Notes under the pieces: model-generated
The model's input: only the letters and a program-made list of their open reading frames with translations
Told to the model about the DNA's origin: nothing
Database searches by the model: none
In this document: positions 1 through 34,228 of the stretch, one piece after another
How positions within the stretch are numbered: the first letter of the stretch is position 1
Layout of the letters: each line of letters begins with the position of its first letter
Source of the DNA: Butyricicoccus sp. Marseille-Q5471
Lineage (GTDB): Bacteria > Bacillota > Clostridia > Oscillospirales > Butyricicoccaceae
NCBI RefSeq assembly: GCF_951230135.1
Contig: NZ_CATNVC010000019.1
Coordinates: 1 to 34,228 of the forward strand
Length of the DNA: 34,228 nucleotides
Reading direction: 5' to 3'
Program-made: the position numbers and the translations under genes

Positions 1-29
1 CTGGCTTCATTTTACCAACTCCTCGGAGG

Positions 30-110
30 TTGTGCAGTCTTGGCGAAAAACTGTGCACTTTATGTGTCGAAAAACTGTGCAGTTCTATTGGCTGAAAAGT
101 GTGTACTTTA
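30..110. repeat. Tandem ~24-bp repeats resembling an insertion-sequence end
   Basis: The motif GAAAAACTGTGCA occurs at 45-57 and again at 69-81, with a diverged copy (GAAAAGTGTGTA) at 94-105 and a partial copy (TTGTGCAG) at 30-37, so the unit recurs every 21-25 bp. Short tandem repeats of this kind are found at the ends of IS21-family elements, where transposase binds. No transposase gene is visible in the window, so this would be an end whose element lies to the left, or a remnant. The family assignment is inference. Confidence 0.4.
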
Positions 111-123
111 TCTTACCATTTAC

Positions 124-157
124 AGGGCGTTCCCGTTCATGGGAGCGCCCCTTTTCT
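124..157 (+). terminator. Hairpin terminator
   Basis: An 11-bp stem (124-134 with 141-151, one G-T wobble) closes a 6-nt loop and is followed by CTTTTCT. It probably ends a transcript entering from the left of the window. Confidence 0.6.
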
Positions 158-627
158 ATGCTTATTTTTTGACAGGATGAAGTATATCCTATGGCATTAC
201 ATTGGTAGCCCATCATCTGCGTGAACACATATTCCGTTTCCTGTCAACGTCTCCGTTCACACGCTGTAATTTCTGTTGTTCAGCCAAAATGGGGTCATCA
301 GATTGCCCGTTTCGTACCTATGTTAATGTAATGATTGCTTCCTGAGGTTTTAGGGGTATCAGTATAAAGTTCTACAATAGCGGACAACCGCACTCCGGAG
401 CAGCAGAGCTTCTACTCCTGCGCAAGCAAAACAAGGCCTTCAAATCTCACGCAGACGCATTTGCGACCATCAAAGGCGAGTTGGTGAGGGGGCGCTGAGA
501 GCAATTTAGGCGAAGCGGACAGACTCTGTGTATTGGTTCAGGCACCTGTGCATATCCGGGGTGCCTTGGGTACTTATCGACAGCGGAGTACCGACTGCAG
601 ACCTTATAAAAACTATGCGGAATAGTA
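158..627. other. Gene-free stretch, probably decayed DNA
   Basis: I see no ORF with a ribosome binding site here. A TTGACA at 169-174 has no acceptable -10 partner. A short inverted repeat (GGCACC 541-546, GGTGCC 560-565) could form a weak hairpin. A roughly 40-codon open stretch ending at about 498 has no recognisable start and no family I know. It reads as an old insertion or recombination junction. Confidence 0.4.
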
Positions 628-656
628 TTGACATTTCAGGCTTTTTCCCGTAATTA
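628..656 (+). promoter_or_regulatory. Possible promoter of the two-component operon
   Basis: There is a perfect -35 TTGACA at 628-633, and 17 bp later a poor -10, TAATTA (651-656). Transcription from this would start about at the ribosome binding site, which is unusually close, so the assignment is weak. Confidence 0.3.
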
Positions 657-676
657 TATTGTAGGAGGTGGTTTGT

Positions 677-1354
677 GTGCATGAGATTTTAGTGGTGGAG
701 GATGATATCGCACTCAGTCATGGGATTGCAATGGCACTGCGAAGCGAGCAGATTCATATAGCACAATGTCATACGCTGCTTGCAGCAAAAAACCACCTTG
801 CAGTCAACCCTGTCGGGTTGGCGATTTTGGATATCAATCTCCCTGACGGCAGCGGTATTGATTTGCTGAGAGAACTGCGCGGAAGACAAGGCATATCCGT
901 TATTCTACTGACCGCCAATGACACCGAGACAGATATTGTAACAGGGCTTGACTCGGGCGCCGATGACTATATTACAAAGCCCTTCAGCCTTGCGGTGCTC
1001 CGCGCCCGCGTCAATGCGCAGCTGCGCAAGCTGGAAAGCAGCACTTCTTCCCTGTTTCTGCTGGACTCCTACCGCTTTGACTTTGACACAATGCAGTTTT
1101 CAAAAAACGCCGCGCCAATTGAACTGAGCAAAACAGAGCAAAAGTTGCTGCGGCTGCTGGTAGAGAACAAGGGAATTACATTGGAGCGCAGCAAGCTGAT
1201 TGACCGCATCTGGACAGACGGTGCGGAGTATGTGGATGAAAACGCGCTCTCCGTCACCATCAAGCGCCTGCGTGACAAGCTTGAGGACAACCCTTCCCAC
1301 CCGGAGTATATCAAAACGGTCTATGGCATCGGTTATACATGGGCGGTGAAGTAG
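677..1354 (+). CDS. OmpR-family response regulator
   Basis: DNA-binding response regulator of 225 residues, expected to be phosphorylated by the histidine kinase encoded immediately after it. The receiver domain (about 1-115) has the acidic pair E8/D9/D10, the phosphoacceptor D52 (in ILDINLPDG), T80 and K101 (in YITKPF). The C-terminal 100 residues form an OmpR/PhoB winged helix ending in VYGIGYTW. The frame is open from a GTG at 668, but AGGAGG lies at 663-668 and overlaps that codon. The GTG at 677, eight bases past the Shine-Dalgarno, is therefore the better start and begins the protein at MHEILVVEDD. The stop abuts the kinase start directly, so the two are co-translated. The ABC transporter that follows suggests control of a peptide or antibiotic resistance pump, but the signal is unknown. 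Confidence 0.93.
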   Translation: MHEILVVEDDIALSHGIAMALRSEQIHIAQCHTLLAAKNHLAVNPVGLAILDINLPDGSGIDLLRELRGRQGISVILLTANDTETDIVTGLDSGADDYITKPFSLAVLRARVNAQLRKLESSTSSLFLLDSYRFDFDTMQFSKNAAPIELSKTEQKLLRLLVENKGITLERSKLIDRIWTDGAEYVDENALSVTIKRLRDKLEDNPSHPEYIKTVYGIGYTWAVK

Positions 1355-2272
1355 ATGACAAAGCTTGAGATTGTTTGGGCGGTCATTGCTTTTTCAGCAA
1401 TTATCCTCTCTGCCGCAATTATATTCACCTATCGCCGGAAAACAAAACAGATTTTATCACACATGGACGCCATGCTGACTGCCGCCATGGATGGCAGCTT
1501 TTCTGAAACAATGTTTGACGAAAGCTTGCTTTCCTCGGTGGAAACCAAGCTGGCACACTATCTTTCCGCCTCAGCCGTATCTGCGCAAAATTTGCAGCAA
1601 GAAAAGGAGAAAATCAAGGAACTGATTGCTGATATTTCTCACCAAACCAAAACGCCAATTTCGAACATTTTGCTCTATGCGCAGCTGTTAAGCGAACAAC
1701 AATTGCCCGAAGAAAGTGCGCTCTGCGTCGCGGCGCTGAACAGTCAGGCAGAAAAGTTGAGCTTTCTGATTGGTGCGTTGGTCAAAACCTCAAGACTGGA
1801 AGCCGGTGTGTTTCAGCTGAAACCGAAGCTCTCAAAAGTGCAGCCTATGCTGGATACCGTCCTGGCACAAATTGCTCCCAAGGCAGATAAAAAGAACATT
1901 ACTCTGGCTTGCGCGCAAACCAATACCGCCGTATATGCCGATGTGAAGTGGACCGGCGAGGCAATCTACAACATTCTTGACAACGCGGTGAAATACACGC
2001 CGTGCGGAGGAACAATCGATATCTCAACCACGATGTATCAGCTTTTCTGCCGTATTGACATGACAGATACCGGTATCGGTATCGCCGAGGAGGAGCAGGC
2101 GAAAATTTTCGGTCGATTCTATCGCTCCCCCGATGTGAGCGAAACCGAGGGCGTCGGCATCGGACTGTATCTTGCAAGGCAAATCGTTTCCGGGCAAGGC
2201 GGGTATATCAAGGTATCCTCGCAGCCTGATGCAGGCAGCCGCTTCTCTGTTTTCCTGCCGCTGCAACCCTAG
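1355..2272 (+). CDS. Sensor histidine kinase with one membrane anchor
   Basis: Membrane-bound histidine kinase (305 residues) that should phosphorylate the regulator encoded just upstream. One hydrophobic segment at about residues 6-25 anchors it, and there is no sizeable extracytoplasmic sensor domain. The HisKA helix carries the phospho-acceptor H96 (ISHQTKTP). The ATPase domain has an N box (NILDNAVKY, about 206-214), G1 (DTGIGI, 238-243) and G2 (GVGIGLYLAR, 266-275). With no external domain it probably depends on a partner for sensing, as in kinases paired with FtsX-type transporters. The ABC pair 115 bp downstream is the obvious candidate. ATG 1355 starts at the first base after the regulator's stop codon. 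Confidence 0.93.
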   Translation: MTKLEIVWAVIAFSAIILSAAIIFTYRRKTKQILSHMDAMLTAAMDGSFSETMFDESLLSSVETKLAHYLSASAVSAQNLQQEKEKIKELIADISHQTKTPISNILLYAQLLSEQQLPEESALCVAALNSQAEKLSFLIGALVKTSRLEAGVFQLKPKLSKVQPMLDTVLAQIAPKADKKNITLACAQTNTAVYADVKWTGEAIYNILDNAVKYTPCGGTIDISTTMYQLFCRIDMTDTGIGIAEEEQAKIFGRFYRSPDVSETEGVGIGLYLARQIVSGQGGYIKVSSQPDAGSRFSVFLPLQP

Positions 2273-2326
2273 AATCTTTCAAAACTGTCAGATTTTCTTT
2301 TCCGTCGAAAGATTCTGGAAAGATTC
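2272..2326 (+). promoter_or_regulatory. Candidate OmpR-type regulator binding repeats
   Basis: GAAAGATTC occurs twice, at 2307-2315 and 2318-2326, exactly 11 bp apart, and its reverse complement GAATCTTTC lies at 2272-2280. OmpR-family regulators commonly bind direct repeats spaced one helical turn apart. The site lies between the kinase gene and the transporter genes, where autoregulated pumps often have their controlled promoter. Binding by the adjacent regulator is inference. Confidence 0.5.
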
Positions 2327-2335
2327 ATCTGTTAG

Positions 2336-2365
2336 AGTGTGTATTGCAGGAATGCGATACACACT
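2336..2365 (+). promoter_or_regulatory. Inverted repeat before the ABC genes
   Basis: AGTGTGTAT (2336-2344) and ATACACACT (2357-2365) form a perfect 9-bp stem with a 12-nt loop, followed by TTCTTTT. It could be a weak terminator or attenuator between kinase and transporter genes, or a protein-binding palindrome. Confidence 0.45.
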
Positions 2366-2387
2366 TTCTTTTGGGGAGGAACAGAAA

Positions 2388-3068
2388 ATGTATATATTAG
2401 AAACCAAAGCGCTAAAGAAAATCTACGGCTGCGGCGAAACGGCGGTTCACGCGCTGGACGGCGTGGATTTCACCGTTCAAAGGGGCGAATTTATCGCCAT
2501 TGTCGGGATGTCCGGTAGCGGAAAATCCACGCTGCTGCACATGCTTGGCGGTCTTGACCACCCCACCTCCGGCAGTGTCAATGTGGATGGAAAGGATATC
2601 TTTTCGCTGAAAGATGAGGCGCTCACCATTTTTCGCCGCCGAAAAATCGGGTTTGTTTTTCAAAACTATAACCTGGTGCCAGTACTGAATGTATACGAAA
2701 ACATTGTGCTGCCAATTCAGCTCGATGGAAACGTGCCGGATAAGACTTACATTGACAGCATTATTGACACGCTTGGACTGCAAAGCAAGCTGCAAAACCT
2801 GCCGAACAACCTCTCCGGCGGTCAGCAGCAGCGCGTGGCCATTGCAAGAGCACTGGCGGCCAAGCCTGCCATCATTTTGGCAGATGAGCCGACGGGCAAT
2901 TTGGACAGCAAAACCAGTCAGGACGTGCTGGGACTTTTAAAGGTGACGAGCCAAAAATTCAGCCAGACCATCGTAATGATTACCCACAACGAGGAGATTG
3001 CGCAGCTTGCCGACCGAATTATCCGTATTGAGGACGGTAAAATCGTAGGCGGTGGCCAACATGATTAA
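2388..3068 (+). CDS. ABC transporter ATPase (MacB/LolD/Bce type)
   Basis: Cytoplasmic ATPase subunit of 226 residues that powers the FtsX-type permease encoded next. It carries a Walker A (GMSGSGKST), Q-loop (FQNYNLVP), signature LSGGQQQR, Walker B (IILADEP) and the switch histidine in ITHN. Length and motifs match the MacB/LolD/BceA group, which performs mechanotransmission or peptide export rather than bulk import. The frame is open upstream into the kinase gene, but ATG 2388 has GGGGAGG nine bases before it and begins at the family's usual N-terminus (MYILETKALKKIYG), so it is the start. The 3' end overlaps the permease gene by 8 bp. Likely role: resistance to, or detection of, a membrane-active peptide. 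Confidence 0.94.
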   Translation: MYILETKALKKIYGCGETAVHALDGVDFTVQRGEFIAIVGMSGSGKSTLLHMLGGLDHPTSGSVNVDGKDIFSLKDEALTIFRRRKIGFVFQNYNLVPVLNVYENIVLPIQLDGNVPDKTYIDSIIDTLGLQSKLQNLPNNLSGGQQQRVAIARALAAKPAIILADEPTGNLDSKTSQDVLGLLKVTSQKFSQTIVMITHNEEIAQLADRIIRIEDGKIVGGGQHD

Positions 3069-5595
3069 GGTAAACAACAAAAAAGCAATTGCGAATCTCG
3101 CCGCCAAGAGTTTTCGCGCCAATAAGACGCGGAATATCATTGCCGTCATTGCGATTGCGCTGACAACCATTCTGTTCACCAGCATGTTCACCATGGGAAT
3201 TGGGACGGTGGAGAGCCTGCAAAAAGCGACCATGCGGCAGGCAGGCGGAGACGGTCACGCCGTATTAAAGTATTTGACACAGGAACAGTTTGACGCGGCC
3301 AAGGACAATGCCGCAATCAAAGAAATCGCCTTTGATATGGCGCTGTGCGACAGCGTGGACAACGATGCGCTGCTCAAACGCCATGCCGAGTTTTGGTATT
3401 ACGATGCCGTAGGCCTCAAGCTGACATTTATCGAGCCGGAAGCGGGACATATCCCGCAGGCAGAAAACGAAGTAATTGTCGACTCCAAAACGCTGGAGCT
3501 ACTGGACGTGCCACAGGAGCTTGGCGCGACGGTTTCTTTGGAGCTGAACATCCGCGGTGAACTTGTCACGCGGGATTTTGTTCTGTGCGGCTGGTGGGAA
3601 AGCGACCCCGCCTTCAACGTCGGGCAGATTTTTGCTTCCCGCGCGTATGTGGATGCCCATCCAGATGAGCTGCGATGCACCTATTACGACGATTACTCCA
3701 TGACGGGCGCAATCAATGCATACATCATGTTTCCAAACAGCATGAATTTAGAGGCGAAACTGAATCAGGTGCTGTCGGAAAGCGGCTTTTCCCCCATTGA
3801 GACAGACGCAAATTATGTTGCCAGCAACGTCAACTGGTCGTATCTCTCCACCAACTTCGGCATGGATGCCGGAACTCTAATAGGGCTTGGCTGCGGTCTG
3901 CTGCTGATTGTATTTACCGGCTATCTGATTATTTATAATATCTTTCAAATTTCAATTGTGCGGGATATCCGCTTTTACGGCCTGCTCAAAACAATCGGTA
4001 CAACGGCGACGCAGCTTCGCCGCATCATCCGTCGGCAGGCGCTGATTTTATCGTCTATCGGCATTCCCATCGGGTTATTTTTCGGCTTTTTTTCAGGCCG
4101 GGCGCTTGTCCCGCTTCTGATGAATAACTCAAGCTATGCGGGCAGCGCTGTTTCCGTTTCACCCAATCCGCTCATCTTTATCGGCTCGGCGCTGTTTGCG
4201 CTTGTCACGGTATTTATCAGTACTTTGAAGCCGGGTCGTATGGCAGGCAGGGTTTCTCCCATCGAGGCGGTGCGTTATACCGAAACCGATGTGCCGAGGA
4301 GCGGGCAAAAGAAGAGCGTGAACGGTGCAAAAATGGGGCGCATGGCGCTATCCAATGTTGGCCGCAATAAAAAACGCACCATTCTGGTTGTCATCAGCCT
4401 GTCGCTGAGCATCGTGCTTTTGAATGCCGTAGTCACACTTTCCGGCAGTATTGATATGGATAAATTCATCTCGAAATTCTCAGACACGGATTTTCTCATT
4501 GCCCATGCAGACTATTTCAACAATGACTTTTTCGGCAAAGAGGATGAACTCAGTGAACAGATGATTTCGGCGGTTCAATCTCTTGACGGCTTTGAAGCCG
4601 GCGGACGGCTGTACGGCGGACGCGAAAATATGTTCTTCGCCGAAAACAGCGGCGATACCGCCAGCGTCAATCGGGATGACCGTGGATATCCGTTCAGCGC
4701 GGTCTATGGTCTGGAGTCGCTTCCCATGGAGCGGCTGGACTTGATCGATGGCGAAATCGACATGGAAAAGCTGATGGGCGGCGACTGCATTCTGGAGGGC
4801 GTGCAGCTGGATGACAATGGCCGGGTGGAAATGGACACTGCCCACTATCAAGTGGGTGACACAGTAGTTTTGCACAATTGGCGCAATGATCCGTCCAATC
4901 CCGAAAAAAAGATTGATGTGCCTCATACCTATACTGTGCTGGGTCACGTGGCTATCAAAACCTACACCAACTGCGACCGAAGCTACTGGGGTTATACCTT
5001 CTACCTGCCGGCAGAGGTCTACAAAACGCTGGTGGATACCCCGGCGGTGATGAGCTACGCCTTCAATATAGAAGATTCGCAGGAGGCAGCAGCGGAAAGC
5101 TTTCTGAAGACGTATACAGACGGCGTCGAGCCTACGATGAACTATGAATCCAAATCGACAACCGCAGACGCCTTTAGCGGCATGAGAAATACTGTGCTTT
5201 TGGTGGGCGGTGCGCTTGGCGGCATCATCAGTTTGATTGGTATTTTGAATTTTATTAACGCAGTGCTGACTAGCATTGTCGCGCGTAAAAAAGAGCTTGC
5301 CATGCTGCAAAGCATCGGCATGACCAGACGGCAGCTAAAAAAGATGCTGTGCTGCGAGGGCCTGTGTTACGCAGGTCTTTCGGGTCTGTGCGCCCTCGTG
5401 CTTGGCATCGTGCTTTCGATGGTTATTGTGCGGGCAATCTGCTCACAGCTTTGGTTTTTGAGCTATCACATGGTGATATGGCCGCTGCTGATTGCCCTTC
5501 CTATCCTGCTGATACTCGGCGTGACTGTCCCGCTTGTCGTTCATCACGCAGCCGATCGGCAAAGCATTGTGGAGCGGCTGCGTGAAGCGGAGTAG
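3061..5595 (+). CDS. FtsX-type ABC transporter permease, 8 TM
   Basis: Permease partner of the preceding ATPase, 844 residues from ATG 3061. A GTG at 3052 in the same frame would give 847; the ATG is preferred because GGCGGTGG sits just before it and the 8-bp overlap with the ATPase stop fits translational coupling. Hydrophobic segments lie at about residues 21-43, 283-308, 335-358, 375-398, 442-465, 710-738, 768-793 and 803-828 (numbering within a few residues). There are two large extracytoplasmic domains, between TM1-2 and TM5-6. This duplicated FtsX layout is common in Clostridial transporters next to two-component systems and differs from BceB, which has ten TMs and one external domain. 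The substrate is unknown; a host or bacterial antimicrobial peptide is plausible. Confidence 0.9.
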   Translation: MIKVNNKKAIANLAAKSFRANKTRNIIAVIAIALTTILFTSMFTMGIGTVESLQKATMRQAGGDGHAVLKYLTQEQFDAAKDNAAIKEIAFDMALCDSVDNDALLKRHAEFWYYDAVGLKLTFIEPEAGHIPQAENEVIVDSKTLELLDVPQELGATVSLELNIRGELVTRDFVLCGWWESDPAFNVGQIFASRAYVDAHPDELRCTYYDDYSMTGAINAYIMFPNSMNLEAKLNQVLSESGFSPIETDANYVASNVNWSYLSTNFGMDAGTLIGLGCGLLLIVFTGYLIIYNIFQISIVRDIRFYGLLKTIGTTATQLRRIIRRQALILSSIGIPIGLFFGFFSGRALVPLLMNNSSYAGSAVSVSPNPLIFIGSALFALVTVFISTLKPGRMAGRVSPIEAVRYTETDVPRSGQKKSVNGAKMGRMALSNVGRNKKRTILVVISLSLSIVLLNAVVTLSGSIDMDKFISKFSDTDFLIAHADYFNNDFFGKEDELSEQMISAVQSLDGFEAGGRLYGGRENMFFAENSGDTASVNRDDRGYPFSAVYGLESLPMERLDLIDGEIDMEKLMGGDCILEGVQLDDNGRVEMDTAHYQVGDTVVLHNWRNDPSNPEKKIDVPHTYTVLGHVAIKTYTNCDRSYWGYTFYLPAEVYKTLVDTPAVMSYAFNIEDSQEAAAESFLKTYTDGVEPTMNYESKSTTADAFSGMRNTVLLVGGALGGIISLIGILNFINAVLTSIVARKKELAMLQSIGMTRRQLKKMLCCEGLCYAGLSGLCALVLGIVLSMVIVRAICSQLWFLSYHMVIWPLLIALPILLILGVTVPLVVHHAADRQSIVERLREAE

Positions 5596-5752
5596 TAAAG
5601 CAAACAGCATTGACGCAGAGTCGGTGCGCCTGCTGAAACAGTATGATGACAACAAACCGCAGTTGCAGCCGGAAGCATTTGAGAAAGTCAACGCAATTCT
5701 GGTCAAGGCCGGTCTCAATCAGGAGCTGCTTGAAAGAATCGCGGCCTTGTGA
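5582..5752 (+). CDS. Small hypothetical protein, 56 residues
   Basis: An ORF starting at GTG 5582 overlaps the end of the permease gene by 14 bp, with GGAGC eight bases upstream of the start. The product is soluble, charged and probably helical. Its C-terminal part (residues about 26-56, with LQPEAFEKVNAILVKAG) looks like a genuine folded segment rather than random translation. I do not recognise the family. The overlap suggests coupling to the transporter operon. It could also be the tail of a formerly longer gene left behind at the junction with the next locus. Confidence 0.5.
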   Translation: MKRSSKANSIDAESVRLLKQYDDNKPQLQPEAFEKVNAILVKAGLNQELLERIAAL

Positions 5753-5808
5753 TTTTCGCCCAATAGCGCTTCTCCTCATTGCGGCTGAACCTATTATACT
5801 GTGCAGAA

Positions 5809-5842
5809 GCGAAGCGCCCGGCAATTCTGCCGGGCGCTTCGC
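5809..5842. terminator. Strong hairpin terminator between convergent genes
   Basis: A perfect 14-15 bp stem (from about 5809-5822 with 5828-5842) around a short loop is followed by TTTATTCTTC on the plus strand. It ends the transporter operon and probably also serves the convergent acetyltransferase operon. Confidence 0.8.
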
Positions 5843-5850
5843 TTTATTCT

Positions 5851-6342
5851 TCATTGATTCTTTTGAAAAGCAAGCCGCGGCGAACCATCGGCCAGATAAA
5901 TTGTACCGCAGTGTTCGAATCCCTGTTTTGCAAGCAGGCTTCGCATCGGTGCGTTGTCCTCATGCGTGTCAATGCGCAGATTGCCGCACTGCGCAAAACA
6001 CCACTCGATGCACCTCGCCGCCGCACCGCGTACCGTGCCGCTTGCCGCAATGCGGTGAATGACGCCGTACGGGCGCTCGTCGAGCCATGCGCCGCCGTCA
6101 ATGCGGGCATAGGTCGGGTCGGCGTAGGCGGAGAAGCAAAAGGTTGCCGCAATTTGTCCCGCTTCGATGCAGACATAGCTTTGCCCTGCTTCAATATCCG
6201 TGCGCACCGCTTGCTCGGTCGGGCGGCTGTCTCCCCACTGGTTCGGATTTCCGTGTTCACGCATAAATTGCCGCGCCTGTGCAAAAATCTCCATCAGCGC
6301 CGGCAGCTCCTCTATTTTGGTTAATCTAATCTCCAAGCTCAT
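5851..6342 (-). CDS. GNAT-family N-acetyltransferase
   Basis: Acetyl-CoA-dependent acetyltransferase of 163 residues; the substrate cannot be read from the sequence. The order of elements is that of GNAT proteins: an N-terminal strand (LEIRLTKIEELPAL), a central substrate region, the acetyl-CoA segment around GTVRGAAARCIEWC, and a C-terminal NAPMRSLLAKQGFEHCG motif typical of the fold. An upstream in-frame ATG exists at 6366, but the start at 6342 forms the ATGA overlap with the stop of the esterase gene, the usual sign of translational coupling. It is the third gene of the LacI regulator-esterase-acetyltransferase operon. Confidence 0.85.
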   Translation of the reverse strand: MSLEIRLTKIEELPALMEIFAQARQFMREHGNPNQWGDSRPTEQAVRTDIEAGQSYVCIEAGQIAATFCFSAYADPTYARIDGGAWLDERPYGVIHRIAASGTVRGAAARCIEWCFAQCGNLRIDTHEDNAPMRSLLAKQGFEHCGTIYLADGSPRLAFQKNQ

Positions 6343-7118
6343 AACTCCTTGAGCCACTCGGCACAAAGCGCGTGCCAGCGGGCAACATGTCGATCGGGCA
6401 AACGCCCCTTGAGCGGGTCACTCGTTTCGGCATCCGCCAATGCAAGACCGTGCACGCCGTGCGGAAACAGATGCAGCTCGTGCGGCACACCTGCTCTGCG
6501 CAGCGCCGCTTCGAACAGCAGACTGTTTTCCACCGGAACCTCGGCATCATCCTGTGTATGCCAGAGAAAGACAGGCGGCGTATCCGCATTCACCAGTTCT
6601 TCCAGCGAGAATGTTTGCTGCGCCGTGCGCTCCGGTCCCGCAAGCTGCTCAAAGCTGCCGCGGTGCGCATAATCGCCCGCCGTGATCACCGGATAACACA
6701 GCACGGCGGCGTTTGGGCGATGTATTTCTAAATCCGCGCCCTCGCCAAACCAGTCAGGCCGGTTCCAAACCGTTGCCAGTGTGCCCGCTAGATGTCCGCC
6801 CGCAGAAAAACCACAGACCGCGATTTTGTCCGCATCCACATGAAGCTGCGCGGCCTTCCGGCGCACAAATGCGACCGCAGCCGCCAGTGTATGCAGCGGA
6901 CGACGCTCCAGCGGCGCCTCCAGACAGCAGTATTCCAACACAAAGGCTTCAAAGCCTGCCTTCACAAACGCACGGCCAACGGGCGCGCCCTCGCGCTCCG
7001 AACAGAATTCATACCCGCCGCCCGGACAGATGATCACCGCCGGACGCGGCAAATCTCCCGACGCGGCAAACCGCGTCAGCGTGCCGCCGTGCGGCAGAGG
7101 AAACACCGTTTGACTCAT
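6339..7118 (-). CDS. Alpha/beta hydrolase, acetyl-esterase-like
   Basis: Cytoplasmic esterase of 259 residues with no signal peptide. The oxyanion motif is CPGGGYEF (about 31-38), the nucleophile elbow GFSAG places Ser at 105, the acid is probably D191 (HTQDDAEVP) and the base H223 (HGVHGL). These fit the Aes/BD-FAE-type esterases that remove acetyl or feruloyl groups from carbohydrates. It lies 13 bp after the LacI regulator gene, with TGGAG eight bases before its ATG, and overlaps the acetyltransferase gene. A role in deacetylating an imported sugar is a reasonable inference, but no transporter or glycosidase is in this operon. Confidence 0.87.
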   Translation of the reverse strand: MSQTVFPLPHGGTLTRFAASGDLPRPAVIICPGGGYEFCSEREGAPVGRAFVKAGFEAFVLEYCCLEAPLERRPLHTLAAAVAFVRRKAAQLHVDADKIAVCGFSAGGHLAGTLATVWNRPDWFGEGADLEIHRPNAAVLCYPVITAGDYAHRGSFEQLAGPERTAQQTFSLEELVNADTPPVFLWHTQDDAEVPVENSLLFEAALRRAGVPHELHLFPHGVHGLALADAETSDPLKGRLPDRHVARWHALCAEWLKEL

Positions 7119-7131
7119 ATCTTTTGCTCCA

Positions 7132-8154
7132 TTAAATATTGTATTTACTGCGGATGTCGATTCGAATCAACTGCTTGTCCTTTTCAGGCTTTTTGCCGAC
7201 AAGCAGATAATCCAGCAAAATTTCAGCCGGACGAGCGCCCTGCAGCTGCGCATCCTGATCGATTAAAAAGTCAATCAGTCCTGCGCGCACATCGGCTGCG
7301 TTCTGCTCGGACAAATCATGGCAAATCAGCCGCACCTTGCCGCGCAGACCCAGCTCCCGAATTGCATCACAACCGCCCGGCGGGCCGCCTGCCGAAAAAT
7401 AAACGCCGCCAAGGTCAGGCGTCTGTTCCGCAACCCTGCGTACAATCTCATGCGCTCGCTCCCGATCATCATAGCAGTTTTCAATCGGCAGCAGCTGAAT
7501 TCCAGGGAATTCTGCCAAAACTTCAGCGCGGAAGCCGTCCACACGTCTGCAGTGCGACAGGTTGGACGGATGACCGTTGACCATCAGCACCTTGCCCTTG
7601 CCGCCGAGCAGCATGCCCATCAGTCCGCCGCAGGCACGGCCGCTGGCGTAGCTGTCCTGACCCACATAGCACAGCCGGCCCGACTCCGGCATGTCCGCAT
7701 TGAAGGTCACGACCGGCATGTGCGCACTCAGCGTACGAATGCGGGCGCAGATGCGCTCATCCTCCGCCGGCGTGACGGCCAGACCAGCCACACCTTCGCC
7801 AATCAGCTCGTCAATCAGCTCCAGCTGCCGCTCAACGTTGATGGACTGCATGGTGCGCACAATCAGCTGTGCGCCCTCGTTCGCCAGACGGTCACGCGTG
7901 CGCTCCGCCTCATCCGCAACGGCACGCATAAACGGAGTTTCGACCGACTGCACCAGCACGCCGATTTTGATTGGGTTTTTGGCCAGTGACAGCAGCTTAC
8001 CCGCTCGATTCGGCTGATAGCCCTGCTCCTCGGCAATGCGTTTGATCCGCGCGGCGACTTTGGCATCTACCCTGCCCCGATTGTTGAGCGCACGGTCGAC
8101 TGTGCCGCGGGATACGCCCGCCAACTCGGCAATCTGCGCGAGCGTTACTGCCAT
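7132..8154 (-). CDS. LacI-family transcriptional regulator
   Basis: DNA-binding repressor or activator of 340 residues. The N-terminal helix-turn-helix is VTLAQIAELAGVSRGTVDRA, followed by the hinge helix around PNRAGKLLS. Residues from about 60 form a periplasmic-binding-protein-like ligand domain of the ribose/xylose-binding type (IKIGVLVQSVETPF at its start, QDSYASGRACGG in the middle). It is the first gene of an operon with the esterase and acetyltransferase, so its ligand is likely a sugar. Transcription diverges from metG. A palindrome just downstream of its own promoter suggests autoregulation. Confidence 0.92.
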   Translation of the reverse strand: MAVTLAQIAELAGVSRGTVDRALNNRGRVDAKVAARIKRIAEEQGYQPNRAGKLLSLAKNPIKIGVLVQSVETPFMRAVADEAERTRDRLANEGAQLIVRTMQSINVERQLELIDELIGEGVAGLAVTPAEDERICARIRTLSAHMPVVTFNADMPESGRLCYVGQDSYASGRACGGLMGMLLGGKGKVLMVNGHPSNLSHCRRVDGFRAEVLAEFPGIQLLPIENCYDDRERAHEIVRRVAEQTPDLGGVYFSAGGPPGGCDAIRELGLRGKVRLICHDLSEQNAADVRAGLIDFLIDQDAQLQGARPAEILLDYLLVGKKPEKDKQLIRIDIRSKYNI

Positions 8155-8173
8155 TCCTCATCCGTCCTTTCCG

Positions 8174-8191
8174 GGCGTTCACGTGTACGCC
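8174..8191. promoter_or_regulatory. Near-perfect 18-bp palindrome, candidate LacI-type operator
   Basis: The 18 bases around the central CACGTG read as their own reverse complement except at one symmetric pair. The site lies between the divergently oriented regulator promoter and its start codon, where an autoregulatory operator would block transcription. LacI-family operators are palindromes with a central CG, as here. Confidence 0.5.
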
Positions 8192-8201
8192 TATTGCTAT
8201 T

Positions 8202-8230
8202 ACCATATCATTTTCCGCCGTGAAATGCAA
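8202..8230 (-). promoter_or_regulatory. Promoter of the LacI-esterase-acetyltransferase operon
   Basis: On the minus strand, TTGCAT (8225-8230) is followed after 17 bp by TATGGT (8202-8207). Confidence 0.5.
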
Positions 8231-8279
8231 CCGTTTCCACCCCTGCGGCACGGTCTTGCCCGCTCGTTTATTTTTGCAC

Positions 8280-8308
8280 TTGTACGAAACGCGTTTTTTG
8301 TCTATAAT
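8280..8308 (+). promoter_or_regulatory. metG promoter
   Basis: TTGTAC (8280-8285), 17-bp spacer, TATAAT (8303-8308). The spacer contains a perfect 10-bp palindrome, AAACGCGTTT (8287-8296). The predicted leader is only about 30 nt, so no T-box or riboswitch fits before the start codon. Confidence 0.8.
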
Positions 8309-8343
8309 AAGGGGTAGACGGAAATAAAAGGAGCGGAAAAGCT

Positions 8344-10269
8344 ATGGAAAAGAAACCCTACTATATATCCACCGCCATTGCCTATACCTCGGCCAAGCCG
8401 CACATCGGCAACACCTACGAAATCGTACTGGCCGACGCGATCGCGCGCTATAAGCGCATGACAGGCTATGACGTATACTTCCAGACCGGCACCGACGAAC
8501 ACGGCCAGAAGATTCAGGAAAAGGCCGAGGCCGCCGGCATCTCGCCGCAGCAGCACGTGGACAACGTCGCGGGCGAAGTAAAGCGCATCTGGGATTTAAT
8601 GAACACCACCTATGACGCGTTTGTCCGCACGACCGATCCGATGCACACCGCCAAGGTGCAGAAGATTTTCAAAAAGCTGTACGAACAGGGTGACATTTAC
8701 AAGGGCGCATACAAGGGCAAGTACTGCAAGCCCTGCGAATCTTTCTGGACTGAGAGCCAGCTGGTAAAAGGCTGCTGCCCGGACTGCGGCCGCCCGGTAG
8801 TCGACGCGGAGGAAGAGGCCTACTTCTTCAAAATGAGCAAGTACGCCGACCGCCTGATGCAGCACATCAACGATCATCCCGAGTTCATTCAGCCGGAAAG
8901 CCGCAAGAATGAGATGGTCAACAACTTCCTGAAACCCGGCCTGCAGGATTTGTGCGTGTCACGCACCTCTTTCTCCTGGGGCATTCCGGTCGACTTTGAT
9001 GCAGGCCACGTCGTTTACGTCTGGCTCGATGCGCTGACCAACTATATCACCTTCTGCGGCTACGATCCGGACGGCAATCACGACGATCATTATAAGAAGT
9101 TCTGGCCGGCCGATGTGCATCTGATCGGTAAGGACATCATCCGCTTCCACACCATTTACTGGCCCATCTTCCTGATGGCACTGGGCGAAGAGCTGCCCAA
9201 GCAGGTGTTCGGCCATCCGTGGCTGCTCGTAGGCGACGGTAAGATGTCCAAGTCGCTCGGCAACGTGATTTATGCGGACGATTTGGTGCGCCTGTTCGGC
9301 GTGGACGCGGTGCGTTATTACGTGCTGCACGAGATGCCCTTCGGCAACGACGGTGTCATCTCCTACGAGCTGATTTGCGAGCGTATCAACTCCGATTTGG
9401 CAAACGTGATGGGCAACCTTGTCAACCGTACCATTGCGATGACCAAGAAGTACTTTGACGGCGTGATTCCCGCCCCCACCGCTGCCGAGCCGCTCGACGA
9501 TGAGTTGAAAAACCTCGCCCTCGCGCTGCCTGCCGCGGTTGAAAAGCGCATGAGCGACCTGCATGTCGCCGACGCGATTGACGAGATTTTCACCCTGCTG
9601 CGCCGTTCCAACAAGTATATCGACGAGACCATGCCGTGGGCACTTGCCAAGGACGAGGAAAAGAAGGCGCGTCTGGGCACGGTGCTGTACAATCTGCTTG
9701 AGTCCATCCGCTTTGCGGCGACCGAGCTGCGTCCCTATCTGCCCGAAACCGCGGACAAGATTTTTGCACAGCTGAATGTGGAAAACAAGGGTGTGGAAAG
9801 CCTTGCCTCGTTCGACGGTATGCCCGTTGGCGGCAGCGTCGGCGAAGCGTCCATCCTGTTTGAGCGCATCGATATCGCGAAGAAGCTCGCCGAAATCGAG
9901 GAAGAAAACGCTGCGAAGAATCCCCCTGCGGTCACCTTCCTGCCCGATGTTGATTTTGACACCTTCTGCAAGGTCGATATGACCGTGTGCAAGGTTGTCG
10001 CCTGCGAGAACGTCAAAAAGAGCGAAAAGCTGCTGAAATTCCAGCTGGACGACGGTTCTGGCACGCCCCGCCAGATTCTGTCCGGCATCGCAAAATACTA
10101 TAAGCCGGAGGAACTGGTCGGCAAGACGGTCGTCGCTGTCTGCAACCTGCCCCCGCGTAAGATGATGGGTCAGGAGTCGCGCGGTATGCTGCTGTCCGCC
10201 GAAAAGGACGGCGTGCTCAACCTTGTCATGCTGAATGACCAGATTGAAGCCGGCGCAAAATTCTGCTAA
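8344..10269 (+). CDS. metG: Methionyl-tRNA synthetase
   Basis: Attaches methionine to tRNA-Met for both initiation and elongation. The protein has 641 residues. The class I signatures are KPHIGNTYE (HIGH-type motif, residues 20-23) and KMSKSLGN (300-304). A zinc knuckle with C128, C131, C144/145 and C148 lies in the connective peptide. The alpha-helical anticodon-binding domain follows, and residues from about 535 form the C-terminal EMAP/Trbp111 tRNA-binding domain (including ILSGIAKYY and NLPPRKMMG). This long form with the appended domain is common in Firmicutes. The start has AGGAG about ten bases upstream and a clear promoter. A terminator follows, so metG is probably mainly monocistronic. 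Confidence 0.98.
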   Translation: MEKKPYYISTAIAYTSAKPHIGNTYEIVLADAIARYKRMTGYDVYFQTGTDEHGQKIQEKAEAAGISPQQHVDNVAGEVKRIWDLMNTTYDAFVRTTDPMHTAKVQKIFKKLYEQGDIYKGAYKGKYCKPCESFWTESQLVKGCCPDCGRPVVDAEEEAYFFKMSKYADRLMQHINDHPEFIQPESRKNEMVNNFLKPGLQDLCVSRTSFSWGIPVDFDAGHVVYVWLDALTNYITFCGYDPDGNHDDHYKKFWPADVHLIGKDIIRFHTIYWPIFLMALGEELPKQVFGHPWLLVGDGKMSKSLGNVIYADDLVRLFGVDAVRYYVLHEMPFGNDGVISYELICERINSDLANVMGNLVNRTIAMTKKYFDGVIPAPTAAEPLDDELKNLALALPAAVEKRMSDLHVADAIDEIFTLLRRSNKYIDETMPWALAKDEEKKARLGTVLYNLLESIRFAATELRPYLPETADKIFAQLNVENKGVESLASFDGMPVGGSVGEASILFERIDIAKKLAEIEEENAAKNPPAVTFLPDVDFDTFCKVDMTVCKVVACENVKKSEKLLKFQLDDGSGTPRQILSGIAKYYKPEELVGKTVVAVCNLPPRKMMGQESRGMLLSAEKDGVLNLVMLNDQIEAGAKFC

Positions 10270-10281
10270 CCGACAAAACGA

Positions 10282-10310
10282 TAAGAGCCGCGCTTTAGGC
10301 GCGGCTCTTA
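10282..10310 (+). terminator. Hairpin after metG
   Basis: A perfect 12-bp stem (10282-10293 with 10299-10310) has a 5-nt loop. It lacks a long T-run, so some read-through into the next two genes is likely. Confidence 0.65.
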
Positions 10311-10331
10311 ACATAGAGAAGGGACAAAGCT

Positions 10332-10526
10332 ATGAAAGAATACCAGTACGTGCCGCTCGCCGTGGGCGGAGGCTTCTTCATTGACAATTCCGACTATCAA
10401 CACCGCACCGTTATCAACGACTATGCTCAGCAGGGTTGGCGTTATGTCGGTTTTGTGCCCAGCCGCTTCACCGGCAACGGCAGCATCAAGGAAATTGACC
10501 TGATTTTTGAAAAGGACGGAAATTGA
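10332..10526 (+). CDS. DUF4177-like small protein
   Basis: Soluble protein of 64 residues that starts MKEYQYVPL and contains NDYAQQGWRYVGFVP. A short N-terminal strand followed by a helix ending in GW-Y-V is the hallmark of the DUF4177 family (about 50-65 residues, unknown function). GAAGGGAC precedes the start. Only 3 bp separate it from tatD, so the two are co-transcribed. No catalytic residues can be pointed to. Confidence 0.8.
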   Translation: MKEYQYVPLAVGGGFFIDNSDYQHRTVINDYAQQGWRYVGFVPSRFTGNGSIKEIDLIFEKDGN

Positions 10527-10529
10527 CCC

Positions 10530-11294
10530 ATGCTGTTTGATACCCATGCCCATTATGATGACGGCCGCTTTGACGAGGACCGCGACGCACTGCTGCGCTC
10601 AATGCCCGAAAACGGTGTCGGCCTGATTCTGAACCCCGGCTGCGATTTGGCGACAAGCCGCACTGCAGTTTCGTTTGCCGAAACTTATGATTTTATGTAC
10701 GCTGCCGTCGGCTATCATCCCGAAAACCTCGAGAACGGCGTTGATCTTGACGCGATTCGCACACTTGCCGAAGCGCATCCCAAGGTACGCGCCATCGGCG
10801 AAATCGGACTGGACTATTATTGGGAAAAGGACGCCGAAAAGCGTGCCTACCAGCGGGAGATTTTCCGCAGCCAGATGGTGCTGGCCGAAGCCCTATCCCT
10901 GCCCGTCATCGTCCACGACCGCGACGCGCACGCCGACTGTCTCGCCATTACCCAAGAGTTTGCCAACGTGCGCGGCGTGTATCACTGCTATGCCGGAAGC
11001 GCTGAAATGGCGCACGAGCTGCTTAATGCAGGGTATTATATCTCCTTCACCGGGGTGATTACCTTCAAAAACGCGCGCAAGGCCATCGAGGTCATTCGCG
11101 CTGTCCCGCTCGACCGCCTGATGATTGAAACCGATTCCCCGTACATGGCGCCCGAGCCGTACCGCGGCCGCCGTAATTCTTCGCTTTACGTCCACCGGAT
11201 GGCCGAAACCATTGCGGAAATCAAGGACATTTCGACCGCCGAAGTCGAGCGTGTGACCACCGAAAACGGGAAGAAACTTTTTTCGATTGATTAA
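10530..11294 (+). CDS. tatD: TatD-family metal-dependent hydrolase
   Basis: TIM-barrel metallohydrolase of 254 residues, in the family of 3'-5' exonucleases and DNases acting in DNA repair or tRNA/RNA quality control. Metal ligands visible in order are H6 and H8 (FDTHAHYD), E91 (GEIGLDYYW), H129 (VIVHDRDA), H152 (VYHCYAGS) and D202 (IETDSPY). The C-terminal PYRGRRN motif, a family signature, is present. In many Firmicutes tatD follows metG, as it does here with one small gene between. It is the last gene before the tRNA-Ala unit. Confidence 0.93.
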   Translation: MLFDTHAHYDDGRFDEDRDALLRSMPENGVGLILNPGCDLATSRTAVSFAETYDFMYAAVGYHPENLENGVDLDAIRTLAEAHPKVRAIGEIGLDYYWEKDAEKRAYQREIFRSQMVLAEALSLPVIVHDRDAHADCLAITQEFANVRGVYHCYAGSAEMAHELLNAGYYISFTGVITFKNARKAIEVIRAVPLDRLMIETDSPYMAPEPYRGRRNSSLYVHRMAETIAEIKDISTAEVERVTTENGKKLFSID

Positions 11295-11315
11295 CAAAAA
11301 AAGCGGAAAATTATC

Positions 11316-11344
11316 TTGACTTTCCCCATTCCTCCGCATATAAT
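11316..11344 (+). promoter_or_regulatory. tRNA-Ala promoter
   Basis: TTGACT (11316-11321), 17-bp spacer, consensus TATAAT (11339-11344). It lies 37 bp before the tRNA, close to consensus as expected for a stable RNA gene. Confidence 0.85.
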
Positions 11345-11380
11345 ATATTTTGTCGTCAGGATTATTCGGGCGACTGGTTT

Positions 11381-11456
11381 GGGGGCGTAGCTCAGCTGGG
11401 AGAGCGCCACACTGGCAGTGTGGAGGTCAAGAGTTCGATCCTCTCCGTCTCCACCA
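11381..11456 (+). tRNA. tRNA-Ala (anticodon GGC)
   Basis: A 76-nt cloverleaf with the CCA end encoded at 11454-11456. The anticodon arm CCACA-CTGGCAG-TGTGG gives anticodon GGC, which reads GCC/GCU. The acceptor stem GGGGGCG pairs with CGTCTCC and contains G3-U70, the main identity element for alanyl-tRNA synthetase, confirming alanine. The T-loop is TTCGATC. The T-stem has one apparent A-C mismatch at its base (49-65). It is a single tRNA with its own promoter and terminator, not part of an rRNA cluster. Confidence 0.97.
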
Positions 11457-11460
11457 AATC

Positions 11461-11497
11461 AAGTCCTGTAACCGTAAAGGTTACAGGACTTTTTTTA
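11461..11497 (+). terminator. tRNA-Ala terminator
   Basis: A perfect 13-bp stem (11461-11473 with 11479-11491), 5-nt loop, then a run of T. Confidence 0.95.
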
Positions 11498-11608
11498 TTT
11501 TTCGCGCCCTCATCCAATGATGGCGGGTTTTTTTCGTTCCCTTTCTGTCCCCTGTTTCTTCCCCATTTCCTTAGGTTTCTAAGGATATGTCTATATTCAC
11601 TTAATTTT

Positions 11609-11647
11609 ATTAGTCAATTCACCAAACCATCGGTCGAATTGACTAAT
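11609..11647. promoter_or_regulatory. 12-bp inverted repeat upstream of nanE
   Basis: ATTAGTCAATTC (11609-11620) and GAATTGACTAAT (11636-11647) form a perfect 12-bp stem with a 15-base gap. The repeat ends 41 bp before the nanE -35 box. It could be an operator for a regulator such as the adjacent RpiR protein, or a weak terminator (TTTTC follows). Nothing else was seen in 11498-11688. Confidence 0.45.
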
Positions 11648-11688
11648 TTTCATGGGCATTTTTATATAGATAAGGTCGTTATTCCGCC

Positions 11689-11717
11689 TTGACGAAAACA
11701 TTTTCATTTTCTATAAT
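11689..11717 (+). promoter_or_regulatory. nanE promoter
   Basis: TTGACG (11689-11694), 17-bp spacer, TATAAT (11712-11717), 36 bp before the start codon. Confidence 0.85.
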
Positions 11718-11753
11718 AATAATGAAAACAATACCAACCGAGGAGGCCGGCAT

Positions 11754-12434
11754 ATGCTGACACAAATCAAAGGCGGATTAATTGTATCCTGCCAGGCGTT
11801 GGAACATGAGCCGCTGCACAGCTCCTTTATCATGGGGCGCATGGCACGCGCGGCGGCGGCGGGCGGCGCGGCCGGCATCCGTGCCAACACGGCGGCCGAT
11901 ATTCAGGAAATCGCGCAAAACACCACGCTGCCCATCATCGGCATCGTCAAGCGCGACTATCCGGATTCCCCCATCTATATCACGCCGACCCTGCACGAAA
12001 TCGAAGAGCTGAATACCTCTCCCTGCGCCATGATCGCACTGGACGCGACCGATCGTCCGCGGCCACAGCATCAGCCGCTTGCCGATTTCGTAAAGCAGGC
12101 CCGGGCGGCGGCGCCCGGCAAACTGTTGATGGCCGATATTGCAACACTTGATGAGGCAATAAACGCCGAAAAGCTCGGTTTTGACTGTGTTTCGACTACA
12201 ATGATTGGCTATACCGCCCAATCCGAAGGCCACACCCTCTCAGAAGATGACTTTGCCCCACTGAAGGCCATTCTGGCAGCGCTACATATTCCGGTCATCG
12301 CTGAGGGACGTGTGGATACGCCGGAGAAGGCGCGCCGATGTCTTGACCTCGGGGTGCATGCAGTCGTTGTCGGCGGTGCAATCACCCGCCCGCAGCAGAT
12401 TACCAAGACCTTTACCGACGCAATCCGCGCATAA
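11754..12434 (+). CDS. nanE: N-acetylmannosamine-6-phosphate 2-epimerase
   Basis: Converts ManNAc-6-phosphate to GlcNAc-6-phosphate, joining sialic acid or ManNAc breakdown to amino sugar metabolism. The 226-residue TIM barrel matches NanE in full length. It starts with the typical IKGGLIVSCQALEHEPL, has R43 in GIRANT, the catalytic lysine K66 in GIVKRDY, and a glutamate at 184 in VIAEGRVDTP. A phosphate-binding VVGGAITRP lies near the C-terminus. GAGGAGG precedes ATG 11754. It has its own promoter and ends in a terminator shared with the convergent RpiR gene. No nanA (sialate lyase) is in the window, so ManNAc-6-P may come from the adjacent PTS or kinase. Confidence 0.95.
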   Translation: MLTQIKGGLIVSCQALEHEPLHSSFIMGRMARAAAAGGAAGIRANTAADIQEIAQNTTLPIIGIVKRDYPDSPIYITPTLHEIEELNTSPCAMIALDATDRPRPQHQPLADFVKQARAAAPGKLLMADIATLDEAINAEKLGFDCVSTTMIGYTAQSEGHTLSEDDFAPLKAILAALHIPVIAEGRVDTPEKARRCLDLGVHAVVVGGAITRPQQITKTFTDAIRA

Positions 12435-12456
12435 AAAAGAGCGCTTACGCGCTCTT
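12433..12456. terminator. Bidirectional terminator between nanE and the RpiR gene
   Basis: An 8-bp stem (12437-12444 with 12449-12456) is flanked on the left by a run of A, which gives a T-run for minus-strand transcripts. Confidence 0.75.
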
Positions 12457-13259
12457 CAGCGGTTAAACAGCACCTGCAGCGCTCGATCGCGGTTGTCCCG
12501 GCAGGTTTCGTCTTCCAGCAGCCGATATGTGATTGCATCAATCAAAAACACCAGCGGCATCTGAGAATTGATGAACTTCTTGTCCCCCATCTGGCCGATA
12601 TCCCCCGCAAACAGGATGGTATCCGCCATGCGCGTCAGCGAAGTGCGATTGCTCTGCGTGAGCGCACAAATCGGTGCGCCGACCGCGTTCGCAATCTCGC
12701 ACGCACTGATTACCTCGCGCGTTTCACCCGAGTTGGACACGGCGATAATCAAATCCTTCGGGGAGAACAGGCTCGACTGCACGCGCATCAAAAAGCTGTC
12801 TGTCATGGCGGACGAGGTAAATCCCATCTGCACCAGACGCATGTTGAGTTCATTCGCCGTCAGTCCCGAGCTGCCCAATCCGAAAATCAGGATTTTTTCC
12901 GCCCGATGAATGCGGGACACAAACTCATCAAGCTGCTGCGCGGAAACCAATTCGCACGCGGCGTTCAGCGTCCTCTCATAGTAGTGGTTGATGCGGCGCA
13001 GCGTTTCCTCCGGCGCCTGACCCGAGGTGCCTTCGGCGGCCAGCAGCGTCTGAAATTCGATATAATTCCGGTAAGCAAGCTTCTGGCAAAATCTCGTCAG
13101 GGTTGAGTTGGAGGTTCCGACGATTTGCACCAACTCCTGACTGGAGGCTGCGGCAGCCTGCGCCGGATGCACAACGATATAGTCGGCGATCTTCTGTTCA
13201 CTTTTGGTCAGGCGCGAGCCGTAGACCTGCAGACGATTCCGAAAACTCAGATCAGCCAT
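12456..13259 (-). CDS. RpiR/MurR-family transcriptional regulator
   Basis: Sugar-phosphate-responsive regulator of 267 residues. The N-terminal helix-turn-helix domain (about 1-77, with LTKSEQKIADYIV and TSNSTLTRFCQKL) is followed by a SIS domain that binds phosphosugars (ILIFGLGSSG about 123-132, IIAVSNSGETREV about 171-183). An open frame continues to 13319, but the start at 13259 has GGGAGG just upstream and matches the family N-terminus (MADLSFRNRL). RpiR proteins often control nan and mur genes. This gene sits between nanE and the PTS operon and diverges from the latter, so it is the likely local regulator, sensing a hexosamine phosphate. The 141-bp divergent gap (13260-13400) contains two GTAAC repeats but no convincing palindrome. 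Confidence 0.92.
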   Translation of the reverse strand: MADLSFRNRLQVYGSRLTKSEQKIADYIVVHPAQAAAASSQELVQIVGTSNSTLTRFCQKLAYRNYIEFQTLLAAEGTSGQAPEETLRRINHYYERTLNAACELVSAQQLDEFVSRIHRAEKILIFGLGSSGLTANELNMRLVQMGFTSSAMTDSFLMRVQSSLFSPKDLIIAVSNSGETREVISACEIANAVGAPICALTQSNRTSLTRMADTILFAGDIGQMGDKKFINSQMPLVFLIDAITYRLLEDETCRDNRDRALQVLFNR

Positions 13260-13400
13260 AAATGCCTCCCAGCGGTTTATTTCTTTAACCATCATAGTAT
13301 ACCAGGCGAATTTTTGCAACAGAAAAACAAAAAACGATGTAACTTTCTGTCAGTCGGTAACCCCTTATTTTAAGGTCCACATAGAAAAGGAGAATGCAAA

Positions 13401-14402
13401 ATGAACTATCAGCTCAAGGTTGGCGTCATTGGTTTCGGCCAGATGGGACAGATTCACGCAGGCATTTACAACAAGCTGCCGGGCGTAGTGCTTGCCGCGG
13501 TGTGCGAATTCAATGACGAGCGCCGCGCCGAGGCCGAGGCAAAATACGGCTGCAAGACATACAAGGACTACAAAGATCTGCTGAACGATCCCGAAATTGA
13601 AGCAGTATCCATCGTTCTCCCTGACAATATGCACCGAGAAGCAGTTGAAATTGCGGTTGCGAACAAGAAGCATATTCTGCTCGAAAAGCCCCTCGCCAAG
13701 GAGCTTGCCGACGGCGAAGCGATGTACGAAATCACCAAGGACTACGATAAGGTGTTTACGGTCGGCTTCCTGCTTCGCTTTGACCCGCGTTTTAACCTCA
13801 TCAAGCAGTCGCTCGACGTGGGTGAACTTGGTGACATTATCCACCTGTACTGCCGCCGCAACAGTCCGATTATCGGGCCGCGCCGCTACATCGGCGCTTC
13901 CGACCTGTCCATGCACGTCATGATTCATGACATCGATTATATCAACTGGTTCATGGACTGCAAGCCGGTAAAGGTTTTCGCCAAGGCGCGCAGCGTGCTG
14001 CTCAAGGAATACGGCATGGATGACGTAATCTATGCGCTTGTGACCTATGAAAACGGTGCGGTAGCGTGTCTGGAAGCCTGCTGGGTGCTGCCCGAAAACT
14101 CCCCCACCATCATTGATGACAAGGTTGAACTGGTCGGCACCAAGGGTGCTGCCTATGTAGATGCGTGCGACAACGGCGTGCGCTTCGTCACCGGCGAGCG
14201 TGTGCAGTATCCGGATTCCCGCCACTGGTACAATGTAAACGGCGCGCCGTCGGGTGATTTGTCTGAGGAAATCATGGCGTTTGTCGGCAATATCGTAAAC
14301 GGAACGAAATCCATCATCACTCCCGAGGACGCGCTCTGGTCGCTCAAGGTGGTAGACGCGATCGAACGTTCGATTTCCGAAGGCAAGGAAGTCGAGCTTT
14401 AA
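13401..14402 (+). CDS. Gfo/Idh/MocA-family NAD-dependent oxidoreductase
   Basis: NAD(P)-dependent sugar oxidoreductase, or NAD-using glycosidase of the same fold, 333 residues. The Rossmann motif is GVIGFGQMG (8-16), the EKPLA motif contains K96, and a histidine-aspartate pair lies at H176-D177 (MIHDIDYINW). The C-terminal half is the GFO/IDH substrate domain. Family members in sialic acid clusters interconvert 2,7-anhydro-Neu5Ac and Neu5Ac, others are inositol or hexose dehydrogenases, and GH109 enzymes cleave N-acetylhexosaminides using bound NAD. The sequence alone does not choose among these. It is the first gene of the operon with the PTS; AAAGGAG lies before ATG 13401. Confidence 0.9.
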   Translation: MNYQLKVGVIGFGQMGQIHAGIYNKLPGVVLAAVCEFNDERRAEAEAKYGCKTYKDYKDLLNDPEIEAVSIVLPDNMHREAVEIAVANKKHILLEKPLAKELADGEAMYEITKDYDKVFTVGFLLRFDPRFNLIKQSLDVGELGDIIHLYCRRNSPIIGPRRYIGASDLSMHVMIHDIDYINWFMDCKPVKVFAKARSVLLKEYGMDDVIYALVTYENGAVACLEACWVLPENSPTIIDDKVELVGTKGAAYVDACDNGVRFVTGERVQYPDSRHWYNVNGAPSGDLSEEIMAFVGNIVNGTKSIITPEDALWSLKVVDAIERSISEGKEVEL

Positions 14403-14456
14403 TTCGATAAAGGGGTAAACGAGAAGCCACAGTCACTTAAAGGAGGGTAAATTCAG

Positions 14457-15860
14457 ATGTCAGTACGAGTAAAAGTGCAAAAGTTCGGTAGCAAACTCAG
14501 CAACATGGTCATTCCCAACCTAGGTGCATTCATTGCATGGGGCCTGCTGACCGCGGTCGGCATCGCAATCGACAACGATATGCTGCGCGGCTTCATCGTG
14601 CCGATGCTCAACTACTTACTGCCGATTCTAATTGCGTTTGCAGGCGGCAAAATGGTGTATGATTATCGCGGCGGCGTCATCGGTTCGGTTGCAACCATCG
14701 GCGTTATCATCGGTTCCAGCGTGACCATGTTCATCGGCGCGATGATTCTCGGCCCGCTTTCCGCCTGGATTCTCAAGAAATTTGATCAGCTGATTGATGG
14801 CAAAGTCCCGATGGGCTTTGAGCTGCTTGTCAACAACTATTCTATCGGCATTCTCGGCGCAATCATCGGTGTGTTCGGCTGCGTTGTGCTCGGCCCGGCC
14901 ATCTCTTCGCTGACCACCGTCTTTGCCGGCGGCGTTGATTTTCTGGTTGTCAACGGCCTGCTGCCGCTGACCGCTATCCTGATCGAGCCCGCTAAGGTGC
15001 TCTTCCTCAACAACGCCATCGGACAGGGCATTCTCACCCCGATGGGCACGACCCAGCTCGGCGAACTCGGCAAGTCTGTGCTGTTCCTGCTCGAATCCAA
15101 CCCCGGCCCCGGCATGGGCATCCTGCTCGCCTACATGCTGTTCGGCAAGGGTACTTCGAAATCGTCCGCATGGGGCGCGTCGATTATCCATCTGTTCGGC
15201 GGCATTCATGAAATCTATTTCCCGTTCGTGCTTATGAACCCGATTCTGATTCTTCCGCTGATTCTCGGCGGCGCGGTCGGCACCTTCCTGTTTAACCTGT
15301 TCGGCGTCGGTCTGGTCGGCGTTGCCTCCCCCGGCAGCATTCTGTCCATCATGATGATGTCCTACCCCGGCGACCGCATCAAGATTTGCATCGCTGTTGC
15401 AGCGGCCTGTGCCGTCACCTTCCTGCTCGCAGTGCCGCTGGTCAAGCGCGCGGGCGGCGGCGACGATTCCTCGCTTAAGGAAGCCGCCAAGCAGATGAAT
15501 GAGCTCAAGGGCAAAAAGAGCCGCATCTCCTCTGTATTCGAAGGTACCGCGGATGCGTTTGATTTCGCGTCCGTCACCCGTATCGCCTATGCGTGTGACG
15601 CCGGCATCGGCTCTTCGGCCATGGGCGCGACCGTGCTGCAGAAAAAGTGCAAGGCCGCAGGTCTGGACGATATCAAGGTGTTCCATATCGCCGTAGAAAA
15701 CCTGCCGACCGATTGTCAGGTCGTCGTCACGCAGGAACTGCTGCTCGACCGCGTGAAGGAAGCGCAGAAGGGCGCGTACTGCATCGGCGTGACCGATTTC
15801 ATCAACGCACCGCAGTATGACGATCTGATTGATCAAATCCGTCAGGCAAAAGGCAAATAA
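14457..15860 (+). CDS. PTS EIICB, mannitol type
   Basis: Membrane permease with a fused phosphotransfer domain, 467 residues. Residues about 15-340 are the IIC part, with multiple hydrophobic spans and the GGIHEIYFPF motif of mannitol-type IIC. Residues about 375-467 are the IIB part, with the phosphorylated cysteine C380 in YACDAGIGSSAMG. The sugar is phosphorylated as it enters. The EIIA needed to phosphorylate C380 is encoded two genes downstream. Despite the family name, mannitol is doubtful: no mannitol-1-phosphate dehydrogenase (MtlD) is present, and nanE and an RpiR regulator adjoin. AAAGGAGG lies nine bases before the start. Confidence 0.93.
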   Translation: MSVRVKVQKFGSKLSNMVIPNLGAFIAWGLLTAVGIAIDNDMLRGFIVPMLNYLLPILIAFAGGKMVYDYRGGVIGSVATIGVIIGSSVTMFIGAMILGPLSAWILKKFDQLIDGKVPMGFELLVNNYSIGILGAIIGVFGCVVLGPAISSLTTVFAGGVDFLVVNGLLPLTAILIEPAKVLFLNNAIGQGILTPMGTTQLGELGKSVLFLLESNPGPGMGILLAYMLFGKGTSKSSAWGASIIHLFGGIHEIYFPFVLMNPILILPLILGGAVGTFLFNLFGVGLVGVASPGSILSIMMMSYPGDRIKICIAVAAACAVTFLLAVPLVKRAGGGDDSSLKEAAKQMNELKGKKSRISSVFEGTADAFDFASVTRIAYACDAGIGSSAMGATVLQKKCKAAGLDDIKVFHIAVENLPTDCQVVVTQELLLDRVKEAQKGAYCIGVTDFINAPQYDDLIDQIRQAKGK

Positions 15861-15868
15861 ACAAACAG

Positions 15869-15897
15869 GCCGCGCCGCCCAAACACGGCGGCGCGGC
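15869..15897 (+). other. GC-rich intercistronic hairpin
   Basis: A perfect 11-bp G+C stem (15869-15879 with 15887-15897, 7-nt loop) lies between the EIICB and phosphatase genes. With no T-run it is unlikely to be a full terminator. It may protect the upstream EIICB message or set the expression ratio in the operon. Confidence 0.6.
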
Positions 15898-15924
15898 TCT
15901 CACCAAAGCAGAAGTGGAGTCAGT

Positions 15925-16572
15925 ATGCTGAAGACAATTATCATGGATTTCGACGGTTTGATTGTGGATACCGAGGTTGTCTGGTATCATATCTATGTCG
16001 AATGGTTTCAAACGCACAAGGCGTATGCGCTTTCGGTAACGGAGTTTCTGACCTGTGTCGGCTCGAATGCGGAAGAGCTGTTTCAAAAGCTGGACGGCAA
16101 GGGCATTCACGTTGACCGCGAAGCGTTCGTCCGCGATACCCGCACGCGTTTTATCGAGGAAAGCACGCGTCTGCCGACAAAGCCCGGCGTGGAGGATTTT
16201 CTGCGCAGCGCAAAGGAAAACGGCCTGCGTGTGGCGCTTGCAACCTCATCTTGCCGCGAAAAACCGACCGTGCACCTCGAACGGCTGCATTTGATGCAGT
16301 ATTTCGACCTGCTCGTCACAGCCGAGGATGTCGAGCGCATCAAACCCCACCCCGACCTCTTCCTCAAGGCGGCCAAAACGCTCGGCTGTGCGCCGAAGGA
16401 ATGTCTGGTTGTGGAGGATTCGCTCAACGGACTCACCGCCGGCCTGAACGCAGGCATGCGCGTGCTGGTCGTACCAAACGACGTTACCCGGCATTGTGCC
16501 TTTGCAGGGCAGTATCGTCTGTGCGCCTCTCTGACCGAGGTGGACGTGCCCGCGCTTATCGCAGATTTTTAG
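15925..16572 (+). CDS. HAD-family phosphatase/phosphoglucomutase-like
   Basis: Soluble HAD hydrolase of 215 residues. Motif I is DFDGLIVDTE with nucleophile D8 and acid/base D10, motif II is LATSS, motif III is the lysine in RIKPHPD, and motif IV is VVEDSLNG. The helical cap inserted after motif I places it with beta-phosphoglucomutase-like sugar phosphatases. The open frame extends back into the EIICB gene, but ATG 15925 with GGAG five bases upstream starts at the normal N-terminus. In this operon it probably dephosphorylates, or isomerises the phosphate of, the PTS product. Substrate unknown. Confidence 0.88.
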   Translation: MLKTIIMDFDGLIVDTEVVWYHIYVEWFQTHKAYALSVTEFLTCVGSNAEELFQKLDGKGIHVDREAFVRDTRTRFIEESTRLPTKPGVEDFLRSAKENGLRVALATSSCREKPTVHLERLHLMQYFDLLVTAEDVERIKPHPDLFLKAAKTLGCAPKECLVVEDSLNGLTAGLNAGMRVLVVPNDVTRHCAFAGQYRLCASLTEVDVPALIADF

Positions 16573-16583
16573 GAGGAGTTATC

Positions 16584-17021
16584 ATGCTGTTAGATCAGAT
16601 TCAGGCGAAGGATATCCAAATCGGCCTTGCCGCCGCCGACTGGCAGGACGCTATCCGCAAGGCCGCCGCACCGCTTGCAGCCGAAGGTGCGATTACCGAG
16701 AGATACATCGACGGAATGATTCAGTCCGTGCTGAAAAATGGGCCGTATTTTGTTCTGTCTAAGGGTCTTGCGCTGGCGCACACCCGTCCGGAATGCGGCG
16801 CGAACCGCCTTGCGCTGAATTTCTCAACGTTTGACCCGCCGGTTTGCTTCGGCGCAGGCGAAAACGACCCGGTGCGGCTGATTATCACGCTTGCCGCCAC
16901 GGATTCTAACAGCCACATCGACCTGCTGAGCGAGTTGGCCGAAATCCTGATGGATGACGACCGCATGGAGCAGCTTTTCACCGTACAGTCGCCCGAGGAG
17001 TTCTGCCGCCTGCTCGCCTAA
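16584..17021 (+). CDS. PTS EIIA (fructose/mannitol/ascorbate type)
   Basis: Cytoplasmic phosphocarrier of 145 residues that passes phosphate from HPr to the cysteine of the EIIB domain. The active histidine is H66 in LALAHTRPE, the conserved PTS_EIIA type-2 motif, and LLSELAEILMDD is typical of the C-terminal helix. A longer open frame begins upstream, but the Shine-Dalgarno AGGAGGAG at 16571-16578 decides for ATG 16584. It pairs with the EIICB two genes upstream; together they make a complete EII complex. Confidence 0.92.
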   Translation: MLLDQIQAKDIQIGLAAADWQDAIRKAAAPLAAEGAITERYIDGMIQSVLKNGPYFVLSKGLALAHTRPECGANRLALNFSTFDPPVCFGAGENDPVRLIITLAATDSNSHIDLLSELAEILMDDDRMEQLFTVQSPEEFCRLLA

Positions 17022-17042
17022 CACGCAACAGAGGAATGAAGA

Positions 17043-17933
17043 ATGGTTTTATGCTTTGATATTGGCGGCACGTCAATTAAATACGGTGCGGCGCACGCGC
17101 CCGGCGGCGAAGTCCTCTTTGCCTCCAGATGGGAAACACCGACAGACGCCAAGGTGCTGCGCGGCCCCGGCATCGAATGCAAACTGCTCGACCTGATTGC
17201 CGCGCTGCGCGACAAATATGATCCAACGGGCATCGCCATCTCGACGGCGGGCATGGTCGACCATCAAACGGGCGCCATCCTGTACGCCAACGAGAACATC
17301 CCGGATTACACCGGCCGCAACCTCAAAGCTGCGGTAGAACGTGAATTCGGCCTGCCCTGCGCAGTGGAAAACGATGTCAACGCCGCCGCCCTTGGCGAAG
17401 CGGCCTACGGCGCGGGGCGCGGGGCGGACAGCGTGTTCTGCCTGACGGTTGGGACGGGCATCGGCGGCGCAGTCGTGCTCGACGGCAGGCTGGTGCACGG
17501 ACATGCGGGCAGCGCAGGCGAAATCGGCTACATGCCCATTAACGGCAAGCCCTTTCAGGAGCAGGCATCGACGACCGCACTTGTACAGCGCGTAGAGGCA
17601 CGGACCGGTGAAACGCTGGACGGCAAACAGATTTTCGCCCGCGCCCAGTCCGGTGACGCATGCTGTGCGCAGGCCATTGCCGCGCAGTGTGATACGCTTG
17701 CGCAGGGCATCGCCGCCTGCATGTGCGTCATCAACCCCGAGACGGTCGTGCTCGGCGGCGGCATCATGGAGCAGCGCGATTATCTGCGCCCGCTCCTTGC
17801 CGCAGGACTCGAGCGCTATGCCAATTCCTATTTACTCAAGCACACCACGCTGGCCTTTGCCGCACTGGGCAACAGCGCGGGCATGGCGGGCGCCTACCGC
17901 CTGCTCGAGCAGCAGTTAAGGCCACACAACTGA
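17043..17933 (+). CDS. ROK-family sugar kinase
   Basis: ATP-dependent sugar kinase of 296 residues. The phosphate-binding motif is DIGGTSIKYG (6-15), the catalytic base is probably D111 in ENDVNAAALGEA, and the second glycine-rich motif is VGTGIGGAV (136-144). H154 and E160 lie in GHAGSAGEIG. The CxCGxxGC zinc motif of many ROK kinases is absent, as in the BglK-like branch. In a locus with nanE it could be a ManNAc kinase, but a kinase for the sugar released from a PTS-phosphorylated disaccharide is equally possible. It is the last gene of the operon, before a terminator. Confidence 0.9.
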   Translation: MVLCFDIGGTSIKYGAAHAPGGEVLFASRWETPTDAKVLRGPGIECKLLDLIAALRDKYDPTGIAISTAGMVDHQTGAILYANENIPDYTGRNLKAAVEREFGLPCAVENDVNAAALGEAAYGAGRGADSVFCLTVGTGIGGAVVLDGRLVHGHAGSAGEIGYMPINGKPFQEQASTTALVQRVEARTGETLDGKQIFARAQSGDACCAQAIAAQCDTLAQGIAACMCVINPETVVLGGGIMEQRDYLRPLLAAGLERYANSYLLKHTTLAFAALGNSAGMAGAYRLLEQQLRPHN

Positions 17934-17936
17934 AAG

Positions 17937-17980
17937 AAGGGACACGAGCCGAATGAAAATCCGGTTCATGTCCCTTTTCC
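17937..17980 (+). terminator. Terminator of the PTS operon
   Basis: A 15-bp stem with one mismatch and one wobble (17937-17951 with 17962-17976), followed by TTTTCCTTT. Confidence 0.8.
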
Positions 17981-18006
17981 TTTCTCCACGCACGTTCAGG
18001 TTCTAT

Positions 18007-18035
18007 TTGACTTTACTTTTGAAATAGAGTATAAA
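18007..18035 (+). promoter_or_regulatory. Promoter of the hydrogenase operon
   Basis: TTGACT (18007-18012), 17-bp spacer, TATAAA (18030-18035), giving a leader of roughly 40 nt. Confidence 0.75.
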
Positions 18036-18083
18036 TAAATTATGTAGAATACACAAATTTGACATGGTTTGGAGGCGCAGTAG

Positions 18084-19919
18084 TTGAGCAGATTATCCAT
18101 CGAAGTTCCCGGTCGGGCGCAGACCGTCGTCGAGGAACTGTACCGCGACGTGGAACGCCGCATCAGCGCCAGTCCTCCGGGGATATGCCCGGTCGATATT
18201 TCCCTTTCCTTCCTGCACCTTTGTCATGCACAGACCTGTGGCAAATGCGTACCCTGCCGCATCGGTCTGGGACAGCTGACCACGCTGCTTGAGAGCGTGC
18301 TTGATTCCACCGCGACACTCGGCACGATTGATTTGATTGAAAAAACCGCGCGCGTCATTCTGGACACGGCCGACTGTGCAATCGGCTACGAAGCGGCGCG
18401 TATGGTGCTGATGGGCGTGCAGGGATTCCGTGACGACTATGTTTCCCACGTTGAGCGCGGCCGCTGCCTATTTGGCCTTGATCAGCCCGTGCCCTGCGTT
18501 GCACTTTGCCCCGCCGGCGTTGATATTCCGGGTTACATCGCCCTCGTTCGCGCCGGACGGTGCGATGACGCGGTGCGCCTCATCCGCAAAGACAATCCCT
18601 TCCCTGCTGTGTGCGGCTATGTGTGCGAGCATCCGTGCGAAGCGCGCTGCCGCCGCCGCATGGTGGACGATGCGGTCAACATCTGCGGCATCAAGCGCTA
18701 TGCCTGCGACCATGCCTCCAAGGATGCCGCGCCGCCCCCCTGCGCACCGCCGACCGGTAAGCGCGTCGCCATTGTCGGCGGCGGCCCCGGCGGTCTGTCT
18801 GCCGCCTACTTCCTCGCGTTGATGGGACACGAAATCGAGGTCTACGATCAGCGTCCCCAGCTTGGCGGCATGCTGCGCTACGGCATCCCCGATTACCGCC
18901 TGCCCCGCGAGCGGCTTGATGCGGACATTGATTTTATTCTGTCCACCGGCATCAAGGTACAGACCGGTGTTTCCATCGGCCGCGACATCCCCTTCTCCGA
19001 AATTGAGGAGCAATACGATGCGGTTTACCTTGCCATCGGTGCACATAACGACCGCAAGCTCGGCATCGAAGGCGAAGACAGTGCGGGCGTTTACTCCGCT
19101 GTGCAGATTCTCCGCGACATCGGCGAGGGCAACGCCCCGGATTTGACGGGCAAGCGCGTTTGCGTCATCGGTGGCGGCAACGTATCAATGGACGCAACCC
19201 GCTCGGCCGTTCGTTTGGGCGCGGAATCTGTCACCTGTGTGTATCGGCGGCGCATGGCCGATATGACCGCGCTGGCAGAAGAGATTGAAGAGGCCGCAGG
19301 CGAGGGTGCGCAGCTGCTCTTCCTCCAAGCACCTGTGCGCGTCGAAGCCGACGCATCCGGTCAGGTTGCCGCACTATGGACGCGGCCGCAGATGATTGGC
19401 CCCTACGGCACGGACGGACGGCCCAAGCCGCGTTCTGCCGATGCGCCGGAATTCCGCATCCCGTGCGATGTCGTCATTGTTGCAATCGGTCAGGAGATCG
19501 ACGCGCAGCCCTTTGAGCAGGTTGCACCCGTCGTGCGCGGCAAGATTCAGGCCGCGGCAGACGCGTTCGTCCCCAACACGCCGCATGTATTCGCGGGCGG
19601 CGACGCGGTCACCGGACCTGCCACCGTCATCCGTGCCGTTGCCGCCGGCAAGGTCGCCGCTGCTAATATCGACGCGCATCTCGGCTATCACCATATCATC
19701 ACGACCGACGTTGACATTCCCCCCGCTCATCTGACCAACACGCCCGCCTGCGGCCGTGTCGAGCTGAAAACGCGCCCGCTTGCCGAGTGCAAGGGCAATT
19801 TTGAGCCGGTCAAATGCGGTATGACCGAGGAGGAAGCGCAGCAGGAGACCTCGCGCTGCCTGCGCTGCGATCACTTCGGCTACGGAATCTTTAAGGGAGG
19901 ACGGACGAGCACATGGTAA
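18084..19919 (+). CDS. NuoF-type Fe-S / GltD-like flavoprotein fusion, hydrogenase partner
   Basis: Electron-transfer flavoprotein of 611 residues. Residues about 30-120 match the iron-sulfur end of NuoF-type subunits, with C52, C55, C58 and C98 as likely [4Fe-4S] ligands (TCGKCVPC). Residues about 135-210 are the cysteine-rich Fer4_20 segment of GltD, NfnB and dihydropyrimidine dehydrogenase (CPAGVDIPGYI; CGYVCEHPC). An FAD motif lies at about 230-237 (IVGGGPGG) and a pyridine-nucleotide motif at about 361-367 (VIGGGNV). It should move electrons between NAD(P)H and the hydrogenase. The start is TTG 18084, supported by GGAGG eight bases upstream. The stop overlaps the hydrogenase start. The flavin-binding part of NuoF is missing, so the GltD module presumably supplies NAD(P)H oxidation. 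Confidence 0.9.
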   Translation: MSRLSIEVPGRAQTVVEELYRDVERRISASPPGICPVDISLSFLHLCHAQTCGKCVPCRIGLGQLTTLLESVLDSTATLGTIDLIEKTARVILDTADCAIGYEAARMVLMGVQGFRDDYVSHVERGRCLFGLDQPVPCVALCPAGVDIPGYIALVRAGRCDDAVRLIRKDNPFPAVCGYVCEHPCEARCRRRMVDDAVNICGIKRYACDHASKDAAPPPCAPPTGKRVAIVGGGPGGLSAAYFLALMGHEIEVYDQRPQLGGMLRYGIPDYRLPRERLDADIDFILSTGIKVQTGVSIGRDIPFSEIEEQYDAVYLAIGAHNDRKLGIEGEDSAGVYSAVQILRDIGEGNAPDLTGKRVCVIGGGNVSMDATRSAVRLGAESVTCVYRRRMADMTALAEEIEEAAGEGAQLLFLQAPVRVEADASGQVAALWTRPQMIGPYGTDGRPKPRSADAPEFRIPCDVVIVAIGQEIDAQPFEQVAPVVRGKIQAAADAFVPNTPHVFAGGDAVTGPATVIRAVAAGKVAAANIDAHLGYHHIITTDVDIPPAHLTNTPACGRVELKTRPLAECKGNFEPVKCGMTEEEAQQETSRCLRCDHFGYGIFKGGRTSTW

Positions 19920-21664
19920 AGCTGACAATTAATGATACGCCGGTATCGGTGCGCTCCGGCACCACCATTCTGGAGGCCGCCGCTTCGGTCGGCATTGAAA
20001 TCCCGAATCTGTGTTACTTAAAGGATGTAAACGAAATCAGCGCCTGTCGCGTCTGCTGTGTCGAGATTGAGGGCGAGGGCAAGCTTGTCCCCTCGTGCAA
20101 CAACGTGGTGCGCGACGGTATGGTGATTCACACCAACTCGCCCCGCGTGCGTGAAGCACGCCGCACCAACGTGGAGCTGCTGCTTTCCCAGCACGACGTT
20201 TCCTGCGCGGCCTGCGTGCGCTCCGGCACCTGCCAGCTGCAAAAGGTCGCAACCGATTTGGGCGTTTTGAAGGTACCCTATCCCCTGCATCTGGTGCAGG
20301 GCAAAAAGGCCTACTGGACGCACACCTTCCCCCTGTACCGCGATGCGAACAAGTGTATCAAGTGCATGCGCTGCGTGCAGATTTGCGACAAGGTGCAGTC
20401 ACTTTCCATCTGGGATGTGAGCGGTTCGGGCTCGCGCACGACGATTGATGTATCGGGCAACCGTTTCATCAAGGAGTCCGACTGCGCACTCTGCGGTCAG
20501 TGCATCACCCATTGCCCCACCGGTGCGCTGAGTGAGCGGGACGACACCGCGCAGGCGTTTTCCGCTCTGGCACATCCGGACAAGGTGACCGTCATCCAAA
20601 TCGCTCCCGCTGTCCGTGCCGCTTGGGCCGAAACGCTCGGCATGGACACAGGCAAGGCAACCGCCGGACAAATGGTGTCCGCACTGCGCAAAATGGGCGC
20701 GGATTACGTGTTCGACACTACTTTCTCTGCCGATTTAACCATCATGGAGGAGGGCAACGAGCTGCTGCACCGCCTGCGTGCGGGCGATTTGGCTGAAAAG
20801 CCGATGTTCACCTCCTGCTGCCCGGGCTGGATACGCTTCCTAAAATCGCAGTACCCCGAATGGACGAAACGCCTGTCCACCGCAAAATCGCCGCAGCAGA
20901 TGTTCGGCGCGGTGGCAAAAACCTGGTTGGCTGACCGGATCGGCGTGCCGCCCGAAAAGATTTTTAGCGTTTCGATTATGCCGTGCGTAGCCAAAAAGGC
21001 GGAATGTGAGCTGCCGGGCATGCAATCGACGGCAGCCGGACCCGATGTCGATTTGGTACTGACGACGCGCGAACTGGTACGCATGGTGCGCGCCGAAAAC
21101 CTTGATGTACATACGCTGCCCGAAGCCGCGTTCGATACCCCGCTTGACGCAGGCTCGGGCGCAGGCGTGATTTTCGGCGCGACCGGTGGCGTGATGGAAG
21201 CCGCGCTGCGCTCGGCGTATTATCTGACCACCGGCTCCAACCCGCCCGCCTACGCCTTCCATGTCGTGCGCGGCTACGACGCAGGCCGTCACGGCTGGCG
21301 CGAGGCCACCTTTGAACTGGCCGGCATCCCGATTCGCTGCGCGGTCGTCAATGGTCTGGGCAACGCGCGGCGGCTGCTGCAGGCGCTCGAGCGGGGCGAT
21401 GTAAAATATGAATTTGTTGAGGTCATGGCGTGCCCGGGCGGCTGTGCGGGCGGCGGCGGACAGCCGGTTGACGGCTCTGACCGCGAGCTTGCTACCCTGC
21501 GCGGTGATGTGCTCCACAATCTGGATGCCGCCGCCGAAATGCGCTTTTCGCACGAGAATCCGGTCGTTCTTGAGCTGTATCAGGAATTTCTGGGCGAACC
21601 CTGCTCGGAAAAAGCAGAGCAATTGCTGCATACCGACCATTTTGCATGGAACATGCCCAACTAA
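19913..21664 (+). CDS. [FeFe] hydrogenase catalytic subunit
   Basis: Reduces protons to H2 or the reverse, in the cytoplasm; 583 residues. In order: a [2Fe-2S] domain (C34, C45, C48/49, C62); a His-Cys3 [4Fe-4S] site (H94, C98, C101, C107); two [4Fe-4S] sites (C148-C158 and C191-C201); and the H-cluster domain, with L1 TSCCPGW (C302 proton-relay, C303), L2 MPCVAKKAE (C358) and L3 ACPGGCAGGGGQP (C507, C511). All H-cluster ligands are present, so it should be active. Layout and length match the CpI-like group A enzymes. Its seven-base overlap with the GltD-like partner makes it resemble the glutamate-synthase-linked hydrogenases (group A2 in the usual classification). Maturases HydEFG are not in the window. 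Confidence 0.95.
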   Translation: MVKLTINDTPVSVRSGTTILEAAASVGIEIPNLCYLKDVNEISACRVCCVEIEGEGKLVPSCNNVVRDGMVIHTNSPRVREARRTNVELLLSQHDVSCAACVRSGTCQLQKVATDLGVLKVPYPLHLVQGKKAYWTHTFPLYRDANKCIKCMRCVQICDKVQSLSIWDVSGSGSRTTIDVSGNRFIKESDCALCGQCITHCPTGALSERDDTAQAFSALAHPDKVTVIQIAPAVRAAWAETLGMDTGKATAGQMVSALRKMGADYVFDTTFSADLTIMEEGNELLHRLRAGDLAEKPMFTSCCPGWIRFLKSQYPEWTKRLSTAKSPQQMFGAVAKTWLADRIGVPPEKIFSVSIMPCVAKKAECELPGMQSTAAGPDVDLVLTTRELVRMVRAENLDVHTLPEAAFDTPLDAGSGAGVIFGATGGVMEAALRSAYYLTTGSNPPAYAFHVVRGYDAGRHGWREATFELAGIPIRCAVVNGLGNARRLLQALERGDVKYEFVEVMACPGGCAGGGGQPVDGSDRELATLRGDVLHNLDAAAEMRFSHENPVVLELYQEFLGEPCSEKAEQLLHTDHFAWNMPN

Positions 21665-21705
21665 AACAAGCACCGCCATCCGTTTGGGATGGCGGTGCTT
21701 GTTTT
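21663..21705. terminator. Bidirectional terminator
   Basis: A perfect 19-bp stem (21663-21681 with 21687-21705) with a 5-nt loop, A-rich on one side and T-rich on the other. It ends both the hydrogenase operon and the convergent yitT-like gene. Confidence 0.95.
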
Positions 21706-21715
21706 TATCCACAGG

Positions 21716-22618
21716 TCAGTCGTGTGGTTGTTGATAAAAATTGCCCGCGACCTGATCGGTCTTCAAGACGTTGATGAAGGCCTTCGGATCAATTTCGCGC
21801 ACCTGATGCGTAACCAACTTGACCTGATCGCCCGCGATGACCGAATATATCATATCGCGCGGCGCACCGTTGTACAAACCGGTGCCCTTGAACAGCGTCG
21901 CTCCGTGATGCGTGGAATCCTTAATATGGTCATAAACCTCTTCCGCGCGATCCGAAATGATAAACAGCGTCGTTCGTTTAAATCGCGGGTTAATGCGATG
22001 CACAATCTGGGTCGATGCAAACTGAAAAATGATAGAATACAACGCCTTATCCCAACCAAACAACACGCCTGCCACAACCAGCATAACGGCGTTGCCGAGC
22101 AGTACATAGTTCCATGCGTCAATGCTCAGCCGCTCGGACAGGGCGACCGCAATGAAATCCGTTCCGCCGCTCGTAGCGCCGCCGATGAGGCACAGGCTGA
22201 TTGCAAAGCCGTTGATGAGTCCGCCGAAAATACAGACAAGCAGCACATCACTCGTCAGCGGCATCGGCGGAATCAGGTCGGTTAATACGCTGGTCAGCAC
22301 AATCATCAGACAGGAGTATACGGTAAACCGCTTGCCAATTAACCGGTAGCTCAGAACCGCCGGCACCGCGTTCAGCAGGAAATTAATCAGGGTAAACGGC
22401 AGCGTTACCCCTGCAAATTGCTGTGCACTGCGCTGAATGAGCAGCGTCAGTCCGTTAAAGCCGCCCGGGAACAACCCGCCCGCTTCTACAAAGCTCTTAA
22501 TGTTAACCGCCATAATCACCGAGGCCAATACGATTAAAAAAAGCCGCTTCAGATGCGCACGCACCGGCATTGGAACGGCCCGCTCCAACTGATGATATGC
22601 GCCAATGGATTTTTTCAT
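21716..22618 (-). CDS. YitT-family membrane protein
   Basis: Integral membrane protein of 300 residues, function unknown. After a basic N-terminus there are about five to six hydrophobic segments (from about residue 27 to 190) containing the family's GGFNGLTLLI and GGATSGGTDFIA motifs. A soluble C-terminal DUF2179 domain follows (about 215-295, with TTLFIISDRAEEV and GATLFKGTG). This order, DUF161-type repeats plus DUF2179, defines the YitT family. It stands alone with its own promoter. Confidence 0.92.
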   Translation of the reverse strand: MKKSIGAYHQLERAVPMPVRAHLKRLFLIVLASVIMAVNIKSFVEAGGLFPGGFNGLTLLIQRSAQQFAGVTLPFTLINFLLNAVPAVLSYRLIGKRFTVYSCLMIVLTSVLTDLIPPMPLTSDVLLVCIFGGLINGFAISLCLIGGATSGGTDFIAVALSERLSIDAWNYVLLGNAVMLVVAGVLFGWDKALYSIIFQFASTQIVHRINPRFKRTTLFIISDRAEEVYDHIKDSTHHGATLFKGTGLYNGAPRDMIYSVIAGDQVKLVTHQVREIDPKAFINVLKTDQVAGNFYQQPHD

Positions 22619-22665
22619 CGCGCTTCCCCCCTTATATCCGGCAGCTTTCCCTGCGCTTTTTTCTT

Positions 22666-22694
22666 ATTATACCACAGCGCCGCATAAAACTTAA
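22666..22694 (-). promoter_or_regulatory. Promoter of the YitT-family gene
   Basis: On the minus strand, TTAAGT (22689-22694), 17-bp spacer, consensus TATAAT (22666-22671). Confidence 0.65.
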
Positions 22695-22778
22695 CTGAAA
22701 CCGCGTGCTGCACGTCGCTGATAGCCGATTGTTTCCTCCATTTCACCATATATACGCATTGCACAATATGTAAATCAT

Positions 22779-22823
22779 TTTATAGTATATAATGCACAAG
22801 ACTCGCCTTGCTTTATAGTATAT
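22779..22823 (+). repeat. Two direct repeats upstream of the small-ORF promoter
   Basis: TTTATAGTATAT occurs at 22779-22790 and 22812-22823, 33 bp apart (three helical turns), ending 17 bp before the -35 box at 22841. Possible activator sites or UP-like AT-rich elements. Confidence 0.5.
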
Positions 22824-22840
22824 ATTCAACAATTCTATTG

Positions 22841-22868
22841 TTGACTTTTTATGCGTATCGACTATAAT
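22841..22868 (+). promoter_or_regulatory. Strong promoter of a small-ORF transcript
   Basis: TTGACT (22841-22846), 16-bp spacer, consensus TATAAT (22863-22868). Confidence 0.85.
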
Positions 22869-22930
22869 AATAAGTGTCAGGTGAATAGAACACCCGGACG
22901 CTACACACAACAATCCGAACGGAGGAATCC

Positions 22931-23062
22931 ATGATGAAACAGAAATTCTCTTACCTCGAGCAGCTCGCCGCATTGTCTTACAGTGTCAACCGCATGAACA
23001 CCCCGGCCGGCCGCATGGAATTCAATGAATCCCGTTCCCGTGCGTCGCGCGATTCGCGCTGA
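22931..23062 (+). CDS. Small ORF, 43 residues, on its own transcript
   Basis: A short ORF begins ATG ATG at 22931, with an ideal GGAGG five bases upstream and a near-consensus promoter 62 bp before it. The peptide starts MMKQKFSYLEQL, contains SVNRMNTPAG and ends in an Arg/Ser-rich tail (ESRSRASRDSR). It has no signal peptide, membrane segment or run of one amino acid that would mark a classical attenuation leader. I do not recognise it. About 150 nt of untranslated RNA follow, with possible nested hairpins (ACTGC 23140-23144 with GCAGT 23173-23177, enclosing AAAGC/GCTTT), before a terminator. It may be a small functional protein or a dual-function small RNA. Confidence 0.55.
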   Translation: MMKQKFSYLEQLAALSYSVNRMNTPAGRMEFNESRSRASRDSR

Positions 23063-23214
23063 CCTTTTTCCCTTCCCTCCCTATCGGAGACCTCTTTTAA
23101 TAAAACGCCAACCCTTTTTGACCGGCTTTTTGCAGGCTGACTGCGAAAAGCTGCTTGGCTTTCTTGTCTCTTGCAGTGCGGAACAGTGATCCCTCTCTCA
23201 CCAATTCCGTGCAT

Positions 23215-23251
23215 GCCCCTGATGCTTTGTCTGGCATCAGGGGCCTTTTTT
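23215..23251 (+). terminator. Terminator of the small-ORF transcript
   Basis: A perfect 11-bp stem (23215-23225 with 23234-23244), 8-nt loop, then a six-T run. It separates this unit from the glycosidase operon. Confidence 0.93.
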
Positions 23252-23305
23252 ATGCTTTTGCCGTTCACGCTGTATTTCTGAAACAAACCTTGTTGTTTCT
23301 GGTCA

Positions 23306-23334
23306 TTGTTTTTTAGACTTTTTCTCGGTATACT
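23306..23334 (+). promoter_or_regulatory. Promoter of the GH4-PfkB-LacI operon
   Basis: TTGTTT (23306-23311), 17-bp spacer, TATACT (23329-23334). Confidence 0.65.
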
Positions 23335-23389
23335 AAAAGCATCAAAACAGTATTTCCTATTTTTTAGCCAGATAACGGAGGAAATTTTT

Positions 23390-24754
23390 ATGAAGCTAAC
23401 TGTCATTGGCGGCGGCGGCGTCCGCTCCATGTTCCTCGCCAAATCAATCGCCCAGCGTGCGACGGATTTGCATATCACCGAGCTTGTCTTTATGGATACC
23501 GATGCGGACAAGCTCCGCATTTACGGAGGCATGGCAAGCCATGTCTCGCATATGCTCAACGCCGATCTGCACTTTCGGCTGACAACCGATGCGGTTGATG
23601 CCGTGCGGGATGCCGACTACATCATTACCACCATTCGTGTCGGCGGCGATCACACCCGCGTGCGCGACGAGCGCATCGCACTCGGCCACGGCGTACTCGG
23701 TCAGGAAACAACAGGCGCGGCGGGGCTGTCCTTTGCCATGCGCTCGGTGCCTGCACTGGCGGCTTATTGTGAGCTGATTCAAAAGCACGCCAAGCCTTCG
23801 GTCAAGGTCTTTAACTTCACCAATCCCGCGGGCGTGGTTTCTCAGGCGCTGCGCGATATGGGATACGACTTTACCTACGGCATCTGCGACGCGCCGAGCG
23901 GCATGCTGCACCAGTTCGCGGATTTATACGGAGAATCGGCTGACCACATCGTGGGCGAATGCTATGGTCTGAATCACCTGTCCTTCTTCCGCAGCATTTT
24001 GCTAAACGGCCGTGAAATCATGCCGGAGTTGATTGAGCGCGACGATGCATACGCCGAAACCGATATGCGCTTTTTCGAAAAGGGCCTGCTGCAGCACATG
24101 GGCTGTGTGCTCAATGAATATCTGTATTATTTCTTCTACCGTGAGCAGTCGGTCGAAAACATCCTCAAGGCCGGTGTGACGCGCGGCGAGGTCATTGAAG
24201 ACATCAACCGTCAGATGACGGAAGAACTCTCCCACATGGATATCGAAAACGACTTTGCAAGCTGCCTCGCCTGCTACGAGAAGTGGTACGGCCGGCGCGA
24301 GGATGCCTATATGGCAAACGAAACCGGCATCAAGCGCAACAAACCATGGAGCTTTGATGTCTTTGCACCCGACGCGGGCGGCTACGCAGGCGTTGCGCTC
24401 AAATTCATTGAGCTGGTCGAGTCGGGCACAACGGGCAGCATGATTCTGTGTGCGCCCAACAACGGTGCGATTCCGACCCTTGAGGACGACGACATCATCG
24501 AAATCACCTGCGATATTTCGCGCGAGGGCGCTGTGCCGCACAAGGTCGAGCATCCCGACCCCCGCGCACTGGAGCTCATCCGCCGCGTCAAGGCCTACGA
24601 GCGTCTGGCGGCCAAGGCTATCGTAAACCGTGACAAAGCGGCGGCGGTCGACTGCCTGCTGCTGCACCCGCTCGTCAATTCTTATTCACTCGCCACCCGC
24701 TTGGTTGACGAATATCTGGAACTCAACGCCCCGTATATCACGGGATGGCAGTAA
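23390..24754 (+). CDS. Family 4 glycosidase (NAD- and metal-dependent)
   Basis: Cytoplasmic glycosidase of 454 residues that cleaves glycosides by an NAD-dependent oxidation-elimination mechanism. The nucleotide motif is IGGGGVRS (6-13). GQETTGAAGLSFAMR (104-118), FTNPAGVVSQAL, metal ligand C166 (GICDAPSG) and H196 (GLNHLSFF) follow, as in GH4. Many members act on 6-phospho-sugars delivered by a PTS, others on free alpha- or beta-glycosides; linkage and substrate cannot be read here. The frame is open earlier, but GGAGG at 23377-23381 and the family N-terminus fix ATG 23390. The PfkB kinase and LacI genes follow with gaps of about ten bases or less. Confidence 0.92.
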   Translation: MKLTVIGGGGVRSMFLAKSIAQRATDLHITELVFMDTDADKLRIYGGMASHVSHMLNADLHFRLTTDAVDAVRDADYIITTIRVGGDHTRVRDERIALGHGVLGQETTGAAGLSFAMRSVPALAAYCELIQKHAKPSVKVFNFTNPAGVVSQALRDMGYDFTYGICDAPSGMLHQFADLYGESADHIVGECYGLNHLSFFRSILLNGREIMPELIERDDAYAETDMRFFEKGLLQHMGCVLNEYLYYFFYREQSVENILKAGVTRGEVIEDINRQMTEELSHMDIENDFASCLACYEKWYGRREDAYMANETGIKRNKPWSFDVFAPDAGGYAGVALKFIELVESGTTGSMILCAPNNGAIPTLEDDDIIEITCDISREGAVPHKVEHPDPRALELIRRVKAYERLAAKAIVNRDKAAAVDCLLLHPLVNSYSLATRLVDEYLELNAPYITGWQ

Positions 24755-24764
24755 GGAGGCGCTT

Positions 24765-25679
24765 ATGTGCTTTGTAGCCGGTACAAGCAACACCAATATT
24801 GATCTGATTTATCAAGGCCTCCCCCGTGTCCCGAATGAGGGAGAGGAGCTTTATGCCAAAGACTTTTCCGTGCAGCTTGGCGGCGGCGTTCCCGCGACAC
24901 TGATTAATCTCGGCCGTTTGGGCGTGCCCACCCGCATCCAAACGACACTCGGCAGCGATATGTTTTCCGATTTTGCGCGCAAGATGTTTCAGGAAAACGG
25001 CGTTGCACCCCTGAACCTCTATGAGGGCAACGGCATTCCTGTCAATGTGACAACCGCCATGCTCACACCGGGCGACCGCACCTTCTGTTCGTATAGCGAT
25101 AACCCAACCGTGACCGATGAAATGCGGGACAAGGTTTACCAGGCATCCACCGGCGCACGCGTGGCGCTGATGCAGTTTGGGTATCTGGATGTATATCAAA
25201 AGCTGCATGATGAGGGCACAACCCTTGTGTTTGACACCGGTTGGGATGATGAGATGTCGCTTTCCTCCTACCATGAATACCTGACGCTTGCCGATTACTA
25301 TACCCCGAATCAAAAGGAGGCGCTTAAAATCACAGGCGAAGCCACACCGGAGGACGCTGCCCGCGTCCTTGGCCGATATTTTGAACGCGTTATTGTCAAG
25401 CTGGACAAGGATGGCTGCCTGATTTCCGAACATGGTTCGCCGCGTATTGTTCCGCAGATTCCCTGCTATACACACCGGGATTCCATCGGTGCAGGCGATG
25501 CATTTCTGGCTGGACTGATTTACGGCATCTATCACGGTGCGGACTTTGCCCGGAGCGTGCTTTACGGCAATATCACAGGCGGCAAATGCGTAACCGGTGT
25601 GGGTTGTCTGTCCGCCAGCTGCACCGAGGACGAACTGCTGCAAACCGCACAGACCTACCTGCATTTTATCGAGGAGTGA
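24765..25679 (+). CDS. PfkB-family carbohydrate kinase
   Basis: Ribokinase-like sugar kinase of 304 residues. It has the N-terminal substrate segment with GGGVPATLINLGRLG (typical GG near residue 40) and the C-terminal anion-hole motif IGAGDAFLAGL, with the catalytic Asp near residue 245. AAGGAGG overlapping the stop of the glycosidase gene decides for ATG 24765 over longer open frames. It probably phosphorylates the sugar released by the adjacent GH4 enzyme (fructose, ribose or a keto-sugar are typical substrates of the family). Confidence 0.9.
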   Translation: MCFVAGTSNTNIDLIYQGLPRVPNEGEELYAKDFSVQLGGGVPATLINLGRLGVPTRIQTTLGSDMFSDFARKMFQENGVAPLNLYEGNGIPVNVTTAMLTPGDRTFCSYSDNPTVTDEMRDKVYQASTGARVALMQFGYLDVYQKLHDEGTTLVFDTGWDDEMSLSSYHEYLTLADYYTPNQKEALKITGEATPEDAARVLGRYFERVIVKLDKDGCLISEHGSPRIVPQIPCYTHRDSIGAGDAFLAGLIYGIYHGADFARSVLYGNITGGKCVTGVGCLSASCTEDELLQTAQTYLHFIEE

Positions 25680-25684
25680 TCCGA

Positions 25685-26671
25685 ATGACCATTCGTGAAT
25701 TTGCTAAGCTGTGCGGCGTGTCACCGGCAACCGCCTCCCGCTTTTTCAGCGGACAGGGTGCACTCAGCCCCGAGGTACGCCGCCGCATCGCCGATATGGC
25801 CAAGAAAACGGGCTACGCGCCGCCCGAAAACTATCGTGGCCGCCGAAAAACCGGCACGACCATTGCCGTGATCATCCCCGACCTGCATCACGCCTTTTTC
25901 CTTGATGCCGCAACGTATCTGCGCACGCATGCCGAGGCGCACGGCAAGCAGCTTACCTTGCTGGTCGCCGATCATTACAGTCCGCAGGCTGTTATGCAGG
26001 CGCTGTCCTCCCTCAATCCGATGGGGGTTATCCTGCTCAACGAGAGCCCGGACGACCGCGTCGCGGAGGCCATTGCCGCGCGCAACGTGCCTGTCATCGT
26101 GTGTGGCGGACTGACCATGGGGCGGCACTTTTCCTCCGTCCACATTGACGATATGATGGCCGCTTATGACGGCATGAACTACCTCATTTCTCTCGGACAT
26201 GAGCGCATCGGCCTGCTTGCCGACAACAGCCGCGCGATTTCCTGCGGCTTTCAGCGCATCATCGGCTGCCGCAAGGCGATGGAGGACGCCCGTCTTTCCC
26301 TGCCCGAACAGAACGTGCTGCGCGTCGGCACCACTTTTCAGGCTGGTTATGACGGCATTGCACAGCTATTGGAGCAAGTGCCCGCGCTCACCGCGGTCTT
26401 TGCCTTTTCCGACGATGTCGCCCTCGGTGTCATGCTGCGCCTTCAGGATATGGGCAAGCGTGTGCCGGAGGACATTTCCGTCCTCGGTTACGACGGGACC
26501 TCGATTGCCCGCCTGGCACGGCCCGCGCTGAGCACCATTCAGCAGCCGCTTGATGCCATCGCACAACAGTGCATTGAACGCCTGCTGGGTATGCAGGGAG
26601 CAGACGACATCACCGCAGTCACACTTGGCTACCATTTGGAGCTGCGCGACAGCTGCTGCAGAGTAAAATAA
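25685..26671 (+). CDS. LacI-family transcriptional regulator
   Basis: Regulator of 328 residues with an N-terminal helix-turn-helix (TIREFAKLCGVSPATASRFF) and a ligand domain starting TIAVIIPDLHHAFF. It ends with the usual TIQQPLDAIAQQ segment. It is the last gene of the operon, five bases after the kinase stop, with GAGGAG inside the end of the kinase gene. It probably controls this operon in response to the sugar. Confidence 0.93.
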   Translation: MTIREFAKLCGVSPATASRFFSGQGALSPEVRRRIADMAKKTGYAPPENYRGRRKTGTTIAVIIPDLHHAFFLDAATYLRTHAEAHGKQLTLLVADHYSPQAVMQALSSLNPMGVILLNESPDDRVAEAIAARNVPVIVCGGLTMGRHFSSVHIDDMMAAYDGMNYLISLGHERIGLLADNSRAISCGFQRIIGCRKAMEDARLSLPEQNVLRVGTTFQAGYDGIAQLLEQVPALTAVFAFSDDVALGVMLRLQDMGKRVPEDISVLGYDGTSIARLARPALSTIQQPLDAIAQQCIERLLGMQGADDITAVTLGYHLELRDSCCRVK

Positions 26672-26677
26672 AACCGA

Positions 26678-26710
26678 AAGAGGCACGCCAAACGGCGTGC
26701 CTCTTCTCTT
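26678..26710. terminator. Bidirectional terminator
   Basis: A perfect 12-bp stem (26678-26689 with 26694-26705) with a 4-nt loop lies between the LacI gene and the convergent aspartase gene. Confidence 0.85.
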
Positions 26711-26712
26711 GC

Positions 26713-28098
26713 TCATATCCGTGCGGGTACTGTCATGGCGACAGGGTCCAATGCACGCTGCAGCATCTGCTCGTCAATCACACCCTCGCGCAGCGCAAGT
26801 TCGGCAACGGGTATACCCGTATGCAGTGCCTGCTTTGCCAAATCGGCCGCCCGCTGATAGCCGATATAGGGACAGAGCGCAGTCACCGTTCCTACGCTGT
26901 GCTCCAGCAGCTCCCGACAGCGGTCGCGGTTGGCGGTGATGCCGGTCACACAGTTGTCAACAAAGGTGCGCACCGCGCCCTCAAGTGTCTCAATCGACTC
27001 AAACAGATTGTAGAAGATAATCGGCTCAAAGGCGTTGAGCTCCAGCTGTCCCGCCTCTGCGGCCATGGTAATCGTCTGGTCGTGCCCGATGATGTGAAAC
27101 GCGACCTGGGTAACCACCTCGGGGATGACCGGATTTACCTTACCCGGCATAATGGACGATCCATTCTGCATGGCGGGCAGATTGATTTCATGCACACCCG
27201 TGCGTGGGCCGGAGGACAACAGGCGCAGATCACTCGCCATTTTGGACAGATTGACCGCGCAGGTTTTGAGCACGCCGGAGACCATCACGAAGCCATCCGC
27301 ATTCTGTGTCGCGTCAATCAGGTCGTCGGCCTGCCGCACACTGGTGCGCGCGGTGCGCGACAGGTTTTCCGCTATGTGGGACAGATAGGACGGCCGTACA
27401 TTGATCGCCGTGCCGATTGCCGTGCCGCCGAGGTTGATTACGCGCATCTCCTCCTGCACACGGGTCAACCGCGCAATATCGCGGGAAACTGCCGCCGCCC
27501 ACGCCGCAAAGGACTGTCCCAGCCGCATCGGTACTGCATCCTGCAGCTGCGTTCGCCCCATCTTGATGACATCTTCGAATTCTCTCGCCTTATCGCACAG
27601 CGCTTGCTCCAGCCGCGTTAGCTGACCGAGCGCACGCGGCAGCAGCTCGAGCACCGTCAGCTTGCCCGCGGTCGGATACACATCGTTGGTCGATTGCGCC
27701 ATATTGACGTGGTCGTTCGGATGAACGAGCGCATAGTCGCCCCTCCTCCCGCCTAGCAGCTCAATCGCACGGTTGGCAATGACCTCATTGGCATTCATAT
27801 TCGCTGAAGTGCCTGCCCCACCCTGCACCGGGTCAACGAGAAACTGGTCGTGCCACTGCCCATCGATGATTTCGTCGCACGCGCGGCAAATCGCTGCGCC
27901 GCGCTGTCGGTCAAGTGCGCCCACCTCAAGATTGGTCACGGCGGCCGCCTTTTTGATTGTGGCCAGACTCATGATAAAGGCCGGGTGCAGCGTTCTCCCG
28001 GTAATCGGAAAGTTCCGGTACGCGCGCAGCGTCTGTACGCCGTAATACGCTTCGTCCGGAAGCTGCAAACTGCCGATGGAATCCTCTTCTGTTCTCAT
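26713..28098 (-). CDS. aspA: Aspartate ammonia-lyase
   Basis: Reversibly deaminates L-aspartate to fumarate and ammonia; 461 residues in the aspartase/fumarase superfamily. Landmarks are QGGAGTSANMNANEV, NDHVNMAQSTNDVYP, KMGRTQLQDAVP and the signature loop GSSIMPGKVNPVIPE with the catalytic serine. Residues near the C-terminus (NRDRCRELLEHSVG) are closer to aspartases than to fumarases; a fumarase-like substrate cannot be excluded. The frame is open to 28254, but ATG 28098 with AAAGGAG upstream starts at the family N-terminus (MRTEEDSIGSLQLP). It stands alone and may feed fumarate reduction or nitrogen metabolism. Confidence 0.93.
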   Translation of the reverse strand: MRTEEDSIGSLQLPDEAYYGVQTLRAYRNFPITGRTLHPAFIMSLATIKKAAAVTNLEVGALDRQRGAAICRACDEIIDGQWHDQFLVDPVQGGAGTSANMNANEVIANRAIELLGGRRGDYALVHPNDHVNMAQSTNDVYPTAGKLTVLELLPRALGQLTRLEQALCDKAREFEDVIKMGRTQLQDAVPMRLGQSFAAWAAAVSRDIARLTRVQEEMRVINLGGTAIGTAINVRPSYLSHIAENLSRTARTSVRQADDLIDATQNADGFVMVSGVLKTCAVNLSKMASDLRLLSSGPRTGVHEINLPAMQNGSSIMPGKVNPVIPEVVTQVAFHIIGHDQTITMAAEAGQLELNAFEPIIFYNLFESIETLEGAVRTFVDNCVTGITANRDRCRELLEHSVGTVTALCPYIGYQRAADLAKQALHTGIPVAELALREGVIDEQMLQRALDPVAMTVPARI

Positions 28099-28144
28099 TG
28101 GTTTCTCCTTTCGGGCAACGGGTGTCAAACCTTCAACCTTTGGC

Positions 28145-28150
28145 AGTATA
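28145..28150 (-). promoter_or_regulatory. Possible -10 box of aspA
   Basis: TATACT on the minus strand lies 46 bp before the start codon; the -35 region is poor (TTTCAG about 17 bp upstream), suggesting an activated promoter. Confidence 0.4.
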
Positions 28151-28326
28151 GCACATAGCCCATCAAACTGAAATATTGATTGTGAAAAAACAGGATAACC
28201 CATGTATATTCGTATTTTTACAAAATAAAATGATGTTTTACCCCATCCAAACAAACCGATGAAAGCTTTGATCTGCGCCTGTCCCTTTGCTGTTGATGCT
28301 TGCTGTAAAATGTAAAGAGGCAGCGC

Positions 28327-28366
28327 GCATGCTCAGCAGTTTTTGTACTTTTCTGAGCATGCTCAG
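28327..28366. promoter_or_regulatory. Palindromic sites in the aspA / phosphatase intergenic region
   Basis: CTGAGCATGCTCAG (28353-28366) is a perfect 14-bp palindrome. GCATGCTCAG (28327-28336) repeats its right half, and the two can form a 10-bp hairpin with CTGAGCATGC. The site lies in the 476-bp gap between divergent genes, 93 bp before the phosphatase -35. Looks like a regulator operator with a second half-site. The rest of the gap is AT-rich and I see no gene in it. Confidence 0.5.
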
Positions 28367-28458
28367 GTCAAATCGAGTTTATTTTAGCATTTTCTATCTA
28401 CTTTCTGCACAAAACGCACTTCCGATTCTATCCGAAATTTAGAAAATATCGCACACGG

Positions 28459-28487
28459 TTGAACCAAGCTTTTCCGCGTGCTATAAT
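28459..28487 (+). promoter_or_regulatory. Promoter of the secreted phosphatase
   Basis: TTGAAC (28459-28464), 17-bp spacer, consensus TATAAT (28482-28487). Confidence 0.8.
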
Positions 28488-28524
28488 CGCGGTATAGATA
28501 AGAGGACTCGCCACCGGACGGAGT

Positions 28525-28542
28525 GCGCGCGGTTTCGCGCGC
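28525..28542 (+). other. 5'-UTR hairpin
   Basis: GCGCGCG (28525-28531) and CGCGCGC (28536-28542) form a tight hairpin with a GTTT loop, about 16 nt before the ribosome binding site (TAGGAGG). It may protect the message or tune translation. Confidence 0.45.
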
Positions 28543-28574
28543 CGAAAACAGCACAACTAGGAGGTGCGTATTTT

Positions 28575-30038
28575 ATGAAAAAACGGAGTTCCCGCGTTCT
28601 GTCTTTATGCCTTGCATTCTTGCTGGGCGTCATCACCCCGATCGCCATTGCTGCCGGCGTTATGGCCAACCCCGGTACGACCAAAATTCTGATGAACGGC
28701 AAGCAGGCCTCGATTGCAGGCTATGAAATTGCGGATAACAACTATTTCAAGCTGCGCGACCTCTGTGAGATGCTCGACGTTGGCGTGACCTATGACGCCA
28801 AAACCGATACGGCCACCATCGATCCCAGCCAGTCCTATAAACTCAACAGCACAACGCTCATGCGCGGCAACTGGGCACTCGAGACCCGCGCCGCCATGCA
28901 GGCCGTGATTGACGCCAACGCCAACAAGGGCAAGTACGTCGTCTTTGACTTTGACAACACCACCGTCATTAACGACGTGGAAGAAGCTCTGCTGATTTAT
29001 CAAATTGAAAACCTTGTGTTTAAGATTCAGCCGAATGCACTTTACGGCGTGCTCAAGACGCAGATTCCGGATATGAATAAGGTTGTCGGCAAGAATGACG
29101 CAAAGCGCGATGTCACCTGCGAGCAACTGGCGCAGGATATCACGGCCGACTACAAGGTGCTTTACAACAGCTACAGCGGCTTTGGTGCGGGCGGCACCAA
29201 GGATTTGACCGCCATCCATGCGACCAAGGAGTATCAGGACTTCTCGGCCAAGCTGCGCTATATGTACTCCGCGGTCGGCGATACGTTTGACGCGTCCGTC
29301 TCCTATCCTTGGGTCACATACCTGTTTACCGGCATGACCTCGGATGAAGTCTACGCGCTCGCCGGCAAATCCCACCGCTACTGGTCGGACTACGGCACGT
29401 TCACCGAAAAAAGCTGGACCTCTCCCGATCAGGGTAAGGCAGGTAAGATTACGGCCAGCTATCTGACCGGCATCACCTTCACCGAAGAAGTAAAGGATTT
29501 ATACCAAACGCTGATGGCGAATAACATTGACGTTTACGTTGTCTCCGCTTCGTTTATTGATGTCATTCGTGCAGCGGCGTGCGACCCGTATTTCGGGCTG
29601 AACGTACCCAAGAATCAAGTCTTCGCGATGGAGCTGAAAAAGGACGTAAACGGCCGTTATATCGCTGATTATAACTATGACTTCGGCGGTACAGGCAAAT
29701 ATGCGCAGACGCAGGCCGCAGGCAAGTCCACCGTTATCGAAAACTTCATTCAGCCCAAGTATAACGGCGACGGCCCGCTCATGGTATTCGGCGACAGCGC
29801 AGGCGACTACAACATGATGACTGACTTCGACGACACCGTGCTCGGCGTTATCTTCAACCGCTACCGCAAGACGAGCGATCCGATTTGGAAGTGCTCGGTG
29901 GAAGCCTCCAAGACGATTGGTCAGGCTAATCCGCGCTACGTGCTGCAGGGACGCGACAATAACATCGGTCAGCTGATTCCGACACAGTATTCCCGCATGC
30001 TCGGCTCAGACGATCTGGTGCTGGTGCGCGCTGCCTAA
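28575..30038 (+). CDS. Secreted HAD-family phosphatase
   Basis: Exported protein of 487 residues. A basic N-terminus and hydrophobic core (residues about 8-27, ending in AIAAG) form a signal peptide or membrane anchor. Residues about 36-84 resemble the copper-amine-oxidase N-terminal-like stalk domain common in Clostridial surface proteins (KILMNGK at its start, NYFKLRDLCEML within). The catalytic HAD domain follows: motif I FDFDNTT with D125 and D127, motif II VVSASF, and motif IV VFGDSAGDYNMM. It belongs with phosphoserine- or phosphorylcholine-phosphatase-like HADs, and an extracellular phosphate-scavenging or choline-releasing role is plausible. It is a single gene with its own promoter and terminator. 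Confidence 0.87.
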   Translation: MKKRSSRVLSLCLAFLLGVITPIAIAAGVMANPGTTKILMNGKQASIAGYEIADNNYFKLRDLCEMLDVGVTYDAKTDTATIDPSQSYKLNSTTLMRGNWALETRAAMQAVIDANANKGKYVVFDFDNTTVINDVEEALLIYQIENLVFKIQPNALYGVLKTQIPDMNKVVGKNDAKRDVTCEQLAQDITADYKVLYNSYSGFGAGGTKDLTAIHATKEYQDFSAKLRYMYSAVGDTFDASVSYPWVTYLFTGMTSDEVYALAGKSHRYWSDYGTFTEKSWTSPDQGKAGKITASYLTGITFTEEVKDLYQTLMANNIDVYVVSASFIDVIRAAACDPYFGLNVPKNQVFAMELKKDVNGRYIADYNYDFGGTGKYAQTQAAGKSTVIENFIQPKYNGDGPLMVFGDSAGDYNMMTDFDDTVLGVIFNRYRKTSDPIWKCSVEASKTIGQANPRYVLQGRDNNIGQLIPTQYSRMLGSDDLVLVRAA

Positions 30039-30058
30039 CGATTGATCGTATCATTTCA

Positions 30059-30092
30059 AAGGCCGGCTGCCCGAATGGGCAGCCGGCCTTTT
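30059..30092 (+). terminator. Terminator of the secreted phosphatase
   Basis: A perfect 14-bp stem (30059-30072 with 30077-30090), GAAT loop, T-rich end. Confidence 0.92.
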
Positions 30093-30111
30093 CTCATTGC
30101 TTCAGAAGGAT

Positions 30112-30148
30112 AAAAAACGGAAAGCGGGTGACTCCCTGCTTTCCGTTT
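30112..30148 (-). terminator. Terminator of the anaerobic reductase operon
   Basis: On the minus strand a 14-bp stem (30115-30128 with 30135-30148, one wobble) is followed by a six-T run. It begins four bases after the nrdG stop codon. Confidence 0.9.
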
Positions 30149-30151
30149 GCA

Positions 30152-30661
30152 TTATCGATATTGCTCCGCCCAGACAGCCGCCTGTTCGGCAAGGGATTGG
30201 GGCACGTCCAGCACTCGCTGGTTTGCACTGCCGCGAAAACGCAGTTCGATGTTACGTTCCACTTCCAGATACGGGCCGTCAACGAGCAAATCCAGCTGTC
30301 CCAGCAGCTTGATCACATAGGGATCAGGCAGCTCCAGCAACTGCTCAAAGGTGTAGCCGGTATAGGCCATCAAGTGACGGCCGGTCTTTTTCAGCTCCAC
30401 TGCAAGTTGATACAGCGGTTCCGGCTGACAAAATGGCTCGCCGCCGGAAAAGGTAACGCCCTTTACGAATTTGTTTTTGATGATGTCCGCCAGCAATGTG
30501 GCTACGCCAATCATCGTACCGCCGCTAAAGTCATGCGTCTGCGGATTGTGGCAGCCCGGACAATGATGCGGGCACCCCTGTGTAAACAGTGTGTAGCGAA
30601 ATCCCGGGCCGTCGACGATAGACTCGGCGACCGTGCCCGAAACGCGTATTTCGCCTTCCAT
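30152..30661 (-). CDS. nrdG: Anaerobic ribonucleotide reductase activating enzyme
   Basis: Radical SAM enzyme of 169 residues that makes the glycyl radical in class III ribonucleotide reductase, using S-adenosylmethionine and a [4Fe-4S] cluster. The cluster motif is C30, C34, C37 (GCPHHCPGC), with VDGPGFRY just before it and TFSGGEP for SAM binding. Its ATG shares one base with the stop of the glycyl-radical ORF (TAATG), so translation is tightly coupled to production of its substrate peptide. Confidence 0.96.
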   Translation of the reverse strand: MEGEIRVSGTVAESIVDGPGFRYTLFTQGCPHHCPGCHNPQTHDFSGGTMIGVATLLADIIKNKFVKGVTFSGGEPFCQPEPLYQLAVELKKTGRHLMAYTGYTFEQLLELPDPYVIKLLGQLDLLVDGPYLEVERNIELRFRGSANQRVLDVPQSLAEQAAVWAEQYR

Positions 30662-30849
30662 TATGCGGTGTGCTGCTCGCTGGCCGAGCAGCAGGACGAC
30701 AGGCCATGCTTGACACGGTCGGACACCTCAGCGCGCTTGGCATTATTAAAACGGTCGAGTGTGCCAACCAGATAGCCGGTGATACGACGGATACGCTCAA
30801 AGCCAACGCCCTCGCCAATCAGCATTTCATTCATTTCCTTGTTTTCCAT
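30661..30849 (-). CDS. Free-standing glycyl radical domain of class III ribonucleotide reductase
   Basis: A 62-residue protein that is essentially the C-terminal glycyl radical segment of NrdD. It contains FERIRRITGYLVGTLDRF, where RxxGY places the radical glycine at G25, and continues with NNAKRAEVSDRVKH, the usual end of NrdD. Normally this segment is fused to the large subunit. Here it has its own ATG and a purine-rich ribosome binding site (AGGAGAGGGAG), 17 bases after the stop of the large gene and in a different reading frame, so stop read-through cannot join the two. Two extra cysteines (C53, C54) lie near the end. It should dock on the large subunit and be activated by NrdG, comparable in principle to the small glycyl-radical spare part YfiD of pyruvate formate-lyase. 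Confidence 0.88.
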   Translation of the reverse strand: MENKEMNEMLIGEGVGFERIRRITGYLVGTLDRFNNAKRAEVSDRVKHGLSSCCSASEQHTA

Positions 30850-30866
30850 GATGCTTCTCCCTCTCC

Positions 30867-33200
30867 TTATTCCTTCACGATTTTTAATGTATTGGGTCGA
30901 CGATCCGCTTCTTCCGCGGCAGCGCCGTTGTAACCGATGGTGGTGCTGTTCAGGTTCTTGTACAGTCCCATCTTCTTGAGCTTGCTCAGCGGCACACCCT
31001 CGCCTTCCTTACGGCCGCAGCGCGGGCAGGTCTCGCCTATGATGCCGGTATAACCGCACACCGGATCGCGATCGACCGGATGGTTGATGGAACCGTAGCC
31101 AATGCCGATTTCCTTCATGTACCGTACGACAGCCTCAAAGGCTTCAAGATTCTGCGTCGGGTCGCCGTCCAGCTCAATATAGCTGATATGTCCGCCGTTG
31201 GTCAACTCATGGTAGGGTGCTTCACGGCCGAGCTTCTCAAACGCCGAAATCGGGAAGTATACCGGGATATGGAATGAGTTGGTGTAATAATCCCGATCGG
31301 TCACGCCCTCGATGACACCGTACTTCTCGCGGTCAATCTTGACAAAGCGGCCGGACAATCCCTCTGCCGGGGTTGCAATGACGGAAAAATTCAGCTTATA
31401 TTTCTTGGCGGCTTCATCCATGCGCGCACGCATGTGGCCGATGATTTCCAAACCGAGGTTCTGCGCTTCATCGCTCTCGCCGTGGTGCTTGCCGATGAGC
31501 GCCTTTAGGCACTCGGCAAGGCCGATAAAACCAACGGTTAGCGTACCGTGGCCGAGGACGTCCTCCAAGGTATCATCCGGACCCAGCTTGTCCGAATCCA
31601 TCCAGATGCCCTCTCCCATCAGGAAGGGGTAGTTGCGCACTCGTTTGCTGCACTGGATGCGATACCGCGCAAGCAGCTGATCAATGACGAGATCAATCTT
31701 GCGATCCAAATCCTCGAAGAACCAGTCTACATCGCCATGCGATCGAATGCCGATGCGCGGCAGGTTAATCGACGTAAAGGACAAATTGCCGCGGCCGTTG
31801 ACAATTTCGCGCGTGGGATCATATACATTGCCAATAACGCGGGTGCGGCAGCCCATGTACGCGCATTCCGTCTCCGGATGGCCTTCTTTATAATATTTCA
31901 GGTTAAACGGCGCATCGAGGAACGAAAAGTTCGGGAACAGGCGCTTTGCCGACACGCGGCAAGCCAGCTTGAACAAATCATAGTTGGGGTCTCCCTCGTT
32001 GAAGTTCACGCCTTCCTTGACCTTAAAAATATGAATCGGGAAAATCGACGTTTCCCCATTTCCAAGACCTGCCTCGGTCGCAAGCAGCAGACACTCAACA
32101 ACGAGCCGTCCCTCCGGCGATACGTCGGTACCATAGTTGAGCGACGAGAACGGAATCTGTGCGCCCGCACGGGAATGCATGGTGTTCAGGTTATGTACCA
32201 ATGCCTCCATCGCCTGATAGGTGGTGCGGCGGGTCTCCTTTATCGCATGGCGGCGGCAGAACGCCGTGATTTTGCGGGCGGTTGCGTCGTCAAAGCTCTC
32301 TTGCAGCTTTTCGGTCAGCTTGTCCTCAAAGCCGTTGGTGCCGATCAGAATCGGCTGCAGGCCCGAAGTGGCCTCGACCTCATCAAAGATTTCGCGGGAC
32401 TCGAGATCCTCGTCTTCCACATCCCGATAAATCTCCAGTGCGCGCTCCAAGTTGCGCAGGAAGCACTTGCGATACGTCTTCTTTACGCCCGGCGCCATGC
32501 AGTAATCAAAGTTTGGCACCGACTGACCGCCGTGCTGATCGTTCTGGTTGGACTGAATCGCAATGCAGGCCAACGCAGAGTACGAACGGATGTCGTTCGG
32601 CTCACGCAAGAAGCCGTGTCCGGTCGAAAAACCGCCGTCGAACAAGCTGAGCAAATCAATCTGGCAACAGGTCGTCGTCAGCGTCAAAAAGTCAAGGTCA
32701 TGAATATGGATGTCGCCCTCGCGGTGCGCCTTGGCGTGCGCGGGGTCGAGAATAAACATTTCATAAAACTGCTTTGCGCCTTCCGAACCGTACTTGAGCA
32801 TCGTACCCATCGCCGTGTCGCCGTCGATGTTGGCATTTTCACGCTTGACGTCGTTCTCAAGGGAAGACTGGAAGGTTAAATCCTCGTAGACCTTCATCAG
32901 CCTGGTGTTCATTTCGCGCACACGGGTACGCTCGTTTCGGTAGAGAATGTATTTCTTTGCGGTACGTGCATGACCATTCTTAATCAACACGTTCTCTACT
33001 GTATCTTGTACCTGCTCAACGGTCGGTGTACCGTCCTTCAGCTCGGTTTCCAACGCCTGTTCAACCAATTTCGCGAGTTCTGCGGCCATCTCATAGTCCT
33101 GTCCGCCCGAAGCCTGCGCCGCGCCGAAAATCGCGCCTGCGATCTTATCAAGTTCAAAGGGCGCCTTACGGCCGTCCCGTTTGATAATCTGCTGTACCAT
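30867..33200 (-). CDS. nrdD: Anaerobic (class III) ribonucleoside-triphosphate reductase, large part without glycyl radical segment
   Basis: Reduces ribonucleotides to deoxyribonucleotides under anaerobic conditions; 777 residues. It begins with an ATP-cone allosteric domain (about 1-95, starting MVQQIIKRDGRKAPFELD). The ten-stranded barrel follows with the conserved YMGCRTRV, where C451 is the likely thiyl-radical cysteine. A C-terminal metal-knuckle region has C715, C725 and C728 (VCGYTG, CPRCGR); only three cysteines of the usual four are visible. The expected RxxGY glycyl radical sequence does not follow. Instead there is a tail of about 45 residues including MGLYKNLNSTTIGYNG. The glycyl segment is encoded by the next ORF. 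The start has AAGGAAGG upstream and a consensus promoter. Confidence 0.93.
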   Translation of the reverse strand: MVQQIIKRDGRKAPFELDKIAGAIFGAAQASGGQDYEMAAELAKLVEQALETELKDGTPTVEQVQDTVENVLIKNGHARTAKKYILYRNERTRVREMNTRLMKVYEDLTFQSSLENDVKRENANIDGDTAMGTMLKYGSEGAKQFYEMFILDPAHAKAHREGDIHIHDLDFLTLTTTCCQIDLLSLFDGGFSTGHGFLREPNDIRSYSALACIAIQSNQNDQHGGQSVPNFDYCMAPGVKKTYRKCFLRNLERALEIYRDVEDEDLESREIFDEVEATSGLQPILIGTNGFEDKLTEKLQESFDDATARKITAFCRRHAIKETRRTTYQAMEALVHNLNTMHSRAGAQIPFSSLNYGTDVSPEGRLVVECLLLATEAGLGNGETSIFPIHIFKVKEGVNFNEGDPNYDLFKLACRVSAKRLFPNFSFLDAPFNLKYYKEGHPETECAYMGCRTRVIGNVYDPTREIVNGRGNLSFTSINLPRIGIRSHGDVDWFFEDLDRKIDLVIDQLLARYRIQCSKRVRNYPFLMGEGIWMDSDKLGPDDTLEDVLGHGTLTVGFIGLAECLKALIGKHHGESDEAQNLGLEIIGHMRARMDEAAKKYKLNFSVIATPAEGLSGRFVKIDREKYGVIEGVTDRDYYTNSFHIPVYFPISAFEKLGREAPYHELTNGGHISYIELDGDPTQNLEAFEAVVRYMKEIGIGYGSINHPVDRDPVCGYTGIIGETCPRCGRKEGEGVPLSKLKKMGLYKNLNSTTIGYNGAAAEEADRRPNTLKIVKE

Positions 33201-33264
33201 CGTCCGTTGCCTTCCTTTATCTAAATTTCACTCATATGCTGCCAGAGGGTTAAAAACTAAATTT

Positions 33265-33301
33265 CGTATGTATTTTGTGTAATTCGCACAACATGTTGTG
33301 C
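33265..33301. promoter_or_regulatory. NrdR-box-like sites
   Basis: GCACAACATGTTGTGC (33286-33301) is a perfect 16-bp palindrome that fits the NrdR box consensus (acaCwAtATaTwGtgt) at all strongly conserved positions. A weaker site at 33265-33280, whose right half ATTTTGTGT fits well, lies 21 bp away centre to centre, or two helical turns. NrdR, the repressor of ribonucleotide reductase genes, binds paired boxes spaced by whole turns. The palindrome lies just downstream of the nrdD -10 box, where binding would block transcription. Confidence 0.7.
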
Positions 33302-33312
33302 CTGTATTAATT

Positions 33313-33341
33313 ATTTTACCGCGCACACTGGTACATGTCAA
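33313..33341 (-). promoter_or_regulatory. nrdD operon promoter
   Basis: On the minus strand, consensus TTGACA (33336-33341), 17-bp spacer, TAAAAT (33313-33318). Confidence 0.85.
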
Positions 33342-33422
33342 GGCCGAAAAATCAATTTGGGGGTTTTGCTTGAAAACCAAATACAATCTTGTCACATCAG
33401 CCAAAATTCGTCTATTTTTACC

Positions 33423-33494
33423 TGTGGACTACTGACGGATAAAGCTGTGGAAAACTTTTCGGTGTGGATAAAGCTGTGCAAATGGTGTGGATTC
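33423..33494 (+). promoter_or_regulatory. Cluster of DnaA-box-like 9-mers
   Basis: Five sites begin TGTG(G/C)A in one orientation: TGTGGACTA (33423), TGTGGAAAA (33446), TGTGGATAA (33463, a perfect DnaA box), TGTGCAAAT (33475) and TGTGGATTC (33486). They lie within 72 bp upstream of the nrdD promoter. DnaA is known to regulate ribonucleotide reductase genes in some bacteria, but here DnaA binding is inference. Confidence 0.5.
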
Positions 33495-33518
33495 ACTCCC
33501 AATTTCTGCGGATGAGAA

Positions 33519-33845
33519 TTGCAGGGAACAGCAAAAATCCTACCACTAGATATTGTGGTGTGGTTTCCGGTTTCTCCGCTTACAAGGTTGACTCTCGGTT
33601 CGTTTGAACGCGTTGCTGATCCCATGCGGTTCATTTCGGGCGGTGGCGTGGACACGCAGAGCATGCTGCCGAACGGCACGCCCGAAGAGGTTGCGGCACA
33701 GGTGACCGAACGTCTGCCCATCCTGTCCGAGGGCGGCGGCTACGTGTTCAACACCATTCACAACATCGTTGGCGACACCCGCGCAGAGAACATCTGGGCC
33801 GCCTTCGAAGCGGTACACAAGTACAATCAGAAGCACTTCGGATAA
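33519..33845 (+). pseudogene. 3' remnant of a uroporphyrinogen-decarboxylase-family gene
   Basis: The open frame encodes 108 residues. From about residue 36 (base 33624) it matches the C-terminal end of URO-D/MtaA-type proteins, with FISGGGVDTQSMLP, GTPEEVAAQVTERL, GGGYVFNTIHNI and ENIWAAFEAV in the expected order. Full-length members have about 340 residues, so roughly 80 percent is missing, and the first 35 residues are unrelated. No promoter or ribosome binding site is convincing. A terminator follows directly, as for the original gene. This looks like a truncation junction at about 33620, perhaps from recombination next to the rRNA operon. Confidence 0.75.
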
Positions 33846-33848
33846 GAG

Positions 33849-33885
33849 AAAGAGCGTCCCGCTGGTTGGCGGGGCGCTCTTTTAC
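33849..33885 (+). terminator. Terminator after the URO-D remnant
   Basis: A 14-bp stem with one wobble (33849-33862 with 33869-33882), 6-nt loop, T-rich 3' arm (CTCTTTT). Confidence 0.85.
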
Positions 33886-33930
33886 CCTCTACTTTTCAGT
33901 CTGCAGGTTAGTCACCTGCAAACAAATACA

Positions 33931-33958
33931 AAAAAGCCGATTCTTACGAATCGGCTTT
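33931..33958 (-). terminator. rRNA operon terminator
   Basis: On the minus strand an 11-bp perfect stem (33933-33943 with 33948-33958, 4-nt loop) is followed by a six-T run, just after the 5S gene. Confidence 0.9.
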
Positions 33959-33965
33959 CGTTGAT

Positions 33966-34081
<116 letters not shown>

Positions 34082-34158
34082 TTTTGAAGATTTGCACCTT
34101 CAAAACTGAACAACAACTACTTGCAAGCTTCAAGTAAGAGATTACCCTTTATAATAAA
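34082..34158 (-). other. 23S-5S internal spacer
   Basis: About 77 bp of AT-rich spacer between the 23S 3' end and 5S. No tRNA gene is in it. Confidence 0.8.
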
Positions 34159-34228
34159 GGTCAAGCCCTCGGCCTATTAGTATCAGTCCGCTGCACGCAT
34201 TACTGCGCTTCCACTCCTGACCTATCAA
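34159..34228 (-). rRNA. rrl: 23S ribosomal RNA, 3' end (partial)
   Basis: On the minus strand the window contains the conserved 3' terminal sequence of 23S rRNA, including CTGATACTAATAGGCCGAGG and ending at GGGCTTGACC. The gene runs off the right edge of the window. The exact mature end is approximate. Confidence 0.92.

Follow-up and report, generated by a model that had tools for sequence, protein, structure and literature searches.

The window, the whole stretch of 34,228 nucleotides that was analysed, carries on its minus strand the genes for NrdD, the large subunit of an anaerobic ribonucleotide reductase (RNR), and for its activase NrdG, with a small gene for a free glycyl-radical domain (GRD) between them. 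Listed 5′ to 3′ along that strand, the features are as follows.

33287–33300, no strand: 14-base palindrome CACAACATGTTGTG 5′ of nrdD, read in the sequence as a possible operator
30867–33200, minus: nrdD, large subunit of 777 aa with ATP-cone, catalytic barrel, thiyl Cys451 and metal knuckle, without a GRD
32928–33194, minus: ATP-cone domain, NrdD residues 3–91 (Pfam PF03477, E 1.6e-23, 83.5 bits)
31848–31850, minus: codon of Cys451 (YMGCRTRV), aligned to radical Cys416 of Prevotella copri NrdD
31017–31058, minus: metal knuckle C715-x9-C725-x2-C728, from the alignment with P. copri NrdD
30870–31010, minus: C-terminal tail of NrdD, residues 731–777, beginning KEGEGVPLSKLKKMGLY (tail scores against shuffles; pN/pS)
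30850–30866, minus: 17-base spacer with the purine-rich ribosome-binding site GGAGAGGGAGAAG (sequence)
30661–30849, minus: free GRD protein of 62 aa (MENKEMNEMLIGEGVGFERIRRITGYLVGTLDRFNNAKRAEV...), by Pfam match, alignment and a pN/pS of 0.029
30775–30777, minus: codon of radical glycine G25, aligned to Gly711 of P. copri NrdD
30152–30661, minus: nrdG, radical-SAM activase of 169 aa (TIGR02491, 129.6 bits, cut-off 126.1)

The nrdD stop codon, TAA, is followed by the 17 bases GGAGAGGGAGAAGCATC and then by the ATG of the GRD gene in a different frame; the stop of this small gene overlaps the start of nrdG in TAATG. An earlier sequence-only reading had described this arrangement, and it was found again on re-reading. 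The span assigned to it then, 30661–33200, takes in nrdD and the GRD gene but begins at the GRD stop and omits nrdG, which belongs to the same unit.

NrdD matches PRK07111 with 1102.5 bits against a cut-off of 764. Its Pfam coverage comprises the ATP-cone and positions 1–531 of the 562 positions of NRDD (PF13597, 633.5 bits), and the 62-residue protein covers positions 533–562 (E 9.7e-8). The NRDD catalytic domain, ATP-cone, finger-loop thiyl cysteine and NrdG of a class III enzyme are all present; the in-chain C-terminal glycyl-radical motif is absent from NrdD, the chain stopping at NRDD position 531. In the solved structure of P. copri NrdD, the radical residues are Gly711 and Cys416 (PMC11226230), and these align with G25 of the small protein and C451 of the large one, the numbering given in the sequence-only reading. 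The alignment also places Asp712 of NrdD where P. copri NrdD has the fourth cysteine of its metal knuckle. Together with the Pfam coverage, it bears out a NrdD that keeps the ATP cone, cysteine motif and metal knuckle and lacks the GRD.

The absence of the radical segment, however, is not a plain one. The tail of NrdD, GEGVPLSKLKKMGLY, looks like, and is likely to be, a decayed copy of the pre-glycine segment GEGVGFERIRRITGY, as judged by comparing the score of 61 tails to FERIRRI with that of shuffles. The pN/pS of the tail is 0.10 (36 tail codons, 23 sequences of the genus). The copy is likelier to lie in the GEGV-[VILM]E[KR]L stretch that precedes the Butyricicoccaceae motif TTIGY/TLGYHGD; that motif was itself considered as the decayed radical site and rejected, being absent from most other split lineages compared. 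Tail and free GRD would thus share one segment, as YfiD overlaps cleaved pyruvate formate-lyase (PFL) in the available text of PMC8683613.

Across the genome of origin and its relatives, 33 of 60 genomes encode a NrdD core without a GRD, and a separate GRD match was observed in all 33 (the core being spread over contig pieces in G002 and G015). In the Fibrobacteraceae, where 41 genomes were searched and 31 had a NRDD match (G597, cut at a contig end, was excluded), a GRD-less NrdD is accompanied by a separate GRD in 15 of 15 genomes, in three of them on a different contig from nrdD. In G591 and G607, nrdG directly follows nrdD with no GRD between; in G601, nrdG lies ∼510 bases past nrdD, again with no GRD between, and is truncated at the edge of the sequence examined.

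Altogether 59 split genomes were found, 48 of which were tested for other RNRs. The split pair was the sole RNR detected in 28 of these 48, a count that depends on completeness, most split genomes being metagenome assemblies. Massiliimalia timonensis strain Marseille-P3753 is among the 28. In four genomes apart from these 48, rated 95%–99% complete (G025, G033, G039, and G051), no RNR was found besides the pair either. A further NrdD match was present in 16 of the 48. The genome of origin itself carries, on contig C17, an E. coli-like NrdD (711-aa frame, NRDD positions 1–560) with its own NrdG. The earlier worry about a second intact NrdD was therefore justified as to its presence, and because of it the split pair may not be essential here.

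A second type of free GRD, of ∼95 residues, coexists with intact NrdD: five genomes have the two in tandem, and in sixteen the free GRD lies elsewhere. Nine neighbours at six loci of this type (L125, L131, L146, L161, L201, and L205) were scanned together with the protein of locus L065, which has a GRD at its own end; no partner recurs at all of the loci, though L146 and L161 have a LytR-type neighbour in common. With a mean pLDDT of 67, the AlphaFold2 model of the ∼95-residue protein shows a β-α-β-β N-terminal domain (pLDDT ∼80) and a loosely modelled GRD. In three other genomes, NrdD ends two or fewer residues from the position of the radical glycine, the GRD being encoded on a different contig. 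Free GRDs without a NrdD core were also observed in 74 of 80 virus records. A PHROGs scan of five proteins gave matches to NrdD families only, the free GRDs matching at the C-terminal end only, and a scan of 20 proteins from 8 of the 80 virus loci found no phage hallmarks in L259, L248, or L227.

Conservation, co-occurrence, selection and the sole-RNR genomes support the division of the enzyme into a GRD-less NrdD and a free glycyl-radical protein, and we consider the locus to encode a two-component class III RNR, with a probability of about 0.8. We infer strongly that the radical domain of the enzyme acts in trans. NrdD would supply the ATP-cone, the substrate sites, the metal site and the thiyl-radical residue C451, and the glycyl radical would be carried on G25 of the 62-residue protein. 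NrdG would put the radical on the small protein, most likely while it is docked on NrdD, and the RIRRITGYLVG loop would enter the barrel beside C451, like the covalent domain of an ordinary NrdD. An AlphaFold2 model of a read-through NrdD-GRD chain from a congener (L035, alignment A4) has a good barrel and a mean pLDDT of 74, but its GRD blocks reach only ∼33–73, and it neither supports nor refutes this docking.

Oxygen cuts glycyl radical enzymes at the radical glycine. In the two-component enzyme, such damage would be confined to a cheap small protein, which could be swapped for a fresh copy. Replacement of the small protein in the cell, in the manner of YfiD for PFL, appears somewhat more probable than not. 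Exchange after cleavage is made plausible by the coexistence of free GRDs with intact NrdD, and by those NrdDs whose chain stops no more than two residues from the radical glycine position and whose GRD is encoded elsewhere.

Alternatively, the split could be obligate: a permanent two-chain complex, produced by neutral gene fission, with no role in repair, and hence a variant of the two-component enzyme. The start of the small gene only 17 bases past nrdD and its overlap with nrdG fit this account, as does the fact that exchange has no direct sign in these data. Such an account is possible but unlikely on balance, as free GRDs are retained beside intact NrdD, several genomes have the GRD gene away from nrdD, and mapping the split label onto the tree takes 8 changes, no fewer than five of which fall on starred branches. 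The small protein might instead be a regulator or decoy that sits in the barrel of another, intact NrdD and does not carry the radical for its neighbour, an idea to which free GRDs in genomes with intact NrdD lend something. We consider this very improbable, since free GRDs accompany GRD-less NrdD throughout the two samples above, many of these genomes have no other detected RNR, and RxxTGY is invariant in the hand-picked alignments A3 and A5.

Programmed frameshifting or stop read-through could in principle yield a full-length NrdD, and in 10 of 36 loci the two frames are indeed shared across the stop. All three relative frames occur, however (offsets 0, 1, and 2 in 10, 15, and 11 loci), leaving the two ORFs of 26 loci in different frames, shifted one way or the other; every one of the 36 has an ATG past the nrdD stop from which the GRD can start; and in six genomes, three of them Fibrobacteraceae, nrdD and the GRD gene are on separate contigs. 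This explanation is more remote still. A sequencing error, which the sequence-only reading had feared, is scarcely credible, and so is a pseudogene in decay for which the intact NrdD of contig C17 stands in: many independently assembled genomes show this split, purifying selection on the GRD core is strong (pN/pS 0.029, 23 sequences of the genus), and in many genomes the pair is the sole detected RNR.

Beyond the earlier reading, what is added to the two-component enzyme is the breadth of the split, the second type of free GRD and the phage copies, the last suggesting a benefit in carrying the radical cofactor itself. Perhaps, at roughly even odds, free NrdD-type GRDs are a radical cofactor that can be exchanged and moves horizontally: kept as spares for intact NrdD, with the in-chain domain abandoned for good in some lineages, and carried without the rest of NrdD by many phages of anaerobes, where they would sustain the dNTP supply by host NrdD during infection. 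Titles and abstract openings yielded no account of a NrdD in two pieces, of its radical domain as a free protein or of a phage-borne copy, subscription papers lying mostly outside that search. In the available text of PMC8683613, only YfiD and Y06I are validated as spare parts, and others for such enzymes might exist. The free NrdD-type GRD is a widespread candidate for a spare part of an enzyme that makes DNA precursors. The oxygen-cleaved enzyme has a natural counterpart in those NrdDs that stop at most two residues from the radical glycine position and have their GRD encoded elsewhere, which makes the spare-part idea directly testable.

The locus shares with class III NrdD/NrdG systems (PRK07111, TIGR02487, PF13597) the barrel, ATP-cone, C451 finger loop, metal knuckle, GRD sequence and NrdG. 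In the class III enzymes described in the accessible parts of PMC11226230 and PMC9669993, the GRD is the C terminus of NrdD, whereas here it is a separate polypeptide. YfiD/GrcA and T4 Y06I are small duplicates of a glycyl-radical C terminus that include the pre-glycine stretch and are also phage encoded (PMC8683613, as far as available). The 62-residue protein differs from YfiD/GrcA in being of NrdD type and not PF01228; no PF01228 match was listed for it at E up to 10, where HMMER filters drop most matches above ∼0.1, and NRDD was matched instead. A stand-alone duplicate beside an intact enzyme describes the ∼95-residue GRDs; in the genome of origin, the partner NrdD in the window is not intact, and another NrdD is. 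YfiD is a repair piece, but for the split-form NrdD, which lacks a GRD, the 62-residue protein would be the regular radical carrier and more than a spare. A likeness of the free GRD to YfiD in its action would be one drawn from anatomy. The split class II RNR NrdJa/NrdJb likewise has its catalytic chain in two genes (PMC9669993, accessible part), but the NrdJb C terminus is IscU-like with a zinc finger and carries no radical, and class II uses adenosylcobalamin. In phage nrdA split by mobile elements, an RNR gene is also cut in two parts that must reassemble (PMC2988022, in the text available); there a homing-endonuclease gene is inserted, whereas only 17 bases separate nrdD from the GRD gene here.

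The anaerobic ribonucleotide reductase (RNR) NrdD of the window ends before the glycyl-radical domain (GRD), which is carried by a small ORF of its own. As the sequence-only reading had it, this ORF begins 17 bases after nrdD and is coupled to the gene of the radical-SAM activase, NrdG.

33965-34081, minus strand, 5S rRNA
30867-33200, minus strand, nrdD (777 aa)
17 bases from nrdD to the small ORF, minus strand, spacer with GGAGAGGGAGAAG
30661-30849, minus strand, free GRD ORF (62 aa)
30152-30661, minus strand, nrdG; its ATG and the stop codon of the small ORF overlap

In Pfam, the window NrdD matched ATP-cone and positions 1-531 of the 562 in NRDD, and the 62-residue protein matched positions 533-562. 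The NrdD scored 1102.5 bits against NCBIfam PRK07111 (cut-off 764), and the NrdG passes TIGR02491. Overlapping inverted repeats, CACAACATGTTGTG and TTGTG-N7-CACAA, lie upstream of nrdD at 33275-33300 and form a possible operator, perhaps of NrdR or Rex type. Between nrdD and the 5S rRNA is a short ORF of 108 aa (33519-33845, plus strand), whose motif suggests a uroporphyrinogen-decarboxylase-like methyltransferase, of which it would be just the C-terminal end. A search of solved structures returned P. copri NrdD (8p23) for both chains. With a four-residue offset between chain (743 residues) and native numbering (739, in the paper), C451 aligns with Cys416 and G25 with Gly711, the radical residues of that enzyme according to the accessible text of PMC11226230, which bears out the earlier radical assignment.

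The arrangement is widespread among relatives. The 62-residue protein has matches in 45 of 60 genomes (the window's own among them), and the 50 loci fetched were sorted by blastp into 32 split, 12 fused and six whose stretch holds a free GRD but lacks NrdD. NRDD was matched by Pfam in 56 of the 60 (own included); in 33 the NrdD core, in two cases in contig pieces, stops short of the GRD, and a separate GRD was matched in every one of them. The central proposal of an NrdD with a separate glycyl-radical protein holds. The two do not always adjoin: many pairs are adjacent, but in some genomes the GRD lies on another contig. In each of 36 split loci (the window, the 32 sorted by blastp and three fetched separately) a stop is followed by an ATG for the GRD, in frame 0 relative to nrdD in 10, frame 1 in 15 and frame 2 in 11. 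Among 23 congeneric sequences, mean pN was 0.013 and mean pS 0.456 (ratio 0.029) over the 35 codons of the GRD core, and the ratio for the NrdD tail was 0.102; the pairs are related and these figures are a summary, not a test.

Named genomes were also scanned, which extends the distribution; hits were ordered by similarity to the query, so their number is no measure of prevalence. Among the best 80 of 589 confirmed loci, 59 hold a GRD-less NrdD with a small GRD (51 with nrdG in the examined stretch), six a fused NrdD and 15 a small GRD but no NrdD within the stretch. By record title, the split loci of this best 80, mostly from metagenome assemblies, include Butyricicoccus, Oscillospiraceae, Acutalibacter, Lachnospiraceae, Mogibacterium, Erysipelotrichaceae and other Bacilli within Bacillota, as well as Fibrobacter and Desulfovibrio; Massiliimalia timonensis, Scatolibacter rhodanostii and bacterium 1XD42-1 are titled as strains. 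An adjacent pair also occurs in an Anaerobiospirillum assembly (G539), and a whole split operon in a 90.5 kb circular Subdoligranulum variabile record labelled plasmid (L298:2546-5671). GRD profile A2 matched at least 142 of 391 genomes drawn from the class, at least 21 of them, own included, in a small frame (<150 aa), a count without G187 and G351 (whose frame includes an NrdD piece). In Fibrobacteraceae NRDD was matched in 31 of 41 genomes; 15, not counting G597 (cut at a contig end), have a GRD-less NrdD, all 15 with a separate GRD. In G591, G601 and G607 of this family the GRD sits on a different contig, with none between nrdD and nrdG; nrdG directly follows nrdD in G591 and G607 and lies ∼510 bases after it in G601, whose fetched sequence breaks off inside nrdG.

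A second intact NrdD alongside a silent pair had been named as one finding that would refute the reading. The window's genome does carry an E. coli-like NrdD with NrdG on another contig, C17, and no PF02867 (class I or II catalytic domain), but in other genomes the split pair is the sole RNR detected. In G025, G033, G039 and G051 (rated 95-99% complete) it is the only NrdD, and PF02867 was not found. The named-genome scan supplied 48 further split loci for this comparison (11 of its 59 left out; completeness not given): 16 genomes have another NrdD match (only partial in G569 and G581, with three stops in G556), PF02867 occurs in five, with one genome counted under both, and the other 28 show neither. 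The split pair must therefore work somewhere.

A second type of free GRD, of ∼95 aa, has a predicted N-terminal beta-alpha-beta-beta domain (MKINVxGGELSKKEIDAYV; alignment A5, 29 hand-chosen rows). In five genomes (L117-L121) it stands in tandem with an intact nrdD, ahead of nrdG; it lies away from an intact nrdD in 16, and occurs in one more whose NrdD is in two contig pieces. In three further genomes NrdD ends at most two residues from the radical glycine's position (HFERIPRL, SERVARIKA, VEHIKRHSCC), with no GRD remnant following in any frame and a free GRD on another contig; G320 and G534 are without PF02867 and G305 has one. Split-operon genomes can hold two or three more free GRD genes elsewhere (L127, L128 and L129 in G337; G540). 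One genome with a split nrdD operon also encodes a 480-aa protein (L065:343-1782, plus strand) with a C-terminal NrdD-type GRD and no other Pfam match. A cysteine-rich tail (SCCS, CSCSLEEIA), with a possible part as reductant or in metal binding, ends many free and some fused GRDs (30661-30700; A5 proteins).

The tail after the metal knuckle in split NrdDs resembles the lost FERIRRI: the mean best score was 11.64 for 61 tails (57 split and four without a nearby GRD, including the three truncated NrdDs) and 4.40 for 1000 shuffles (sd 0.45, maximum 5.97), although the tails are related to one another and the score may be inflated by helix-like sequence. A tree built from 103 NrdD cores (60 split) by a quick search under LG+G4, with a single very long outgroup branch and 31 open forks, requires eight changes of the split label, at least five of them forced by starred branches, and the in-chain GRD was therefore probably lost several times. 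GxGxxF precedes RIRR in 151 of 165 distinct short free GRDs versus one of 40 fused GRDs, in scans that favour query likeness and with about five of the 14 exceptions being of the ∼95-aa type. This suggests, short of proof, that the short free GRD arose once and passed from lineage to lineage.

Phages carry the domain as well. Within the best 80 of 358 virus loci (71 distinct GRD segments), 72 have a GRD without NrdD or NrdG in the examined flanks, and 74 records have no NrdD core anywhere; these reach 251, 238 and 94 kb, completeness is not given, and absence from a fragment is weak evidence. The six cores present in this best 80 all end before the GRD. Scanning 20 proteins from eight loci showed phage-type neighbours in five of these: L254 has a large terminase and a helicase loader, L245 a large terminase, L225 and L218 endolysins and L230 a clamp loader; the other three showed none. 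At L218:1402-2709, ∼2.3 kb away from the phage's free GRD, is a radical-SAM family gene (phrog_1802). The 62-residue protein has matches in 31 GenBank phage records, none over 80% of it. Those in Aeromonas and Clostridioides phages fall within annotated nrdD genes; the best matches are to faecal fragments without annotation and to Eggerthella phage EL753P1 (L297:3679-7131), which has a GRD-less NrdD and an interrupted separate GRD ORF. At its finger-loop cysteine this NrdD carries a long, intein-like insertion.

Short NRDD-domain proteins are probably already in sequence databases, named as the whole enzyme. What is new is the breadth: an in-trans radical domain of class III RNR, a spare-part form next to intact enzymes and one that phages carry, of none of which a published account was found in a literature search with most subscription papers outside its scope. 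Judged from homology, NrdG would most likely activate the GRD docked on NrdD, with the GRD loop beside C451 as in one-chain NrdD. Such docking is not far-fetched, because the GRD of P. copri NrdD can become disordered under dATP, as the accessible part of PMC11226230 describes. In pyruvate formate-lyase (PFL), according to the portion of PMC8683613 available, the strand left behind by oxygen cleavage is duplicated in the spare part YfiD; the retained tail of split NrdD and the matching stretch of the free GRD look like the same overlap.
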